Origin: a marine bacterium B5-7
GTDB lineage: Bacteria; Pseudomonadota; Gammaproteobacteria; Arenicellales; CAJQKF01
Assembly: GCA_021604525.1 (NCBI GenBank)
Contig: BQJD01000009.1
Coordinates: 1-64,000 of the forward strand
Length of the DNA stretch: 64,000 bases
Reading direction: 5' to 3'
In this document: positions 1 to 64,000 of the stretch, piece after piece
Position numbering within the stretch: position 1 is the stretch's first letter
Layout of the letters: each line of letters starts with the position of its first letter
Program-made: the position numbers and the translations under genes
The notes under the pieces: model-generated
Seen by the model: the letters and a program-made list of their open reading frames with translations, nothing else
What the model was told of the DNA's origin: nothing
Databases searched by the model: none

Positions 1-1
1 T

Positions 2-709
2 CCTCTCACATCTCGTCAGTCCCATCTCGGTGGCGTGAGGCGTTTGGTGAAAATCATTTTCAAACGACCCATAAATGATGTGACCCGTCAGACGAATCTT
101 GATCGTGTTGCGCTTAAATATGCCGGCCTGTATCCAGAGTCACGGCTGCGTGGTGCGTTTGAGGATGCGCTTGCCAATAGCTTGCTGTCGCTATCGGTAG
201 ATTTACCCTATGGACGCGATGATTTTAATTCGCGGATTGAATCAGCGAGAAACAAGCTGGTTCATGAAGGGATGAGACTTGCCGATTATGTTGGTAAGGC
301 AGTCGACATGGCCTATGAGGTTCAAAGACATCTTGATGGTATTGAGGACGCAGACTTTACTGATCTGATCCTCTCGCATCTCGACTCACTGGTCGGGCCC
401 GGATTCCCCGCCTGCCATCCGGCTTCGTGGATCGAGCACCTGCCGCGATTTGTTGAGGCTCTGTCCATTCGTGTGGAAAAAAGGCGACTAAACCCCGATT
501 CAGACGAAGTGCAGCGCTTCCGTGTCGATACTTTCCGGTCCCGGCTGGATACGATTGATGCCAGCCACATACTTGATACTCAGGCACTTGAATTCTACCG
601 ATTTCTTGTGGAGGAATTTAGCGTATCGTTATTCGCGCAATCCCTTGGGACTTCCCAGCCGGTATCCGCCAAGCGGCTGGAGCAATTATGGTCAAGAGTC
701 GTGGGATGA
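2..709 (+). CDS. hrpA: ATP-dependent RNA helicase HrpA, C-terminal part (5' end outside window)
   Basis: The reading frame is open from the left edge to the stop, so this is the last ~235 codons of a longer gene; the GTG at 35 is internal. The sequence matches the C-terminal domain (DUF3418) that follows the DEAH-box helicase core of HrpA, including the late LFAQSLGTSQPVSAKRLEQ stretch typical of its end. HrpA proteins are about 1,300 residues, so most of the protein lies outside. The family is a DEAH helicase acting on RNA and ribosomes. No helicase motif is inside the window, so identification rests on the C-terminal domain only. The following 413 bases carry no clear gene. Confidence 0.85.
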   Translation, partial: PLTSRQSHLGGVRRLVKIIFKRPINDVTRQTNLDRVALKYAGLYPESRLRGAFEDALANSLLSLSVDLPYGRDDFNSRIESARNKLVHEGMRLADYVGKAVDMAYEVQRHLDGIEDADFTDLILSHLDSLVGPGFPACHPASWIEHLPRFVEALSIRVEKRRLNPDSDEVQRFRVDTFRSRLDTIDASHILDTQALEFYRFLVEEFSVSLFAQSLGTSQPVSAKRLEQLWSRVVG

Positions 710-1122
710 TGGGCCAAGGCTTGGCTATTTGTTGATTAATGATCTGAGAGATCGCACGTCAAGTGTATTTTTAGCAGGCCGTGACTGGAGAATTCCAGAT
801 AGGCTCTTTAAACACTCAATATGAATATCTTTATGTTGCTGCCATTTTCAAATAGGTTCTAGCCAGGTTCCATATCAATACAGAATTCCGAAACGCAGTT
901 GTCAAGCGCTCCGGAATTTTTTAACTTCTGCGTGGTCTGGCAGGGCGCATTTATTCAAGCGGTCTGAGCGGTTATGATCCAGAATAGTCGACTGAGCGTT
1001 GTCGTATGCCCGCTTGTCGGATAATTCCTTGATGAGTTTGGGGCCAAAGTAATCTCATATCGTCTTTGGTTATTTCTCGGTACGTCATTCGAAAATAATT
1101 TATTCCCGGTGTTCTTACGTTC
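710..1122. other. Intergenic gap of 413 bases
   Basis: Between the end of hrpA and the next + strand gene. Just after the hrpA stop is a short GC-rich inverted repeat (GCCAAG/CTTGGC, about 714-726) without a real T tract. A minus-strand stretch at 902-1054 reads like protein (separate entry). No convincing sigma-70 promoter for the downstream gene; only a weak -10-like TAATTT near 1097. No tRNA or known RNA recognised. Confidence 0.6.
902..1054 (-). pseudogene. Possible decayed coding remnant
   Basis: Fifty sense codons read cleanly on the minus strand between in-frame stops at 1055-1057 and 902-904. The product looks protein-like (it contains FGPKLIKELSDKRAYDNAQ and ends EVKKFRSA) but has no start codon in frame. 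An ATG at 1054-1056 opens another frame, so a frameshift near 1045 would join start and body. I do not recognise the family. It may be the broken 3' end of a lost gene or chance. Confidence 0.25.
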
Positions 1123-1929
1123 ATGTGGATCGAACTGTCGAAAATACTGCCGTATCTCGTGTACCCATTGACGGTAGTCATTGTATTAGCGGTGGCAGGT
1201 TGCCTTGCGTTTCTTATGGGAGGGTATCGCAGCGGGCGGATTTTGGTTCTGTTATCGGTGTTGTTCCTGCTGATCGCATCGAACCCATGGCTGGCCAGTC
1301 GATTTCGAGCACATCTTGAACAGTGGTATCTCCCTGTCGAGATTGAGTCCGTACCAAAATCTCAGGCAATTGTACTTCTCGCCGGTGCGCTGCAACCGCC
1401 GGTCCCACCGCGCCTGGTTGCCGATTTAACCGGTGCGTCGGATCGAATTTGGCAGGCGGCGCGGTTATATCGAGCGGGCAGGGCACCGCTTGTAATTGTC
1501 ACGGGTGGCAACGTCTTCAAGCAAGACGATACCATTCACAGCGAAGCGTGGTATATCGCGGAGTTGTTGAATGCCTGGGGTGTACCACAAAGTGCCGTTA
1601 TCATTGAAGAAGATAGTAGAAATACCCATGAAAACGCTGTTTTTACCCGGAAAATCCTTGATCGCCGCGGTATTTTAAATATACTTCTGGTCACCTCCGC
1701 GCTTCACATGCCACGCGCTTTGGCCACTTTCAAAGGTGCCGGCATCAATGCTATTCCGGTGTCCGTGGATTTTACTGTCGCTGAGTACCGTCAGCCGCTT
1801 GTATTGAAACTGCTGCCATCAGCCGGTGCGCTCGCTGCCAATACAGAAACGCTACGTGAATATCTCGGCATACTTATCTACGGAATGCGGGGTTGGCTGG
1901 CCACCGGTCCCGACGATCATCCAAATTAA
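1123..1929 (+). CDS. ElyC/SanA/YdcF-family (DUF218) inner-membrane protein
   Basis: A 268-residue protein with two N-terminal membrane segments (about 11-33 and 38-57) followed by a Rossmann-like DUF218 domain (about 80-215). Family signatures visible are the AIVLLAGAL strand, IVTGGN near 125-130, the conserved SRNTHENA block near 165-172 and the TSALHMPRA segment. E. coli ElyC and SanA of this family affect envelope integrity and peptidoglycan or lipid-carrier metabolism; the exact reaction is not settled. Two N-terminal TMs and length favour the ElyC branch over YdcF. The ATG has no good Shine-Dalgarno sequence. The gene ends 36 bases before the aminotransferase gene on the same strand, so they may be co-transcribed. 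Confidence 0.8.
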   Translation: MWIELSKILPYLVYPLTVVIVLAVAGCLAFLMGGYRSGRILVLLSVLFLLIASNPWLASRFRAHLEQWYLPVEIESVPKSQAIVLLAGALQPPVPPRLVADLTGASDRIWQAARLYRAGRAPLVIVTGGNVFKQDDTIHSEAWYIAELLNAWGVPQSAVIIEEDSRNTHENAVFTRKILDRRGILNILLVTSALHMPRALATFKGAGINAIPVSVDFTVAEYRQPLVLKLLPSAGALAANTETLREYLGILIYGMRGWLATGPDDHPN

Positions 1930-1965
1930 CTCGATGCCGCAAATCTTGAAGGATTTCATCCACCC

Positions 1966-3531
1966 ATGACTGATTGCCTGCTACACCCTCACCTCGCCAG
2001 TCAACTCGCTACAGATTCCGGTCAGAAAATGATGCAATCATTGTCTGATCAGGCACATTTGCGCGGTGATGCGCTGTGGCTCAGTCTGGCGGTGATTTCC
2101 GATATGGTGTCAGCCCTTACGGCTGGCGATGGTAATGACGATGATGCCCGGATGTCAGAGGGCGAGGCACGGTCCCGTATCAGGATGCTGGGTGAATCCT
2201 GCAATTGGCTCGCAGCATTAGCCGCTGACGCCTCGCTTATTGATAATGATGACCGGATAGAAAGCTTACTGGCCCGGCAAGTAAAGCGGCTCGGTTCACA
2301 GGCATTTGTACTCACGGCTGATACCGAAGTGGCCGTTCCATCAGCAAGTTGTGAATACGAGGCAGTCACGTTATCCGATTATCTCGCTCGGGAGATGCCT
2401 GTACCACAAATACCCTTCATCGATCTCGCCCGCCAACAGCGGCGGATCCGATCAAGCGTTGAAGAAGGATTGTTCGGCGTGCTCGCGCATGGTCGGTACA
2501 TTGGCGGTCCGGAAATCGACACACTGGAAGCGCAGCTTGCCGAATATGTCGGCGTTCGCCATGCAATCGCTGTATCCAACGGCACCGATGCGCTGCTGAT
2601 TGCCATGCTGGCCCTTGATATCGGTGCCGGAGACGAGGTTATTACCTCGCCGTTCACTTTTGCGGCTACCGGAGAGATGATTCGCCTACTCGGTGCGCGT
2701 GCCGTGTATGTGGATATCGATCGGCAAACCTACAATCTTGACGCCAGTCAACTGGCTGCGGCCATCACTGAGAGAACCCGCGCGATTATGCCGGTTAGTT
2801 TATATGGACAGTGTGCGGATATGGACGCAATTAACGATATCGCCCATCGCCACAATACCGCAGTCATCGAAGATGGCGCACAGAGTTTTGGCGCGACATA
2901 TAAGGGTCGGCGTTCATGCGGTGTTTCAGATATTGGTTGCACCAGCTTTTTCCCGTCCAAGCCCCTGGGGGGGTATGGTGACAGTGGTGCGTGCTTCACC
3001 GATGATGATGCTCATGCCGACGCAATGCGACAAATACGTGACCATGGTCAGACCGGCCGATATCGGCATACGCGTCTTGGAATCAACGGTCGGATGTCTT
3101 CGTTTCAGGCGTCTGTTTTGCTTGCCAAGTTGGAGATTTTTGCAGAGGAAATTGAACTGCGTGTTAAAGCAGGGAAGCGATACGATAGATTGTTTACCGA
3201 GCGTCTGACCACCACTGCCCCGCGTTCAATAGTAATACCCACCGTGCCATCGTTTAATACCAGTGCCTATGCCCAATATACAGTGTTGGTAGAAGATCGC
3301 GACGTTGTGCAAAAGCATTTGGCTGATGTGGGCGTACCCAGCGCGGTTCACTACCCGTTACCCTTGAATCGGCAGCCCGCACTTGAAGAAATAGCATGCC
3401 GTGTGCCGGTTTGTGATGAAATATGTAGGCGGGTATTGAGTCTGCCGATGCACCCCTACATCAGCCTTCAGCAACAGGAGTACATTGTTGATGCGCTAAT
3501 CAATGCGGTGAGCGCAGCCAACGCCGCGTGA
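1966..3531 (+). CDS. DegT/DnrJ/EryC1/StrS sugar aminotransferase with extra N-terminal domain
   Basis: Residues about 148-520 form a complete PLP-dependent sugar aminotransferase of the WbpE/WlbC type: IPFIDLARQQRRI opening, SNGTDALLIAM, EDGAQSFGA, and FFPSKPLGGYGD with the PLP lysine at residue 332. Such enzymes aminate 3- or 4-keto nucleotide sugars using glutamate. Residues 1-145 are an unrelated, acidic, probably helical extension not usual in this family. An internal ATG at 2395 would give the family's normal length, but the upstream 143 codons are open and AAGGA lies 12 bases before the 1966 ATG. A plausible partner for the 6-dehydrogenase (5951) and WbpB-type enzyme (30336) in making a 3-amino-uronic acid. 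The sugar made is an inference. Confidence 0.8.
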   Translation: MTDCLLHPHLASQLATDSGQKMMQSLSDQAHLRGDALWLSLAVISDMVSALTAGDGNDDDARMSEGEARSRIRMLGESCNWLAALAADASLIDNDDRIESLLARQVKRLGSQAFVLTADTEVAVPSASCEYEAVTLSDYLAREMPVPQIPFIDLARQQRRIRSSVEEGLFGVLAHGRYIGGPEIDTLEAQLAEYVGVRHAIAVSNGTDALLIAMLALDIGAGDEVITSPFTFAATGEMIRLLGARAVYVDIDRQTYNLDASQLAAAITERTRAIMPVSLYGQCADMDAINDIAHRHNTAVIEDGAQSFGATYKGRRSCGVSDIGCTSFFPSKPLGGYGDSGACFTDDDAHADAMRQIRDHGQTGRYRHTRLGINGRMSSFQASVLLAKLEIFAEEIELRVKAGKRYDRLFTERLTTTAPRSIVIPTVPSFNTSAYAQYTVLVEDRDVVQKHLADVGVPSAVHYPLPLNRQPALEEIACRVPVCDEICRRVLSLPMHPYISLQQQEYIVDALINAVSAANAA

Positions 3532-3579
3532 TCTTTTCATAGCGTATTGCGGTAGGGTCGATTATCTCGGCTGAAATCG

Positions 3580-3608
3580 TTGTTTTTCGAGCCTTTAGCG
3601 TTTATAGT
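3580..3608 (+). promoter_or_regulatory. Sigma-70-like promoter of the EPS regulator, nearly leaderless
   Basis: TTGTTT (3580-3585), a 17-base spacer and TATAGT (3603-3608). Start of transcription would be about 3614-3616, two to four bases before the ATG at 3618. No Shine-Dalgarno sequence precedes that ATG, which fits a leaderless message. Confidence 0.5.
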
Positions 3609-3617
3609 GTTCATAAA

Positions 3618-4223
3618 ATGAACGCCGAAGATCCAAAACAGGACAAACTCACCTTAATGATGCTGTCGGCGATCGATTCCGGGCCTGGTATCAGTCAGCG
3701 CCGGCTCGCCGGCCACATGGGTGTAGCACTCGGACTGGCTAATTCCTACATAAAGCGGTGCGTAAAAAAGGGCTTCATTAAAATCAACGAAGCACCGGCT
3801 AATCGATACCTGTATTACCTGACACCGAAGGGCTTTAAAGAGAAGTCACGTCTGACTGCGCGCTTTTTATCATCGTCGCTAAATTTCTATCGTTCTGCCG
3901 CAGAATCCTGTGAGCGTGTATTCGTAAACTGTGCAATGGATGGTGTCAGTCACATTATTCTGTGTGGTGATTCCGAACTTGCCGAAATTGCGTTTTTAAA
4001 ATCGCTCGAATCAGGGATTTCGGTTGACGGTCTGTTCGACCCGTCGGGTGAACGTAGCCGGTTTTTCTCACAAACTGTATGGCACGACATTAACAATTTG
4101 CCATCAGCTTCGTGTGTCATTACTGCATTGGCCGGTGTCGATTCGCTGAAGAAAGATCTCGAGAAAAATCGCTCGGACATTGTTTATGTGCCGGATATTC
4201 TCGATTTGAAAAACGTTTCCTGA
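3618..4223 (+). CDS. Winged-helix (MarR-like) regulator associated with EPS clusters
   Basis: 201 residues. The N-terminal ~75 form a winged helix-turn-helix: ISQRRLAGHMGVALGLANSYIKRCVKKGFIKI, then the wing NRYLYYLTPKGFKEKSRLTARFL. The C-terminal half (about 95-200) looks like a small Rossmann or CoA-binding-like domain with GDSELAEIAFLKS, suggesting a small-molecule or sugar-nucleotide sensor. Proteins with this architecture are common at the head of exopolysaccharide and O-antigen clusters. The gene sits just upstream of the ops-bearing leader and initiating transferase, so local control of the cluster is likely. Its own message is probably leaderless and ends at a terminator overlapping the stop codon. 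The ligand is unknown. Confidence 0.75.
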   Translation: MNAEDPKQDKLTLMMLSAIDSGPGISQRRLAGHMGVALGLANSYIKRCVKKGFIKINEAPANRYLYYLTPKGFKEKSRLTARFLSSSLNFYRSAAESCERVFVNCAMDGVSHIILCGDSELAEIAFLKSLESGISVDGLFDPSGERSRFFSQTVWHDINNLPSASCVITALAGVDSLKKDLEKNRSDIVYVPDILDLKNVS

Positions 4224-4240
4224 CTCGAAGCGTTTTTTTT
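4209..4240 (+). terminator. Rho-independent terminator overlapping the regulator stop codon
   Basis: Left arm AAAAACGTTTC (4209-4219), loop 4220-4226, right arm GAAGCGTTTTT (4227-4237) with one G-T wobble, running into eight T (4233-4240). The TGA stop (4221-4223) is in the loop. This separates the regulator from the polysaccharide operon. Confidence 0.8.
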
Positions 4241-4262
4241 GCATTTGCGGGAAAAGATTACC

Positions 4263-4301
4263 CGCCTGCAGTATGCGGACCAAAAGGGTTGCTGCAGGGC
4301 G
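4263..4301 (+). promoter_or_regulatory. Leader hairpin reaching into the ops element
   Basis: CGCCTGCAG (4263-4271) can pair with CTGCAGG plus CG (4292-4301) with one bulged G at 4299, closing a 20-base loop. The 3' arm includes the first bases of the ops element. Another small stem, GCGGG/CCCGC (4247-4265), lies just before it, and the two are partly exclusive. A role in pausing is inference. Confidence 0.4.
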
Positions 4302-4309
4302 GTAGCGTG
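4298..4309 (+). promoter_or_regulatory. ops element (JUMPStart core) for RfaH recruitment
   Basis: GGCGGTAGCGTG, identical to the 12-base operon polarity suppressor element of enterobacterial polysaccharide operons and preceded by a JUMPStart-like CAGGG. It lies on the coding strand, 58 bases after the regulator's terminator and 164 bases before the first operon gene. RfaH binds ops in the non-template strand of paused RNA polymerase and suppresses polarity and termination downstream. The ~33-kb one-directional operon that follows fits this use. Confidence 0.85.
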
Positions 4310-4382
4310 TCAGATGATCGATATTGGTGATAGGCATGAAAGCTCGTTAATCTCTGTGCACGACCAAACAGTAGTGAAAATA

Positions 4383-4411
4383 TTGATGTTCGATTTCATC
4401 AACCATAATTC
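4383..4411 (+). promoter_or_regulatory. Weak promoter-like element with inverted repeat in the operon leader
   Basis: TTGATG (4383-4388) and CATCAA (4397-4402) form an inverted repeat with an 8-base spacer. TTGATG could also serve as a -35 box with TAATTC (4406-4411) as -10, spacer 17. It lies between ops and the first gene, so transcripts from here would bypass ops. Equally it could be an operator for the upstream regulator, or chance. Confidence 0.25.
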
Positions 4412-4473
4412 AATACATGGAAATTTCGGCTTGATCGACTTGCCTATACCTGATCGAATTGGTGAATTGACCG

Positions 4474-5856
4474 ATGCCTAAATGGTTGAGTGCGCGTGCA
4501 TCATTCGGCGTGTTGTTGGCATGTATCGATTCGATTTCGCTTTATTCATCCATAGGGATCGTTCATTACTATCGCCTTGGATTCTGGATTCCGAATTTTG
4601 ATTGGCAACTGGCTGCGATTGTTGGCGTCACGTTACTTACGCTGTACGTCATGAATGTTTACTATCTGGATCGAATGGGTAACCCGCTCCGCACGGCGAT
4701 TCGCACTTTTACCGCTGTCGCCGTGAGCGGTGCAACGATTGCTTCGGTTGTTTATGTCACTAAATCGACCGACGTAAGTACTGTTCTCTGGCGAGGTAAT
4801 CTTCCGCTTGGTTTGGTTGTTTTTGGTGTCTGGGCGTCGGTTCTTCGATATCTGGCACAGATTGCGCTTAATCGGTTCACTCGTGACCCGAATTGGATTG
4901 TCATTGGCAATAGTGAAAGAGGCCGTGCACTCATCGACGACCAGTCTCGATCGGCCATGGGCGGCAAACTTCTGCCACTTACGACATCAGAGCATGATCT
5001 CGATTATATCCATATAGAAACAACGGCTGAGTCGCTAAAAATTTCTGCACAACAAGGTACGATGTTCGAAGGTAAAGCGGCTGGAATCATACTGGCGACG
5101 GATGAAGTATTACCGAAAAACCTTGTGTCGCAATTAATGCACGCTCGACTCGGTGGTATCACGATACTTGAGGTTGCGGACTACTACGAACAGTTTTTAC
5201 TGCGTCTACCTGTCATGCAGCTTAAGGATGGTTGGTTTGCGATGTCTCAGGGCTTTGCACTCCTGCAGCATGACGTTCAGCTAAAAATCAAACGGATTCT
5301 GGATATTCTTGCAGCAAGTTTTGGTTTGATATTGTTTGCGCCCGTCTTTTTGATTGTTGCGGTCCTGGTTCGGACAACCAGTCAGGGACCGGCATTCTAT
5401 AGTCAGGTGCGTAGTGGACGTCTGGATCGGGAATTTCGATTACATAAGTTTCGAACCATGGTCACGAATGCCGAAGAAAACGGCCCTCAATGGGCACAAA
5501 ACAACGACCCGAGAATTACCCCGATCGGGCGATTGTTACGTAAGACCAGAATTGATGAGTTGCCTCAGTTATGGAATGTTCTTGTCGGTCAAATGAGTTT
5601 TATTGGTCCACGACCTGAGCGTCCGGATTTCAACAGGGAACTTAAAAAACAGATTCCATACTACGATTTGCGGCATCTTGTTAATCCCGGAATTACCGGC
5701 TGGGCACAGGTAATGTACCCTTATGGCGCATCGGTTCAAGATTCAAGAAAAAAACTCGAATACGATCTTTACTATATTAAAAACTATTCTCTTGCCTTTG
5801 ACTTATACATTGCATTACGAACCGTTCGGGTGGTGTTTTCCTGGGCGGGTCGATGA
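4474..5856 (+). CDS. Polyprenyl-phosphate hexose-1-phosphate transferase (WbaP/EpsB type), initiates the repeat unit
   Basis: 460 residues: four N-terminal membrane segments (about 1-130), a central Rossmann-like CoA-binding-type domain (about 140-240), one re-entrant hydrophobic segment near 285-305, then the conserved bacterial sugar transferase domain. Catalytic-domain signatures are KFRTM (325-329), DELPQLWNVL (from 361) and SFIGPRPERP (GPRPERP 378-384). These enzymes move hexose-1-phosphate or HexNAc-1-phosphate from a UDP-sugar to undecaprenyl phosphate at the inner membrane and start glycan assembly. It is the first gene after the ops element, as expected for the initiating step. The sugar it uses cannot be read from sequence. 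Confidence 0.9.
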   Translation: MPKWLSARASFGVLLACIDSISLYSSIGIVHYYRLGFWIPNFDWQLAAIVGVTLLTLYVMNVYYLDRMGNPLRTAIRTFTAVAVSGATIASVVYVTKSTDVSTVLWRGNLPLGLVVFGVWASVLRYLAQIALNRFTRDPNWIVIGNSERGRALIDDQSRSAMGGKLLPLTTSEHDLDYIHIETTAESLKISAQQGTMFEGKAAGIILATDEVLPKNLVSQLMHARLGGITILEVADYYEQFLLRLPVMQLKDGWFAMSQGFALLQHDVQLKIKRILDILAASFGLILFAPVFLIVAVLVRTTSQGPAFYSQVRSGRLDREFRLHKFRTMVTNAEENGPQWAQNNDPRITPIGRLLRKTRIDELPQLWNVLVGQMSFIGPRPERPDFNRELKKQIPYYDLRHLVNPGITGWAQVMYPYGASVQDSRKKLEYDLYYIKNYSLAFDLYIALRTVRVVFSWAGR

Positions 5857-5950
5857 ATGAATCAGGATGTTGTTATTCCGGAATTCGCGAGCAGTGCGAT
5901 CAAAATTTCAAGCCGTTTGATACTTGTCCTCTATTGTTCCTGGTACACCT

Positions 5951-7273
5951 ATGAGTAATGCAAATCAGCCTGACAGGGGAGATCTTTCCGATGTGTCAGT
6001 AGCCATAGTTGGTTTGGGATATGTTGGCTTACCGCTAGCGCTTGCCTTTGGATGTCATGTTCGAGTGATTGGCTATGATCAATCAAAGGAAAGAGTAGAG
6101 CAGTGCCTGGCTGGAACAGATATTCGTGGAGAATCGAACCATGTCGAGTTCAGGACGGCAACAAAATTACGCTTTACTTGTGATGTTGCGGACTGTGCAA
6201 ACGCAGACTTTATCCTGATTGTTGTGCCGACGCCTGTCGATTCTGCTAAACGTCCGGACTTCACACCATTAGTCCAGGCAAGTGAGGCTATCGGTTCAAT
6301 TTTGCGTAAAGGAACGACAGTAATCTACGAGTCGACGGTATATCCCGGCGCGACTGAAGAAAAGTGCATACCGGTTTTGGAAAATGCATCTGGCCTCAAA
6401 TGGAAAGAAGATTTCCATGTGGCATATTCACCAGAACGTGTGAATCCTGGGGATAAAGAACACACCCTCGAAAAGATTAAAAAGATAGTGGCGGCGGATG
6501 ATGCGGCGACTTTAAAGAAGGTTTCAAGGCTGTACTCGACGATCATTGAAGCAGGTATTTGCGAGGTCGAATCAATTCGCGTCGCGGAGGCCGCTAAGGT
6601 CATTGAAAACACCCAACGCGATCTGAACATTGCTCTCATAAACGAGTTTGCCGTGTTGTTCGACAAACTTGATATTGATACCCGCAGCGTTCTTGATGCC
6701 GCGGCGACCAAGTGGAATTTTCTACCTTTCAAACCCGGACTTGTGGGTGGCCATTGTATTGGTGTCGATCCTTACTACCTCACTTATAAAGCCCAGATGG
6801 TTGGCTATCATCCTGAAATCATTCTTGCTGGTCGTCGAATTAATGACCAGATGGGGAATTTCGTTGCGACCAAAACAATCAAGCTGATGCTTAAATCGAA
6901 AATTCCTGTCGACCAGGCGAAAATTGCGATTTTGGGGTTAACGTTCAAGGAGAATTGTTCAGATTTACGAAATTCCAAAGTTATCGATGTATTTGATGAA
7001 TTGCAATCCTATTCGCCTGGCACCGTTCTGATACACGATCCACTCGCATCAGATAAGGAAATCACGGCCGACTATGGAGTTGCACCGTCCAAATGGGAGG
7101 ATATAGATCAGGTCGATGTCATTGTTCTGGCCGTTGCCCACGAGTTTTACAAGAACCAGGCGTCCTCGGTGATAGCTGAGAAATTAACGCGACCGGGAGT
7201 TGTTATTGATGTCAAGGCGGCATTTGCAAGGGACGAATTCATCGACAGCGGATTGACCTACTGGAATCTCTAG
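5951..7273 (+). CDS. UDP-N-acetylhexosamine 6-dehydrogenase (TviB/WbpA-like)
   Basis: NAD-dependent nucleotide-sugar dehydrogenase of 440 residues from the ATG chosen here; a TTG at 5924 would add nine residues. The NAD-binding GLGYVGLP is near the N-terminus, the central domain has the helical linker with RVAEAAKVIENTQRD, and the catalytic cysteine is in VGGHCIGVDPYY (C269). The C-terminal LTFKENCSDLRNSKV motif is typical of the TviB/VipA branch that oxidises UDP-GlcNAc or UDP-GalNAc at C6 to the uronic acid in two steps. This supplies UDP-HexNAcA for the WbpB-type dehydrogenase (30336) and a DegT aminotransferase. Substrate within the branch is inferred. Confidence 0.87.
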   Translation: MSNANQPDRGDLSDVSVAIVGLGYVGLPLALAFGCHVRVIGYDQSKERVEQCLAGTDIRGESNHVEFRTATKLRFTCDVADCANADFILIVVPTPVDSAKRPDFTPLVQASEAIGSILRKGTTVIYESTVYPGATEEKCIPVLENASGLKWKEDFHVAYSPERVNPGDKEHTLEKIKKIVAADDAATLKKVSRLYSTIIEAGICEVESIRVAEAAKVIENTQRDLNIALINEFAVLFDKLDIDTRSVLDAAATKWNFLPFKPGLVGGHCIGVDPYYLTYKAQMVGYHPEIILAGRRINDQMGNFVATKTIKLMLKSKIPVDQAKIAILGLTFKENCSDLRNSKVIDVFDELQSYSPGTVLIHDPLASDKEITADYGVAPSKWEDIDQVDVIVLAVAHEFYKNQASSVIAEKLTRPGVVIDVKAAFARDEFIDSGLTYWNL

Positions 7274-7340
7274 TCGGCCATGGTGCGATTGATCGGCAAT
7301 TAAAGCATTAATCGAATTTTGAAAACAGGAAATACATAGC

Positions 7341-8348
7341 ATGCATGTTTTGGTAACCGGTGCCGCCGGTTTTATTGGATCTTCATTAACGCTGAAGTTA
7401 CTCGAGGAAAACCATCATGTAACAGGTATCGATAATCTTAATGACTACTATGATGTGTCACTCAAGCTTGCTCGCCTGGATCGCTTCAAGAACCATAAAA
7501 ACTTTCATTTCGAGAAGTTTGACATATCCGATCGGGAGGGAATGAGTGCGCTATTTGAGAGATCGTCATTTGATGCCGTCGTTAATCTGGCGGCTCAGGC
7601 AGGTGTTCGTCATTCCATTGAAAATCCACAGACATACGTCGATTCGAATTTATGCGGCTTTGTGAATATTCTGGAAGGCTGTCGACATACCAAAGTAGGA
7701 CACTTGGTCTACGCATCATCGAGTTCGGTTTATGGATCAAATGCCCGCCTGCCATTTTCTGAGCATGACAATGTCGACCATCCCATATCGCTCTATGCCG
7801 CCACAAAAAAGGCTAACGAACTGATCGCCCATTCTTATTCCCATCTCTATCGTATCCCGACAACTGGGCTGAGGTTTTTCACTGTGTATGGCCCATGGGG
7901 ACGACCCGACATGGCTTTATTCCGGTTTGCCAGGGGGATTCTCGCAGACCAGCCGATTCCAGTATTTAACCGGGGTCAGATGATTCGGGACTTCACATAT
8001 ATCGATGACATCGTCGAAGGGATAGTGACGGTACTCGGTTCACCCGCAACACCTTGCGATAATTGGTCAGGAGAGTCACCGGATCCGGCAACGAGTAACG
8101 CACCCTATCGAATTTACAATATCGGAAATGCGAGGCCGGTTGAGCTCCTGCGATATATTGAGGTGCTTGAAAAAGAATTAAGGAAGAAGGCTCAGCTTGA
8201 TTTGTTGCCAATGCAGGATGGTGACGTACCTGCAACTACCGCGGACGTTTCAGAACTCAAAAAGCATTTTGACTATACACCATCGACAAGTGTGGAGGAT
8301 GGGGTTAGCCGGTTTGTCGAGTGGTATAAAAGCTACTACGGCGAATAG
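7341..8348 (+). CDS. NAD-dependent epimerase, UDP-glucuronate 4-epimerase-like
   Basis: 335-residue extended SDR with the N-terminal GAAGFIGS nucleotide-binding loop, YASSSSVYG strand and the catalytic YAATKK (Y152, K156). The DNLNDYYDVSLK segment, LRFFTVYGPWGRPDMALFRF and RDFTYIDDIVEGI are characteristic of the CapI/LspL UDP-glucuronate 4-epimerase branch, which makes UDP-galacturonate. Next to the 6-dehydrogenase, it could alternatively act on the N-acetylhexosaminuronate that enzyme makes. The ATG at 7341 fits the family N-terminus exactly. Cytoplasmic; part of the operon, 67 bases after the previous gene. Confidence 0.85.
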   Translation: MHVLVTGAAGFIGSSLTLKLLEENHHVTGIDNLNDYYDVSLKLARLDRFKNHKNFHFEKFDISDREGMSALFERSSFDAVVNLAAQAGVRHSIENPQTYVDSNLCGFVNILEGCRHTKVGHLVYASSSSVYGSNARLPFSEHDNVDHPISLYAATKKANELIAHSYSHLYRIPTTGLRFFTVYGPWGRPDMALFRFARGILADQPIPVFNRGQMIRDFTYIDDIVEGIVTVLGSPATPCDNWSGESPDPATSNAPYRIYNIGNARPVELLRYIEVLEKELRKKAQLDLLPMQDGDVPATTADVSELKKHFDYTPSTSVEDGVSRFVEWYKSYYGE

Positions 8349-8451
8349 GTAGTCTTATACAAATACTTCAAGGTAAACGATTAGAGATTTCAGAAATATT
8401 ATTTTGCAAAATTCACAACATGCGTAGATGAGAATTACCCAGGATTTAGAA

Positions 8452-9558
8452 ATGTTCAATGTTAGAATTTACGGAGCCGGATCCATAGGGAATCATCTGG
8501 CTCATGCGTGCCGGAAGAAAAAATGGAATACCGTGATATGTGATCCTGATGATGATGCGCTATCCAGAACAAAAGACAGTATCTATCCGCAACGATACGG
8601 TGCATGGGATAACGAGATTGTTCTGTGTAACCCGCCAGATGCGGCAAGCAAGCCCTGTGATCTCGTTATTATTGGTACTCCACCTGACAGTCATATTCCA
8701 ATTGCCCTGGATTTGCTTAACAATCATAAGCACTTGCCGAAAATCATACTCATTGAAAAACCGCTCTGCGGACCGGGTCTTGAGGGTTGTGATGAGTTGC
8801 AACAACTCTCGAGAGAAAAGGGCGTTTTAGTATGTGTTGGTTACAACCATGTACTATCTCGTATTACTGAGATAGCCACGGAATATATATGCTCCGGTTG
8901 TCTCGGAGATCCACAGACTATCGTCGTCAATTGGGTTGAACATTGGGGTGGTATATTTGGAGCACATCCCTGGTTGGCTGGTCCGTCTGATAGCTATCTC
9001 GGCTTCTCCCAAAAAGGTGGTGGTGCCTGTGCCGAACACTCTCACGGGATAAATATCTGGCAGCATTTTGCACATTTACTAAATGCAGGAAGAATTTCTA
9101 CGATTTCTTCAGTGATGGACAGGGAAAAAAACGCTCAAGTCGATTTTGATCGAATCGTTCAAATGAACGTGGTCACGGAAAATGGTCTTGTTGGATATAT
9201 CGTTCAGGATGTTGTAACTCAACCAGCCATCAAACTGCTGAGAATACAAGGTAGTGACGGTGCGTTGGAGTGGCAGATAAACAAGGATTCGAGCCATGAT
9301 TCAGTGAGACTGTGGCGTGATAATGAATGGCAGGAGACACTCGTGGCAAAGTCTCGACCTGATGATTTTGCCGGTGAGATAGACCACATCGAGAAGCTAC
9401 TGCAAAGTCGTGCTGAAAACTCGCCCATCTCATTGCAACGTGGACTGGAAACAATGATGGTCGTCTCCGCAGCGCATTACTCAGCTCAGCAAATGCGGAG
9501 TTTGAAAATTAACTACAACTCAAGGCTTACGCCTGATTCGTTTATCTCAAATTTATGA
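8452..9558 (+). CDS. Gfo/Idh/MocA-family oxidoreductase
   Basis: 368 residues from ATG 8452, chosen because AGGA lies seven bases upstream; an in-frame ATG at 8428 lacks this. The N-terminal Rossmann fold opens with YGAGSIGNHLA, and the family's nicotinamide-site EKP is at 102-104 (LIEKPLC). The C-terminal half has a conserved GGGACAEHSHGINIW, where the family keeps a catalytic His or Asp. These enzymes oxidise or reduce one hydroxyl or keto group of a sugar or nucleotide sugar with NAD(P). It precedes the NeuB-cupin fusion by 12 bases, so it probably prepares or tailors the sugar of that ulosonic-acid module. The substrate is not known. Confidence 0.75.
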   Translation: MFNVRIYGAGSIGNHLAHACRKKKWNTVICDPDDDALSRTKDSIYPQRYGAWDNEIVLCNPPDAASKPCDLVIIGTPPDSHIPIALDLLNNHKHLPKIILIEKPLCGPGLEGCDELQQLSREKGVLVCVGYNHVLSRITEIATEYICSGCLGDPQTIVVNWVEHWGGIFGAHPWLAGPSDSYLGFSQKGGGACAEHSHGINIWQHFAHLLNAGRISTISSVMDREKNAQVDFDRIVQMNVVTENGLVGYIVQDVVTQPAIKLLRIQGSDGALEWQINKDSSHDSVRLWRDNEWQETLVAKSRPDDFAGEIDHIEKLLQSRAENSPISLQRGLETMMVVSAAHYSAQQMRSLKINYNSRLTPDSFISNL

Positions 9559-9570
9559 GCCGGTGACACT

Positions 9571-11088
9571 ATGAGAAATTTCGACTTCGACAATCTGTTC
9601 ATCCTGGACTTGGCCAATAATCATCAAGGCGATGTAAAGCATGCACTTAACATCATTAGCTCTATTGGCAAGGTGGTCCGTGATCATGAAATCAGGGCCA
9701 CAATAAAGTTTCAATTCCGTCAGCTTGATACATTTATTCACCCTGCATCACGGGAATCCAGTGATAACAAGCATATTCCCCGATTCATCAGTACTCGCCT
9801 TGAGAAGAGTGACTACGCAACCCTCGCAAAGGCAGTAAAAGATGAAGGCATGATTACAATGGCGACGCCCTTTGATGAAGAGTCACTGGATGTCATCGGG
9901 GACCTCGGTATTGAAGTCATCAAGGTTGCCAGTTGTTCAGCATCCGATACCCCTTTACTTGAACAAATCTCCACACAGGGAAAGCCGGTTGTCGCATCGA
10001 CCGCGGGCCTGACCATCACCCAGATAGACAACCTGGTGAATCTGTTTGATTTGCGTGGCGTCGAATATGCTGTCATGCACTGTGTCGCAATCTATCCGAC
10101 ACCGCTGGAGAAGCTGAAACTCAACCAGATCGAACTATTGAGATTTCGGTATCCTGGCATTCCAATTGGTTTTTCTACCCACGAGGATCCTGACAACTAT
10201 TTGCCGGTGCGAATCGCGGTCGCCAAGGGCGCGAAGCTGTTTGAGCGTCATGTTGGCATGAATACTGACAAGTATAAGTTGAATGCATATTCCTCAGATG
10301 CGGACCAGGTAAATAACTGGATAATTGCTTACAAGGAAGCCAGGGAAATTTGTGGTGGAGAGAATAGATCACCTGCAACGCCCGAGGAGATTTCGTCGCT
10401 TAAAACACTTCAGCGAGGTGTATTCGCTAAGTCCAATATCAAGAAAGGCGCAGCAATTAACAGGCAACAGGTGTACTTCGCAATGCCATGGAAAGAAGGA
10501 AGTCTTTCCAGTGGCAAGTGGCACGATGGCATGGTTGCGGACAAGGACTATGCAAAGGACGAAGCACTGTCAGAAACTCTCGCAAAGCTTGATCCAAGCC
10601 ATAGCCAGATAATTCACGGGATCGTTCTGCAGATCAAAGGGTTATTGAACAACGCCCGAATTGTGGTAGGACCGGAGAGTTCGGTGGAGATTTCTCATCA
10701 CTATGGTCTCGACAGGTTTCGCGAATTCGGTGCAGTGATCATTGATTGCGTAAATCGAGAATATTGCAAAAAACTGCTTGTAATGTTGCCACGTCAGAAA
10801 CATCCATATCACTATCACAAGCGTAAGGAAGAGACTTTCCAACTGTTGTTTGGTGATATGGAAATTGAAGCAGACGGTCATGTCACCCGTATGAAGCCAG
10901 GTGATACATTCCTGGTCAAACCTGGAACATGGCATAAGTTCCATACCCTCGACGGTGCAATTGTCGAGGAAGTATCAACCACACACTATAAAAATGATTC
11001 GTTCTATGAAGATGAGCAGATAGCACGTTTGAATCTTGAAGAGCGTAAAACGCGAATCCCAAGTCTGGGGCGTGTTGTTGGAGTTTAG
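9571..11088 (+). CDS. NeuB-family ulosonic acid synthase fused to SAF and cupin domains
   Basis: 505 residues in three parts. Residues ~1-250 are a NeuB/SpsE TIM barrel (DLANNHQGD, IKFQF, GIEVIKVAS, HCVAIYPTP, IGFSTHE, FERHVGMN). Residues ~275-335 resemble the SAF/antifreeze-like domain (LQRGVFAKSNIKKG). Residues ~390-480 are a cupin with a full metal set: H414, H416, E420 or E421, and H455 in GTWHKF. NeuB enzymes condense phosphoenolpyruvate with an amino sugar to make a nonulosonic acid. The barrel's H-rich DRNLPGPDH-type block is replaced by NTDKYKLNAYSSD, so the substrate may differ from ManNAc. The cupin could isomerise or epimerise the acceptor. Followed 21 bases later by neuA. Confidence 0.8.
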   Translation: MRNFDFDNLFILDLANNHQGDVKHALNIISSIGKVVRDHEIRATIKFQFRQLDTFIHPASRESSDNKHIPRFISTRLEKSDYATLAKAVKDEGMITMATPFDEESLDVIGDLGIEVIKVASCSASDTPLLEQISTQGKPVVASTAGLTITQIDNLVNLFDLRGVEYAVMHCVAIYPTPLEKLKLNQIELLRFRYPGIPIGFSTHEDPDNYLPVRIAVAKGAKLFERHVGMNTDKYKLNAYSSDADQVNNWIIAYKEAREICGGENRSPATPEEISSLKTLQRGVFAKSNIKKGAAINRQQVYFAMPWKEGSLSSGKWHDGMVADKDYAKDEALSETLAKLDPSHSQIIHGIVLQIKGLLNNARIVVGPESSVEISHHYGLDRFREFGAVIIDCVNREYCKKLLVMLPRQKHPYHYHKRKEETFQLLFGDMEIEADGHVTRMKPGDTFLVKPGTWHKFHTLDGAIVEEVSTTHYKNDSFYEDEQIARLNLEERKTRIPSLGRVVGV

Positions 11089-11109
11089 CTTCTCACGCGG
11101 AGATTATTG

Positions 11110-11814
11110 ATGCTGGATGGGAAAACGGTACTTGTGGTTGTTCCAGCGCGTGGTGGAAGCAAGGGTGTGCCATTGAAGAACATACGAGCGGTCGGTGGCG
11201 TACCATTGGTTGGTCGAGTAGGGCTTGTAATCAAAGAACTTGCTTTCGTAGACAAGGCAGTTGTTTCCACAGATCATGAAGAGATTGCGCGAGTTGCTCG
11301 TACATACGGTATTGAGTCGCCGTTTTACAGATCGACTGAACTATCGGGTGATCGCGTGGGTGATTGGGAAGTTTTAACTGACGCTCTTGAAAAGATGGAA
11401 GCGTTGGATAAAACAGTTTATGACATCATTATCATGCTGCAACCGACATCACCACTGAGAACGCCAAAACAGGTTGCCGATACAGTCAAGAAACTAATTG
11501 ATGGCGAGTTTGATGCCGTGTGGACCGTGAGCGAAACCGATATAAAAAGCCATCCGCTTAAACAATTACAGGTAAATGAAAGAGGTGAAATGCAACACTA
11601 TGATCCGGCAGGCAAAAAAATCGTTGCCCGTCAGGAACTAGTTCCTCTGTTTCATAGAAATGGTATTGCTTATGCCATGACCCGCGAGTGTCTGCTCAAG
11701 AAAAAGTCAATTTATGGTGACCGATTGGGCGCGGTGATTGTCTCGGAACCTGTCGCCAATATAGATACTGAAGCAGACATCGAAAACGCCGAAGCACATC
11801 TTAAGGCGCTGTAA
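11110..11814 (+). CDS. CMP-ulosonic acid synthetase (NeuA-like cytidylyltransferase)
   Basis: 234 residues from ATG 11110, which has GGAG eight bases upstream; a TTG directly before it is less likely. The CTP-binding PARGGSKGVPLKN is intact near the N-terminus, with VVSTDHEEIA, LQPTSPLRT and IDTEADIENAE as in acylneuraminate cytidylyltransferases. It transfers CMP to the anomeric hydroxyl of a ulosonic acid. Position directly after the NeuB-cupin gene makes that enzyme's product the natural substrate. Sequence does not separate neuraminic, legionaminic or other acids. Confidence 0.85.
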   Translation: MLDGKTVLVVVPARGGSKGVPLKNIRAVGGVPLVGRVGLVIKELAFVDKAVVSTDHEEIARVARTYGIESPFYRSTELSGDRVGDWEVLTDALEKMEALDKTVYDIIIMLQPTSPLRTPKQVADTVKKLIDGEFDAVWTVSETDIKSHPLKQLQVNERGEMQHYDPAGKKIVARQELVPLFHRNGIAYAMTRECLLKKKSIYGDRLGAVIVSEPVANIDTEADIENAEAHLKAL

Positions 11815-11894
11815 TTATCCCTGTCCAGATACTGATGGCCGGATACTATCTTCGATAGTGATGTGTGTTGTTGTTGAGTTGAGCCCTCACTATA

Positions 11895-13085
11895 TTGTTA
11901 TCTGACGTACTGAAAAATGTTAGACCATCACACTTGCGATGGCTCGGTCGCAATGATTCCCGAGACATTCTGATTGTTGATAATGGGTACGAGTTCGTAA
12001 TCCATTGTGTGCCGGATGGGACACAATCGCTGAAAGTTCCGATGCGTGGTGAGTATTGGTGGGTCGGTCTGAAAGTGTTGTTTGCCCTGTTTCATTTTCT
12101 TCGCATACGCAAAAGGTACGCGCTTGGTTTGCGGGGCTGTTATGTTGCAGCCGTTGCGCGTGCTGTTGGCGCAAAAGTAATCGCGACCATGATCGACAAC
12201 AATAATTGGGATCGCGGCCTGGCTAATGCAACGGGTTGCAGGGTGGTTTGCATTGGCAACGGCTGGAGACATCCGAATCACATTCCAAACAAGTGTTTCG
12301 ACTGCTATCTCGCATTTAATTCACTACCTAATGATCCATTGTTACCCTTTAGTATTTTTATTCGTGATTTCGGCGCAGTGGGGCACTTGAAAATGGGGCT
12401 TTACCAGGAACAACTACATTCGAAATTATCTGATAGTAAGAGAATACAACGAGACAAATACATTCTATGGGTGTCCCAATATCGTTTGCATCATTACAAC
12501 CACTCTACAGACGATCCATTTATTCTGGCAAGGAAAAAAGCTGAGACTCGGGGTGTGTGCTTAATGAGTCAGATAGCTGGAAAATTAGGCTATAAGTTTT
12601 GTGTGGCTCCATCATCAGCAAAGAAGGGAATTGGATATTCTGAAGAATATGATTTCATGCAAGAAGCTTCAAATGGTCGTGCGGAAGTGCTTGATTACAG
12701 ATCGAACGCCTGGGGCTCATATGATGCCGTGCAGCATGCTTCACTTGTGATAGGTATGTATTCGACGTTACTGCTTGAAGCATTATCAGTGGGTAAAAAG
12801 GTTTTGTTTTTTTTACCAAAAGAGATGGATGCCTACGTGAACTACGTGTCACAGGGGCTTTCGATAAAGCAGATTGCCCCGATAGCGATTTCCAGTATGG
12901 ACTACGATGAGTCGTATACAAAAATCAACGAAGCATTGGCAGCAACCGATTCTGGATACAGGAGTCAATTGGGCGAGTATCTCAATGTAATGGCGCCTTT
13001 TAAGTTTGATCGTCTTCCACAGACATTAATCAAGGATAAATTGTTAAGTATTGTCGCGTCTGGTTCTGCCCAAGCCCATGGGTAA
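11895..13085 (+). CDS. Predicted surface-carbohydrate transferase, GT-B-like
   Basis: 396 residues with no confident family name. The C-terminal half resembles the donor-binding half of GT-B surface-carbohydrate proteins: YILWVSQYR at the domain start, then the block SYDAVQHASLVIGMYSTLLLEALSVGKKVLFF, where S/T and E residues usually contact the nucleotide. The His-Pro motif seen in the proteins at 16034 and 23221 is absent here (VAPSS in its place). The start is tentative: TTG 11895 is the earliest start after the frame opens and has no clear ribosome site. It follows neuA, so it may transfer that module's CMP-ketosugar; this is inference from position. Confidence 0.55.
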   Translation: MLSDVLKNVRPSHLRWLGRNDSRDILIVDNGYEFVIHCVPDGTQSLKVPMRGEYWWVGLKVLFALFHFLRIRKRYALGLRGCYVAAVARAVGAKVIATMIDNNNWDRGLANATGCRVVCIGNGWRHPNHIPNKCFDCYLAFNSLPNDPLLPFSIFIRDFGAVGHLKMGLYQEQLHSKLSDSKRIQRDKYILWVSQYRLHHYNHSTDDPFILARKKAETRGVCLMSQIAGKLGYKFCVAPSSAKKGIGYSEEYDFMQEASNGRAEVLDYRSNAWGSYDAVQHASLVIGMYSTLLLEALSVGKKVLFFLPKEMDAYVNYVSQGLSIKQIAPIAISSMDYDESYTKINEALAATDSGYRSQLGEYLNVMAPFKFDRLPQTLIKDKLLSIVASGSAQAHG

Positions 13086-13122
13086 AACAATGACTATTGC
13101 TTATTTTGCCTCGTATCACTAG

Positions 13123-14937
13123 TTGAAAGAGTCCATTCAGAAAGTCCTGTGGCTGCTGTCAAGACGTGAAAGAATTAATGCGCTCATACTGTTATTTCTG
13201 CTTACAGTAAATGCGTTATTCGAAGTTGTAGGTATTGGAATTGTGCCCGCCTATGTTGGCATGATTGCCTATCCGGAAAAATTCCTCGAATATCCGTATG
13301 TTGGAGATTTTATTAATTATCTGCTTGGCGATACTACACAACAACAACTGTTGATAATTTTTAGTATCGCGATCTCCGTATTTTTCGGCATCAAATTATT
13401 ATTTACTGTATTTCTTTCTTACTGGAAAACGGTATACATCAACAACAGGATTGTTTCACTATCCGAGCAACTATTTAGTGGGTACATGGAAGCACCTCAT
13501 GTATTCCATGTTGGCACCAACATGTCTGAGTTGATCAGAAATATCAATCAGGATTGTTTGCGGGTGGGAAGAAACGTTCTGTTACCCATTATTGAGATAT
13601 TAACCCAGATACTTGTTCTGCTCGCAATTTTGTCATTGTTGATACTTGCATCGCCAGGCGCTGCGCTCATGGCTGCTTTGTTATTCGTCGTCGTAATCGT
13701 TGTGGGAGTTCGTTCGCTTCAAACACGTGTTCGCAATCTTGGGCATGAAGCGAAGGAAATGCGAGGTCGCGTCATGAGAACGGTGTATGAAGGATTAATG
13801 GGAGTTAAGGAAATACGTCTCATGGGCCGTGGTCAGTTCGTACTCTCTCGATTTCATAAGTCGTTATGCAAGATGTTTGAAGTTGAACGCTTTATGCAAG
13901 TTCTTAACAATTCCATTAACCCGTTTGTTGAATGGATTAGTGTGATGGGTTTGGTGAGTGCCATTGCAATTCTTTATGCACGTGGTGAAGTTATTGAAAA
14001 TATTATTACTACTGTTGTGCTCTTCGCAGTCAGCCTTATCCGGATGAAAGGCGTAATCAGCGCGCTAATATTGAAGTACTCTACCTTTCAGCATAACTTC
14101 ACATCTCTTGATACCATTTATTCGGAAATACACAAAACCAGACCTGTGAATGCAATCATAACCACAGACGTTCACGACAAGGATGTGTCAACTCCAAGAC
14201 TTGGTTTTCAAAACCAAGTGGTTCTTGACAATGTCTCATATATATATCCTGGTGCGAATGTCAAAGCATTGGATCATGTTGATTTGGTAATTCGAAAGGG
14301 CGAGGCAATTGGCATTGTTGGCTCAACAGGTTCAGGCAAGTCCACTCTTGCGGATATCGTGATGGGAATTCTGGAGCCAACTGAAGGTGGCGTATTGGTA
14401 GATGACGCCGATGTTCACAAGAATCTTCGTGCGTGGCAGCGTGATATCGGATTCATACCCCAGGATATTTATCTGATAGATGGCTCGATTAAAGAAAATA
14501 TTGCACTTGCCATAGATCCTCGGGAAATTGATTCCGATAAGGTCAGGCACGCTGCAGATGCGGCTCAACTTATGGAATTTATTGACAAGGCGTCGGGTGG
14601 TCTTGATAGTCGTGTAGGTGATCGAGGTGTGAAGTTATCGGGTGGTCAGCGGCAGCGAGTTGCAATCGCCAGGGCTTTATATAATGACCCGGATATTCTT
14701 GTCATGGATGAGGCAACCTCGGCACTCGACAATCAAACGGAGCGATCAGTAATAGATGCCGTGAGCGCTTTAAAAGGCAAACGTACAATCATCATGATTG
14801 CACATCGTTTGACTACGTTGGCAAGTTGCGACCGTATAGTCGTGATAGCCGATGGAAAAATCTCAGCTATCGGCACGCAACAGGAACTGCAGAAAACCAG
14901 CAATGAATATCAGAAAATGATGGGCGCAGTTGTATGA
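13123..14937 (+). CDS. ABC transporter, fused permease-ATPase (PglK/MsbA type), probable lipid-linked glycan flippase
   Basis: 604 residues: six membrane segments in the first ~330, then a full nucleotide-binding domain with Walker A GSTGSGKST (400-408), Q-loop IGFIPQDIYL, signature LSGGQ (505-509), Walker B ILVMDEATSALD and the H-loop IAHR. The TTG start is fixed by an in-frame TAG directly before it. PglK-type half-transporters flip undecaprenyl-linked oligosaccharides across the inner membrane using ATP. No Wzx-type flippase is visible in the cluster, so this is the best export candidate. MsbA-like lipid export is an alternative. The stop overlaps the next start (ATGA). Confidence 0.85.
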   Translation: MKESIQKVLWLLSRRERINALILLFLLTVNALFEVVGIGIVPAYVGMIAYPEKFLEYPYVGDFINYLLGDTTQQQLLIIFSIAISVFFGIKLLFTVFLSYWKTVYINNRIVSLSEQLFSGYMEAPHVFHVGTNMSELIRNINQDCLRVGRNVLLPIIEILTQILVLLAILSLLILASPGAALMAALLFVVVIVVGVRSLQTRVRNLGHEAKEMRGRVMRTVYEGLMGVKEIRLMGRGQFVLSRFHKSLCKMFEVERFMQVLNNSINPFVEWISVMGLVSAIAILYARGEVIENIITTVVLFAVSLIRMKGVISALILKYSTFQHNFTSLDTIYSEIHKTRPVNAIITTDVHDKDVSTPRLGFQNQVVLDNVSYIYPGANVKALDHVDLVIRKGEAIGIVGSTGSGKSTLADIVMGILEPTEGGVLVDDADVHKNLRAWQRDIGFIPQDIYLIDGSIKENIALAIDPREIDSDKVRHAADAAQLMEFIDKASGGLDSRVGDRGVKLSGGQRQRVAIARALYNDPDILVMDEATSALDNQTERSVIDAVSALKGKRTIIMIAHRLTTLASCDRIVVIADGKISAIGTQQELQKTSNEYQKMMGAVV

Positions 14938-16037
14938 ATGACACTGCGATTGCAGAGCAGGATATAACCAGTCAATCAAAAAACGATACAAAGCGAAAGA
15001 TTGTTGTAGTTTTCAGCCATCACCGCGAAGGTGGTGGAAAGCCTCTCGATTCACTCTGGTTTGCTACGCAGAAGGTGGCTGACAGAGGAATCAAACTGAT
15101 TTTCCCCTGGACCGGTGGTCGCATTACTACCGTTTTAAAATTATTGTTCAAGGCGGACTACATTATCTTCGACGGGGTTTGGAGTACGATACTTTGGCGA
15201 GGTCCGCTTTATCTTTTCGCTAGCATCGTGTTGCGCAAAAAGTTGATTTTCTACTGGCATGAAACCGATTGGCATATCCGCGGTAAGTGGCCATATGACA
15301 AGACTGCAAACAGAGGGCAGTATCGAGGGAAGGAATATATTCGCAGGCTCCCGACACTTTATGCATTCAGGCGTAATCGCTTCACACATTTACAGTTAAG
15401 TCACTATGGTTGTCGATTGCTTGAAGAGGTTGTTGGTGTTCCAAAGCATAAAGTAAAGCTACTCAGGAATATGACCCGTTCTTCGCGTCTACTTGAGGTT
15501 AGCGTTCCTGGTACATATCAACCAGGACTCATTATTGCCTGCGGGCATGTCAAGGCTAATAAACGTCCAGATATTTTTCTTGATGTCGCAAAGCGTCTTA
15601 GCATCAATCCTCTCTATCATTTTTTATGGATTGGCAAGGCCGATCGTGTGTTCGACATCGAAGGTGAAGTACGTAAACGACAGCTTGGTAGTTCGGTTGA
15701 GTTCAAGGAATGGACAGCGAATCCCCAACTCGAGATCGCCAAGGCCAATGTCTTCGTTCATCCATCAGAATTTGAAGGTATGCCTAAAGTGTTGATGGAA
15801 GCACTAGCCCTGGGCAAACCTGTCGTGGCGTTCGATGTGGGTGGTATCAAGGAACTGCTTGGCGGCCATGGACATGTACTTCCTTTCGGTGATGTTGACG
15901 GATTTGTTAAGGCGATTGAGGAAAGCGTTGATGACATGTCCGAGTCAGCGCAACTGGAACGACGACGGTACTATGAAAAACATTTTACTGAAGATGCGTT
16001 TGCGCAACGACTAGTCCAGATATTGAGCGAGATTTGA
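14934..16037 (+). CDS. Glycosyltransferase family 4
   Basis: 367-residue GT-B enzyme. The C-terminal half carries the GT4 donor-site signature: IIACGHVKANKRPDIFLDVAK, FLWIGKAD, then VFVHPSEFEGMPKVLMEALALGKPVVAFDVGGIKELL with the E-x7-E pair. The N-terminal half has VVVFSHHREGGGKPLDSL, the glycine-rich acceptor-side loop. Retaining transferases of this family use NDP-sugars and act on the cytoplasmic face. Start overlaps the ABC transporter stop by four bases (ATGA) and its own stop overlaps the next TTG (TTGA), so translation is coupled. Acceptor and donor not predictable. Confidence 0.85.
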   Translation: MNDTAIAEQDITSQSKNDTKRKIVVVFSHHREGGGKPLDSLWFATQKVADRGIKLIFPWTGGRITTVLKLLFKADYIIFDGVWSTILWRGPLYLFASIVLRKKLIFYWHETDWHIRGKWPYDKTANRGQYRGKEYIRRLPTLYAFRRNRFTHLQLSHYGCRLLEEVVGVPKHKVKLLRNMTRSSRLLEVSVPGTYQPGLIIACGHVKANKRPDIFLDVAKRLSINPLYHFLWIGKADRVFDIEGEVRKRQLGSSVEFKEWTANPQLEIAKANVFVHPSEFEGMPKVLMEALALGKPVVAFDVGGIKELLGGHGHVLPFGDVDGFVKAIEESVDDMSESAQLERRRYYEKHFTEDAFAQRLVQILSEI

Positions 16038-17263
16038 CCTTGTTGAGCGATGGGTTACACACGGAAATTTATTTTGTAGTGGGAATTCGATCGAATTTTC
16101 GTGACCTGTTGCCAAACGCATTCGGTAGCGCGGTCAAATGGGGCTTCACACCAAGGATTCTTGATGTCGGAGCGATGATAGACGGGTGGCGTAGCTATCT
16201 GAATGACTGGCGTGAACAGGGTCTTCACGACTCCGTTACATACATCCGTAACCGTTCAGAGTTTAGTAAGTTCAGCAAAGGGATAGTCGCTAGACGTACT
16301 GTTTTTCTGTTTCTTTATCTCCCTGACAAAAACTTGCGACCGTTATGGCGAAAACTGCAAGGTACAGGAGCAAGAGTGGGGGCTATTGTGGCGGGACCCG
16401 TGCCAAGTTACACATCAGATTCGGAACGATTAGCGGGTCAACTTAAATTCGGGAAATGGTGGCTGGCAGCAAAACGGCAACTAAAGCCACGACCTGATTT
16501 TTGGATAACCGCAGGTAGTGCCTGTAATGACATGTATCGCAGCTATTTTCGAACATTGAAGCATGTGCCGGAGATTCCCGCACACAGCATTGACTATGAA
16601 CGCAGCCTGTTTGCAGCAGTTGACGAAAATCACCAAACACAACAATGTGAAAAAATCGTGATGCTGGATCAAGGATGGTTTTCGAAACCTCGGCCGGATT
16701 TTCTCGATTCAAGTAATTATCCACCCACAACTGAGACAGATTATTCACGGGACATATGTCACTACCTGAGCTATGCAGGGCAGCGTATGAATTGCGAAGT
16801 TGTTGTTGCGTGCCACCCAAAAGCGGATTTGACTGCAACACGGGATACGTATCCTGGTTTTCGAGTTGAACAAGGTAATAGTCAATGCTTTGTTAATGAG
16901 GCAAACCTTGTCGTGGCAAACAGTACGACTGCGATTCAATATGCAGTGTTGCAAAATATTCCCGTTGTGCTCTTCTCCAGTGAACAACTGCAACACTCTA
17001 TTGTAAACCCGTTATTTGAAGGATATCGTCGAGAAATTAATCCATCAGTCGTATTTATTGACGATGAGGAAAGTTATGGAAAGAGTATTGATAATTTGCA
17101 GGTCGATTCGCTGGCCTATGAGCAATTCGTGATGCGTTACGTAAAGCACCCGGAGTCTGCTGATGAATCGCTGTGGGAAATTGTATTCAAAGGTATTGTT
17201 CAAATCGGTACTTCACCTAATCTATCCAATAGTGATCTTAAGAAGGTTTCTGAGAACGTATAA
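16034..17263 (+). CDS. Predicted GT-B-like transferase with His-Pro motif
   Basis: 409 residues, no confident family. Begins with TTG overlapping the previous stop (TTGA). The C-terminal half starts with IVMLDQGWFSKPRPDF, typical of the strand that opens the donor domain in surface-polysaccharide transferases, followed by VVACHPKADLT (H261-P262) and ANLVVANSTTAIQYAVLQNIPVVLFS. The His-Pro dipeptide plus a later S/T-rich motif is the pattern by which bacterial sialyl-, polysialyl- and Kdo-transferases of GT-B fold hold CMP. That makes it a candidate CMP-ulosonate transferase; CDP-glycerol-type transferases share parts of this. No membrane segment. Confidence 0.5.
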   Translation: MTLLSDGLHTEIYFVVGIRSNFRDLLPNAFGSAVKWGFTPRILDVGAMIDGWRSYLNDWREQGLHDSVTYIRNRSEFSKFSKGIVARRTVFLFLYLPDKNLRPLWRKLQGTGARVGAIVAGPVPSYTSDSERLAGQLKFGKWWLAAKRQLKPRPDFWITAGSACNDMYRSYFRTLKHVPEIPAHSIDYERSLFAAVDENHQTQQCEKIVMLDQGWFSKPRPDFLDSSNYPPTTETDYSRDICHYLSYAGQRMNCEVVVACHPKADLTATRDTYPGFRVEQGNSQCFVNEANLVVANSTTAIQYAVLQNIPVVLFSSEQLQHSIVNPLFEGYRREINPSVVFIDDEESYGKSIDNLQVDSLAYEQFVMRYVKHPESADESLWEIVFKGIVQIGTSPNLSNSDLKKVSENV

Positions 17264-17297
17264 GTCGCATGGCATTATAAAACGATGGGAAATTAAG

Positions 17298-18194
17298 ATG
17301 AATGGTTTTCAAAACTGTGAGATTTGCGGGCAAAACGAGTGGCGTGAGTCTTATATCGGCCCAATTCGAAACGGCCGTTTCGGGGAGTTGAAGGAAGGCG
17401 CTACTATTGCATTATGCTCTGCCTGTGGTGTTGGCAGATTAAACGAAGCTCACTGCATAGATTCCGAGGACTATGAAATTGGTCAATATCGTAGTCACTT
17501 AGGGCAACAGGATGATGCACATTCACATTATGCCCTGCATGATATGTTGCAATACTACTCATTGCGCGCGTTCTGGCCCAATACGTTCAGGAATAAGATT
17601 ATTGCCGATGTTGGTGCCGCCAGCGGAAGTTTTCTGGATGCCGTATCAGGACTGGCAGAACGGTTAATAGCCGTGGAACCCTGTCAGGTATATCACCCGG
17701 TACTGAAGGAAAAGGGTTATGACGTTTACTCATATGCCAGTAACGCACTGACGGATTATGCAGGCAAGATAAATATCGCAACGAGCTTCCAGGTGATAGA
17801 ACATGTAACCGACCCGAGGGTTTATCTTGAAGAAATCCGCGACCTGTTAAAACCGGACGGGATACTGATGATAAGTACTCCGAACCTCAATGATATTCTG
17901 ATGAAAACGGTACCCGAAATTTATACTCAGTTTTTCTATCGCGCTGCTCATCGTTGGTACTTTGATGAATCATCTCTGACACGTTGCGTCGAGCTCGCCG
18001 GTATGAAGGTTCATGCCGTGAAATATGCCCACCGCTATCCGCTATCAAATTATCTGCGGTGGTTGCGGGATGCCAAACCCACTGGTCGAGAGTCGTTACC
18101 TGAAATCGATAAAGTTGCCGATGGGTTTTGGTGCTCCTATCTTGAATCGAACGGTCTCGCAGATACTTTGTTTGTAGAGTGTGGGATTAATTGA
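17298..18194 (+). CDS. SAM-dependent methyltransferase with N-terminal zinc-ribbon
   Basis: 298 residues from ATG 17298; the frame is open back to 17163 but that would overlap the previous gene by 100 bases. The N-terminus has two Cys pairs, CEICGQ and CSACGVG, a zinc-ribbon found in sugar C- and O-methyltransferases. The class I SAM fold follows: IADVGAASGSFLDAV (motif I, about 105-119), VEPCQ, TSFQVIEHVTDP and LMISTPN. A sugar methyltransferase of the tailoring kind is likely, given the rfbF gene 63 bases downstream. TylF/NovU-type C-methyltransferases have a similar N-terminal ribbon but are longer, so O-methylation of a glycan sugar is equally possible. Confidence 0.75.
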   Translation: MNGFQNCEICGQNEWRESYIGPIRNGRFGELKEGATIALCSACGVGRLNEAHCIDSEDYEIGQYRSHLGQQDDAHSHYALHDMLQYYSLRAFWPNTFRNKIIADVGAASGSFLDAVSGLAERLIAVEPCQVYHPVLKEKGYDVYSYASNALTDYAGKINIATSFQVIEHVTDPRVYLEEIRDLLKPDGILMISTPNLNDILMKTVPEIYTQFFYRAAHRWYFDESSLTRCVELAGMKVHAVKYAHRYPLSNYLRWLRDAKPTGRESLPEIDKVADGFWCSYLESNGLADTLFVECGIN

Positions 18195-18257
18195 TTCCGA
18201 CAGCGTATACAGGTGTATGAGCGTGCATCAAGCAGATCGCAATAACGAGATGTTTTT

Positions 18258-19028
18258 ATGAAAGTGGTACTTCTTGCCGGCGGTTTCGGAACGAGACTGG
18301 CCGAGTATACCGATGTGGTTCCGAAGCCCATGGTTAGAATTGGTCAATACCCAATCCTTCTTCACATCATGCGTCATTACGCGGCTTACGAATACAAAGA
18401 TTTTCTGATAGCACTTGGATACAAAGGCGAGGTAATCAAGGAATATTTTCTGAACTACTATTCACTCAACGCAGACTTCACTGTAAATCTCGGATCGGGC
18501 GATGTGACTCACCACAATACCTTGTCGCTTGATTGGAATGTCACCCTGGTGGATACAGGGGCGGATTCAATGACCGGGGGGCGCGTAGGACGGATGCGGG
18601 ATTATGTCGATAACGAGCGCTTTCTGTTGACTTACGGTGATGGTTTGTCTGATGTAAATATTGATAGCTTGCTGGACTTTCATAGAAGTCACGGCAAGCT
18701 GGTTACAGTAACGGCAGTTCGTCCGGCCGCCCGATTCGGGGATCTGTCCCTTGAAGATAGCAGGGTGGCAAGTTTCTCTGAAAAGCCGCGCATGAAGGAG
18801 GGTTGGATAAACGGAGGATTTTTCGTTATGGAACCTGAATTTCTGGATTTCATATCCAATGATGCCACTATACTTGAAAAAGAACCTTTGGAACTCGCTG
18901 CACAAAAAGGCGAACTGATGGCTTATCGCCATGAGGGCTTCTGGCAATGTATGGACACCAAGCGCGATCACGATCATTTAAGTGAGATGTGGGATGGCGG
19001 TAATGCACCATGGGTGCCAGGTATTTGA
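18258..19028 (+). CDS. rfbF: Glucose-1-phosphate cytidylyltransferase
   Basis: 256 residues, full length for the family. LAGGFGTRLAEYTDVVPKPMVRIG is the nucleotide-binding and catalytic N-terminus (reported here as GFGTRL with K at KPM), followed by ALGYKGEVIKEYFLNYY, VDTGADSMTGGRVGRM, LTYGDGLSDV, SFSEKP and FWQCMDTKRD, all diagnostic of RfbF. It joins CTP and glucose-1-phosphate to CDP-glucose, the entry to CDP-6-deoxyhexoses. The partner CDP-glucose 4,6-dehydratase is at 24975, separated by a ketosugar-acid module. The end overlaps the SDR gene by 19 bases. Confidence 0.93.
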   Translation: MKVVLLAGGFGTRLAEYTDVVPKPMVRIGQYPILLHIMRHYAAYEYKDFLIALGYKGEVIKEYFLNYYSLNADFTVNLGSGDVTHHNTLSLDWNVTLVDTGADSMTGGRVGRMRDYVDNERFLLTYGDGLSDVNIDSLLDFHRSHGKLVTVTAVRPAARFGDLSLEDSRVASFSEKPRMKEGWINGGFFVMEPEFLDFISNDATILEKEPLELAAQKGELMAYRHEGFWQCMDTKRDHDHLSEMWDGGNAPWVPGI

Positions 19029-19966
19029 GTCGACGATCAAGTTTACTGGTTGTCGGTGGTAGTGGATTTATCGGTGGAAGAATCGTTGAAATATCGAGAG
19101 CCAATGGATTTGAACCGGTCGTATTATCACGATTGAAAAACATAAAGACTCTGGAGCAGGGTTCGGATGTAGAGTCAATTCATTGCGACATTCGCGATCG
19201 TGATGATTTGGAAAATTTTCTTGGTGACAGACAGTTTTCATATGTCGTCAACTGTGGTGGATACATAGATCATGCCTCCTATAGTGAAGGTGGCGATCAG
19301 GTATTCAACACGCATTTTTCTGGCTTGGTCAATCTTGTAAGCATCCTTAATGAAAGCGAGATAAAAGGATTTGTCCAGCTAGGTAGTAGTGACGAATATG
19401 GCAGGAATCCTGCGCCTCAAGCGGAAGAACAACGTGAATCGCCGATCTCCTGCTACTCTATGGCAAAGGTTGCTGCGACACATTTTCTACAGATGCTATA
19501 TCGAACCGAGGGGTTTCCCGCAATAACGATTAGACCGTTTCTGGTGTACGGGCCAAATCAGGAAATTGGGCGATTCTTGCCCCAGGTGATCATGGGTTGT
19601 CTTGAAGGACGATCATTTCCGGTATCGATAGGTGAGCAGTTGCGCGATTTTTCTTATGTCGATGATATAGCGAACGCCATAATCCTGGCGCTTAAGAACG
19701 ATACATGTCGTGGCCATGTGATTAATGTTGGGTCGGGGAGTCCCGTTTCGATCAAAGGTGTGGTGAATCGGATAAAGAATCTGATCGGGAAGGGTAAACC
19801 TGAATTCGGAAAGATTCCTTATCGCAAAGGTGAGAACATGTCGTTGTATCCTGATGTCAGCAAGGCTCGATCGATGTTGGGATGGCAGCCAGGCATCGGC
19901 CTTGATGAGGGCCTCGCGCGCACAATCGACTGGTACCGGCAATCGATGACTAAGAAACTCACATGA
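19010..19966 (+). CDS. NAD(P)-dependent epimerase/dehydratase, probable CDP-4-keto-6-deoxyhexose reductase or epimerase
   Basis: 318-residue extended SDR: VVGGSGFIGGRI near residue 13-24, GSSDEYGRNPAP, catalytic YSMAK, IRPFLVYGPNQEIGRFLPQVI and RDFSYVDDIANAI. It overlaps rfbF by 19 bases, so it should act on the CDP-sugar path. Abequose, paratose and tyvelose clusters have such reductases, but those need RfbH, the 3-dehydratase, which is not seen. Reduction of CDP-4-keto-6-deoxyglucose to a CDP-6-deoxyhexose is the simplest role. The lower similarity of the N-terminus (MGARYLSRRSS) reflects the overlap; the ATG at 19010 is the only good start. Confidence 0.75.
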   Translation: MGARYLSRRSSLLVVGGSGFIGGRIVEISRANGFEPVVLSRLKNIKTLEQGSDVESIHCDIRDRDDLENFLGDRQFSYVVNCGGYIDHASYSEGGDQVFNTHFSGLVNLVSILNESEIKGFVQLGSSDEYGRNPAPQAEEQRESPISCYSMAKVAATHFLQMLYRTEGFPAITIRPFLVYGPNQEIGRFLPQVIMGCLEGRSFPVSIGEQLRDFSYVDDIANAIILALKNDTCRGHVINVGSGSPVSIKGVVNRIKNLIGKGKPEFGKIPYRKGENMSLYPDVSKARSMLGWQPGIGLDEGLARTIDWYRQSMTKKLT

Positions 19967-20808
19967 CCTCGCAACCGCAAGTCTCAATTTTGGTGAACTG
20001 CTTTAATGGTGAGCGTTATCTTCGCCAAGCGCTTGACAGCATAGTAAACCAGAGCTTTGAGAACTGGGAGATTATACTCTGGGATAATCGCTCGACTGAC
20101 GGCAGCGCCAGTATAGTTGATGAATATAAAGATCCCCGGATTCGATATTTTCTTGCACCAACACATACCCATCTTGGTGAAGCAAGAATGCAGGCCCAGC
20201 CACTACTGACCGGCGAGTGGTTGGCAATCCTGGATGTGGATGATCTCTGGTATCCGGATAAACTGAAAAAACAACTCGACGCTGCGCATCGTAATAAGCC
20301 CGTTGGATTTGTATATAGTCAAGTGAAGGTGCGCGCTGAGACGGCCGATCAGCGACTGATAGAAGACCACGTTTTTTCAAAAATGGCGGGTGCATCCCTT
20401 CCGTCAGGGAATATTTATCAAGCGCTGCTTCGCGGTAACTATATTGCAGTCCCTTCATTGTTGATCAATAGAAACGTATTCATGGAGATAGGCGGTTTTT
20501 CCGGACGATATCCTGTTATGGAGGACTACTACATAACCTTGAATATTGCCAGGAAGCACGAAGTTGCAGTTGTTAACGAGGTGTTGTGTGAATATCGTGT
20601 TCACGATGAGAACCGGTCTTCACAAAGCCGTGATGAAAACCTTGAGGATCTGCAAATTCTACGCGAACTATATCCCGATGCTGCCGCGATGATGGCAACG
20701 CCACGAATCATTTATCGACATATCGCCAAGCGACTTGGTAACGGTAAAAAGCCACAGTTTGGGCGGATATTCAATGTAATCAGGAAGGGACACGAAGTAC
20801 TCAGCTAA
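19963..20808 (+). CDS. Glycosyltransferase family 2
   Basis: 281-residue GT-A enzyme starting in an ATGA overlap with the SDR gene. QVSILVNCFNGERYLRQALDSIVNQSF is the family's N-terminal nucleotide strand, DNRSTDGS follows, and LAILDVDDLWYPDKL holds the metal-binding D-x-D (DVD). The later GGFSGRYPVMEDYYITLNIA block contains the E-D catalytic base motif. Inverting transfer from an NDP-sugar on the cytoplasmic face. The last 60 residues are family-variable. After its stop there is a strong 10-bp hairpin and then kdsA, so it closes one sub-block of the operon. Confidence 0.88.
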   Translation: MTSQPQVSILVNCFNGERYLRQALDSIVNQSFENWEIILWDNRSTDGSASIVDEYKDPRIRYFLAPTHTHLGEARMQAQPLLTGEWLAILDVDDLWYPDKLKKQLDAAHRNKPVGFVYSQVKVRAETADQRLIEDHVFSKMAGASLPSGNIYQALLRGNYIAVPSLLINRNVFMEIGGFSGRYPVMEDYYITLNIARKHEVAVVNEVLCEYRVHDENRSSQSRDENLEDLQILRELYPDAAAMMATPRIIYRHIAKRLGNGKKPQFGRIFNVIRKGHEVLS

Positions 20809-20825
20809 CCTGACGATATTCCAAA

Positions 20826-20855
20826 GCGATCCTTTAAGCAGACGCAAAGGATCGC
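20826..20855 (+). other. Strong intergenic hairpin inside the operon
   Basis: GCGATCCTTT (20826-20835) and AAAGGATCGC (20846-20855) pair perfectly over 10 bp with a 10-base loop. No T tract follows (CCGATTT), so it is not a classical terminator. It lies between the GT2 gene and kdsA, where it could stabilise or process the message, or weaken readthrough that RfaH would restore. Confidence 0.6.
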
Positions 20856-20922
20856 CCGATTTAGAGTCAGTGTTGGTTAACCCAAAAGCAAGATGTTCAT
20901 ATAGGTGAACTGGAACAGAACC

Positions 20923-21792
20923 ATGATAAAACAGGTAATTGTTGGCGATGATAAGGTCAATAAAGTTCGAATCGGAGAAGGCGAGCGACTCTGTCTTCTT
21001 GCTGGCCCATGCGCAATCGAGAGTGAAACTCATGCGATATATATGGCGGAACAAATTGCTGAGATCGCCGAAAAGGTTGGCGTATCGCTGATTTATAAAT
21101 CGTGCTATGACAAGGACTGCCGGTCGTCTCCAGACTCGTACCATGGTTGCGGAATAGACAGCGGACTTGAGATTTTGCAAAAAGTCCGGGATCAGGTAGG
21201 GGTGCCCGTAGTAACGGATATCAGTAGCGCGGAATGGGTGGAAGCTACTGCATCTGTTGTCGACATGCTGCAGATACCCGCTTATCTGTGCCGGCAGACA
21301 CATCTGCTGCGTGCCTGTGCAAAAACGAAGAAGCCGCTTCATCTAAAGAAGGGTCAATTCATGAATCCCCGCAATATGAAGAACTCTCTCGCCAAGATTT
21401 ACCGCGAGGATAATCATCAGGTTGTACTATGCGATCGTGGTACGTTTTTCGGTTACGAAGATCTCGTCAACGATATGCGTTCACTCATGATAATGCGAGA
21501 GTTTGGTATACCGGTAAGTTACGATGCAACCCACTCAATTCAACAGCCAACGGGAAGCGGTAGCGTATCCCAGGGACTACGTGAATTTATTCCCGGCCTC
21601 GTACGTGCAGCTTGCGGGGTGGGAGTCGATGCGATTTTCATGGAGGTGCACGATAATCCGAGTCGTGCTCTTAGCGACCCGGCTACCCAACTCGATATAC
21701 GATTTCTTGAAAGCATTCTAAGACAAGCTGTGGATATCACGCGAATCGTTCGCGAAACTGTGGTTGCGAACCCGACAGAAGGACTCAGCTAA
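20923..21792 (+). CDS. kdsA: 3-deoxy-8-phosphooctulonate synthase (Kdo-8-P synthase)
   Basis: 289 residues from ATG 20923; an in-frame GTG at 20905 would add six. LLAGPCAIESE, YKSCYDKDCRSSPDSYHG, VTDISSAEW, IPAYLCRQTHLL, LKKGQFMNP and the C-terminal MEVHDNPSRALSDPATQL are KdsA signatures. It condenses phosphoenolpyruvate with arabinose-5-phosphate to Kdo-8-P. Differences from the usual wording (YKSCYDKDCRSSPDSYHG where most have FKASFDKANRSS) suggest a divergent copy, possibly the cluster's own rather than the LPS housekeeping one. The next gene is an atypical CMP-ketosugar synthetase. kdsC at 37853 could supply the phosphatase step. Confidence 0.88.
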   Translation: MIKQVIVGDDKVNKVRIGEGERLCLLAGPCAIESETHAIYMAEQIAEIAEKVGVSLIYKSCYDKDCRSSPDSYHGCGIDSGLEILQKVRDQVGVPVVTDISSAEWVEATASVVDMLQIPAYLCRQTHLLRACAKTKKPLHLKKGQFMNPRNMKNSLAKIYREDNHQVVLCDRGTFFGYEDLVNDMRSLMIMREFGIPVSYDATHSIQQPTGSGSVSQGLREFIPGLVRAACGVGVDAIFMEVHDNPSRALSDPATQLDIRFLESILRQAVDITRIVRETVVANPTEGLS

Positions 21793-21837
21793 ACAATTGG
21801 AATTGAGAAAAATACTGATGAGAGGGTTAATTGGAAT

Positions 21838-22530
21838 ATGCGTACTGTAATCATACCCGCCAAAAAAAAGAGCAAACGGATTCCCCATAAGAATCTTCAA
21901 TTACTTGGTGATATGACACTCATAGAGCGTTGTATCGTCAAGATGCTGCTGTGTAAAAATATCGATCGGATAGTGGTTGATACCGACTCTGATGAAATTC
22001 TCAACTTGTGTGAATCTCATTCAATGCGTGACAGCCGACTTGTGGCTCGTTCAAGGAGTGTGGAGCTTCTCGGAGATGACGTTGGCACACCCCAACTCTG
22101 CGTAAGCCTTCTGGAGCACCATGCTGATATCACCTTCCTTGGAATCATGCACAGTACTGCGCCGTTTCTAAAGGCAGGCACAATCGACAAGTGCATGGAA
22201 ACGTTTGTTAGCGCAAAAGATGAATATGACAGTTTGTTTACCGTCGAACCGCTAAATGATTATCTTTGGAAAGACAAGCCACTCAATTTCAATGTTGATT
22301 GCAGAACCAGTACCGATAATGTCGAGCTGTACTATAAATTGACGGGTGGATTCTTTGTATCAACTCGTCAATTTATTTTAGACAACAAAACATTCATTGG
22401 TAAAAATCCCCTGATATATCCGGTTCCCGTATTGGAGTCTCTCGATATAAATTATCCTGACGAACTCGAGCTGGCGCGATTGATCCAGGAGGGCATGACT
22501 GCCCATGGTAAAACTGAAATGGGCATGTGA
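21838..22530 (+). CDS. CMP-ketosugar cytidylyltransferase, variant (NeuA/KdsB-like)
   Basis: 230 residues, acylneuraminate cytidylyltransferase fold. The N-terminal CTP loop reads IIPAKKKSKRIPHKN, so the usual RGG of PARGGSKR is replaced by KKK. VVDTDSDEIL, a threonine- and serine-rich HSTAPFLK where NeuA has QPTSPLR, and SLDINYPDELELA at the C-terminus are retained. It should attach CMP to a ulosonic acid, most simply Kdo or a derivative from the adjacent KdsA. The altered loop suggests an altered substrate or a slow enzyme. The stop overlaps the next gene's possible GTG (ATGTGA). Confidence 0.75.
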   Translation: MRTVIIPAKKKSKRIPHKNLQLLGDMTLIERCIVKMLLCKNIDRIVVDTDSDEILNLCESHSMRDSRLVARSRSVELLGDDVGTPQLCVSLLEHHADITFLGIMHSTAPFLKAGTIDKCMETFVSAKDEYDSLFTVEPLNDYLWKDKPLNFNVDCRTSTDNVELYYKLTGGFFVSTRQFILDNKTFIGKNPLIYPVPVLESLDINYPDELELARLIQEGMTAHGKTEMGM

Positions 22531-22532
22531 AT

Positions 22533-23201
22533 ATGAATGATCTGATCAAACAACTAACACCTTCTGTAGTTTACGACGTACTAACCTACGACATTAAATG
22601 GAAGGATCAATTCATGCTCTCGCGTGAATTTTCTCAGTTTACCGGCGGGTCTATTTGCGGTCCGGCTTTCACAGTGCAGGGAAAGTTCACGCCGAATCGA
22701 CTGGCGAAGTACGAAGAGCGTGCCGTTGTAATCGATATGCTTGCGGCGATGGAGCAAGGGGTCATTGAAGTGTTGCAACCTAATTACCAGGGACCGCTTG
22801 GCAGTTGGGGGGATTTCACAGCGACTCTTGTCAAGCATTATGGCTGCGTTGGTGCAGTAGTAGATGGTTATACGCGAGATATCGCAGGTCTGCGGCAGAT
22901 GGACTATCCTCTATACTGTAAGGGTACGAGCCTGGTCAACGGATTCGGTAGCGGTTGGCAGATTGATAATTTTCAACAGGAAACCGTGATGCCCGGCCCT
23001 TTGGATATGCCGGTCAAGGTCCGCCCTGGTGACTACGTTGTTGGCAATGAAGATGGCGTTGTTATCGTTCCAATGGAATTGATTAACGAAGTGGCGGAGT
23101 TCGCTGACAAGCGTCTTAAAAGGGAGGAGGAGCTCAAGGCAGAACTCGCTACGGGCAAGTTAACGCTTGAATATCTCAAGACAACGATTTTCGATTGGTA
23201 A
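22533..23201 (+). CDS. RraA-like class II aldolase-family protein
   Basis: 222 residues from ATG 22533; a GTG six bases earlier overlapping the previous stop is possible. The fold is the RraA/HMG-aldolase family: GPAFTVQGK, a GDFTATLVKHYGCVGAVVDGYTRDIAG block with the conserved R-D pair that binds substrate and metal in the aldolases, and GDYVVGNEDGVVIVP. RraA itself inhibits RNase E, but proteins keeping R-D and the upstream acidic residue act as pyruvate-releasing or pyruvate-condensing aldolases on 4-hydroxy-2-keto acids. A 3-deoxy-2-ulosonic acid is exactly that compound class. Location directly after kdsA and a CMP-ketosugar synthetase suggests action on a ulosonic acid. This function is inference. 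Confidence 0.75.
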   Translation: MNDLIKQLTPSVVYDVLTYDIKWKDQFMLSREFSQFTGGSICGPAFTVQGKFTPNRLAKYEERAVVIDMLAAMEQGVIEVLQPNYQGPLGSWGDFTATLVKHYGCVGAVVDGYTRDIAGLRQMDYPLYCKGTSLVNGFGSGWQIDNFQQETVMPGPLDMPVKVRPGDYVVGNEDGVVIVPMELINEVAEFADKRLKREEELKAELATGKLTLEYLKTTIFDW

Positions 23202-23220
23202 TCATCGTACCTGAAAACAT

Positions 23221-24978
23221 TTGACCCGTATCGACCTGTCTGAGGAAACCACCTCATCAATCGGTGGAGCACACTACGATCAGATCTGTGAGGCTATCAG
23301 GCAAGACTACGTCTTCTTTGTCGGTAATCTCGTCAATCGCAGTGTGCCATCCTATCGATTATTTTCGCTTGACTGGTGGCTATCTGGTACCGCCAGTCGC
23401 AATTTTGAGTTATCTGTTTTATTCAAGAGGATTGCGCAGGCCATATATTTTCGTGACAAATTATCGATGCTAACGGGTGATCTGTGTGTGGTAGTAGAGT
23501 CAAAGGGCTTGCGACAGATTATCGAGGCAATTGCGCATCAACACGGTCGTCACGTTACAGTTATCCACCGTGACTCTTACTGGACTCGCTTTATCCGTAC
23601 AATCCGTAATGTGCTTTCACCATTGCGATCTGCATTTCGAATACTGTTTGACTGGATTGTCGTACGCCTCTTTTTAACCAAAACCGCATTATCGGGTCAC
23701 TCAGTAACTTTGCTGGATACGTTTATTCTCCCGGGAGCTATAGACAGGGATCGTTACTATCCTGGTTTGTTCAATATGCTGCCGCGCGAACTCTCCGGCT
23801 GTGTTTATCTGGTTCCTCAGTTTCACAATTTTTCCCTTAAAGCGATGATTCACGCCACACGAATTGCGGGTCGTGGTTCATTACCCTATCTTTTCAAAGA
23901 GCAATACATCAACATCCTTGATGTTCTATGGGCAGTAGGGCATGGCATCCGAAAGCGCAGAATTGTTCTTTGCGATACGCAATTCATGGGGATGGATATG
24001 AAGCCCTTGATTGAAGAGGATCTACGTAACTCCCGATCTTACAGATGTGCTGTTCAAGGTCTTTTAAACTATCGTTTTGCGACTCGGCTTAAGGATCATT
24101 CGATTCGGGTTGGGCGCGCGATTGACTGGTACGAAAATCACCCTCTTGATAGAGGTTGGAATGCCGGGTTCCGGGAATTCCATCCCGATGCAGATCTCGT
24201 CGGTTACCAGGGATTTTATCCTTCGTTTCCAGCATCCAGGCCAAGTCGCGAAGAGAGATCGGCAGGAATTGTTCCGGATGTCGTAGCAGTCATGGGACCG
24301 TCAATGTCTGAAGATGTTACTGAGTTCGATCGCGAACTGAAGACCGTCAGCGCACCTGCATTTAGATATCCACATCTGAATCATGTTGTGTCATGCAACC
24401 AGGATTCGGACAGCAAGAGCAAGGTTCTGGTGGTACTACCCTATGATCGGTCAACCAGTGAGTTCATCGTTGACTTGATACGACAGGTAAGCCGGGAAAA
24501 CACGGAATACTTGTTCATGATAAAAGTGCACCCGGCTGTCCTGGAAAATACCATTACTGGCTTTGATAGCCTCGATCCGCATAGAAGCCAATTTGTGAGC
24601 AGACCTCTCGATACACTATTCAATGAGGCTATGGTAGTTATCGGTGGTCCTATAGCGACATCTGCGCTCGAATCCATGGCATCGGGTTTGCCCTATATAT
24701 CAATAGCACCTCCCGGACATGCTTACCAACACAAGGCTCCGAAAGCATTACCGGATGGCGCTTATTGGCAGTGTCCGGATCTATCAGCATTAATAACAGC
24801 TTTAAGTGCAATTGCTGCGGGGAATTCGTTTCAACCATACAAGGAGCAGTGGGTAGATTTGGTGCGTCAGGGTTACTTCTCTCCAGTCAATTCAGCCGAG
24901 GTGTTGAAGTTTATTGGGTTTGGAGATACGCCGACGGATAACAACGAGATATCCAATCACACAATTTCGATTACATGA
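23221..24978 (+). CDS. Predicted surface-carbohydrate transferase, GT-B-like with His-Pro motif
   Basis: 585 residues, no firmly known family; resembles large putative surface-polysaccharide transferases. A hydrophobic stretch near 135-150 may be a monotopic anchor. The C-terminal third starts with SKVLVVLPYDRS, then YLFMIKVHPAVLEN (H437-P438), MVVIGGPIATSALESMASGLPYISI, a donor-site block with S/T and E. The His-Pro plus S/T pattern matches CMP-sugar-using GT-B enzymes. As it follows kdsA, the CMP synthetase and the aldolase-like gene, transfer of that module's ketosugar is a reasonable guess. Starts with TTG 20 bases after the previous stop; overlaps rfbG by four bases (ATGA). Confidence 0.55.
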   Translation: MTRIDLSEETTSSIGGAHYDQICEAIRQDYVFFVGNLVNRSVPSYRLFSLDWWLSGTASRNFELSVLFKRIAQAIYFRDKLSMLTGDLCVVVESKGLRQIIEAIAHQHGRHVTVIHRDSYWTRFIRTIRNVLSPLRSAFRILFDWIVVRLFLTKTALSGHSVTLLDTFILPGAIDRDRYYPGLFNMLPRELSGCVYLVPQFHNFSLKAMIHATRIAGRGSLPYLFKEQYINILDVLWAVGHGIRKRRIVLCDTQFMGMDMKPLIEEDLRNSRSYRCAVQGLLNYRFATRLKDHSIRVGRAIDWYENHPLDRGWNAGFREFHPDADLVGYQGFYPSFPASRPSREERSAGIVPDVVAVMGPSMSEDVTEFDRELKTVSAPAFRYPHLNHVVSCNQDSDSKSKVLVVLPYDRSTSEFIVDLIRQVSRENTEYLFMIKVHPAVLENTITGFDSLDPHRSQFVSRPLDTLFNEAMVVIGGPIATSALESMASGLPYISIAPPGHAYQHKAPKALPDGAYWQCPDLSALITALSAIAAGNSFQPYKEQWVDLVRQGYFSPVNSAEVLKFIGFGDTPTDNNEISNHTISIT

Positions 24979-26108
24979 AGCAAGAACAAATTCAATTTGA
25001 AAATATTTTCAGGGACAAAGTTGTCCTTATCACAGGGCATACTGGTTTCAAGGGGAGCTGGCTGTCACTCTGGTTAACAAGCTTGGGCGCGAAGGTGGTT
25101 GGCATTTCAAAGGATATTCCAACGGAACCATCTCACTTCAAGGAAACCGGTTTAGATGGCATGGTTCGGGATATCAGGGAAGACTTGCGACACGAAGGTG
25201 CAATTACAAAACTTGTGTGTGATGTTAACCCTGATTTTGTATTTCATCTGGCAGCACAAGCCCTGGTTAAGGAATCCTACCGCAATCCGTTACTTACGTA
25301 TTCAACGAATATTATTGGCACGGCAAACCTCTTGAATGCGTTGCGGTCAATAAACAAGAAATGTGTTGCTGTCCTTATTACAAGTGACAAGTGCTATAAG
25401 AATCTGGAGTGGGTTTGGGGTTATCGGGAAACGGATAGCCTGGGAGGCAAGGATCCATACAGTGCATCAAAAGCTTCTGCCGAATTGGTGATCAGAAGTT
25501 TTATCGATTCATTCTTTGGCAGTACACAGGTGTCGGATATCAGGATAGGCATTGGAAGAGCGGGTAACGTAGTGGGTGGTGGTGATTGGTCTCTGGATCG
25601 TCTGGTGCCGGATTGTGTTAAGTCGTGGGCACAAGGAAAAGAGGTTGGCATCAGAAGCCCCGAATCGACCCGCCCGTGGCAACATGTCCTTGAGCCGTTG
25701 AGTGGATATCTGCAATTGGCGGCTACCCTATCGAGTCAAAAAGAACTCCATGGTGAAGCATTCAACTTCGGGCCGAAAAGTGACAATGTGAATCCGGTTC
25801 GCGCTGTTTTAAACGAGCTTGCCCGACATTGGGATAAGGCAAAGTGGGTGGATGAGTCCGGAGGGGCTCACGAACATGAAGCAGGCCTGTTGAAACTGAA
25901 CTGCGATAAAGCGCTCGCACTACTGGATTGGCAGGCAACTTTGGAATTCGATGAGACGATTGAAATGACAGCGAACTGGTATCGGGCCTTTTATTCTCGT
26001 GATCATCAGTCGATTGTCGATACAAGCAGGGAACAAATTCAGTCGTATTGTAATTTGGCGAGGCAGCGTGGTTCGTCTTGGGCAAACCAAATACTAAAGC
26101 CAGCTTGA
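24975..26108 (+). CDS. rfbG: CDP-glucose 4,6-dehydratase
   Basis: 377 residues, full family length. FRDKVVLITGHTGFKGSWLSLWL is the diagnostic RfbG N-terminus (shown as GHTGFKGSWL), with FHLAAQALVKESY, TSDKCYKN, DPYSASKASAELV (catalytic Y162, K166), GRAGNVVGGGDW and RPWQHVLEP. It dehydrates CDP-glucose to CDP-4-keto-6-deoxyglucose with bound NAD. It needs the CDP-glucose from RfbF (18258). No RfbH 3-dehydratase is present, so 3,6-dideoxyhexoses are not predicted from this window alone. The start overlaps the previous stop (ATGA) and the end overlaps the following GT2 gene. Confidence 0.93.
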   Translation: MKQEQIQFENIFRDKVVLITGHTGFKGSWLSLWLTSLGAKVVGISKDIPTEPSHFKETGLDGMVRDIREDLRHEGAITKLVCDVNPDFVFHLAAQALVKESYRNPLLTYSTNIIGTANLLNALRSINKKCVAVLITSDKCYKNLEWVWGYRETDSLGGKDPYSASKASAELVIRSFIDSFFGSTQVSDIRIGIGRAGNVVGGGDWSLDRLVPDCVKSWAQGKEVGIRSPESTRPWQHVLEPLSGYLQLAATLSSQKELHGEAFNFGPKSDNVNPVRAVLNELARHWDKAKWVDESGGAHEHEAGLLKLNCDKALALLDWQATLEFDETIEMTANWYRAFYSRDHQSIVDTSREQIQSYCNLARQRGSSWANQILKPA

Positions 26109-27013
26109 TTACATTCATACTTGTTAACTATAACCTGTCGAAAGAACTCGCCCAGTGTCTTGAAGGTATTGAATGCCACGTTCGTATATCCCATGAAGTA
26201 ATCATAGTGGACAATGGGTCAAGTGACAGTGACTGGGATGGTCTGAAGAAAACACTCGAGTCGCGCGAACGAACAACCGTGATATGCCTGGGTGAGAATG
26301 TTGGATTCGGGGCAGCGTGCAATCGGGGGGCGAAGATTGCAAGTGGTGAAATACTTTGTTTTATAAACCCCGATATAGTCATTACTGAGGAATTTACAGA
26401 TAAGGTGCTTGAGAATTTTCAGTCTATGCCTCGGGCAGTGGTCGTAGGTGTAAGAAGTTCAGTTAAGCGTTGGTTCGATTTCTCTGCTGGTCCATTACCG
26501 AATCTGTTGTTGGAAACAATGAATATTGTACTTGTTGGCAGATACCTGGAAGCTTTATGGGTATATTTTCGCAGTTGTTATGCACGGGCTCCGATGCAGG
26601 TAGGTTGGGTCGTTGGCGCCTGTTTGTTCATAAAACGCGCAAGTTTTTATGAACTGGATGGGTTCGATGAAGATTATTTTCTTTACTATGAAGAAGTCGA
26701 TCTTTGCCACCGGGTTCGCAATAATGGTGGGACCGTTTTATATGATACGCGCAACCAGGTTTCACACATCGGTAGTGTGGCGGGTGCTCGAGATTACGCC
26801 GCATTCACAGAACGATTTTATACCAGCAAGAAAAAATACATAGCCAAACAATATGCTGGTATGAAACGGTCAGTCCTTGAAATCGTTGTACATATGCAGA
26901 TGATTTCACAAATTGGATTGTGGAGCATACTCCGACTATTCGGAGCTTCCCGTTCTTCTGCAAAGCTTGAAGGACTACATGTCGCGATGCGATATAAACC
27001 GACAACCAGTTAG
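26105..27013 (+). CDS. Glycosyltransferase family 2 (rhamnosyltransferase-like)
   Basis: 302 residues from TTG 26105, which overlaps the rfbG stop as TTGA; a TTG at 26078 would add nine residues and a 31-base overlap. ITFILVNYN opens the GT-A fold, VDNGSSDSD and GENVGFGAACNRGAKIASGEILCFINPDI follow with the N-P-D metal motif in the place of D-x-D, and GWVVGACLFIKRASFYELDGFDEDYFLYYEEVDLCHRV is the hallmark of WbbL/RfbN-type rhamnosyl- and deoxyhexosyl-transferases. Its coupling to rfbG hints that it may transfer the CDP-deoxyhexose. A 136-base gap without gene follows. Confidence 0.87.
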   Translation: MITFILVNYNLSKELAQCLEGIECHVRISHEVIIVDNGSSDSDWDGLKKTLESRERTTVICLGENVGFGAACNRGAKIASGEILCFINPDIVITEEFTDKVLENFQSMPRAVVVGVRSSVKRWFDFSAGPLPNLLLETMNIVLVGRYLEALWVYFRSCYARAPMQVGWVVGACLFIKRASFYELDGFDEDYFLYYEEVDLCHRVRNNGGTVLYDTRNQVSHIGSVAGARDYAAFTERFYTSKKKYIAKQYAGMKRSVLEIVVHMQMISQIGLWSILRLFGASRSSAKLEGLHVAMRYKPTTS

Positions 27014-27152
27014 CAGTATCTCTTCCCGAGTCGGATTTAACTTATCGTGTGAGAAGTCCTGATTTTGCATGACCCGAGCCCCGGTTGTTCACCCTTTCCT
27101 TTGATTCCTGAATACTGCGATTGTCTGTGCGCCAGTCAATTTCCAGGCAGTG

Positions 27153-28304
27153 ATGAGTAAGGCTATAAAAATTGCTCTGAACTTATTGTGCCTAAGGCCA
27201 GATAAGCAAACAGGTATAGAGCATTATGCACGTGCAGTACTTGGTTCGGTTAGACTCCCGAAAGATTTTGAGGTCACGCTATATTGTGGTTCCGATGTTC
27301 ATGCAGACGCAGCGCTAGGATGCCAGGGTAATGCAGGCGAGGATAGAGATGCCAATGGACAGCATCCAGAGTTGCGCGGTCGAGATAATCTGCAAGTACG
27401 TCATTGGTTTACTGGCCCCACCTATACACGCATTCTGATAGAAATGTTCGTGCTTGCGGTCTCTACCTGGCGAGCAGATATTGTATTTTCCATAAACAAT
27501 TTTGGTCCTTTATTCGGCAAGCCAGGTCAACGACGGTTAGTAGTCATTCACGATGTCTGGTTTTTGTCTGAAAAATATGATGCCGGTTATCTCTCAAAGA
27601 TGTTGTTTGTATTTTTGATTACGCTAAGCAAGTGGAGAAACCATCATTTCTTCACACCAACGCAATATTCCCGTGATGAAATAGTACGAACCCTGGGGAT
27701 ACCGAAATCAAGAATTTCGATTACTCCTCTTTGCTTATTGAATGGACCAACGCGAATATCCGATTGGGATGATGGATACTTTTTATTAGTTGGCTCATCC
27801 AGGAAAAATAAAAATATAGACAGGGGGTTGCAGGGCTATCTTGAGTATTTTCGAATGGGTGGAACATGCAGGTTAGTGGTAATCGGTGTCTATGATGAAT
27901 CATTTTCCGAACATATGCAGACACTTGTTAGCCAGTATGAGTGCGATACCGTTCTCTTTGAAGGTTACGTAGAACAGGAACGAAAGTGGCAATTACTCAA
28001 GCGTTGTAGGGGTTTGTTATTTCCATCTTTGTACGAAGGTTACGGAATACCTGTTATTGAGGCACTTGCACTGGCCAAACCAGCCCTTGTATCAGCGGGC
28101 ACCTCTTGCGAAGAAGTTCTCAATGATCTGGGTGTGGTGGTGAATGGTTTAGATGTTTCATCTATCGCAACAGGTTGCAGACGTCTTGAGACGTTCGATA
28201 AATCTTCGATAATCAGCCGGTTTGCGGAAATACAAGAAAGAATACTTCGATGTGATGTCTCGCAAGAGATTCTCGAGCGCGAAATCGTATCAGGTCAGTC
28301 ATGA
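27153..28304 (+). CDS. Glycosyltransferase family 4
   Basis: 383 residues from ATG 27153 with AGG six bases upstream; the GTG before it is less likely. NLLCLRPDKQTGIEHYARAVL is the GT4 acceptor loop, VVIHDVWFL and TPTQYSRDEIVRTLGIPKSRISITP are typical of mannosyl- and rhamnosyl-type GT4 enzymes, and LLFPSLYEGYGIPVIEALALAKPALVSAGTSCEEVL is the donor site with the E-x7-E pair. Soluble or peripheral, cytoplasmic face. The stop overlaps the next start (ATGA). Confidence 0.87.
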   Translation: MSKAIKIALNLLCLRPDKQTGIEHYARAVLGSVRLPKDFEVTLYCGSDVHADAALGCQGNAGEDRDANGQHPELRGRDNLQVRHWFTGPTYTRILIEMFVLAVSTWRADIVFSINNFGPLFGKPGQRRLVVIHDVWFLSEKYDAGYLSKMLFVFLITLSKWRNHHFFTPTQYSRDEIVRTLGIPKSRISITPLCLLNGPTRISDWDDGYFLLVGSSRKNKNIDRGLQGYLEYFRMGGTCRLVVIGVYDESFSEHMQTLVSQYECDTVLFEGYVEQERKWQLLKRCRGLLFPSLYEGYGIPVIEALALAKPALVSAGTSCEEVLNDLGVVVNGLDVSSIATGCRRLETFDKSSIISRFAEIQERILRCDVSQEILEREIVSGQS

Positions 28305-29137
28305 CTGTAGAGTTCTCCGCGTTCACCCTTCTTATGTCCATATACTCTGGCACTGAGTCGACAGAATTTGATCGATGCCTCAAAAGTATCGTGTCCCAAA
28401 GCCGTTTACCGAAATTGTGCGTAATTGTTCTTGATGGGCCAGTGTCCGATGCGGCCATATCTGTTCTGGACAGTTTCGAAAATGACCTTCGTATCAATCG
28501 TGTGGTTCTTGAAGATAACAAAGGTCTCGGTCATGCGTTAGATAGGGGTCTTAAGGAGTGTCAGACAGACCTGGTGGCGAGAATGGATTCAGACGACATC
28601 TGTTGTCCAGACAGATTCGAGAAACAGTTGCGCTTCTTATCCAATAATCCCGAAGTGATGGTGTTGGGTGGAGCACAAAAAGAAACGATTGTGAATTCAA
28701 ACCGTGAGGCGAATATTCGTCAGTTGCCGCTTCAGCATGAAGACATCAAGAAGTTCGCCAAGTACCGTAATCCGATGAACCATCCGACAGTTATGTTTCG
28801 TCGTAGAGCTGTGCTTGAAGTCGGTGGCTATGAACCATTCGATCTGTTGGAGGATTACTATCTTTGGATGCGGATGATCATTCACGGGCACAAATTAGCT
28901 AATTTACCCGATGTGATGGTGGAGTCACATGTGAATTATAAGTTCTATCGACGAAGGGGCGGCATGCGTTACGTTAAAAGTGAACTACGATTGGCGAAGC
29001 AATTCCGAAAAATGGGCGCACATTCTTTAATTGAAACAACGATATTTCTATTGACCCGCCTGCCGCTTCGCCTCATTTCCGGACGATGGAGAGCCATGGC
29101 CTATACCCATGTTTTAAGAGGATACTCAGCAGTTTGA
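28301..29137 (+). CDS. Glycosyltransferase family 2 (AmsE-like)
   Basis: 278 residues. FTLLMSIYSGTESTEFDRCLKSIVSQS is the wording of AmsE/WcaA-type GT2 proteins, DGPVSD replaces the usual D-G-S, and LVARMDSDDICCPDRFEKQ holds the metal-binding D-S-D. NHPTVMFRRRAVLEVGGYEPFDLLEDYYLWMRM has the E-D catalytic motif. Likely galactosyl- or glucosyl-type inverting transferase. Coupled to the previous gene through ATGA. After it comes a 75-base A+T-rich gap, and the genes that follow are visibly richer in A+T. Confidence 0.87.
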   Translation: MTVEFSAFTLLMSIYSGTESTEFDRCLKSIVSQSRLPKLCVIVLDGPVSDAAISVLDSFENDLRINRVVLEDNKGLGHALDRGLKECQTDLVARMDSDDICCPDRFEKQLRFLSNNPEVMVLGGAQKETIVNSNREANIRQLPLQHEDIKKFAKYRNPMNHPTVMFRRRAVLEVGGYEPFDLLEDYYLWMRMIIHGHKLANLPDVMVESHVNYKFYRRRGGMRYVKSELRLAKQFRKMGAHSLIETTIFLLTRLPLRLISGRWRAMAYTHVLRGYSAV

Positions 29138-29212
29138 ATATTATGAATATTAAAATGCTTAATTCCATCTGTAATATGAATATGTCAATAGCTTGAGTTA
29201 AGTGGAGTTCTT

Positions 29213-30343
29213 TTGAAGTTAATTAAAATTGATACGATACATCCCAAGCAGTATCTACAAAAAATACTGTCAACATGGCAGGATGAGGTCGGTAGTCTGA
29301 AATATAAAGAATACCATGACCGACTGATTAAGTTGCGGGTAAACAATTCAGATTTCTATACACACAACCTTAAAGAGCTGGGTTGGGATGCTTCAGAATA
29401 CTTTTTGAATGATGAAGTATATGAGCAAAAAGTTGCTTCAGAATTATACGGACCCTTATGTTCTGCTTTTAAACTGAAAAACAGATTATTTAACAGGAGT
29501 AATCAATGGCGCAGGTCCTGGAAACTTCAGATTTATCACGACCTGATTGAGCTTGAAAAACCGGACGTTTTATTCATAAGGGAACATTCCGGTTTACCTA
29601 GCAATTTTTGGCGTCAGTTTAAGAATAACTGTTTATTGGTATCGCAGATCTCGGCATTAATGCCGAGAGATTGGTCGCCGTTAGATTATGATGCTATCTA
29701 CACAGATATACCGACATACCGTGACTTTTTTCAGTCCAATAATATAAAAGTGTTCACTAACTTAAACGGATTTGATAGACGTGTTCTTAATGAGGTCAGC
29801 GATGAGGGGAAGGTATGCGATATATCCTTTGTGGGGGGGCTTAAAAGTCGATCCTTTTCAAAACGACTGTCGTTAATGAAAGCTGTAGCTTCAGATGATT
29901 CTTTTAGCTTTCGCTGGTGGGGGTATCGGGATAATGACCTTGAAGAACCCCTGCTTGGTAAGTGGGGTGGAATAATCGGTGGTTTGGAAATGTATCAGGC
30001 TTATAAAAATAGCAAAATTGTATTAAACGATTACATTGATGTTGCAGGAGGAGTGGGGGTTAACATGCGAATTTTTGAGGCAGTTGGAATTGGTTCTTTT
30101 TTGCTTACAAGAATGGCGGATAACCTTTACGATATTTTTCCCAAGGATGTGATTGCAACATTCGTTGATGAGCGAGACTGTATCGATAAGATTAAATATT
30201 ATCTTGGAAATGAGCGTGAGCGAGAAGAGATGGCAAAAGAAGCGCAGAGAATTGTACTTGAAACGCGTTCATACGCAAAAATTATGGATAAGCTTAGCTC
30301 CGAGTTGAAATCTGCACATGCCAGGAAGTTCCAAAATGGATAA
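29213..30343 (+). CDS. CgeB-like glycosyltransferase
   Basis: 376 residues from TTG 29213, with GGAG five bases upstream. Central DVLFIREHSG, DAIYTDIPTYRDFFQSN and the C-terminal block CDISFVGGLKSRSFSKRLSLMKAV followed by YQAYKNSKIVLNDYI and NMRIFEAVGIGSFLLTRMADNL are the pattern of CgeB/YkvP-type transferases (GT-B). Such proteins occur in spore-coat and maturation glycans and many O-antigen clusters; their donors are mostly unknown. The gene is clearly more A+T-rich than those before 28 kb, as are the next several, which suggests a block acquired separately. It overlaps no neighbour's functional start. Confidence 0.75.
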   Translation: MKLIKIDTIHPKQYLQKILSTWQDEVGSLKYKEYHDRLIKLRVNNSDFYTHNLKELGWDASEYFLNDEVYEQKVASELYGPLCSAFKLKNRLFNRSNQWRRSWKLQIYHDLIELEKPDVLFIREHSGLPSNFWRQFKNNCLLVSQISALMPRDWSPLDYDAIYTDIPTYRDFFQSNNIKVFTNLNGFDRRVLNEVSDEGKVCDISFVGGLKSRSFSKRLSLMKAVASDDSFSFRWWGYRDNDLEEPLLGKWGGIIGGLEMYQAYKNSKIVLNDYIDVAGGVGVNMRIFEAVGIGSFLLTRMADNLYDIFPKDVIATFVDERDCIDKIKYYLGNEREREEMAKEAQRIVLETRSYAKIMDKLSSELKSAHARKFQNG

Positions 30344-31403
30344 TCCTCAGCTTAATGTCGCTTTGATTGGCTGTGGTCGAATTGCTGTTCGTCATGCAGA
30401 GATTATTGGTAGAAGACAGATTCATGGAATGCAGTTAAAAGCCGTATGTGATATTGATAAAAAAAAGGCGGACGCATTCGCTGAAAAATATAATGTTGAC
30501 TCTTTTGCTGACATGGATCAAATGATGCAGGAGTCTGACATTGATGTGGCCGTAGTACTTACACCATCGGGTCTTCACGCTGAACATACTTTGAGATTGG
30601 TGCAGCATGCTAAGTATATCGTGGTAGAAAAACCGATGGCGTTAACTGTAAAAGATGCCGACTCGATGATAAGTGCTTGTGATGAGCATGGTGTCAGGTT
30701 GTTCGTCGTTAAACAGAATCGTTTTAATCTTCCAGTAATTCGATTACGTGAAGCACTTCAAGCGGGGCGATTCGGTAAGTTGGTCATGGGGACAATACGT
30801 GTTCGTTGGTGTCGAACGCAGGAATATTATGATCAGGATGCCTGGCGTGGAACCTGGGCTATGGATGGTGGCGTGATTACCAATCAGGCTAGTCACCACA
30901 TAGATTTATTGAACTGGATGTTAGGCGATGTTTCCAGCGTTTTCGCCAGGTCGAGTACAGCTCTTGTCGATATCGAAACGGAAGACACCGCTGTAGCCCT
31001 GATTAAGTTTGAAAATGATGCACTTGGTGTTATAGAAGCCACTACCGCGACGAGACCGTATGACCTTGAAGGTTCGTTATCAATACTTGGTGAAAAGGGA
31101 ACAGTAGAGATTGGTGGATTTGCTGTTAATCGTATACTGAATTGGCAATTTTATGATGAAACACCGGAAGACGATGTAACCAGACAAGAATATTCGGAGA
31201 ACCCGCCGGATGTTTATGGATTTGGCCATAAACGATTTTATGAGCATGTGGCTGATTGCATTTCAACCGGGAATAAGCAATTGGTCGATGGGCTTGAGGG
31301 CCGTAAGTCAGTGGAGCTGGTAAATGCCATCTACCAATCGATAGAAACAAATGCAGAGGTTGGCTTGAAGTATTCTCCACGGATTACTCGACTCGGGAAT
31401 TAA
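30336..31403 (+). CDS. Gfo/Idh/MocA oxidoreductase, WbpB/WlbA-like UDP-HexNAcA 3-dehydrogenase
   Basis: 355 residues from ATG 30336, with AGGA nine bases upstream; the ATG at 30318 is in the same frame but inside the spacing. NVALIGCGRIAVRHAEII is the NAD-binding motif, VVEKPMALT the EKP site, and WAMDGGVITNQASHHIDLLNWMLGDV the conserved catalytic His region of the WbpB/WlbA group, which oxidises C3 of UDP-GlcNAcA with regeneration of NAD by 2-oxoglutarate. The next gene is a DegT aminotransferase, giving the usual WbpB-WbpE pair that makes UDP-GlcNAc(3-amino)A. Substrate assigned by family and neighbours. Confidence 0.82.
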   Translation: MDNPQLNVALIGCGRIAVRHAEIIGRRQIHGMQLKAVCDIDKKKADAFAEKYNVDSFADMDQMMQESDIDVAVVLTPSGLHAEHTLRLVQHAKYIVVEKPMALTVKDADSMISACDEHGVRLFVVKQNRFNLPVIRLREALQAGRFGKLVMGTIRVRWCRTQEYYDQDAWRGTWAMDGGVITNQASHHIDLLNWMLGDVSSVFARSSTALVDIETEDTAVALIKFENDALGVIEATTATRPYDLEGSLSILGEKGTVEIGGFAVNRILNWQFYDETPEDDVTRQEYSENPPDVYGFGHKRFYEHVADCISTGNKQLVDGLEGRKSVELVNAIYQSIETNAEVGLKYSPRITRLGN

Positions 31404-31485
31404 TGATAGCAGGAGATGCCAACGATTGGTTGGGCGCACGTTTGTGTTAAATAATTAGTTATTGAGAAAATTATTCAAAAATTCT

Positions 31486-32589
31486 ATGAAATTCCTGGAT
31501 CTGCAACGCCAATATAGCTTTATTAAAGAAGAAATAGATACTGCAATTAGATGTGTTATTAGCGACTCTGCATATATTGGAGGCAAGTATGTAGCAGAGT
31601 TTGAGGGCAGGTTTTCAGAATACTTATCCGTAGATCACTGTGTAGGCGTTGGGAATGGTACGGACGCGCTGGAAATTGCGATTGAGGTACTAGGCCTCAA
31701 GCCAGGTAGTGAGATTATTGTGCCAGCAAATAGCTTTGCGGCAACTGCTGAAGCCGTAGTCAGGACTGGCATGAAATTAGTTTTCTGTGATTGCGACCCT
31801 AAAGACTACACGATATGTATTGATGATCTTGAAAAACGTATAACACCACAGACGAGTGCGATTATACCTGTACATTTATATGGTCACCCGTGCGACATGG
31901 GAAAGTTGTTATCAATCGCAAAAGACAATAGTTTAAGAATAATTGAAGATTGCGCACAGGCACACGGCGCATGTCATGGAAACAGAAAAGTAGGGAGCAT
32001 TGGTGATATAGGTGTTTTTAGTTTCTATCCGGGAAAAAATCTCGGAGCATACGGAGACGCAGGTGCGCTTGTAACAAATGACGATCATATTGCTGATCGC
32101 TGTCGAATGATTTCGAATCATGGTCGTGTAAGCAAACATACACATCAAATTGTTGGCCGAAATTCTCGTCTTGATGGACTTCAAGCAGCTGTCTTAAGTG
32201 TAAAACTGACCTATCTGGATGGTTGGTTGGATCATAGAAGAACTTTAGCTAATCAATATCGAATGGCTCTGAACGATCATGCAGATATTCAAACACCAAG
32301 TGAGGCACCGGATATTGAACACGCATATCACTTGTTTGTCGTAAGAGCATCTGAACGAGATATATTACAAGAATCGTTGAATAAGGCTGGTATACAAACA
32401 GGCATACATTACCCTGTGGCACTACCAAACCAACCAGCCTTTTCTGGCGGGCATGACTATGCAGAACATTTCGTTGCGACTAATCTGGCCAAGGAAATAT
32501 TAAGCTTACCCATCGGTGAGCATCTTGATGTTTCTGATATAGATTTCGTATGTGAGAAAGTTACAAACTACTATAAAAATACTGATTAA
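31486..32589 (+). CDS. DegT/DnrJ/EryC1/StrS sugar aminotransferase
   Basis: 367 residues from ATG 31486, the usual MKFLDLQRQY family start; TTG 31462 would add eight. VGNGTDALEIAIEVL, HLYGHPCDMGKL, IEDCAQAHGA and FSFYPGKNLGAYGDAGAL, whose lysine binds PLP, are complete. This lysine rules out the RfbH type, which has His there. Wording is near FdtB/QdtB and WbpE enzymes that put an amino group on C3 of a keto-sugar. After the WbpB-type gene and before a sugar formyltransferase, it probably makes the amine that is then N-formylated. Substrate uncertain. Confidence 0.87.
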   Translation: MKFLDLQRQYSFIKEEIDTAIRCVISDSAYIGGKYVAEFEGRFSEYLSVDHCVGVGNGTDALEIAIEVLGLKPGSEIIVPANSFAATAEAVVRTGMKLVFCDCDPKDYTICIDDLEKRITPQTSAIIPVHLYGHPCDMGKLLSIAKDNSLRIIEDCAQAHGACHGNRKVGSIGDIGVFSFYPGKNLGAYGDAGALVTNDDHIADRCRMISNHGRVSKHTHQIVGRNSRLDGLQAAVLSVKLTYLDGWLDHRRTLANQYRMALNDHADIQTPSEAPDIEHAYHLFVVRASERDILQESLNKAGIQTGIHYPVALPNQPAFSGGHDYAEHFVATNLAKEILSLPIGEHLDVSDIDFVCEKVTNYYKNTD

Positions 32590-32673
32590 ACATAATATTG
32601 GAATAGTTGTTCGTTCGCATTCGGGATATCTATATCTGTCTTGACCATTTTCGGTTTATCTCAGTAAGTATTT

Positions 32674-33660
32674 GTGAAATGTCCAAATCTAATTGATTTG
32701 CCCAATCCACCTGTTGGGAAACATGGATGGCCATGGACTGAAGAATGTATTACGTTGCCGGAAACCATGGATCATGGGGGCAAGTGGCCGCTTGTCACTA
32801 TAGTTACTCCTTCATATAACCAGGGACAGTATCTGGAAGAGACTATTCGGTCGGTACTACTGCAGGGTTACCCAAATATTGAGTATATAGTCAACGATGG
32901 TGGAAGCACTGATAACAGTGTCGATATTATTCGTAAATATGAAAAGTGGCTATGCCATTGGGTAAGTGAATCTGATAATGGACAATCTCATGCAATTAAT
33001 AATGGGTTTAAAAAAGGTACAGGAGATATATTCGCCTGGTTAAATTCTGACGACATTTATAAAGAAAATGCGCTCAAAAATGTCGTGAAGACATTTATTC
33101 AGAATTCTGATGTAAGAGTGGCTATTGGTCAGTGTATTTGGGTTGATCAGTATAGGAGTCCTATAAGAATAAAAAAATCAATTTGTTTAGATCCTGTTCA
33201 TTTTTTACGAGGTGGTGGCGGACCTGGGCAACCGGGAGTATTTTTCCATCAGAATGTCTTACGTGATGTTGGATTATTAGACGAGTGTTTACACTATGTA
33301 ATGGATTGGGATTATTGGATTCGTATAGGTTTACACTATGAGGCGACCGCGATTCGCGGTATATCTGCACTATTGGCAGAAGCTCGAATATGGGAAGGAA
33401 TAAAATCCGTTAATGGTGGCTTAACCAGTATAAAAGAAAGAGAACAAGTGTTGGATAAAATATATCGCACAAAGAAGTCTCGCGATTTATTGCACAGTGA
33501 AAAGAGAAAAGCTTATAGTGATTTGCATTGGCGGCGTGCTCGCTGGTATTTGCAACATGGAAAATATGTACATGGTAGTGTTGAATATTTTAAGGCAACA
33601 ATTCTGAACCCCAACATTTTTGTTGGGTATCGAAGACTACGAAAAATCTTTTCAGCTTAA
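32674..33660 (+). CDS. Glycosyltransferase family 2
   Basis: 328 residues, starting with GTG 32674; the pre-domain NPPVGKHGWPWTEE is conserved in a GT2 subgroup and supports the early start. LVTIVTPSYNQGQYLEETIRSVLLQGYPNIEYIVNDGGSTDNS is the nucleotide strand, DIFAWLNSDDIY the metal-binding D-x-D region, and GQPGVFFHQNVLRDVGLLDECLHYVMDWDYWIRI the acceptor block with the D-W-D-Y motif. A strongly A+T-rich gene: a sampled 60-base line at 33061 has 20 G or C. Inverting, cytoplasmic face. Confidence 0.88.
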   Translation: MKCPNLIDLPNPPVGKHGWPWTEECITLPETMDHGGKWPLVTIVTPSYNQGQYLEETIRSVLLQGYPNIEYIVNDGGSTDNSVDIIRKYEKWLCHWVSESDNGQSHAINNGFKKGTGDIFAWLNSDDIYKENALKNVVKTFIQNSDVRVAIGQCIWVDQYRSPIRIKKSICLDPVHFLRGGGGPGQPGVFFHQNVLRDVGLLDECLHYVMDWDYWIRIGLHYEATAIRGISALLAEARIWEGIKSVNGGLTSIKEREQVLDKIYRTKKSRDLLHSEKRKAYSDLHWRRARWYLQHGKYVHGSVEYFKATILNPNIFVGYRRLRKIFSA

Positions 33661-33782
33661 ATGCTAACAATTTCTATACTGATACTTTCAGTTTATAAAA
33701 GCCCATTAATAATGTGTTGCCATATAGCCAATCGAAAAATTATTGTTGTATCAGTCGCTGGCGGGAAGATAAGGAGGGTCTG

Positions 33783-34475
33783 ATGAGGTTGGGTATTGTT
33801 ACATATGATAGCTCTCACCTTAAGACAGAGCAGTTGGTCATCGCATATAGCAAAGACGCACGTGTTGATACGATAGAGATTTTTGCATTGCCATTTATTA
33901 AACGGCCCCAGCGAGAAGTTTTGATACCGCACCGTCCGGATCAGATAAAAGCAGTTACTACGGGATGCCTTGTAGAACTCGATAAAGTTTCGTTTCGCAG
34001 ATGGGATGGTCGAGAAAGTTTACATGACCGTGTGGATGTTTTCGTTATAGCTGGCGCTGGAATCCTGGATATTGGATTCGCTGGCAATAAGCCTATCGTC
34101 AATGCTCATCCGGGAATTATCCCAACAACACGAGGTTTGGATTCGTTCAAATGGGCCATTTATGAGGGAGATCCACTCGGTGTGACACTTCACTTGATTG
34201 ACAATGAAGTTGATAAGGGAGAACTGCTTGCCATTGAACGCACTCCGATTTTTTTATCTGATACGGTGGAAACCTTGTCGCGTCGACACTACGAACTAGA
34301 AGTGGAGTTGATGAAAAATGTGCTTGATACTGTCGATAAGCGTGTTGATTCTGTTGCGCTTGAAAAACCTGCTCATATGCGGATGCCGATTGGAAAAGAA
34401 GTAGAGATGCTTCAAAAGTTTGATGCCTGGAAACATAAAATGTTAACTCAATTTAAAGATCAGGCTCGCATATGA
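33783..34475 (+). CDS. Sugar N-formyltransferase (Formyl_trans_N family)
   Basis: 230 residues. AAGGAGGG seven bases before ATG 33783 fixes the start. The core NAHPGIIPTTRG, then WAIYEGDPLGVTLHLIDNEVDKGELL, is the formyltransferase fold with the catalytic triad N107, H109 and D144. It moves a formyl group from 10-formyltetrahydrofolate to an amine. Methionyl-tRNA formyltransferase and PurN share the core but have different partners and lengths; the location behind a sugar aminotransferase points to an N-formylated amino sugar, as in VioF, FdtF or QdtF. The first ~90 residues are variable. The stop sits in ATGA with a small unproven reading frame. Confidence 0.8.
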   Translation: MRLGIVTYDSSHLKTEQLVIAYSKDARVDTIEIFALPFIKRPQREVLIPHRPDQIKAVTTGCLVELDKVSFRRWDGRESLHDRVDVFVIAGAGILDIGFAGNKPIVNAHPGIIPTTRGLDSFKWAIYEGDPLGVTLHLIDNEVDKGELLAIERTPIFLSDTVETLSRRHYELEVELMKNVLDTVDKRVDSVALEKPAHMRMPIGKEVEMLQKFDAWKHKMLTQFKDQARI

Positions 34476-34675
34476 TCGAGGATCATGACGATCATATAGT
34501 CGGTTTACGATTTCAGCTGAAGTACCTGGAACCTGTCTCAACTGTCTGTAACCCACCAATACGGTCTTTACTGCTCGTTCAAATGCTCATTTGCCTTGTC
34601 TTGGCAGCCTTAGCCGATCTTGAGATAGGTGCTGGTAGTTCCAGATACATCTCCAAAGAAAATAATTTCTGCTGA
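34472..34675 (+). CDS. Small open frame of unknown status, 67 codons
   Basis: The ATG overlaps the formyltransferase stop (ATGA) and the stop is two bases before the next gene's TTG, an arrangement typical of coupled genes. The product is 67 residues with one possible membrane segment (LLLVQMLICLVLAALADL). No family recognised and the wording looks random outside that segment. It may be a real small protein, or just the leader of the next gene. Confidence 0.25.
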   Translation: MIEDHDDHIVGLRFQLKYLEPVSTVCNPPIRSLLLVQMLICLVLAALADLEIGAGSSRYISKENNFC

Positions 34676-34677
34676 CT

Positions 34678-35871
34678 TTGGGTGAGGCGCATACAACCAA
34701 CAGGGTTTTTTGGTTTCTTAAAGGCCCCAGGTCTCACGCAAGCTCACGGATACATGGCTATAGAATTCACGAGTATCTCTTGCGCTGCGAGATGCCTAGC
34801 ATTCTCGGGATGGAACCGTACATCAATGTTGGAGATTTTCCGCTTACTACGAGAGATCTGCAAAGGCTAGATATTTTTCAACCAAACGACACTGTTATTC
34901 TAGTCAAGCTCCATGGGCAGAATACAATAAATGCCGTACGCTGGTTTTCCAAGGCAGGCATAAAGACGATATACGTTAATAGTGATCTTCCGCTAAACAC
35001 GGATCTGGCAACTCTCGTTGATCATGTTGTGTGTCCGTCAGAAAACCTGTGCGAGCAGTATCGAAATTCTGGTGTAGACCATGTCGTCCATATTGATGAT
35101 GCTGTCGAGGAATTTCGAGTACCTAAAAGCACGACTAAATCTCCCCCATATACGCTTGTATGGTTTGGAAGAATGTCTAAAGGTCGATTCGATGAGTTAT
35201 CGAAAACGAGAGATTTCGTTCGACGATTCATGAAGGAGCAATGGAAGTTAAAGATTGTCTCGAATAAGCAATATGCGGATGTAGAGTGGAATATTCAAAC
35301 AGCATGGAATCATATTCATGAGGCGGATGCTTGTCTGATAATAAGCGATGCAAACGACAAATCATTGGTTAAGTCGTCAAATCGTGTTACGCAAGCGATG
35401 GCGCTTGGTTTGCCGGTTCTGGCGTCTCCGTTGGACTCTTACAAACAGATAATTCGGGAAAGTGGAGCGGGATTTATCTTTGATAATGGAGATGAGTTGC
35501 TTGCAGGTCTGAATAAACTAACCAGGGAAACTAAAAGACAAGAAATGGCAAGTAATGCGTATTCATACGCAACGCAGAACTATTCAATTGATGTTATTGG
35601 TCGCAAGTGGCATCAACTTATATTTGATGATGTTTCCAGGAATAAAGGCCATGTAATTAAGCAGCAAGTACATGAATGTAAGCTGCTCGCACGAGTTTAT
35701 AGTCGCTTATCGTTAAGTGAAGCCCCAAATATGACTATTAGTTACAGACTAAATTATGCTTTGAAAGGAATGAAAAGCAATCCTCTGGATTACCTGGTAT
35801 GGGTTTCATTATTGAAGGCAGGATGTAAGTTGATCTTGAAAGGTTGGCGACATTTATTATCAGCGATTTGA
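34678..35871 (+). CDS. Glycosyltransferase, GT4-like
   Basis: 397 residues. RVFWFLKGPRSHASSRIHGYRIHEYLL is an acceptor-side loop used by one group of GT-B surface transferases. LVWFGRMSKGRFDELSKTRDFV opens the donor domain, and EADACLIISDAND, SSNRVTQAMALGLPVLASPLDSYKQII is the donor site; the classical E-x7-E is replaced by N-R..Q-A. Start is TTG 34678, tentative, without a ribosome site. The C-terminal ~60 residues after 335 are an extension with a hydrophobic end. Sugar not predictable. Confidence 0.72.
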   Translation: MGEAHTTNRVFWFLKGPRSHASSRIHGYRIHEYLLRCEMPSILGMEPYINVGDFPLTTRDLQRLDIFQPNDTVILVKLHGQNTINAVRWFSKAGIKTIYVNSDLPLNTDLATLVDHVVCPSENLCEQYRNSGVDHVVHIDDAVEEFRVPKSTTKSPPYTLVWFGRMSKGRFDELSKTRDFVRRFMKEQWKLKIVSNKQYADVEWNIQTAWNHIHEADACLIISDANDKSLVKSSNRVTQAMALGLPVLASPLDSYKQIIRESGAGFIFDNGDELLAGLNKLTRETKRQEMASNAYSYATQNYSIDVIGRKWHQLIFDDVSRNKGHVIKQQVHECKLLARVYSRLSLSEAPNMTISYRLNYALKGMKSNPLDYLVWVSLLKAGCKLILKGWRHLLSAI

Positions 35872-35919
35872 TAATGAATAAACCCTGGCAGCATTTGATA
35901 CAGGTCTTATGACAAAAGC

Positions 35920-36945
35920 ATGAAGAATGCAATTATCTACCTATTCCTTTTGCAAACGCTAGCCGTGCTGCCGTTCATGATCAGGGATGGACGAGATAGA
36001 TACATAAACAGAATACTGGTATCTCAAGTGCTCTTGCTTGTGATCTTTTTTCTGGTGTGGGGTGGATATTCGACCGATGCCTGGCGTTATTTATGGCGAT
36101 TTGAGAAAAATCCATTTACAGTTGACCCTGATCGATTATTCTGGATAGCCGGTCATTATTTGTCGAGAGTGATCGATAACCCGTGGCCGCTTAAAATATC
36201 ATCAGTTATATCAATTTTGTTGATGATCGTCGCTCTTCTAAGTTGGCATACAATCGAGTCGAAACGAAGGGCGCTAGTTGCAATGTTTTTGCTTCCGCTT
36301 CTACCTGTTTTCTTTTTGGGCTACGGTAATACTGTCCGCCAGGTTATGGCTGGGTCCTTGTTTCTGCTTGCTTTCGTTACGTATAAACCAGAACGCCGTT
36401 ACTGGATGTATATTCTGTCGGCGATGGCGATTTTGATTCACTATCCAATCATCGCACTATTTATAGCTGTCTATTTAGCTAATCGATGGCCAAGTGCTGC
36501 CCCGGCCTTTCTCATTTCAGCGATTGTGCTCGGGTTTGGTGCACCCTGGGTCTTGAATATCTTTGGATTTGAGCTGGCAGCCATAGTGAAGTATTCGGGC
36601 TATACCGAAGGCTCATATCATTATTTAAAGTTGGCAGTACATTTGGTTGTCGCCGGTTTTATTCTGATCCTGGTCCGTTTTGTTCTACATAGAAAGCTAG
36701 TGCTTTTCGAGTCTGTTTATCTTTATTGCGTTGGAGTCGCATCGTTACTTGTTTTATACGAAGTCCCTTTCGAGCGACTATTGCTTTATGGGGAAATGAT
36801 AATACCGTTTATGTTACCAGGCCTATTACTAGTGGAACGGTTAAGTGCCCGTGCAATGATAGGCTTATGGGCTACGGGTATGGTATTGGGAATATTACTA
36901 TGGACGAATCGTTCAATTGAGATAACGTTGGGTTATGCAACTTGA
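35920..36945 (+). CDS. EpsG-family polysaccharide polymerase (Wzy-like)
   Basis: 341 residues with about nine to ten membrane segments. YSTDAWRYLWRFEKNP and GYGNTVRQVMAGSLFLLAF are the two conserved loops of EpsG/Wzy-type polymerases (D-x-x-x-Y and R-Q-x-x-A), followed by a periplasmic HYPIIALF. EpsG and Wzy join lipid-linked repeat units at the outer face of the inner membrane. It is the only polymerase-like gene in the cluster. A following TPR protein begins in TTGA or just after the stop and could be its partner. No Wza/Wzc export or chain-length genes are visible nearby. Confidence 0.8.
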   Translation: MKNAIIYLFLLQTLAVLPFMIRDGRDRYINRILVSQVLLLVIFFLVWGGYSTDAWRYLWRFEKNPFTVDPDRLFWIAGHYLSRVIDNPWPLKISSVISILLMIVALLSWHTIESKRRALVAMFLLPLLPVFFLGYGNTVRQVMAGSLFLLAFVTYKPERRYWMYILSAMAILIHYPIIALFIAVYLANRWPSAAPAFLISAIVLGFGAPWVLNIFGFELAAIVKYSGYTEGSYHYLKLAVHLVVAGFILILVRFVLHRKLVLFESVYLYCVGVASLLVLYEVPFERLLLYGEMIIPFMLPGLLLVERLSARAMIGLWATGMVLGILLWTNRSIEITLGYAT

Positions 36946-36947
36946 GT

Positions 36948-37811
36948 ATGCGGAAATCACTCGCAAATCTCTATGTTCTTGTCGTATTGGCCTTGTGTGG
37001 TTATCTTGCTGCTACTACTCTTTATTCACCGCCAATAGAGCCAACATTCTCGAGATCAGTACAGTCCGCGTATTGGTATCTCGACCATGGCAAGTATAAC
37101 GCCGCAAGAAATGCCATGCGAAAGGCACGTAGCCTTCGAGCGAATCACCCTGATATAACAATTCTGGAGAGTCTGGTGCGGCTTTCGAAATCGTTCGAAT
37201 ATGAATTGGTTAAAGCTCGTGCCCAGTCTCTTCTTATGTATGATCGCCACAAGTCGAGCATTCTTATAGTTCTTGGTAGAAATGAATATAGGCAAAAAAA
37301 TTACGCCGCAGCCGAAAGATACTATCTGGATGCAATTTCCATTAATCAAAATGACGCTGCGGCATGGCACTGGTTAGCGAAGTCGACTGACAAAGCTCGT
37401 GGTCCAGAAAACGCGATTGTGCAATATGAAAAGGCTTATGAGTTAGAAAAAGATGCTGAGTCTATTGCGGAAGATTATGCTATGGCGCTGATGAAAGTTG
37501 GTCGACCTCAAGATGCCGCCGAGATCTATAAGTCACTAGTTGAGATGGAAGAACATAATATTGAGTATGTCTTGCAATGGGCGACTGCATTAATACAAGC
37601 AGGATCTACAGATTCCAGTCAAGCTGTTGTTGAACGTTTATGGACAGGTATGTCAGATCCGCTCTTGAGACAAAAAAAAGTTAACAAAAAGGAGTGGAGT
37701 ATTTTCTATAAGGGCGAAACCATTGCACTGAAAAATTACTCCGAGAAAGAAAAATTTGTATGTACTTTGCCAGGTGCCGGGAATCATGAAATTTGTCTAA
37801 AATCTGTTTGA
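36948..37811 (+). CDS. TPR-repeat protein with N-terminal membrane anchor
   Basis: 287 residues from ATG 36948; a TTG two codons earlier overlaps the EpsG stop. Residues ~8-25 form one membrane segment or uncleaved signal, then TPR helices: SAYWYLDHGKYNAARNAMRKAR, LGRNEYRQKNYAAAERYYLDAISINQNDAAAWHWLAKS, IVQYEKAYELEKDAESIAEDYAMALMKVGRPQDAAEIYKSL. Ends with a Cys-containing tail. TPR anchors of this kind scaffold polymerase or export complexes. It is the last + strand gene of the operon; kdsC faces it from the other strand. Confidence 0.7.
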   Translation: MRKSLANLYVLVVLALCGYLAATTLYSPPIEPTFSRSVQSAYWYLDHGKYNAARNAMRKARSLRANHPDITILESLVRLSKSFEYELVKARAQSLLMYDRHKSSILIVLGRNEYRQKNYAAAERYYLDAISINQNDAAAWHWLAKSTDKARGPENAIVQYEKAYELEKDAESIAEDYAMALMKVGRPQDAAEIYKSLVEMEEHNIEYVLQWATALIQAGSTDSSQAVVERLWTGMSDPLLRQKKVNKKEWSIFYKGETIALKNYSEKEKFVCTLPGAGNHEICLKSV

Positions 37812-37820
37812 CGTTGCTAC

Positions 37821-37841
37821 ATGACTCCAACTACAAGTCAT
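37821..37841. terminator. Weak hairpin between the converging operon end and kdsC
   Basis: ATGACT (37821-37826) and AGTCAT (37836-37841) with a 9-base loop. No T tract. It lies in the 41-base convergent gap and is the only termination-like structure at the operon end. Confidence 0.3.
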
Positions 37842-37852
37842 TAACCATGAAA

Positions 37853-38419
37853 TTACCGGTTCAGGTATTTGCTTATCGTTTTCCCATATTGGCCATTAGC
37901 ATATAACAATAGGTCACAGATTTGTCTGACGGCACCTTTGCCTCCAGCGAGCGGAGTTATCCAATGGGATTGTTCTTTTACAGCGGGGTGTGCATCTGCT
38001 ACGGAAATAGATAATCCCACCCGCTTCATCACGGGTAAATCAACGATGTCATCGCCCACATAACAGGCGAACCGGGGTTCGATACCTGTTGCGCTAGAGA
38101 GTTCTTCAAAGGCGGTATGTTTGTCCTGTGCCCCTTGGTATAGATGGTCAATACCAAGTTCATCGACCCGTAATTGCACGGATTCCGATGTGCGTGCAGT
38201 GATGATGGCTGTCTTGATGTTGATGTTTCGAATCAACTTTAATCCCAGGCCATCTCGCGAATGGAATGCCTTGAATTGCATTCCCGTATCGGTAAGGTAG
38301 AGCGATCCATCGGTCAATACTCCGTCAACATCGACGATAAGAAGTTTTACAGTCCGTGCACGCTCAATAATATCTATTGGTATATCAAAATCCGGTTTCA
38401 TCGAGTTGGGTGAATTCAA
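37853..38419 (-). CDS. kdsC: 3-deoxy-D-manno-octulosonate-8-phosphate phosphatase
   Basis: 188-residue HAD phosphatase. LLIVDVDGVLTDGSLYLTD has the two catalytic aspartates (DxD), FHSRDGLGLKLI and TARTSESVQLR follow, and YVGDDIVDLPVMKRVGLSISVADAHP is motif IV with the Mg-binding D-D. It removes phosphate from Kdo-8-P in Kdo synthesis. Length and lack of a transferase domain fit the C0-type stand-alone KdsC. The TTG at 38419 gives the longest form; ATG 38401 is an alternative. It sits at the operon's end on the opposite strand, 16 kb from kdsA, with a 210-base divergent region before the next gene. Confidence 0.9.
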   Translation of the reverse strand: MNSPNSMKPDFDIPIDIIERARTVKLLIVDVDGVLTDGSLYLTDTGMQFKAFHSRDGLGLKLIRNINIKTAIITARTSESVQLRVDELGIDHLYQGAQDKHTAFEELSSATGIEPRFACYVGDDIVDLPVMKRVGLSISVADAHPAVKEQSHWITPLAGGKGAVRQICDLLLYANGQYGKTISKYLNR

Positions 38420-38629
38420 AATTATGAGTTCCTCGCGTTACTGTCGAAATGATTTAAATTGGTTTTCATCTTAATGAGGCAGGGAGAATCAGGAATGATT
38501 TTGAAATGATGATTACCAGTAGAGAATAAGCGTTGTCATCTTGCTGTCGATAGAAAATGGGCATTGTGATTAAGTTCATGCTTCGCACATTTAACCGTAC
38601 AATTATAAAGCCCGTGGTTAGATTACGTC

Positions 38630-40546
38630 TTGATTTTTAGTATATCCGATATGTACTTTATAAACGTCGTTATCCTGTTCGCTTATCTGACATTACCGGG
38701 GTTGGCTATTACCCGGTTATTCAGACTGAACAGGCATGTATTCCTGCTCTCTGTAGCTTTGAGTATTGTGGTCCTGGTAATAACTCAAGTACCCGTACGA
38801 ATGTTCAAGGTAAGTATTGATAGCTGGATATTGTCGATTGCAGTTGTAACACTGGTCGTATTGGTGATGGTGAAAGTCACCCAACTCAAAAGGCAGGGCA
38901 TTGGATCGATAGTGACACGACAACATCCGTCTGGTGTATACGTTGGTGCGGCATTGATTGCTGGTATCTGGACCATCTACTATCTTCTGGTTGGTGGTTA
39001 TTCTGAAGTACCTTCGGATTTCTGGAATCATCTTCTTCGCATTACCTGGGAATTCAGGTTCCGATCGCCTGAGCATCTAATATCCATGGGTTCTAATCCT
39101 GGTGCATATATTAATCGGGATTTCACACACACACTGCATGCTGTGGTGGCGTCCCGTCTTAATATAGCGCCGTTAGATCTTGTGGCTACGACCGGCTATG
39201 TAATCACCACACTGTTTTTGGTGTCGGTATATTGGTTCGCCTACGCATTATTCGAGCCGGCAGGTTCCTGTGGAATGTCGAGACCGAAGCGTATTGCTAT
39301 CGCAATACTTTCTGTGTTGTTGATGGTGTTGTGGAAAGGAACGGGGCCTTTCAGTTTTATTCGCTATTATGCGATGGGGCCCGCCATCTTTGGATTTATT
39401 TTGTATTTTACATTTCTCTTACTATGGTCTGACATTCTCAAGTTACGGCAATATCACGTTAGACATCTGCTGGTAGCCGGAATGTTGGCAGTGGTAATGC
39501 TGATGATTCATCAGCAGGAGGTCGGCTTTGCGATTCTGATGGCAGCGGCCATGCTGGTTCTTTACTATTTATTCGATCAACGATCGATGAAGTCGGTCAA
39601 AAAATATATCCTGTTGTCGTCAATAATACTGGGTGTACTTGTGGCTATTGCCGGGTCCATAGCGCTCATTATGCTACGTGAGCCGAAGAATATCGGTAGT
39701 TACAAGTTACTGTATCTTGGTGACTATGTTCCTTACTTTGAAGATGTGTTTATTCTCAACCCTTCGTGGCAGTTTCTGGATACCGTCGGCTGGTTTGGAA
39801 TCGCCAGCTTATTACTATTTACGCTTAACTATCGACTATTCAGTGGTTCGATAATAGTCTGGGCGGGTGTATTGGTTCCACTGCTTACTGTTTTCAATCC
39901 TGCTTTTGTTTACATATATTTACACGTCGCAAAGTATGAGACCCTATGGCGACTACTTTTTATCCTGCCTGTCTCGTTTATATCTGCACGTATCGGTATT
40001 GAATATGTTATGCGATTTAAAACAGGTGGTACGTTCAGGCGTGTAACGACTATCCTTGTTTCAATTTTCATGCTTGCCCTGTTGCTGCCATTTTCATTGG
40101 GTGATTACAGAAACACGAGCAGTCGACTAGGCTCACTTGTCGATACACGGGCGCAGGGAGAAAACTGGATTCGTGACGTTGTTGAACGACTAAATACCGT
40201 GCCTCGCAATCACGTCTATACCGATCCCGTTACGGCGTATGTCTTGCGTGGTGCTACCCATCATATTGTCAAAGGGTGGAAATTTTATGCCCACACATCA
40301 GGGTACGATTTCAATAAGTTGCTTGCTGACGGAGAACTTCCGAGTTTTCTGAGAAAACGTTCCGGGATATATGTGATTAACAGACGTAGAACTGAGGGAA
40401 CCGGAAATGGCCAGGATTCAGGTCACTGGCCGGCTGATGTATTATTTACAGAGAAATGGTATCCCGATGACTTGAGTACACGGCTGATTCAACACGGCTC
40501 TAAACTGATTTACCGAAACGACAACATAGAGATATATGTTATGTAG
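38630..40546 (+). CDS. Large multi-spanning membrane protein, unknown function
   Basis: 638 residues with about 11-13 membrane segments, including the N-terminal pair (about 7-25 and 35-70), then many between 100 and 480, and a soluble C-terminal part of ~140 residues. The layout, with a first loop carrying acidic residues (GYSEVPSDFWNHLLRITWEFR) and a periplasmic C-terminal domain, resembles GT-C-fold glycosyltransferases of the PMT or DUF2142 kind, but no defining motif is certain. Starts at TTG 38630 or ATG 38651. It lies between kdsC and a GT4 gene, so a role in surface glycan transfer or ligation is plausible. Function unknown. Confidence 0.65.
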   Translation: MIFSISDMYFINVVILFAYLTLPGLAITRLFRLNRHVFLLSVALSIVVLVITQVPVRMFKVSIDSWILSIAVVTLVVLVMVKVTQLKRQGIGSIVTRQHPSGVYVGAALIAGIWTIYYLLVGGYSEVPSDFWNHLLRITWEFRFRSPEHLISMGSNPGAYINRDFTHTLHAVVASRLNIAPLDLVATTGYVITTLFLVSVYWFAYALFEPAGSCGMSRPKRIAIAILSVLLMVLWKGTGPFSFIRYYAMGPAIFGFILYFTFLLLWSDILKLRQYHVRHLLVAGMLAVVMLMIHQQEVGFAILMAAAMLVLYYLFDQRSMKSVKKYILLSSIILGVLVAIAGSIALIMLREPKNIGSYKLLYLGDYVPYFEDVFILNPSWQFLDTVGWFGIASLLLFTLNYRLFSGSIIVWAGVLVPLLTVFNPAFVYIYLHVAKYETLWRLLFILPVSFISARIGIEYVMRFKTGGTFRRVTTILVSIFMLALLLPFSLGDYRNTSSRLGSLVDTRAQGENWIRDVVERLNTVPRNHVYTDPVTAYVLRGATHHIVKGWKFYAHTSGYDFNKLLADGELPSFLRKRSGIYVINRRRTEGTGNGQDSGHWPADVLFTEKWYPDDLSTRLIQHGSKLIYRNDNIEIYVM

Positions 40547-40563
40547 CTGTTATACGTATGTGA

Positions 40564-41667
40564 TCAGTTGTTGAGCATCGCTCGATACATTTCACGTGTT
40601 TTTCTTATGAACCGGTCGAGGGTATATTCACGAAGGTATAGACTTCGACTATTCCTGCCCATTCCCTCTCTCAAATCACTATCTCCTACAAGTTCTGTCA
40701 ATGCCTTGACCACGACCTCTTTGGAATTACGTGTGATCAGGCAGCCATTCTTCCTGTTTACAACCAATTCAGATGATCCGCCAACGTCAGTTGCAACAAC
40801 TGGCAGTCCCGCCCTTAGGGCTTCAATAATACTTAACGGTAAACCCTCCCATTTTGATAAAGATACATAAATATCTGCGTTCTGAAGGAGATTTTCAGGA
40901 TGCGTATTGTCGGTATCGATTGTCACTCGGCCGGATAACCCGAGTTCGTCAATTCGTTGTTCTATTTGTTGACGATGTGGCCCATCACCGACAAGAATAA
41001 GCTGACAATATTCAGGTAATAGATCAAGTATCTCAACCAGCGCAAGCTGGTTTTTTTGTTCACACAGGCGGCCGACGCATATCAGTGATAAAACTTTATT
41101 GTTCTTGCCGGAACCTGGCTTTGACGGCGTGATATCCGGAACTCCGTTGGGAATCAAAACAAGTTGATCCGTGCGCCCAATCTTTTTTCTAATTGCTGTA
41201 TCGAAATCCCGTTTTGATACAGTGACCAGACGATCAGAAAATGGCGCGAGTAGCTTCTCGACAGGGATGCCGATAAATTGTCGGGACCGTGGATTGCCAT
41301 CGGTAAAGCTCCAACCGTGTACGGTGACAACGACATGTCTGGACTTGCCGATTGTCGCTATCCGACCAAGCATAGCTGCCTTGAATGAATGCAGGTGGAT
41401 AATTGATGGCTGGAATGATTTGATCTCTGAGCGTATGCACCGAATCGTTTTTATATCTCTTATCGGCGAAATCTGGCGAACAAGACTGGGTATGAATTGA
41501 TAGCTAACACCAAGATGCTCGAGTTCAGAGGTCAGGTAGCCAATCTCTCCGACCACAACACGAACATCAAATTCGTCAACCAAATTTTCTATCAACCACA
41601 GAATGTGCTTTTGTGCACCGCCGAGATCGCTTCTGGTTATGGCGAATAATATTCTTTCTTTAGCCAT
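40564..41667 (-). CDS. Glycosyltransferase family 4
   Basis: 367 residues. ILFAITRSDLGGAQKHILWLI is the GT4 acceptor loop, VTVHGWSF, VTVSKRDFDTAI, LSLICVGRLCEQKNQLALVEIL and LVGDGPHRQQIEQRI the linker and donor domain, and ADIYVSLSKWEGLPLSIIEALRAGLPVVATDVGGSSELV the donor site with E-x7-E. Minus strand, converging 17 bases from the large membrane protein. It is separate from the long operon, so it may belong to lipid A core or another glycan. ATG is preceded by a clean upstream gap of 124 bases. Confidence 0.87.
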   Translation of the reverse strand: MAKERILFAITRSDLGGAQKHILWLIENLVDEFDVRVVVGEIGYLTSELEHLGVSYQFIPSLVRQISPIRDIKTIRCIRSEIKSFQPSIIHLHSFKAAMLGRIATIGKSRHVVVTVHGWSFTDGNPRSRQFIGIPVEKLLAPFSDRLVTVSKRDFDTAIRKKIGRTDQLVLIPNGVPDITPSKPGSGKNNKVLSLICVGRLCEQKNQLALVEILDLLPEYCQLILVGDGPHRQQIEQRIDELGLSGRVTIDTDNTHPENLLQNADIYVSLSKWEGLPLSIIEALRAGLPVVATDVGGSSELVVNRKNGCLITRNSKEVVVKALTELVGDSDLREGMGRNSRSLYLREYTLDRFIRKTREMYRAMLNN

Positions 41668-41791
41668 GCGTAATCCATTGGCGTGGATTTACAACTGTTG
41701 ATACAGAGCCAGCGTCCATATGCATTGAATATTTCTGGCTCGTTTAATTATGGGTTCCGTGGTGGATGACAGGTTTGGGAACTTGATCTAT

Positions 41792-42004
41792 CTATCCTCC
41801 TAAATTGCTCAGCATAGCCAGTGCCTTATCTTCTTCACTGGTATCCATTCCAGCGCTTCGACGCTTTAATACGCGGAACTGCAGTCCCTCGATATCAAAC
41901 AGCATGGTTTCATGTCCTTGTCGGAATTCTGCGATCAGACCTTCACCGGGCATGCGATATATCTGACTGAATTGAAGTTTACTTTCCGTTGATCTCGATG
42001 CCAT
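41792..42004 (-). CDS. Small hypothetical protein downstream of ilvA
   Basis: 70 residues, no recognised family. Begins six bases after the ilvA stop on the same strand, so translation is probably coupled. The product is soluble, with a beta-like centre (GEGLIAEFRQGHETMLFDIEGLQFRVLKRR) and an acidic end containing SEEDKALAMLSNLGG. Spacing makes it a likely real gene, but no function can be assigned. Confidence 0.6.
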   Translation of the reverse strand: MASRSTESKLQFSQIYRMPGEGLIAEFRQGHETMLFDIEGLQFRVLKRRSAGMDTSEEDKALAMLSNLGG

Positions 42005-42010
42005 ACGTGG

Positions 42011-43522
42011 TTAACCCAGAAACAGGCGATAAGCTACATTGTCCGATTCGTCGGAGTACTCGTATCCAAGCTTGTCGAGAAATGTTTTCAACAACTTTCT
42101 CGATTCATCCGGAACCTGAATGCCGCATAGTACCCGGCCATAGTCCGCGCCGTGATTGCGATAGTGAAACAGGCTGATGTTGAATCGGTCGCCCAAAGTG
42201 TCCAGAAACTTGCTTAGTGCGCCGGGCCGCTCAGGAAATAGAAAGCGGAACAACATTTCGTCGTCGATTCGCGGTGCTCGACCTCCAACCATGTGACGAA
42301 TATGCTCCTTGGCTAACTCATTATCGGTTAAGTCAACTGTTGCATAACCCCTTTCATCCAGTTTCTGGACCAGGCCATCAATATCCGCATCGTCGCTGAC
42401 GCTGAGTCCGACATAGATTTGGGCTTTTTCAGTATCTGCGTAACGATAATTGAACTCGGTAACACTACGCCGACCGATCATCCTGCAAAAGGCGCGAAAG
42501 CTGCCGGGTTTTTCAGGAATGGTTACACACAGGATTGCTTCCCGACGTTCACCAATCTCAGCACGCTCGGATACATGACGTAAGCGATCGAAATTCATGT
42601 TGGCGCCCGTGGATATTGCTATCAGATCGCCATTGATGGAATGACCGGACTGTACATATTTCTTTAGCCCGGCCACTGCAAGCGCGCCAGCCGCTTCCGT
42701 GATTGAGCGGGTATCTTCGAAAATATCCTTGATTGCCGCGCACATCTCGTCGGTTGAAACAACCACCATATCGTCAACACATCGTCGACAAATACGAAAC
42801 GTTTCTTTGCCGACGGTGCGTACTGCCACGCCATCTGCGAATTGACCAACATGGGGCAGGGTGACTCGTCGCCCTTTCTTGAGGCTTGCAGTCATGGAGG
42901 CAGCATCTTCGGGTTCGACGCCAATGATCTTGATCTTTGGACGAAGCTGCTTGATGTAGGTAGCGATACCCGATATCAGACCACCGCCACCTACCGGAAC
43001 AAAAATGGCCTCAATCTCGCCGGCATGTTGGTTAAGCAGTTCAATGCCAATCGTACCTTGCCCGGCAATGATGTCAGGATCATCAAAAGGTGGAATATAC
43101 GTTTGATCATTCTCTTCACAAAACGTAGCCGCAGCAACACTGGTTTCATCGTATGTGTCGCCTGTTAGCTTGATTTTCGCTCCTCGATTACGAACCGCAG
43201 CAACCTTGATGGTTGGGGTTGTAACCGGCATGAAAATGGTTGCCTGGCATTTCAGATGCTGTGCCGCCATGGCTACACCCTGGGCATGATTCCCTGCAGA
43301 TGCAGCCACTACTCCACGTTTCAGCACCTCTTCGGGAAGCTGTGCCATCTTGTTGTAGGCACCACGAATCTTGAAGGAAAAGACATCCTGCGAATCTTCA
43401 CGCTTCAACCATACCTTGTAACCGAGCCGCCGGCTGAGTCCAAATGCCTGATCGAGCGGTGTCTCGCGTGCCACGTCATAGACACGGGAAGTCAGAATTT
43501 TCTTTAAGTATTGCTGTGGCAT
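42011..43522 (-). CDS. ilvA: Threonine ammonia-lyase, biosynthetic
   Basis: 503 residues. The PLP domain (about 1-320) has SFKIRGAYNKM with catalytic K51, AGNHAQGVAMAAQHL, and GGGGLISGIATY binding the phosphate. Two ACT-like regulatory segments follow (about 335-405 and 425-503: EKPGSFRAFCRMIG, ERPGALSKFLDTLGD), so this is the isoleucine-feedback form rather than the catabolic TdcB. It deaminates threonine to 2-oxobutanoate, the first step to isoleucine. Minus strand; divergent from rpiA across 122 bases. Confidence 0.93.
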   Translation of the reverse strand: MPQQYLKKILTSRVYDVARETPLDQAFGLSRRLGYKVWLKREDSQDVFSFKIRGAYNKMAQLPEEVLKRGVVAASAGNHAQGVAMAAQHLKCQATIFMPVTTPTIKVAAVRNRGAKIKLTGDTYDETSVAAATFCEENDQTYIPPFDDPDIIAGQGTIGIELLNQHAGEIEAIFVPVGGGGLISGIATYIKQLRPKIKIIGVEPEDAASMTASLKKGRRVTLPHVGQFADGVAVRTVGKETFRICRRCVDDMVVVSTDEMCAAIKDIFEDTRSITEAAGALAVAGLKKYVQSGHSINGDLIAISTGANMNFDRLRHVSERAEIGERREAILCVTIPEKPGSFRAFCRMIGRRSVTEFNYRYADTEKAQIYVGLSVSDDADIDGLVQKLDERGYATVDLTDNELAKEHIRHMVGGRAPRIDDEMLFRFLFPERPGALSKFLDTLGDRFNISLFHYRNHGADYGRVLCGIQVPDESRKLLKTFLDKLGYEYSDESDNVAYRLFLG

Positions 43523-43644
43523 GGAAATACGAGTTGGATTTTAGTCCGGTATGAATTTGTAACGGATACAGTCAGCATAGTCGATTTGTATAATTAGGCT
43601 TATAGTAGACCAGTAGCCAAGGCTTTACCCGGAGTGTTTAAAAG

Positions 43645-44304
43645 ATGGATCTGGATTCAATGAAAAAGGCAGTTGCGATATCTGCACTTGATTATATCGA
43701 AGTCGGTGACGTGATTGGGGTCGGGACGGGCTCCACGGCAAATTACTTTATCGATGCACTGGCTGGCATTAAAGGCAAAATCGAAGGTGCTGTCGCCAGT
43801 TCCGATTCAAGTGCGGCACGGTTGGCCAGCCACGGCATCACGGTGCTTGATTTGAACGATTGCGACGATCTGCCGGTGTATATCGACGGCGCTGATGAAG
43901 TGGATCGTCATCTGCGACTTACCAAGGGCGGCGGCGGGGCGTTAACACGCGAGAAAATTGTTGCCGAGGCCAGTCGACGGTTTATCTGTGTTGTCGACGA
44001 GAGCAAGGAGGTTGATGTGCTCGGTGGATTTCCGTTGCCTGTTGAGGTGATACCCATGGCACGTAGTTTGGTGGGGCGGCGACTGGCCGCACTCGGTGGT
44101 ATGCCGGCGTTAAGAAATAATTTCAGGACCGATAATGGCAATTTCATCATCGACATCAGTAACCTGTCTATAACCGATCCAATAGAACTCGAGACCCGCC
44201 TGAACAACATACCAGGGGTCGTGAGCAATGGAATATTTGCTCATCGGCCTGCGGATATTCTGCTGGTGGGAACCAGTACAGGCGTGCGTCGGCGCGAGAC
44301 CTGA
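43645..44304 (+). CDS. rpiA: Ribose-5-phosphate isomerase A
   Basis: 219 residues, usual length. [16 protein letters not shown] is the phosphate loop, [27 protein letters not shown] the catalytic region (D, D, K, E), and [19 protein letters not shown] the C-terminus. It interconverts ribose-5-P and ribulose-5-P in the pentose phosphate path; arabinose-5-P for KdsA derives from that pool through a KdsD isomerase not seen here. GGAG lies 13 bases before the ATG. A TATAAT sequence at 43589-43594 could be its -10 box, though no good -35 is seen. Confidence 0.93.
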
Positions 44305-44325
44305 AACAATTTACAGCAGTGGCGC

Positions 44326-44358
44326 AACTTTTCGGTTGGATGGGTTCAACGAAAAGTT
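44326..44358. terminator. Convergent hairpin between rpiA and the thioredoxin-fold gene
   Basis: AACTTTTCG plus TTG (44326-44338, one bulged G) pairs with CAACGAAAAGTT (44347-44358), loop of eight bases. Fits a bidirectional stop between converging genes, though neither side has a long T tract. Confidence 0.55.
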
Positions 44359-44364
44359 ACCTTG

Positions 44365-45438
44365 TTAATAGCTCCAGATATTGACGTCGATCCCTTGCTC
44401 ACGCAGGGTTTCAGCACGTACTGATATATATCTCTGGAAATTGGGTTGTTCGATGTAGGCCTCGTTCAGAACGTAGTCGAATACCGATTGCGTGTGAAAA
44501 GTCTTGAGAAAGGCATCGATTCTCATGACTTCCTTACCAGCCGAGTCGAAGAAGACAATGGAAGGGGCATAACTGATTCCAAGATCATCAGCCCATTGAC
44601 GCGCATTTGTATGACCACCATCGGGTCTAACCACCGGAGTATCTGCCCACATGTCGAGTTGAACAGAATAAAATAGCGCTGCCAGTTTTCGCGTTGCAGA
44701 ATCGATCAGTACCTGTTGGTGCAAAGTGTCGCAGGCACTGCAATTATGCTGCTCAAAGTATACTGCGATAGGCTGATTACCGGCTTTAACCGGTGTCGTC
44801 AGATCAAATGGGTTTTCTGCAAAAAACGGCTCATTGTGCAAGATTCCAGTAGCTGCCGGAGTCTCACGATTGGCAACAAATTCGCGAAAGGTTGATGTAA
44901 TTTGATTGTCAGCGGATGCGTAGTCCATTGCGAGACGAAAGCGTTCCGGTGGAACATAACCGTCCAGTCGCAAAGCAACATTTCCTTTTTCATCGAAGAA
45001 CATCAACGTCGGGGTGTAATTCACACGTAACGCATCGGACAGATTCTTTTCGCTGAAGCTTTGCCCTCCTACCTGAATGACATCTCGATCACCCCACATA
45101 TTGATCGCGACAAGATCAAATCTTTGCTGCATCGCTTCGCTGATATCACGCTGAGTAAAATTATTCTTGATCAACTCGGCACAGTACGGGCAGCCGTCCT
45201 GCCAGAAGTACAGCACCAGTCGCTTGCCACTGGCAGCGGCTTCGGCAATATCTTCTTCAAGATCGAGAAAGCTTTCTTTAAACCAATCAGGATGAGGCGC
45301 TTCGCGTGCGCCACGATAGTCTCCCAATTGAGTCGGTTCATTGACCGCATTAGCTGCAGTCGGCGGCAAGCCTGATAATAAGATGACAAGACCCGTGTTA
45401 AATGCCAGGGTGACAGACAGGAATGATTTCATGTTCAT
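44365..45438 (-). CDS. Secreted double thioredoxin-fold protein
   Basis: 357 residues with a Sec signal (hydrophobic 8-24, cleavage near ANA 29-31). Two thioredoxin-like domains: the first with CPYC (83-86) in LVLYFWQDGCPYC and a cis-proline at YTPTLMFFD; the second with CSAC (233-236) in AVYFEQHNCSAC and YAPSIVFFD. Repeats with DMWAD/NMWGD motifs mark the SoxW/DsbD-gamma-like periplasmic group, which keeps partner proteins reduced or oxidised. The start overlaps the stop of the K+ channel gene by four bases, so both lie in one minus-strand operon with the gene at 47159. Substrate unknown. Confidence 0.8.
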   Translation of the reverse strand: MNMKSFLSVTLAFNTGLVILLSGLPPTAANAVNEPTQLGDYRGAREAPHPDWFKESFLDLEEDIAEAAASGKRLVLYFWQDGCPYCAELIKNNFTQRDISEAMQQRFDLVAINMWGDRDVIQVGGQSFSEKNLSDALRVNYTPTLMFFDEKGNVALRLDGYVPPERFRLAMDYASADNQITSTFREFVANRETPAATGILHNEPFFAENPFDLTTPVKAGNQPIAVYFEQHNCSACDTLHQQVLIDSATRKLAALFYSVQLDMWADTPVVRPDGGHTNARQWADDLGISYAPSIVFFDSAGKEVMRIDAFLKTFHTQSVFDYVLNEAYIEQPNFQRYISVRAETLREQGIDVNIWSY

Positions 45439-47162
45439 TCACCTTCTTGCAGCTTCGACCCGAAAAATTTTCGCCATAGCGGACTGACGACGCGATGTCG
45501 GCCGGTAATCAAATAACTGAGCAACTCGTTACTGCTAACGCTCGACATCATTTTGACCCTGGCTGATCGTTTTCCGCAAAAGAGTATTCGATCACCGTGA
45601 TACAACATTTTGTCGTCGCTAGGACTCAATTGGTTTTCACCGTGGCGCTGTAGCATTAATGGTACACACGATAGCCGAACCTTACGATTGTATGGTTCAC
45701 GTACGAGCTGTCCCAGTCTGAAGTCGAACCCCTCCAGGCGCGCCTGGATAAATGCGGGGGCCCCGTCGTCGGTCATCTCCAGAACCCATATCACCGGGGC
45801 ATTGTCATCGACGATTGCACAAATGCGGCTGACCATCTCGTTAGCCCATTGTGCATTCTGCTTATTGGCAAGGCGCAGGAATTCGCTGGTTAGCGGTGTG
45901 GTCAACAGGCTGACTACCTGATTGGCAATCAGCAGGTTCTGATTGAATACAATGTTCATGTCGGCCGCTTCGAATAACGACGCGTTACGGTTGTGATTCT
46001 GCCGCGCGACTGTAAACAGGTCAGGATTAAGTTCCTTGGCAGTCATGATAATCGATAAATTGTTGGCGTCGTTATCGGTACCGGCAATTATGCCAACCGC
46101 TGACTCCACTTTTGCTTCGTTGAGCGTTACCGCTTCAGTACCGCGACCGCATATCGAACCTTCGGGAGCATTGGCAATCTCTGATTCAATTTCGATAACG
46201 GTTACTTCGTTGTTCTGATGTTTGAGACGCCGGTAGAGTGGCTTGCCGAAGCGTCCAAAGCCACAAATAATCCATTGGCCGCGCGGTGGAAATACCGGAT
46301 CGTTGAGTGCCTGGTAATCTGTCTGGCTCAGCCAGTCGTTGAGGAGATGATGTCCCGGTGAACTGAACGCCAATGAGAAATGCCAGGCGAACGTTTTAAA
46401 AGGATTGACGATATGATCGGTTCCAAACGAGCGCATGTTGGATGCAGTATCTTCCTCATTCACCCGTCCCACGACTTTTAATCCGGGATTAAGAAGTTTG
46501 GCACTAATGGCTATCTTGAGATTTTCCTGATCATCTCCGATAACCGCGATAACACCCTTGCAATTGTCATGAGTAAGGCCGGCGTTTTGCAGTTGTACAG
46601 GATCGGCGGCATCTCCCTCCAGAACCAGTGGCTCCAGCGGATAGTCGTCGATCCACATTTCATTGATTGCCTCAAAATCACGATCAATAACTACGGTTTG
46701 CTCGCCAATTTCACTCAGGAACCGGGTAACCACCTTGCCAGCTTCACCATGTCCACATAGCAGATAAAAATCCTCACGAATCTTGTAAATCTGCCGATGC
46801 ACGCGGGTTCGATACAGGGCTTGCCGAAAGAATCGATCCTGTAACAGCGAAATCATTGTGCCGATGGCATACAACCAGGCTACAACCGTGGCGTATATGC
46901 TGAACAGCGTCCAGAACCGTTGCGCACCGTTGAATGGATACGGTAGCTCGCCAAAGCCAATGGTAGAACCCATATAGCTGACGAAATAAAAGGCGTGGAA
47001 GAAACTCATTGTCCACACTGTACCGTCGGCACGTGTACCGGGAATGAGTACAAAACCGGTAATCGAAACGGCGTAGGCGAAGATTAAGATTATCAGCGGT
47101 ATACGTAACCTGCGTAGTATCAGAAATACTACGTTGGGAAGTACCGGCCTTACGGACTTCAT
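45435..47162 (-). CDS. Potassium channel with two RCK (TrkA-N/TrkA-C) domains
   Basis: 575 residues from ATG 47162, chosen because it overlaps the upstream stop as ATGA; the frame is open further to 47303 but that would lie within the neighbour. Two membrane helices (about 14-36 and 80-100) flank the pore with filter TIGFGE. Then two tandem RCK units: FYLLCGHGEAGKVVTRFL and QWIICGFGRFGKPLYRRL, each a Rossmann NAD-type glycine loop. This is a ligand-gated K+ channel; the filter reads GFG instead of the usual GYG. A TrkA-C-like part follows near 480-540. The next gene is a periplasmic thioredoxin-fold protein. Confidence 0.85.
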   Translation of the reverse strand: MKSVRPVLPNVVFLILRRLRIPLIILIFAYAVSITGFVLIPGTRADGTVWTMSFFHAFYFVSYMGSTIGFGELPYPFNGAQRFWTLFSIYATVVAWLYAIGTMISLLQDRFFRQALYRTRVHRQIYKIREDFYLLCGHGEAGKVVTRFLSEIGEQTVVIDRDFEAINEMWIDDYPLEPLVLEGDAADPVQLQNAGLTHDNCKGVIAVIGDDQENLKIAISAKLLNPGLKVVGRVNEEDTASNMRSFGTDHIVNPFKTFAWHFSLAFSSPGHHLLNDWLSQTDYQALNDPVFPPRGQWIICGFGRFGKPLYRRLKHQNNEVTVIEIESEIANAPEGSICGRGTEAVTLNEAKVESAVGIIAGTDNDANNLSIIMTAKELNPDLFTVARQNHNRNASLFEAADMNIVFNQNLLIANQVVSLLTTPLTSEFLRLANKQNAQWANEMVSRICAIVDDNAPVIWVLEMTDDGAPAFIQARLEGFDFRLGQLVREPYNRKVRLSCVPLMLQRHGENQLSPSDDKMLYHGDRILFCGKRSARVKMMSSVSSNELLSYLITGRHRVVSPLWRKFFGSKLQEGE

Positions 47163-47542
47163 CGACGCGCGACGAAGGTTTCCATAATCAGCAAAACCAC
47201 CGAGACGATATTGGCCAGCAAGGCGCCGCCACTCAAGGAAACAATTGAGGCGGTGACTCCGCTGCTTAATGGTACACCGATGCCGTACAGAGTGATTCCC
47301 CATACCAGTGCCGCCGCAATCAATTGCAGGTCGGCTACAAGGCTTGAGGCGAGTAGCACCGAACCAACCGGTGTGCGATCACCAAATTTCATTACCGTAG
47401 CGACCAGGCTGACAATCAGTGCCGCAAACAACTCAAATGCATGATGATGAGTGGGATCGTCGAGCACACCCAGAAAGAAGCCGAAGTTCAGGGTCAGTGC
47501 CAAAAGGATAAAAAACGCAAAGACGACTTTTTCAAAATTCAT
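47159..47542 (-). CDS. Small four-helix membrane protein (DUF6394-like)
   Basis: 127 residues with four membrane segments (about 5-25, 35-52, 65-88, 100-122), no signal peptide. The opening MNFEKVVFAFFILLALTLNFGFFLG and the HHHAFELFAA loop look like the DUF6394 family, an assignment made from memory and therefore moderate. It is coupled by ATGA to the K+ channel and precedes it, so it may be an auxiliary channel subunit. No active-site motif is seen; the His-His-His in the first loop might bind a metal. Confidence 0.6.
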   Translation of the reverse strand: MNFEKVVFAFFILLALTLNFGFFLGVLDDPTHHHAFELFAALIVSLVATVMKFGDRTPVGSVLLASSLVADLQLIAAALVWGITLYGIGVPLSSGVTASIVSLSGGALLANIVSVVLLIMETFVARR

Positions 47543-47715
47543 GGAGATTACTCCGTCAGGACAAGCGGTACGGTTGTGCCGGTATGTGTGACTGGGTGAA
47601 TTCGGTTAATTGTGCTGCATACAAACCATCCCGATACCGGACTAGCCGTTGTCATCATACCCCGCGCAGATGTTTGTCGGTGTCGGGTGGTTGGATACAT
47701 GTTTTTCGATCAACC

Positions 47716-49236
47716 TCAGGCCACTTGAATGGGGATGTTAGCAATGTGGGCACGCCAGATTTCCGGCCCTTTTTTATGAACCGAGTTGCCCTTGCTGTCG
47801 ACCGCAACGGTGACCGGCATATCCTCGACTTCAAATTCATAGATTGCTTCCATGCCGAGGTCTTCGAACGCAACCACCCGGGATTTTCGAATGGCCTTGG
47901 AGACGAGATATGCGGCGCCGCCAACGGCTATCAGATAGACCGCCTGGTGTGCGCGAATCTTGTCAATGGCATCATCCCCACGCTCGGCTTTGCCAATCAT
48001 GCCCAACAGGCCGGTATGACTCAGCATGGTGTCGGTGAACTTGTCCATTCGCGTTGCAGTGGTGGGACCGGCAGGACCTACAGCCTCATCGCCCACCGGG
48101 TCTACCGGGCCGACGTAGTAAATCAACTTGTTGGTGAAGTCTACGCCGTCGGGCAGGGGTTCTCCGCGCTCGAATAATTCCGCCATGCGTTTGTGCGCTG
48201 CATCACGGCCGGTCAGCAATTTGCCGCTTAAAAGCAGGGTCTCTCCGGATTTCCATTGGCGAGTATCGGCAGCGGTAATCGTATCCAGATTAACTTGTAT
48301 GCCAGTGGATGTATCGCGGACAATCTCGGGCCAATCGCTTATGGATGGCGGTTTAAATTCCGCCTGACCGCTGCCATCAAGCGTGAAATGAAGATGGCGG
48401 GTGGCGGCACAATTCGGAATAAGGGCAACTGGTAATGATGCGGCGTGGGTGGCGAACTGGCGAATTTTGACATCCAGGACCGTGGTCAAACCACCCAGTC
48501 CCTGGGCACCGATGCCGAGTGCATTGACCCGGTTATATATTTCAATGCGAAGTTCTTCTTCATCAGACTCAGGTCCACGTTCGAGGAGTTCCGCCATGTC
48601 CACCGGATCCATCAAGGCTTCCTTGGCCAATACCATGGCTTTCTCTGATGTACCGCCGATACCAATGCCCAAAATACCGGGTGGACACCAGCCGGCGCCG
48701 AGCGAGAGTACCGTTCGCTCTACCCAGCCAGCCAGATCGTCACTCGGGTTCAGAATAGCAAATTTGGATTTATTCTCCGAGCCACCGCCCTTTGCGGCAA
48801 CTATGACGTCGACCCGATCACCTTCCACCATTTCCACGTGGACAACTGCCGGCGTGTTATCGCGGGTATTGATGCGCTTGCCATAGGGCGGATTGACAAT
48901 CGATGCGCGTAGCGGATTGTCCGGGTTGGTGTAGGCACGCCGGACGCCCTCGTCGACCATCTGCTGGAGGGTCATCGACGGCTCGAATTGTGCCTGCATG
49001 CCAATTTTCACGAATGCCGTGACAATTCCGGTATCCTGGCATATCGGTCGATGTCCTTCAGCAGACATCTTCGAGTTGATCATGATTTGAGCTATCGCAT
49101 CACGAGCCGATTCCGAGCGTTCTCGCTCATAGGCGGCACCCATGGCTAAAACAAAGTCCCTGGGATGGTAGTAGGAAATATATTGAAGGGCATCTGCCAC
49201 ACTTGCGATGAAATCTTCCCGGGCGATGATTGTCAT
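47716..49236 (-). CDS. Fumarate hydratase class I, iron-sulfur type
   Basis: 506 residues in the fused alpha-beta form. The three cluster cysteines are in ICQDTGI, GWCPPGILGIGIGG and PNCAATRH. The C-terminal part has VGPVDPVGDEAVGPAGPTTATRMDKF, the family's beta-domain signature. Converts fumarate and malate; oxygen-labile [4Fe-4S] enzyme. A class II fumC is at 60109, so the organism has both. The 287-base upstream region carries a stable hairpin (49269-49308) in the probable leader. Symbol not given because fumA and fumB cannot be told apart here. Confidence 0.92.
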   Translation of the reverse strand: MTIIAREDFIASVADALQYISYYHPRDFVLAMGAAYERERSESARDAIAQIMINSKMSAEGHRPICQDTGIVTAFVKIGMQAQFEPSMTLQQMVDEGVRRAYTNPDNPLRASIVNPPYGKRINTRDNTPAVVHVEMVEGDRVDVIVAAKGGGSENKSKFAILNPSDDLAGWVERTVLSLGAGWCPPGILGIGIGGTSEKAMVLAKEALMDPVDMAELLERGPESDEEELRIEIYNRVNALGIGAQGLGGLTTVLDVKIRQFATHAASLPVALIPNCAATRHLHFTLDGSGQAEFKPPSISDWPEIVRDTSTGIQVNLDTITAADTRQWKSGETLLLSGKLLTGRDAAHKRMAELFERGEPLPDGVDFTNKLIYYVGPVDPVGDEAVGPAGPTTATRMDKFTDTMLSHTGLLGMIGKAERGDDAIDKIRAHQAVYLIAVGGAAYLVSKAIRKSRVVAFEDLGMEAIYEFEVEDMPVTVAVDSKGNSVHKKGPEIWRAHIANIPIQVA

Positions 49237-49268
49237 ACGTAGAACTCGAATGGGGGGCTGGTATTAAT

Positions 49269-49308
49269 CTGGGTGGCTGGCAAATTCATCTGCCGGACGA
49301 TCACCCAG
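49269..49308 (-). promoter_or_regulatory. Hairpin in the 5' leader of the class I fumarase gene
   Basis: CTGGGTG (49269-49275) and CACCCAG (49302-49308) form the outer stem; GGCA and TGCC form an inner one. It starts 33 bases upstream of the fumarase start, in sense for the minus-strand message. Could affect translation or stability; no known riboswitch pattern seen. Confidence 0.35.
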
Positions 49309-49598
49309 CCAACTCCTGTGTCTGGACGCTAGAGTGTAGCAAAATCCGCAAGGCTTCAACGTTGTTCTCCCGTGGTCGTATGTCAGAGTATGAATAGATA
49401 ATTCCAATCTTTAACCAGATGCTAATGGTGTTGGCCATTTATCGAAATTTTATTAACTGGTAGGATTGTGGAACGCGTTCATCACCCGCACATCATCGGG
49501 ACGATGACAGCTATTTTGCATTCTTGCCCCGGATAATAAATCAGATGGGCCGCATTGCAGTCGGCCCTCACTCAACATTTCTGTGCGACTACTCATTT

Positions 49599-52190
49599 AT
49601 GCGTAAAAGCAGGCCCACAGGGTCGATTCTAACGTTCTGTTGGCTAGCCGCGGTTACGTCTATTGGATGTATTACGTGGATTACCCCAGACGAGGCGAAT
49701 GCCGCCGTAGTGGTTGAGAAACACGATATCAAGTGTGATGCCGATTTTCCCTGTCCGGGTGAATTACGTCGGCGCACAGACTTCTGGATCGAGGTGTATA
49801 GCAAGTGGACCAGTAGCCAGGGCGTGTTTCACGATTCCCGTTATCCTGAACGGGTTTACTCGGTGATCGATATTACCAACGGCTGTCGCGATTCGAGCTC
49901 CGCGGTGACGCGTGAGCGTAAAAGAATTGATGCGCGACTTGGAGAAATTGCGCAAAAAATCCAAAATGGTCAGCGGATTCGCGACAAGGAGGATCGCGCA
50001 ATACTGGCTTTATTCCCGAACCCGGAATCCAAGTCAATTCGCGCTGCGCGTCGATATATCCGATGCCAACAGGGTAATCGCGATCGTTTTGAAGACGCCC
50101 TGAAACGTTATGGCGCCTATGGTCCAATGGTAAAACAACTCATCAAGAGTGCCGGCCTTAACGAAGATATTCACTATCTGCCGTTTGTGGAATCTCTCTA
50201 TAATCCGCGTGCCTATTCACGTGTCGGTGCGGCTGGTTTGTGGCAGATCATGCCGAAAACAGCGCGGTACCTCGGCCTGCAAATAGACGCTACGGTGGAC
50301 GAACGACTCGATATGGAGGCGGCTACAATTGCCGCGACACGTTACCTAAAGGACAGTCGGTCGCGGTTGACTGCGGTCGCCCGACAGAAAAATCCATCAG
50401 TCTCCGAAGGCGCAATGGGACCGTTTGTAATCACTTCCTATAATTATGGTGTGAACGGCATGCGCCGCGCGGTGGATCAGATTGGACCGGATTTCATCAG
50501 CGTGCTGAATCACCATAAATCGCCCAGTTTTCAGGTCGCGGTGAAAAACTTTTACACCAGTTTTCTGGCGGCCCGTCATGTTGCTCGTAATGCCAGGAGA
50601 TATTTTGGTGATGTCCCGCCGGAGCCGACAGTGCGATATCAGACCGCTGTGCTCAAATACGATACATCCATGAAGCGAATCATCGATGTTTTCGGCGTGG
50701 ATGAAGATGAGCTTAAAGATCTGAATCGTGCACTGACGCGATTTGTCTGGCACGGTTGGCGGTTTGCACCCGCAGGCTATCGTTTGAGATTACCATATCG
50801 GCAGCAGGGATGGGATCAGGCGGTTTCGAAGCTTGAATCGAAGGGACCGGAAAGCGATGTTCGCGGTCCGGTTAACTACAAGGTTCGCAAGGGCGATACG
50901 GCTTGCGGTATTGCGCGCGCCTTTCATGTCAAATGCAACGATCTGGTGGATATGAACCGGTTGGGTCGGCGCGCGTTCATTCGTGTTGGACAAAACCTGG
51001 TAATCCCGGGCAAGCTCGGCTCGGTTGGCGGGACCAAATCGACCTCGAAACAAGCCACTAAGTCAACTTCCAAAACGGCCACGACCAAGGTTTCCACTTA
51101 CCGGGTAAAACCGGGTGATTCGCCCTGTGGTATTGCCCGGCGCATGGGTGTTGATTGCCGGGAAATGTTGAACGCCAATGGCCTTGGTCGACAATCGGTG
51201 ATATATGCTGGCCAGACCCTCAAATTGCCGGGTGTGGGAGAAAGTTCGACCTTAACCGGTCAATCCAGACCGAGACCGGCAACCTATACTGTCAAATCCG
51301 GTGATACAGCCTGTGAGATTGCCGAGCAATTCGATGTTCCCTGCGATCAGCTTATGGATCAAAATGGTCTTGGCAGGAAATCGATTTTGCGTCTGGGTCA
51401 AACGCTTAAATTACCGGGCACCGGGGTTGTTAACCCGAATACGATCATCACCGCTGAATCGTCTACATCCAGTCCTGGTAAGCGCCGTGTCGAGGTGGCT
51501 TATCGAGTTGAGCCGGGCGACACACCGTGTCAGATCGCCGAGCGCCATAAAATGTCTTGCGCACAATTTCAAAAGCTCAACAACCTGAAACGTCATAGCG
51601 TTATTTATGTTGGTCAGATGGTTAAGGTATTCGATGATGTGGTTGTGGAATCGGGTGTGGCAGTTGTCACCGATACCGGCAAAGAAGGTTCCGAGGTAAG
51701 CGATACCGCTGGTGAGGCGTCGGTAAGCCCGCTGGATGGTGAGATTGACCTGGCCGTATTGAGTCGTACCAGAAATGGAGTGCTGCAGAATTATATTCTG
51801 GTCGAATCGGAGGAAACCCTCGGGCACTATGCCGACTGGCTTGGTATCGGCAGTATGTCGCCCATCAGCGACTTGAATAAAATTGGCATGCGTGAAGTAT
51901 TGAAAACCGGTGAGTTGATTCTGTTGCCGGTCAAGACCGATGAGCAGAAACAGCAATTCCAGAATCGTCGCGCAGAGTACCATCGCGTATTGGTCGAGGA
52001 ATTCAAGGAAGCGTATGAAATCCAGAATGTCAACGCCTACACGGTGCGCGTCGGTGATAGCGCCTGGAAGATCGCGAGCAAATTCCAACTGCCTCTGTGG
52101 GTCGTAAATTTATATAACCCGGAACTTCGCAGCCGCTCTCCAGCAGCCGGTGAAACACTTAAAATTCCTCAGATCGAACCACGCGGATAG
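49599..52190 (+). CDS. Membrane-bound lytic transglycosylase with six LysM domains (MltD-like)
   Basis: 863 residues from ATG 49599, whose MRKSRPTGS and hydrophobic stretch up to ANAA give a Sec signal; earlier starts (TTG 49524, ATG 49545) would bury it. Residues ~185-300 are the GH23 catalytic domain: YLPFVESLYNPRAYSRVGAAGLWQ, catalytic E198, later TSYNYGVNGMRRA. Then six LysM modules at about 427, 501, 563, 635, 732 and 814. The first four have a paired Cys in the wording GDxxCxIA...C, probably disulfide-bonded; modules 5 and 6 lack it. MltD normally has two LysM. It cleaves glycan strands between MurNAc and GlcNAc in the periplasm. Confidence 0.88.
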   Translation: MRKSRPTGSILTFCWLAAVTSIGCITWITPDEANAAVVVEKHDIKCDADFPCPGELRRRTDFWIEVYSKWTSSQGVFHDSRYPERVYSVIDITNGCRDSSSAVTRERKRIDARLGEIAQKIQNGQRIRDKEDRAILALFPNPESKSIRAARRYIRCQQGNRDRFEDALKRYGAYGPMVKQLIKSAGLNEDIHYLPFVESLYNPRAYSRVGAAGLWQIMPKTARYLGLQIDATVDERLDMEAATIAATRYLKDSRSRLTAVARQKNPSVSEGAMGPFVITSYNYGVNGMRRAVDQIGPDFISVLNHHKSPSFQVAVKNFYTSFLAARHVARNARRYFGDVPPEPTVRYQTAVLKYDTSMKRIIDVFGVDEDELKDLNRALTRFVWHGWRFAPAGYRLRLPYRQQGWDQAVSKLESKGPESDVRGPVNYKVRKGDTACGIARAFHVKCNDLVDMNRLGRRAFIRVGQNLVIPGKLGSVGGTKSTSKQATKSTSKTATTKVSTYRVKPGDSPCGIARRMGVDCREMLNANGLGRQSVIYAGQTLKLPGVGESSTLTGQSRPRPATYTVKSGDTACEIAEQFDVPCDQLMDQNGLGRKSILRLGQTLKLPGTGVVNPNTIITAESSTSSPGKRRVEVAYRVEPGDTPCQIAERHKMSCAQFQKLNNLKRHSVIYVGQMVKVFDDVVVESGVAVVTDTGKEGSEVSDTAGEASVSPLDGEIDLAVLSRTRNGVLQNYILVESEETLGHYADWLGIGSMSPISDLNKIGMREVLKTGELILLPVKTDEQKQQFQNRRAEYHRVLVEEFKEAYEIQNVNAYTVRVGDSAWKIASKFQLPLWVVNLYNPELRSRSPAAGETLKIPQIEPRG

Positions 52191-52243
52191 TGCCAGAGTC
52201 AGAGGTCGTAGCTGGGCGTTTCGATAATTGTGCCGGTTTCGCG

Positions 52244-53365
52244 TTAATCACTCGATGCGTGTTTTTTAACCAGTTCCCGACGGCGTAAACAGGCTTGTCG
52301 ACTGATTTCAATATCTTCAAGAAAGTGGTCCATCTCGCTCATTAACAACGCCTGGGGGCCATCGACCAGAGCCGTGTTCGGATTCGGATGGAAATCCACC
52401 AGAACCATATTTGCGCCGGCAATCACGCCCTGGGCTGTGGCATGAAAGATATCGAGAACTCCGTCTGGACAGGCCGCCCGTGTTCCCACCGAATGCGATG
52501 GATCGATGCAGACCGGCATCAGGGTCAGTCGTTTCACGACCGGCACATGGGAGAAATCGACAAAATTGCGGTGCGGGTCGCCCATGTTGGTTTTCATGCC
52601 GCGAAGACAAAATACGATATTGCGATTTCCTTCACTGGCGAGATATTCGGTCGCATTCAGTGATTCTTCGAGGGTAATACCGAAGCCGCGCTTGATCAGA
52701 ACCGGTAATTCACGTTGTCGTCCGACAGCTTTTAGCAACTCGAAATTTTGCGTATTGCGGGTGCCGATTTGTAGCATTACGCCGGTTGGATTTCCGGCGG
52801 TATGCAGCGATTCGAGGATCTCATCCACATGGGAATCATGGGTCACTTCCATGGCGATAACCTTGATGCCGTATTTGCCGGCAGTCTCGAAGACCCATGG
52901 CAGGCAGCTTGCACCAAGTCCCTGGAAGGAATAAGGGTTACTACGGGGTTTGTAGGCGCCCATACGGGTACATTCCAGACCCCGTTCGCTCACCGCACGC
53001 ATCATCTCGTCGACATGTTCCAGGGTGTCCACTGCGCACAGCCCTGCAAAGACATGCAGGGAATCCTGATCGAACCGCACACCGTTGTAGTCGAATCCGT
53101 AAGAACGGCTGTCTTCAAAATGTCGACCCAATACCGCATAGGTACGCGAGACTTTAACGACCCGCTCGACACCCGGAAGTCCTTCGATTTCCTGTCGGTC
53201 CAGGGTTGAGGTGTCACCCACAAGATAGATCTCGTTGAGTATTTGCTGGCTGCCGGTAACCTGATGAATGCGGGGTGTGACGCCAGGCTTGGCGGTCAAA
53301 AATTGGATAATCGCGACGCCGGCAGAGCTATCGGTGCTAACGTCGGGTTCAAGAATTACGATCAT
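52244..53365 (-). CDS. Divergent type I-beta DAHP synthase-like protein
   Basis: 373 residues: N-terminal ~75-residue ferredoxin-like domain (YLVGDTSTLDRQEIEGLPGVERVVKV) as in aroF/AroG-beta enzymes, then a TIM barrel with GAYKPRSNPYSFQGLG, LIKRGFGITLEESL, CIDPSHSVG. Canonical enzymes condense PEP with erythrose-4-P in the shikimate path. Changes seen: AGLC (C110) for AGPC, CLRG (253-256) for CERG, VDFHP (D324) for VEVHP. Metal ligands C110, H291 and D335 remain, with D324 replacing Glu. It may still be DAHP synthase with altered kinetics, or a relative with another acceptor. A sulfurtransferase gene precedes it by 61 bases. Confidence 0.75.
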   Translation of the reverse strand: MIVILEPDVSTDSSAGVAIIQFLTAKPGVTPRIHQVTGSQQILNEIYLVGDTSTLDRQEIEGLPGVERVVKVSRTYAVLGRHFEDSRSYGFDYNGVRFDQDSLHVFAGLCAVDTLEHVDEMMRAVSERGLECTRMGAYKPRSNPYSFQGLGASCLPWVFETAGKYGIKVIAMEVTHDSHVDEILESLHTAGNPTGVMLQIGTRNTQNFELLKAVGRQRELPVLIKRGFGITLEESLNATEYLASEGNRNIVFCLRGMKTNMGDPHRNFVDFSHVPVVKRLTLMPVCIDPSHSVGTRAACPDGVLDIFHATAQGVIAGANMVLVDFHPNPNTALVDGPQALLMSEMDHFLEDIEISRQACLRRRELVKKHASSD

Positions 53366-53426
53366 GGTGCTAGCGATCTTGTGAATTTAAATAATGTAAA
53401 CGGGTTCTGGGGCCAGGCGTTAAGGT

Positions 53427-54278
53427 TCAGCCATCGCCGCCGGGCGTGCTTCCCACTGCAACCGGTAATGATGGATCATTACCCCATTGTGACCAGGCGC
53501 CAGCGTAGCCCCGAACCCGGGTAAAACCGAGATGCTTCAGCATCAGATAACTGTGCGACGACCGGTGATGAGTCTGACAATAGGTGATCACCTCCTTATT
53601 GCGTGAAAAGCCACGCTGATCGAGTATGGACTCAAGCTCATCAGCCGGTTTCAGACGCATATTTCGATCAGAATCGAGTGTATCGAGCCAATTCAGATTG
53701 ATTGCGCCAGGTATGTGGCCGCCGCGCAATGCGAATGCCTTCGAACCGGAATATTCTTCCGGTGTGCGGCTGTCGAAGAGTTGAACATCGCCATCATTGA
53801 GTCGATCGTGTACATAGTCGACGACTGCGAGCGCAGATCCTTCGATGGCATCGATAACAAATGTTTCAGGGGTTTGCACAGCCGTTGGTTCGGCATTTAC
53901 CGGATGACCCTCATTGGCCCATGAATGGATGCCGCCGTTGATCACCTGGATCCGGTTAAAGCCCATTACATGAAGTGTCCATGCCAGTCGCGCCGCGCGA
54001 CCACTGCCTTCATCGTCATAAGCAATCACGTGGCTGTGCTGATTAATGCCGAGGGATGCGGTTAACTGGTTTAGCTGATCGAGTTCCGGTAACAGGCCAA
54101 CAGCGGGTTTTACTCCACCGAGCAATTGACCATACTCAAGATGGATGGCACCCGGCACGTGCAGTTGGGCGAAAACTTCAGGTTTGCACAGATCGACGAA
54201 AATGACATTCGGCTGGCCGAGAAGCGTTTCAATCTCGTCGGGTTCAACGAATAGCGGCTGAGTTATCTGTGATTCCAT
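53427..54278 (-). CDS. Thiosulfate/3-mercaptopyruvate sulfurtransferase (two rhodanese domains)
   Basis: 283 residues with two rhodanese modules. The first (about 5-125) has FVDLCKPEVFAQLHVPGAIHLEY, catalytic position inactive. The second (about 150-275) has LFDSRTPEEYSG, GHIPGAINLNW and ITYCQTHHRSS with catalytic C234. The loop CQTHHRSS, rather than CGSGVTA, points toward a thiosulfate-type or broad sulfurtransferase. Transfers a sulfane sulfur to cyanide, thiols or other acceptors. Minus strand, possibly co-transcribed with the DAHP synthase-like gene. Divergent from the MoxR-type gene. Confidence 0.87.
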   Translation of the reverse strand: MESQITQPLFVEPDEIETLLGQPNVIFVDLCKPEVFAQLHVPGAIHLEYGQLLGGVKPAVGLLPELDQLNQLTASLGINQHSHVIAYDDEGSGRAARLAWTLHVMGFNRIQVINGGIHSWANEGHPVNAEPTAVQTPETFVIDAIEGSALAVVDYVHDRLNDGDVQLFDSRTPEEYSGSKAFALRGGHIPGAINLNWLDTLDSDRNMRLKPADELESILDQRGFSRNKEVITYCQTHHRSSHSYLMLKHLGFTRVRGYAGAWSQWGNDPSLPVAVGSTPGGDG

Positions 54279-54429
54279 TTAGTGAATGGCCTCGGTTGGA
54301 AAATTATCAGGTAAACCCAGTATTATAGCCGCGTGTCCTCATTCACTTTTATCGATTTTTTGTCATATAACAGTGAATGGCACAAAGATAATCAAAATTG
54401 ACCCGACAAACCTGTCAGTACTTAAATCC

Positions 54430-55305
54430 ATGACCACACCCGACATCAATGCGCGCCAACCTCGTTTTACGGGAACCGAACGCTACGTCACAACCGACGA
54501 CCTCACCCTGGCCGTGAATGCCGCTATCACCCTGGCTCGCCCACTGTTGGTAAAGGGCGAACCTGGAACCGGCAAGACCCAGCTCGCCGAGGAGATTGCT
54601 GCATCGCTCGACCGGCCACTGATATGTTGGCATATCAAGTCCACTACGCGCGCCCAGCAGGGCTTGTATGAATACGATGCAGTTGCACGGCTGCGTGATT
54701 CGCAGCTTGGTGAGGAGCGTGTTCATGACATTTCCAACTATATCGTGCCCGGAAAATTATGGGAGGCATTCGACTCGGATGTACAGCCGGTACTGTTGAT
54801 CGATGAAATCGACAAGGCCGATATAGAATTTCCGAACGATTTGCTGCTTGAGCTTGATCGCATGGAATTCCATGTCTACGAGACCCGCCAGCAAATCTGT
54901 GCGCGTCACCGGCCCATTATCATCATCACGAGTAATAACGAGAAAGAATTGCCGGATGCATTTCTGAGGCGCTGTTTTTTCCACTATATCCAGTTTCCCG
55001 ATTCGACCACCATGCAGCGAATCATGGATGTCCATTTTCCCGGTTTGAAGAAGGACTTGCTGGCAAGTGCACTGAAGGTGTTCTTTGACGTGCGTGAGGT
55101 TCCAGGACTGAAGAAAAAACCGTCCACGTCTGAATTGCTCGACTGGATCAAGTTACTACTTACCGAGGATATTCCGGCGGAAGTTCTCAAGGCTGATGAC
55201 CCACGTACTGCAATACCGCCACTGTATGGCGCGTTGCTTAAAAACGAACAGGATGTGCATCTGTTCGAGCGATTGGTTTTTTTGAATCGACGCAATGCTC
55301 GTTGA
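54430..55305 (+). CDS. MoxR-family AAA+ ATPase
   Basis: 291 residues from ATG 54430; the frame is open to 54286, but the extra residues do not belong to the family. Walker A is LVKGEPGTGKTQLAEEI, Walker B LLIDEIDKADIEFPNDLLLELD, sensor TSNNEKELPDAFLRRCFF. MoxR ATPases act as chaperones that insert metals or assemble partner complexes together with a VWA-domain protein. The next gene, a CoxE-like VWA protein, overlaps it by 11 bases, so the pair works together. The complex they serve is not in the window. Confidence 0.88.
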   Translation: MTTPDINARQPRFTGTERYVTTDDLTLAVNAAITLARPLLVKGEPGTGKTQLAEEIAASLDRPLICWHIKSTTRAQQGLYEYDAVARLRDSQLGEERVHDISNYIVPGKLWEAFDSDVQPVLLIDEIDKADIEFPNDLLLELDRMEFHVYETRQQICARHRPIIIITSNNEKELPDAFLRRCFFHYIQFPDSTTMQRIMDVHFPGLKKDLLASALKVFFDVREVPGLKKKPSTSELLDWIKLLLTEDIPAEVLKADDPRTAIPPLYGALLKNEQDVHLFERLVFLNRRNAR

Positions 55306-56488
55306 GTTTTTACAACATCTTCGCAGCGCGCGACTGCCGGTATCTATCACCGAGCATCTCGCCCTGATGGAAGCGCTCGATGCCAATATCGCCGGGTATC
55401 AGGTCGATGATTTCTACTATCTGGCACGAACCATACTTATCAAGGACGAGCGTCATATGGATCGCTTTGATGCCGCATTTGGTGCCTATTTTGAAGGCCG
55501 AACACAATGGTTCGATAAAACTTTTGGCGACATCCCCGAGGAGTGGTTGCGGCGCGAGGCAGAGCGCATGTTCAGTGATGAAGAGATGCGTGAGATCGAG
55601 GCGCTGGGTGGTCTCGAAAAACTCATGGAAACGTTACGCCAGAGAATGGCCGAGCAACAGCAACGACATGAAGGCGGTAACAAGTGGATCGGTACATCCG
55701 GACGTTCTCCATTCGGTGCCTACGGCTATCACCCTGAAGGCGTGCGTATCGGTCAGGACGAAGGACGGCAGGGACGCGCTGTAAAGGTTTGGGAAAAGCG
55801 GGAATTTCGCGACCTTGACGATTCATCGCGTATTGGCAGTCGTAATATTCAAGTAGCATTACGCAAGCTGCGTCGATTTGCCCGTGAAGGTTCACGCCAG
55901 GAACTGGACCTCGATGGGACCATTCGCGGCACGGCCCGCAATGCGGGTTGGCTTGATCTGAAGATGGTTCCGGAACGCCACAATGCGATCAAGGTACTGC
56001 TGTTTCTGGATGTGGGTGGATCCATGTATCCGTGGGTGCAGACTTGTGAAAATCTGTTTTCTGCGGCGCGTTCGGAATTCAAATTTCTCGAATACTTCTA
56101 CTTCCATAATTTTTTCTACGATAAGGTGTGGCGAAATAATCGACGTCGTGCTGATGAGTCGACCGGACTCTTTGAACTTATGCGAACCTATGGTCGCGAT
56201 TACAAGGTGATCATTGTTGGCGATGCCAGTATGAGTCCCTATGAAATCATGGCGCCAGGCGGTTGCATCGAATCATGGAATGCCGAGGCAGGCGAGGCGT
56301 GGGCACGGCGTCTGCTGCAAACCTGGTCGAACGCCATCTGGCTCAACCCGGTACCTGTCGCCCAATGGGACTACACAGCTTCTATCCGCATTGTTCGCGA
56401 CATGATGGAATCGCGCATGTTTCCGTTGACCGTCGAGGGGCTAGGAGCAGGTATTGAGTGTTTAAAAGGCAAACGGCCAACCGGTTAA
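55295..56488 (+). CDS. CoxE-like VWA-domain protein, partner of MoxR
   Basis: 397 residues overlapping the MoxR gene by 11 bases. The N-terminal part (about 1-180) is the CoxE/DUF helical region: FLQHLRSARLPVSITEHLALMEALD and RTILIKDERHMDRFDAAFGAYF. The C-terminal von Willebrand A domain (about 225-390) reads IKVLLFLDVGGSMYPWVQTCENLF with a MIDAS in which the second serine of DxSxS is replaced by G (DVGGS). The DAS and D-T residues later are present. Binds metal and partners MoxR. The stop lies in a 12-base palindrome CCGGTTAACCGG. Confidence 0.85.
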   Translation: MLVEFLQHLRSARLPVSITEHLALMEALDANIAGYQVDDFYYLARTILIKDERHMDRFDAAFGAYFEGRTQWFDKTFGDIPEEWLRREAERMFSDEEMREIEALGGLEKLMETLRQRMAEQQQRHEGGNKWIGTSGRSPFGAYGYHPEGVRIGQDEGRQGRAVKVWEKREFRDLDDSSRIGSRNIQVALRKLRRFAREGSRQELDLDGTIRGTARNAGWLDLKMVPERHNAIKVLLFLDVGGSMYPWVQTCENLFSAARSEFKFLEYFYFHNFFYDKVWRNNRRRADESTGLFELMRTYGRDYKVIIVGDASMSPYEIMAPGGCIESWNAEAGEAWARRLLQTWSNAIWLNPVPVAQWDYTASIRIVRDMMESRMFPLTVEGLGAGIECLKGKRPTG

Positions 56489-56535
56489 CCGGAGTCCCTA
56501 ATCACAGAGGTTCGCCGACACGCGCTTTGCGCGGT

Positions 56536-56541
56536 TATAAT
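56536..56541 (+). promoter_or_regulatory. -10 box of probable hisI promoter
   Basis: Perfect TATAAT at 56536-56541, 29 bases before the hisI ATG. Only weak -35 sequence (TTCGCC, 56511-56516, spacer 19). A 5-bp hairpin CGCGC/GCGCG precedes it. Confidence 0.4.
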
Positions 56542-56570
56542 CCTGCGCCGTTGAAACGGCAAATATAGTT

Positions 56571-57014
56571 ATGCACGATTCCACATTGTTCAAGGACAAC
56601 GAAAAGGCCGCTGCCGGTGATACTGTCGACTGGGCGGTAGTGCGTGGCGTTTTGAAGCTGGATCGTGATGGTCTGATCCCTGCTATCGCCCAGCAGCACG
56701 ATAGTGGCGAGGTTTTGATGATGGCATGGATGAACCTTGATGCCATCGACGAAACGCTGGCCACCGGTCGAGTCTGTTACTGGTCGAGATCCAGGCAGCG
56801 TTTATGGCGTAAGGGCGAGACCTCCGGTCAGGTGCAGATTCTTCGTGACATGCGCCTGGACTGCGATGGCGACACCATCCTGTTGCAAGTGGATCAGACA
56901 GGGCCCGCGTGTCACACCGGTCGCAGATCGTGCTTTTATTTCCGTGTGTGTGACGATGTGGTCGAGGTAATCTCCGAACCGCTTATCGATCCTGACGATC
57001 TTTACCAATCATAG
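56571..57014 (+). CDS. hisI: Phosphoribosyl-AMP cyclohydrolase
   Basis: 147 residues. AIAQQHDSGEVLMMAWMN, GRVCYWSRSRQRLWRKGETSGQ and MRLDCDGDTILLQVDQTGPACHTGRRSCF carry the conserved Zn and Mg residues, including the three cysteines. It opens the purine ring of PR-AMP, the third step in histidine synthesis. Stand-alone hisI, not fused to hisE and not in a his operon here; the ~20-residue N-terminal tail before AVVRGV is longer than in the shortest family members. Next gene is cysS, 30 bases on. Confidence 0.92.
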   Translation: MHDSTLFKDNEKAAAGDTVDWAVVRGVLKLDRDGLIPAIAQQHDSGEVLMMAWMNLDAIDETLATGRVCYWSRSRQRLWRKGETSGQVQILRDMRLDCDGDTILLQVDQTGPACHTGRRSCFYFRVCDDVVEVISEPLIDPDDLYQS

Positions 57015-57044
57015 TTTGAACCGAAGCTACGCCGTAGGCTGAAT

Positions 57045-58427
57045 ATGTCCCTAACGATTTATAACACCCTGACTCGAAAAAAGGAGCCATTTGTTCCGGG
57101 CAATCCGCAGCGAGTCACCATGTACGTTTGCGGACCGACGGTTTACAACCTGATACATATCGGGAATGCGCGACCTGCGGTTGTCTTCGACATGCTTTAC
57201 CGACTGCTTCGGCATAATTATCCAACTGTCGTTTACGCGCGCAACATTACCGATGTGGACGACAAGATCAACAAGGCGGCAATCGATAACAGGGAATCAA
57301 TCGAGGATGTGGCGGGCCGGTATACCGAGGCCTACCATCAGGATATCGCGCAACTCAATACGCTGGAGCCTGATATTGAGCCGAAGGCAACCGATCATAT
57401 CGAACAGATGCTTGCAATGATCAAGCATTTGATCGGATCGGGTAACGCTTATGAAGCTGAAGGACATGTTCTTTTCAACGTGCCATCAATGAGTAATTAC
57501 GGCGCGTTATCGGGTCGCAATCGTGACGATCTCATTGCCGGCGCGCGTGTCGAAGTCGCACCCTATAAACGTGACCCGGCCGATTTTGTCTTGTGGAAGC
57601 CGTCTTCACCCGAGTTGCCAGGCTGGGATAGTCCTTATGGTCGTGGTCGTCCCGGATGGCACCTCGAATGCTCTGCAATGATTGAATCGCATCTTGGTGT
57701 GACGATCGATATACATGGTGGTGGTCAGGATCTTGTGTTTCCGCATCATGAGAACGAGATGGCACAGAGTATGTGTGCCCATGATGGTGCAACTTATGCT
57801 CGTTACTGGGTGCATAACGGCTACATCACCTTAAGTGGTGAGAAGATGTCCAAGTCCGTTGGCAACTTTGTAACACTGCGTGAACTTCTGTCTCTGGCGC
57901 TGGGGGAGGCGATTCGTTATGCGTTACTCTCGGGGCATTATAGAAAGCCTCTTGACTGGTCTTCAGAAACCATAATCCAGGCGCGAGCCTCACTGGATCG
58001 CTTATATAACGCGCTCAAGACCCATGCCGATGTGCCAGTCGACGACGAGGCAGTGCTGCCGGCGAATGTGCTCGAAGCACTCGAAGACGATCTCAATACA
58101 CCCAAAGCGTTATCCGAATTACATGCGCTTGCATCAACGTTAAATAGTGCCAGTGACGATGTGGTTCGAAGTAAAACCAAGTCGGCATTACTTGCAGCCG
58201 GGCGCTTTATGGGTTTGTTCAGTCATGATGTCAGCCACTGGTTTCGGGGAACAGTGGCCGAAGGTGGTTTATCTGACGAGGAAATAGATTCGCGGATCAA
58301 GGCGCGACGAGATGCCCGCGCAGCGCGTGATTTTGCCCAGGCGGACCGAATACGCGATGATTTGAAAGAAGCCGGAATTACCCTGGAAGATACTGCGGGT
58401 AGCACAACCTGGCGACGTGATTCTTAA
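57045..58427 (+). CDS. cysS: Cysteinyl-tRNA synthetase
   Basis: 460 residues, family length. MYVCGPTVYNLIHIGNARPAVVFD holds the HIGH-like HIGN and the first zinc cysteine, the second metal site is in WHLECSAM with HGGGQDLVFPHHENE, and KMSKSVGNFVTL is the KMSKS loop. Class I synthetase joining cysteine to tRNA-Cys. The C-terminal anticodon part (about 345-460) ends in the usual ARAARDFAQADRIRDDLKEAGITLEDT. Followed by a 154-base gap containing an FNR-type palindrome. Confidence 0.96.
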   Translation: MSLTIYNTLTRKKEPFVPGNPQRVTMYVCGPTVYNLIHIGNARPAVVFDMLYRLLRHNYPTVVYARNITDVDDKINKAAIDNRESIEDVAGRYTEAYHQDIAQLNTLEPDIEPKATDHIEQMLAMIKHLIGSGNAYEAEGHVLFNVPSMSNYGALSGRNRDDLIAGARVEVAPYKRDPADFVLWKPSSPELPGWDSPYGRGRPGWHLECSAMIESHLGVTIDIHGGGQDLVFPHHENEMAQSMCAHDGATYARYWVHNGYITLSGEKMSKSVGNFVTLRELLSLALGEAIRYALLSGHYRKPLDWSSETIIQARASLDRLYNALKTHADVPVDDEAVLPANVLEALEDDLNTPKALSELHALASTLNSASDDVVRSKTKSALLAAGRFMGLFSHDVSHWFRGTVAEGGLSDEEIDSRIKARRDARAARDFAQADRIRDDLKEAGITLEDTAGSTTWRRDS

Positions 58428-58483
58428 AATGGCCGTTATCTTGTCGACTACATGATTGACCGACCTAATTGCGTGGATAAAAC

Positions 58484-58497
58484 TTGATTTTTATCAA
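58484..58497 (+). promoter_or_regulatory. Perfect FNR/Anr-type binding site
   Basis: TTGAT-TTTT-ATCAA, an exact match to the FNR consensus TTGAT-N4-ATCAA, extended symmetrically to ACTTGAT/ATCAAGT. Centre 58490.5, 91 bases before the DUF2892 gene. This points to control by low oxygen through an FNR or Anr regulator. No clean -10 box is placed at the class II distance. Confidence 0.7.
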
Positions 58498-58581
58498 GTA
58501 ACGAGAAGATAGTAGAGACGGCATCGACCTGCAGATGTAAAAATTGATCCGTAGTTCAGACAAACACTTGAGGGATTAAAG

Positions 58582-58770
58582 ATGGGCGCAAATGTAGGAT
58601 CGATTGACCGAGCTGTTCGCGTAATTGCGGGGATTATTCTGATTGCCCTGGTTTTCGTCGGACCGAAGACACCATGGGGCTGGATTGGTCTGATACCGTT
58701 GGCAACCGCCCTGATTGGCTGGTGCCCTGCGTACACACTGTTGGGAATACGTACCAATCAGTCGGATTAG
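58582..58770 (+). CDS. DUF2892 small membrane protein
   Basis: 62 residues: NVGSIDRAVRVIAGIILIALVF, then the second hydrophobic segment and GWCPAYTLLGIRTNQ. This is the DUF2892 pattern, which also forms the membrane end of E. coli YgaP, a rhodanese. GAGGG lies 11 bases before the ATG. Two short membrane helices, cytoplasmic or membrane. The perfect FNR box upstream suggests higher expression without oxygen. Function of the family is not settled; a link to sulfide or sulfur traffic is suggested by YgaP. Confidence 0.88.
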   Translation: MGANVGSIDRAVRVIAGIILIALVFVGPKTPWGWIGLIPLATALIGWCPAYTLLGIRTNQSD

Positions 58771-58775
58771 GTATA

Positions 58776-58842
58776 TTCAGGCTTACAGGGAATAGTCCTG
58801 AAAATTGACTCCTGATCCCGCGTAATTTCAAGCTCAGGAGTC
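58776..58842. terminator. Two hairpins between converging DUF2892 and IalB-like genes
   Basis: TTCAGG (58776-58781)/CCTGAA (58797-58802), then GACTCCTGA (58807-58815)/TCAGGAGTC (58834-58842), a perfect 9-bp stem with an 18-base loop. No long T tract, but the position between convergent genes fits bidirectional termination. Confidence 0.5.
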
Positions 58843-58870
58843 GGTAAACCAGTGTCGTATTCGCAAACAG

Positions 58871-59446
58871 TTACTCTATGGGAGTTGCTTCGATCAGTGC
58901 TTTGTATCCGGCGCTGAATCCGCTAAGAGAGATAGCCAGTTCAACCGGTTCATCGCGTGATTGTTTAATGGTCATCACCGCGTTACTGCCAGCCTTGAAA
59001 CGTGCGACGAACTCATCAGTCAGAACCAAACCAGCCTGACAGCCGCGAGGGTAACAGCGTTCGATATCAAGTTTAACGGGTTCCGTTTTGTCGACTTGCA
59101 GAGTCGCTCCATCAAGCAGGTATACACCGAGCGGGATCGTAAATACTGCAACCGGTACGACGTTGCCCGTATCCTCTGCACGTAGGAAACCGATCGAGGT
59201 ATTAAGCGCGACCTGCTTGCTGTCATTGACGACCAGACGCTGGAACAGTGTGCAGGATTTCAGACCACTTTCGGAATTTGTTCGGCAGCGTAATGCCCAG
59301 TCCTTGAATCGGTCCGTTTCAACCGTTTCCTTTGAATCCTCAGTGGTGTTTGCTCCTGAGCCGGTGGAATCGGTTTGCTGTGACCACACACTCAGCGGCA
59401 ACACCAGTGTCAGGCATAAGAGTACATATGTGATAGCTTTGGACAT
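58871..59446 (-). CDS. Invasion-associated locus B (IalB) family secreted protein
   Basis: 191 residues. A Sec signal (hydrophobic about 5-20, cleavage near VWSQQ 20-24) is followed by a low-complexity Ser/Thr-rich stretch and the IalB domain: DWALRCRTNSESGLKSCTLFQRL, IPLGVYLLDGATLQVD and RCYPRGCQAGLVLTDE with two Cys pairs likely bonded in the periplasm. In Bartonella IalB aids erythrocyte invasion, but relatives occur in many non-pathogens and function is mostly unknown. Minus strand, single gene; 190 bases lie upstream before the K+ channel gene. Confidence 0.87.
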   Translation of the reverse strand: MSKAITYVLLCLTLVLPLSVWSQQTDSTGSGANTTEDSKETVETDRFKDWALRCRTNSESGLKSCTLFQRLVVNDSKQVALNTSIGFLRAEDTGNVVPVAVFTIPLGVYLLDGATLQVDKTEPVKLDIERCYPRGCQAGLVLTDEFVARFKAGSNAVMTIKQSRDEPVELAISLSGFSAGYKALIEATPIE

Positions 59447-59636
59447 CGTAAATGAACACCTCGTATTTTATAAATTGTAACTCGCCGATTCAGGCTAGCA
59501 CAGTGTTGTGATGTCTTCCACGGCTAACCGGTGTAATACATAATATGAACATAATTAGGTGGGTGCCGATAGGTTTGAAGCCCATTTTGAGTAAATTATT
59601 AGCTGAATCTTCGTTAATGCAATAGGAAAAATATTC

Positions 59637-59996
59637 TTGGAACTGGCCCTCAATTTTGCCCATTACTTTATGTTCGGGCTTTTTATGTTCTCACCATTAT
59701 TGCTGTCGTTGGCAATCGTGGTGCTGGGTCTGGGAATGCTGGTGAGAAGGTTTGAAGGCTGGAATCGCCTGGATGCAGTTTACTGGGCACTAATTACCGC
59801 AACCACCGTCGGTTATGGTGACATTGTTCCAAGGCGTCGAAGGTCGAAGAGTCTGGCAATTGTTATCGCGTTTATCGGTATGATATTAACCGGCATTGTT
59901 ATTGCAATCGGTGTCCAGGCTGCGATGTCGGCATTCGCGGAGATTGTTGACATAAATAGTATTGGTGAAAAATTTCAATCCGGATACACCAGATAG
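59637..59996 (+). CDS. Small two-helix potassium channel
   Basis: 119 residues from TTG 59637, with AGGA nine bases upstream. Two membrane helices (about 10-35 and 75-100) flank a pore helix and the K+ filter TTVGYGD (about 57-63). No RCK or other regulatory domain is attached, so it is a bare Ion_trans_2 pore. It would form a tetramer in the inner membrane. The C-terminal ~20 residues are hydrophilic. Its neighbours (IalB-like, fumC) give no functional hint. The second K+ channel in the window, after 45435, which has GFG. Confidence 0.85.
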   Translation: MELALNFAHYFMFGLFMFSPLLLSLAIVVLGLGMLVRRFEGWNRLDAVYWALITATTVGYGDIVPRRRRSKSLAIVIAFIGMILTGIVIAIGVQAAMSAFAEIVDINSIGEKFQSGYTR

Positions 59997-60108
59997 CTTA
60001 ACCGACACATTCCATTAAGCCTTGTTATTTTGAGGTGAACCTCTTGCTCACCCACTATGCGTTGTTGATCCAGGTGTTTCTCTGAGCCAAAATTTAAGAG
60101 TCTGCTAA

Positions 60109-61485
60109 ATGCCTAACAGGAAAACTCGATTCGAAACTGACAGTATGGGTACTGTTGAAGTGCCACAAGACGCGTTGTTCGGTGCCCAGACGCAGCGTGC
60201 AGTTAACAACTTCACAATAAGCCGGCTCACGATGCCGGCTGCGATACTCGATGCAATTATCGCTATCAAGGATGCGGCGGCACGGGTCAATACGAACTGC
60301 GGCGTTCTATCCAGGGAAATATCCAACGCTATCCTGGACGCAATCGAATCAATTCCAGGGGATGATTACCATCGACATTTTCCGGTGGATATCTTCCAGA
60401 CGGGTTCTGGCACCAGCACTAATATGAACGTCAACGAGGTGATTGCAACGCTTGCCTGTTATCACAGCGGTCTTGAAGTGCGCGCCAACGATCACGTCAA
60501 TATGAGCCAGAGTAGCAATGATGTCATTCCGACATCAATTCGAATTGCGGCAGCCTGTGAGACACGCCGTCATTTACTCGTCGCACTTGCAAAACTGCGT
60601 GACACTATCGACGACAAGAGACAACAGTGTGGAGACATCACCAAGACCGGCCGAACACATCTGATGGACGCCATGCCGATTACGGTGTCCCAGGAGATGT
60701 CGGCCTGGTCCGCCCAGGTGTCATTGGCAATTGGTCGTTTTGAATGCGTGTTACCACAACTTGAGGCGCTACCCATTGGTGGTACCGCGATAGGCACGCG
60801 CATCAATACACCAGATGGCTATATCGAAGGCATGGTTGAGACTCTTGGACGACGCCTTGATATGCAATTCTCTCCGGTCTCAAACTACTTTGAAGCAATC
60901 TCGACACAGGATGTCGCGGTTGAGTTGTCCGGTCATCTTCGCAGTTGTGTCATCAGCCTCATGAAAATTGCCAACGATCTTCGCTGGATGAATAGCGGTC
61001 CTCTTACCGGGCTTGGCGAAATTGAACTCGAGGCACTACAACCGGGTAGCAGCATCATGCCGGGCAAGGTGAACCCGGTCATTCCCGAGGCTGTCATTAT
61101 GGCTGCCGCGCAGGTGATAGGTAACGATCAGACTATCGCCACAGGTGGACAGGGCGGAAATTTTCAACTGAATACCATGCTGCCGGTTATTGCCTATAAC
61201 CTGATGCAAAGTATTGAGCTCACCGGCAATTCGGCTATCGCCCTGGCAGACAAGGCAATTGCTGGATTTACAATCGCGGAGGCGCATATCAATGAGAATG
61301 TTAACAGGAATCCGATATTGGTTACCGTCTTGAATCCTGTTATTGGTTACCAGAAGGCTGCCGAGATTGCCAAAATTGCCTACCGAGAAAATCGCCCAAT
61401 ACTTGATGTTGCTGAAGAAGTCACCGATATGTCGAGACAAGAACTGGAAAAGCTGCTTGATCCGAAGCGACTGACAAAGTCATAA
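60109..61485 (+). CDS. fumC: Fumarate hydratase class II
   Basis: 458 residues. TDSMGTVEVPQDALFGAQTQRAVNNF is the family N-terminus, GSGTSTNMNVNEVI, SQSSNDVIPTSIRIA and the signature GSSIMPGKVNP (313-323) follow, with the catalytic serine in that loop. Tetrameric, heat-stable and free of iron, interconverting fumarate and malate. Complements the oxygen-sensitive class I enzyme (47716). A -10-like AAAATT precedes it with TTGATC about 18 bases upstream, weak. Confidence 0.95.
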   Translation: MPNRKTRFETDSMGTVEVPQDALFGAQTQRAVNNFTISRLTMPAAILDAIIAIKDAAARVNTNCGVLSREISNAILDAIESIPGDDYHRHFPVDIFQTGSGTSTNMNVNEVIATLACYHSGLEVRANDHVNMSQSSNDVIPTSIRIAAACETRRHLLVALAKLRDTIDDKRQQCGDITKTGRTHLMDAMPITVSQEMSAWSAQVSLAIGRFECVLPQLEALPIGGTAIGTRINTPDGYIEGMVETLGRRLDMQFSPVSNYFEAISTQDVAVELSGHLRSCVISLMKIANDLRWMNSGPLTGLGEIELEALQPGSSIMPGKVNPVIPEAVIMAAAQVIGNDQTIATGGQGGNFQLNTMLPVIAYNLMQSIELTGNSAIALADKAIAGFTIAEAHINENVNRNPILVTVLNPVIGYQKAAEIAKIAYRENRPILDVAEEVTDMSRQELEKLLDPKRLTKS

Positions 61486-61494
61486 GATTTACTC

Positions 61495-62292
61495 TCATCC
61501 ATTCAGGCGCGATTCTGAGGATTTATCTGTTACCTTTGTTACGACGGTTCGTATTGGAAATTTTAAGCTGCGATGGTGTCTTTCTATCTGGCGAAACAGC
61601 TTTCTAACATTGCTTACCGGTTCCCCTTCAATGAACAGTGCAAGCGCTCGATAACGTTCTGAGCGATTAAGATAGTTAAGTGCCAGCCGTGAAAGGCAGG
61701 ATAGATCGGTCATACGATAATATTTTTGAAACAAGCGTCGTCGGACGGCGCGAGGGCAGTCTATCCAGCAAGTATCGTAGCCGCCTTGTGAATCGGGATA
61801 AAGGAGAATATTTCGCCAATGCAGATCACGATGGAATAATCCATGTCGATGCGCCAGTTGAATCTGATCAAAGAGTTTCGAACGAATTGAGCGATACACC
61901 CGATCTTTTTCCGGCCCTGGCATGGATTGCCAGGTATCACTTGCAAAGTCTTCCATGTTGACGGCATCGTTGATACCAAGAGTAACAATGTAGGCTTTGT
62001 CCAGACGGCCCAATATGCGCTCTTCACCAAAAGACACGACTTGCGCTGCCTCGATACCGATTTTACGAAACGCTTCCAGGCCAAACCATTCACCAGCCGC
62101 CTTGCTAGGTCTTAAAAAATAGCGCCAGGTTTTGTGTGAAGGTAATCGGTATCGTTTGAAATAAAAACATCCACCATCAAACGGTACACGATATATCTGG
62201 GTGGTCTTACTCTCCTGGACAAGTTTTCCAGGTTGGATATTGCGCCAATCGGAGTGGGGATCGAGTCCGGCCTCATTCAACATCGACTCCAT
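61495..62292 (-). CDS. WaaP/InaA-type lipopolysaccharide kinase family protein
   Basis: 265 residues from ATG 62292. A GTG at 62427 would extend it to 310, but overlaps the methyltransferase gene by 61 bases and has no ribosome site. GGCFYFKRYRLPSHKTWRYFLRPSKAAGEWFGLEAF gives the ATP-anchoring lysine and the WaaP-like segment, LGINDAVNMEDF follows, and HRHGLFHRDLHWRNILLYP is the catalytic loop with HRD. WCWIDCPRA-like IDCPRA takes the DFG place. The family phosphorylates inner-core heptose or Kdo of LPS. Sugar acceptor not predictable. Coupled to the methyltransferase upstream. Confidence 0.77.
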   Translation of the reverse strand: MESMLNEAGLDPHSDWRNIQPGKLVQESKTTQIYRVPFDGGCFYFKRYRLPSHKTWRYFLRPSKAAGEWFGLEAFRKIGIEAAQVVSFGEERILGRLDKAYIVTLGINDAVNMEDFASDTWQSMPGPEKDRVYRSIRSKLFDQIQLAHRHGLFHRDLHWRNILLYPDSQGGYDTCWIDCPRAVRRRLFQKYYRMTDLSCLSRLALNYLNRSERYRALALFIEGEPVSNVRKLFRQIERHHRSLKFPIRTVVTKVTDKSSESRLNG

Positions 62293-62366
62293 GCCAGCAG
62301 CCACATAGCGAACCTGGCCATGGAATGTCTGGATTTTATGACGGTGTGGTATCCGGGATATACGTC

Positions 62367-63203
62367 TCAATTCTTGACCAGTAGTGCGTAACGGTGTCGA
62401 GGGCCCAGATTGGATACGGTCAGGCACTGATCGAGACGGGCACCGTAACGACTGGCAATCGCCGCGATCTCTTCAGGCAGCATGGCTGCTGATTTTAGCG
62501 CGCGACCTCTTATGCGTCTAGAAATTGATTGTATGGATCGTCGGTCTGTGAATGAGAAAATTACAAAATTTTTCGATACTCGCAAAAGTTCACCAAGAAG
62601 AGTCTCCCGTTCTTTTGCATCCGGTAAATGATGGGATAAACGTGCGCAAATGACGCCATCGATCGATTCATCGGGAAGTGGCAACTCCAAAGCGGATACC
62701 ACCATGCCGACAGGGCAAGTAACGGAATAATTTCGCGTTAGTGCCAGATCAAGCTGTGCCGGAGAAATATCCGCTTCCAGTAACGCATGTGTTCGAGCGG
62801 CCATGGGTGCACTCAGGCGGCCGCCTCCACAAGGTATGTCCAGAAGAGTTTTACTCGTTGGTTGGTCCGATAATAAACGTTCAAGAATCCAAAGTTCACG
62901 CCGGGTTCGTTGACGCTTTCGTCTGCTTTCACTAAATGAGCGGTCGTATTGTGCAGCACCGGCATCACGTTGGTATGTCCACTCATAACGTTTCCTGTCA
63001 GGGCCGTTCGTAGTGTCTTGCAATGCCTCCGGCTCAGGCTGGGCAAATTGTGGAATGTCATGCTGTGGTCCAAGCAACGGATAATCCATGTTGCATGAAT
63101 TACAGCGGATTACTTGTTCATGGAAAGCAAGCTTTTCATGACAGGCAGGACAGATTAGCAAATCGCTAAAATCGATTACGTGGGGAGAGATTGAAACTGT
63201 CAA
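62367..63203 (-). CDS. SAM-dependent methyltransferase with N-terminal zinc-ribbon
   Basis: 278 residues. N-terminal Trm112-like zinc-ribbon: LLICPACHEKLAFHEQVIRCNSCNMDYPLL, with four cysteines. Class I SAM fold: TLLDIPCGGGRLSAPMA (motif I), LEADISPAQLDLAL and DGVICARLSHHLPD, near the ubiquinone-biosynthesis and rRNA G-methyltransferase groups. SAM-dependent; substrate unknown. It overlaps or abuts the WaaP-type kinase gene on the minus strand, so a lipid- or LPS-related methyl transfer is plausible. Upstream lies a 218-base gap with an inverted repeat. Confidence 0.8.
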   Translation of the reverse strand: MTVSISPHVIDFSDLLICPACHEKLAFHEQVIRCNSCNMDYPLLGPQHDIPQFAQPEPEALQDTTNGPDRKRYEWTYQRDAGAAQYDRSFSESRRKRQRTRRELWILERLLSDQPTSKTLLDIPCGGGRLSAPMAARTHALLEADISPAQLDLALTRNYSVTCPVGMVVSALELPLPDESIDGVICARLSHHLPDAKERETLLGELLRVSKNFVIFSFTDRRSIQSISRRIRGRALKSAAMLPEEIAAIASRYGARLDQCLTVSNLGPRHRYALLVKN

Positions 63204-63234
63204 CAGGTTGATCCTTGGAGGAGCTCACTCAGTG

Positions 63235-63295
63235 TGATCTTTTTTATATTCTGGCTTAAAGTCACCACCACTATGAAAGACAGAATATAAGATCA
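63235..63295. repeat. Inverted repeat in the gap before the methyltransferase gene
   Basis: Arms TGATC-T(6)-ATATTCTG (63235-63253) and CAGAATATAAGATCA (63281-63295): 15 bp matched with a 4-T bulge, 27-base loop. Next to it CCTTAAG occurs twice (63297-63303, 63308-63314). On the minus strand it could end the message of the secreted protein gene; otherwise a remnant of a small mobile repeat. Confidence 0.45.
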
Positions 63296-63421
63296 GCCTT
63301 AAGTCATCCTTAAGAATACCCGGTAACTAAGTTCGTGGGTTCAGGTATTGTCTTTCGAAACTGATCAATCGGACGTGTTCACTTATTGCAGTGTTTTGAT
63401 GCAACTTGAGTACATTATTGC

Positions 63422-64000
63422 CTACTTGCCATCGAAGGTGGAGTTTTCGTTTGTTCTGAACGAGTTGATGAAGAGTTCCTGTAGTTGAAGCCATTCACCG
63501 GGTTCAGCGCAAGTAAAAGTTACGTTTGCACCGTATCTTTGGCCATTGAAGCCAACATGGAAACGTAAACCGCCAGACAATCCACCCGGATCGGAACCTG
63601 GAAGGCTGAAGAATGTGACTGCGGCTCCACCACAGTTTGCGCTTCCGGCTATTCGCATTACGTTCGGCCAGATCTGCTCCATGGTATCGGCGTTGGTATT
63701 GTGCTTCCTGGCCACGCTGAATGCCATGCCGGGGGAGATGGGGCATGCTGCTCCGCATTCAGCACCAGCGACGGCATTCACTGTCGCGCCATCATCGCCT
63801 GCAAGAGTTTTCCAATGGGAGGGCAAGTCGAAATCGCAGGGCATGATTTCACTGGCATCGAAAGTCTTGAATTGCGCCGTGCGGCAGCTACAACAGTCAA
63901 CGTCAGTTACAAGAACCATGTTGGGTTCTGATGCACCCGGCGATGTGAATATCGCATGTGATGCTTCTTGGCCGTGTGAGTTTGCAACCAACAGGAATAC
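63422..64000 (-). CDS. Secreted Cys-rich protein, N-terminus outside window
   Basis: The frame is open to the right edge, so this is a 5'-truncated gene; the visible start at 63991 (TTG) is inside a hydrophobic stretch (VFLLVANSHGQEA) that looks like the end of a signal peptide. About 190 residues remain, with Cys pairs CCSC, CGAAC and a C near ANCGG. The region TVNAVAGAECGAACPISPGMAFSVARK, and a C-terminal GWLQL-type turn, do not match a family I know. Probably periplasmic or exported and disulfide-bonded. Function unknown. Confidence 0.55.
   Translation of the reverse strand, partial: VFLLVANSHGQEASHAIFTSPGASEPNMVLVTDVDCCSCRTAQFKTFDASEIMPCDFDLPSHWKTLAGDDGATVNAVAGAECGAACPISPGMAFSVARKHNTNADTMEQIWPNVMRIAGSANCGGAAVTFFSLPGSDPGGLSGGLRFHVGFNGQRYGANVTFTCAEPGEWLQLQELFINSFRTNENSTFDGK

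Follow-up and report, generated by a model that had tools for sequence, protein, structure and literature searches.

The leader in front of a glycan gene cluster of about 33 kb in the uncultured marine gammaproteobacterium B5-7 is best explained as a composite RfaH-loading site, in which a short RNA stem-loop is followed directly by an ops element, and we place the probability of this reading at about 0.82. In the window, meaning the whole 64,000-nucleotide stretch of DNA analysed here, an exact ops 12-mer lies at a fixed spacing behind a stem-loop that covaries among relatives; the genome encodes an RfaH, and across the class the element is linked to RfaH. From these sequences, RfaH very probably is recruited at this operon and suppresses polarity there, and the odds are slightly in favour of the additional proposal that the hairpin stabilises the ops pause.

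The ops element (GGCGGTAGCGTG) occupies positions 4298-4309 of the + strand, 74 nt downstream of the stop codon of a regulator gene (3618-4223) and 165 nt ahead of the start of the next gene at 4474. The first-pass annotation had called it the only copy in the window, which holds, and no second exact copy occurs anywhere in the 4.41-Mb assembly; 100 shuffles contained none, and when two mismatches were allowed the matches in the window were at chance level. The reversed 12-mer, used as a control, occurs twice in the same assembly; the 12-mer by itself therefore shows no genome-wide enrichment, and the signal lies in its position. In RfaH-less genomes from across the order, exact copies frequently fall inside genes, and genome-wide exact-ops counts, being equal to the reversed control, were rejected as evidence. 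The CAGGG before the element had been described as JUMPStart-like; it is actually the 3' foot of the conserved stem-loop (CTGCA-G-ops) joined to the first two G of ops, and no piece of the classical JUMPstart.

Behind the element, about 30 glycan genes lie on the same strand (4474-37811, +), as assigned from the list of open reading frames and from profile matches, in agreement with the single direction reported earlier. The first encodes a polyprenyl glycosylphosphotransferase (EPS_sugtrans; 4474-5856, +), which matches TIGR03025 with 372 bits, above the cut-off, and the remainder include sugar-nucleotide enzymes, a NeuB-like synthase, CMP-sugar transferases, an ABC exporter, glycosyltransferases and an EpsG-like polymerase. 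The terminator scan revealed no apparent strong intrinsic terminator inside 4474-37811. Two groups of genes within the cluster are of separate note. At 9571-11814 a NeuB-like synthase with a C-terminal cupin accompanies a PseF-like cytidylyltransferase, both scoring below their equivalog cut-offs, possibly representing an unusual nonulosonic acid pathway, and at 20905-23201 consecutive DAHP/KDO8P-synthase-like, CMP-transferase-like and RraA-like genes suggest that a KDO-like sugar is made within the glycan cluster.

The gene upstream of ops codes for a winged-helix regulator of 201 aa (3618-4223, +) that resembles MarR_EPS, matching TIGR04176 with 66.5 bits (E=1.9e-18), below the equivalog cut-off of 88, and HTH_24 with 35.4 bits. 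All 11 aligned relatives of the regulator also match TIGR04176 (best E 4.9e-19) and no other family matched; a literature search on the MarR_EPS regulator found no functional study. Before the gene lies a promoter-like TTGTTT-17 nt-TATAGT (3580-3608, +), conserved in relatives, and over its start codon a palindrome, GTTCAT-AAA-ATGAAC (3609-3623), the candidate regulator-binding sequence at this point being GTTCATAAAATGAAC. Among 62 loci, TATAnT directly precedes GTTCA in 47, the full TTGAC/T..TATAGT is present under a strict pattern in 35, with TTGAC often 17 nt upstream of TATAGT, and GTTCA-n-TGAAC covers the regulator start codon, right behind the TATAGT box, in 55. Several relatives (start regions of L083-L161) carry a second GTTCA-n-TGAAC copy upstream, in the -35 region. 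The conserved palindrome looks like a putative autoregulatory operator of the uncharacterised MarR_EPS family, and this arrangement suggests that the regulator mRNA is autoregulated and nearly leaderless.

A terminator-like stem of 12 pairs with a T8 tract (4208-4238, +; terminator scan) overlaps the regulator's stop codon, so that ops does lie, as had been noted, between the regulator's terminator and the gene starting at 4474. Only two of the 62 loci, the window and L122, have a terminator-like stem between regulator and ops, and a scan of 4200-4298 for sigma-70-like promoters on the + strand found none. The distance of the element from the regulator stop ranges from 40 to 192 nt among the loci. 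Because relatives usually have no terminator before ops, and the only recognisable promoter precedes the regulator, the regulator is probably the first gene of the operon; in the window, part of the transcripts most likely end at 4238.

Relatives of this arrangement were collected as 80 named loci fetched by the regulator protein alone, mostly from gammaproteobacterial and betaproteobacterial metagenome assemblies. Within 200 nt of the regulator stop, 55 of the 80 contain an exact ops and six more an ops with one mismatch, compared with no exact, no one-mismatch and a single two-mismatch case in the reversed-sequence control of the same 80 loci; many of the related loci are not phylogenetically independent and some are near-duplicates, so that such counts overstate the number of independent events. 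The resulting 62 elements (61 regulator loci and the window) all agree at ops positions 1-9 and 11, and an A stands at position -2 of ops in every one. An rfaH-like gene is found in the upstream flank of 47 of the 80 named loci, mostly ending 15-150 nt before the regulator start, giving a common order of rfaH, regulator, hairpin, ops and glycan genes. Two loci (L022 and L071, from G031 and G029) have a different winged-helix regulator of 198 aa before the hairpin and ops, with the stem TACC..GGTA, so the hairpin-ops arrangement is not limited to MarR_EPS. Five loci from other proteobacterial classes (L194, L195, L199, L201 and L202) show an exact ops 58-245 nt behind RfaH-like genes, with a different stem sequence. 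Cassette-bearing metagenome assemblies L085, L091, L120, L137 and L150 have titles such as Nitrospira, Bordetella parapertussis, Chitinophaga pinensis and Klebsiella pneumoniae, names that may be wrong.

The stem-loop of the window (TGCGG..CTGCA; 4274-4296, +) ends one nucleotide before ops, and a longer alternative pairing, at about 4266-4297, shares the same end point. In 58 of the 62 elements the gap between the end of a predicted stem and ops is 0-1 nt, which happens in 33% of dinucleotide shuffles; as this set had not been picked by the stem, the test of stem position is a fair one. Two-sided changes occur in all six stem pairs, 90.3% of cells pair as against 79.5% after shuffling, and the covariation score is 0.402 versus 0.217 for shuffled alignments (reached in 0 of 500 shuffles), with slid controls at or below 0.106. 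Base identity in the stem varies freely under conserved pairing, and at stem position four a G-U wobble is more frequent than any other pair (39 of 74 sequences). A class-wide set found with the covariance model gave the same covariation result, the stem having taken part in selection there. When this model (R2) was trained on 53 loci that included neither the window nor any member of its genus, it recovered the window element with 41.0 bits and E=8.3e-12. The possibility of a leader peptide, ATGCGG..TAG, reading MRTKRVAAGR in the window, was rejected: the frame from ATG to the TAG of ops is not kept among relatives, whose spacers measure 24, 25, 26 and 29 nt.

The prediction that an RfaH-family NusG paralogue would be encoded elsewhere in the genome was borne out. 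A second NusG-family protein of 185 aa (G000:C10:67166, G000 being the window's genome) scores 175.1 bits against TIGR01955 RfaH, for which the curated equivalog cut-off is 144.5, and 141.7 bits against NF006534 (cut-off 124), but only 62.7 bits against the NusG profile (cut-off 135.7); its sequence identity with E. coli RfaH is 35%. Its gene (L002:1462-2016) sits between hldD and gmd, neighbours named from sequence, on a different contig from the window, and the housekeeping nusG is separate, in secE-nusG-rplK (L001). The autoinhibition residues E48, I93, F130, R138 and L142 are kept. The side chains by which E. coli RfaH contacts ops are K10, H20, R23 and R73, and R73 is needed for ops recognition there (PMC5995543). 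The B5-7 protein has K10, H20 and R23, and a V in place of R73, a substitution that counts against the composite leader. In the 47 RfaH relatives with genes close to that of the regulator, position 73 is nearly always hydrophobic (R in two), H20 is replaced by N in 37 and N70 by R in all, and ops is intact. R or K at position 70 also occurs in NusG, so R70 in these proteins need not be compensation. These R73-less RfaH proteins seem to read ops despite missing a residue thought essential.

The link between element and protein was followed across 369 genomes drawn from the class, with thresholds of E<=1e-5 for the element and E<=1e-25 for RfaH. RfaH is found in 41 of 43 element-bearing genomes and in 38 of the 326 others (Fisher p=7e-30), and where element and rfaH share a contig the element lies -600 to +3300 nt from the rfaH end in 25 of 29 genomes. 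In the sample of the order, four of 14 element-bearing genomes (G022, G027, G031 and G032) gave no RfaH match; these are incomplete assemblies, and other members of their genera have RfaH. The association agrees with the suggestion of the first-pass annotation that the paralogue would control the cluster. That annotation also placed the system outside the usual enterobacterial setting, which is correct for the host, although RfaH outside the enterobacteria was already known (PMC7593976).

The enterobacterial ops/RfaH regulon, including the rfaQ, O-antigen and capsule operons of E. coli, has the identical 12-nt ops on the sense strand, likewise in the untranslated leader of a long surface-glycan operon with RfaH encoded elsewhere. 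In contrast to that regulon, the present host is not an enterobacterium and its ops comes after the gene of a MarR_EPS-like regulator; in many relatives rfaH stands immediately upstream, and the majority of these RfaH proteins have R at 70 and no R73. A 2010 study reported that JUMPstart contains a conserved stem-loop (PMC2864571), and the JUMPstart RNA (RF01707) shares the layout of stem-loop, one spacer nucleotide and ops, with the stem base 12 nt from U11 in both. Unlike RF01707, the window has no conserved 5' half (CAGCGCACUGGUAGCUG), only CAG being aligned, and the stem is TGCGG/CTGCA or, in relatives, a free variant of it. The window scores 19.1 bits, below the gathering score of 35, and membership of its leader in the Rfam JUMPstart family was rejected on this basis; a scan of 20 relatives with RF01707 gave none above the cut-off. 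Wang et al. (2020, PMC7593976) describe an RfaH cluster, CL4, that neighbours an HTH transcriptional regulator, and the rfaH-MarR_EPS pairs may belong to this same group. No ops, hairpin or operator is described for CL4 in that paper, which states that RfaH recruitment outside E. coli is unknown.

RNA polymerase pauses at U11 of ops (PMC11001881), and pausing lasts about 10-fold longer when the RNA forms a duplex 11-12 nt upstream of the paused 3' end (reviewed in PMC12288461). Counted to U11, the stem base lies 11-12 nt away in 58 of the 62 elements, the spacing of a hairpin-stabilised (class I) pause, and 12 nt away in the E. coli JUMPstart; it is therefore proposed that the hairpin holds the ops-paused complex. 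NusG-dependent pauses of B. subtilis and his-type hairpin pauses have an RNA hairpin likewise placed 11-12 nt before the paused 3' end, to which NusG-dependent pausing in B. subtilis adds a motif in the non-template DNA, read by a NusG-family protein (PMC12288461). Unlike the B. subtilis case, the motif here is ops rather than TTNTTT, and the reader would be RfaH. In the proposed sequence of events, polymerase would transcribe the regulator gene, then the short stem-loop and directly afterwards ops, and would halt at U11 with the stem-loop, 11-12 nt back from the 3' end of the transcript, just leaving the RNA exit channel. The stem-loop would hold this paused complex while RfaH, which would come in trans from the hldD-rfaH locus of a different contig, is drawn to the exposed non-template ops DNA and binds; RfaH would then displace NusG/Rho and take polymerase through the approximately 33 kb of glycan genes.

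Several other explanations bear on parts of this scheme. A chance match of the 12-mer in a GC-balanced genome, unrelated to RfaH, would be compatible with a single exact copy per 4.41 Mb, given that the reversed 12-mer occurs twice, and with the intragenic copies in RfaH-less genomes of the order. Conservation has already refuted this idea: ops stands in the same place in 61 of 80 regulator loci and in none of the controls, the ops element and RfaH are strongly associated across genomes, and the window element is recovered by a model from which its genus had been left out. It is also quite improbable that the inverted repeat ahead of ops acts as double-stranded DNA, as an operator for a protein such as the MarR-type regulator, rather than as an RNA hairpin. 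MarR-type proteins do bind inverted repeats and this one lies directly behind a regulator gene, but an operator palindrome would not keep the G-U that is commonest at the fourth pair, and it is because of these G-U pairs that the operator reading is disfavoured; the stem sequence also changes freely with pairing retained, the repeat precedes ops where the upstream gene is another type of regulator or rfaH itself, and GTTCA-n-TGAAC over the regulator start codon is a better operator candidate. The terminator-like stem across the stop codon of the window's regulator raises the alternative that the operon has its own promoter between terminator and ops, leaving the regulator outside the RfaH operon, and this stem, with no promoter recognised after it, weighs against the composite leader as well. 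Such a promoter is unlikely, if less so than an operator, as 4200-4298 yielded no candidate on the + strand, 60 of 62 loci have no terminator there, gaps of 40-60 nt could hardly fit a promoter besides the stem, and the conserved TTGAC-17-TATAGT sits before the regulator.

The most serious competitor accepts ops and RfaH but gives the stem-loop a separate leader function with no effect on the pause, such as RNA stability or processing, insulation from the ribosome translating the regulator, or descent from a terminator. In E. coli reporters RfaH is able to act on ops alone (PMC11001881, PMC13015549), and in many loci the stem lies behind a stop codon. In E. coli, pausing at ops belongs to class II (backtracking) (PMC5995543, PMC11001881); its paused complex is described as differing biochemically from those stabilised by a hairpin, and the RfaH cycle there is said to rest solely on the ops and RfaH sequences (PMC11001881), so the hairpin may be dispensable. 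Against a separate function, 58 of 62 elements keep the stem 0-1 nt from ops, as does the E. coli JUMPstart, whereas the distance to the stop codon varies over 40-192 nt; a stability element would not require fixed spacing, and the stem has no T-tract. We consider this explanation a genuine contender, though on balance less likely than not.

The JUMPstart stem-loop has been known from sequence (PMC2864571), and an agreed role for it was not found in the literature; nor was any description found of a regulator-hairpin-ops unit, of its fixed pause-hairpin spacing or its spread, or of an intact ops paired with an R73-less RfaH. A covarying stem at pause-hairpin spacing, which dozens of genera combine with an invariant ops and with rfaH, bears both on the role of that stem-loop and on RfaH recruitment beyond E. 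coli, and the leader suggests how RfaH may be loaded there. About 90 natural versions of the signal are thereby available as well, together with RfaH proteins that seemingly read ops without R73. As a tentative view, to which we give a little less than even odds, RfaH recruitment across Proteobacteria may ordinarily be a two-part process of RNA pause hairpin and non-template ops, with the E. coli JUMPstart hairpin a surviving version and the RfaH-regulator-hairpin-ops cassette an older, self-contained form that reads ops without R73. If this were true, the reading of ops would have preceded the E. coli-type set of contacts.
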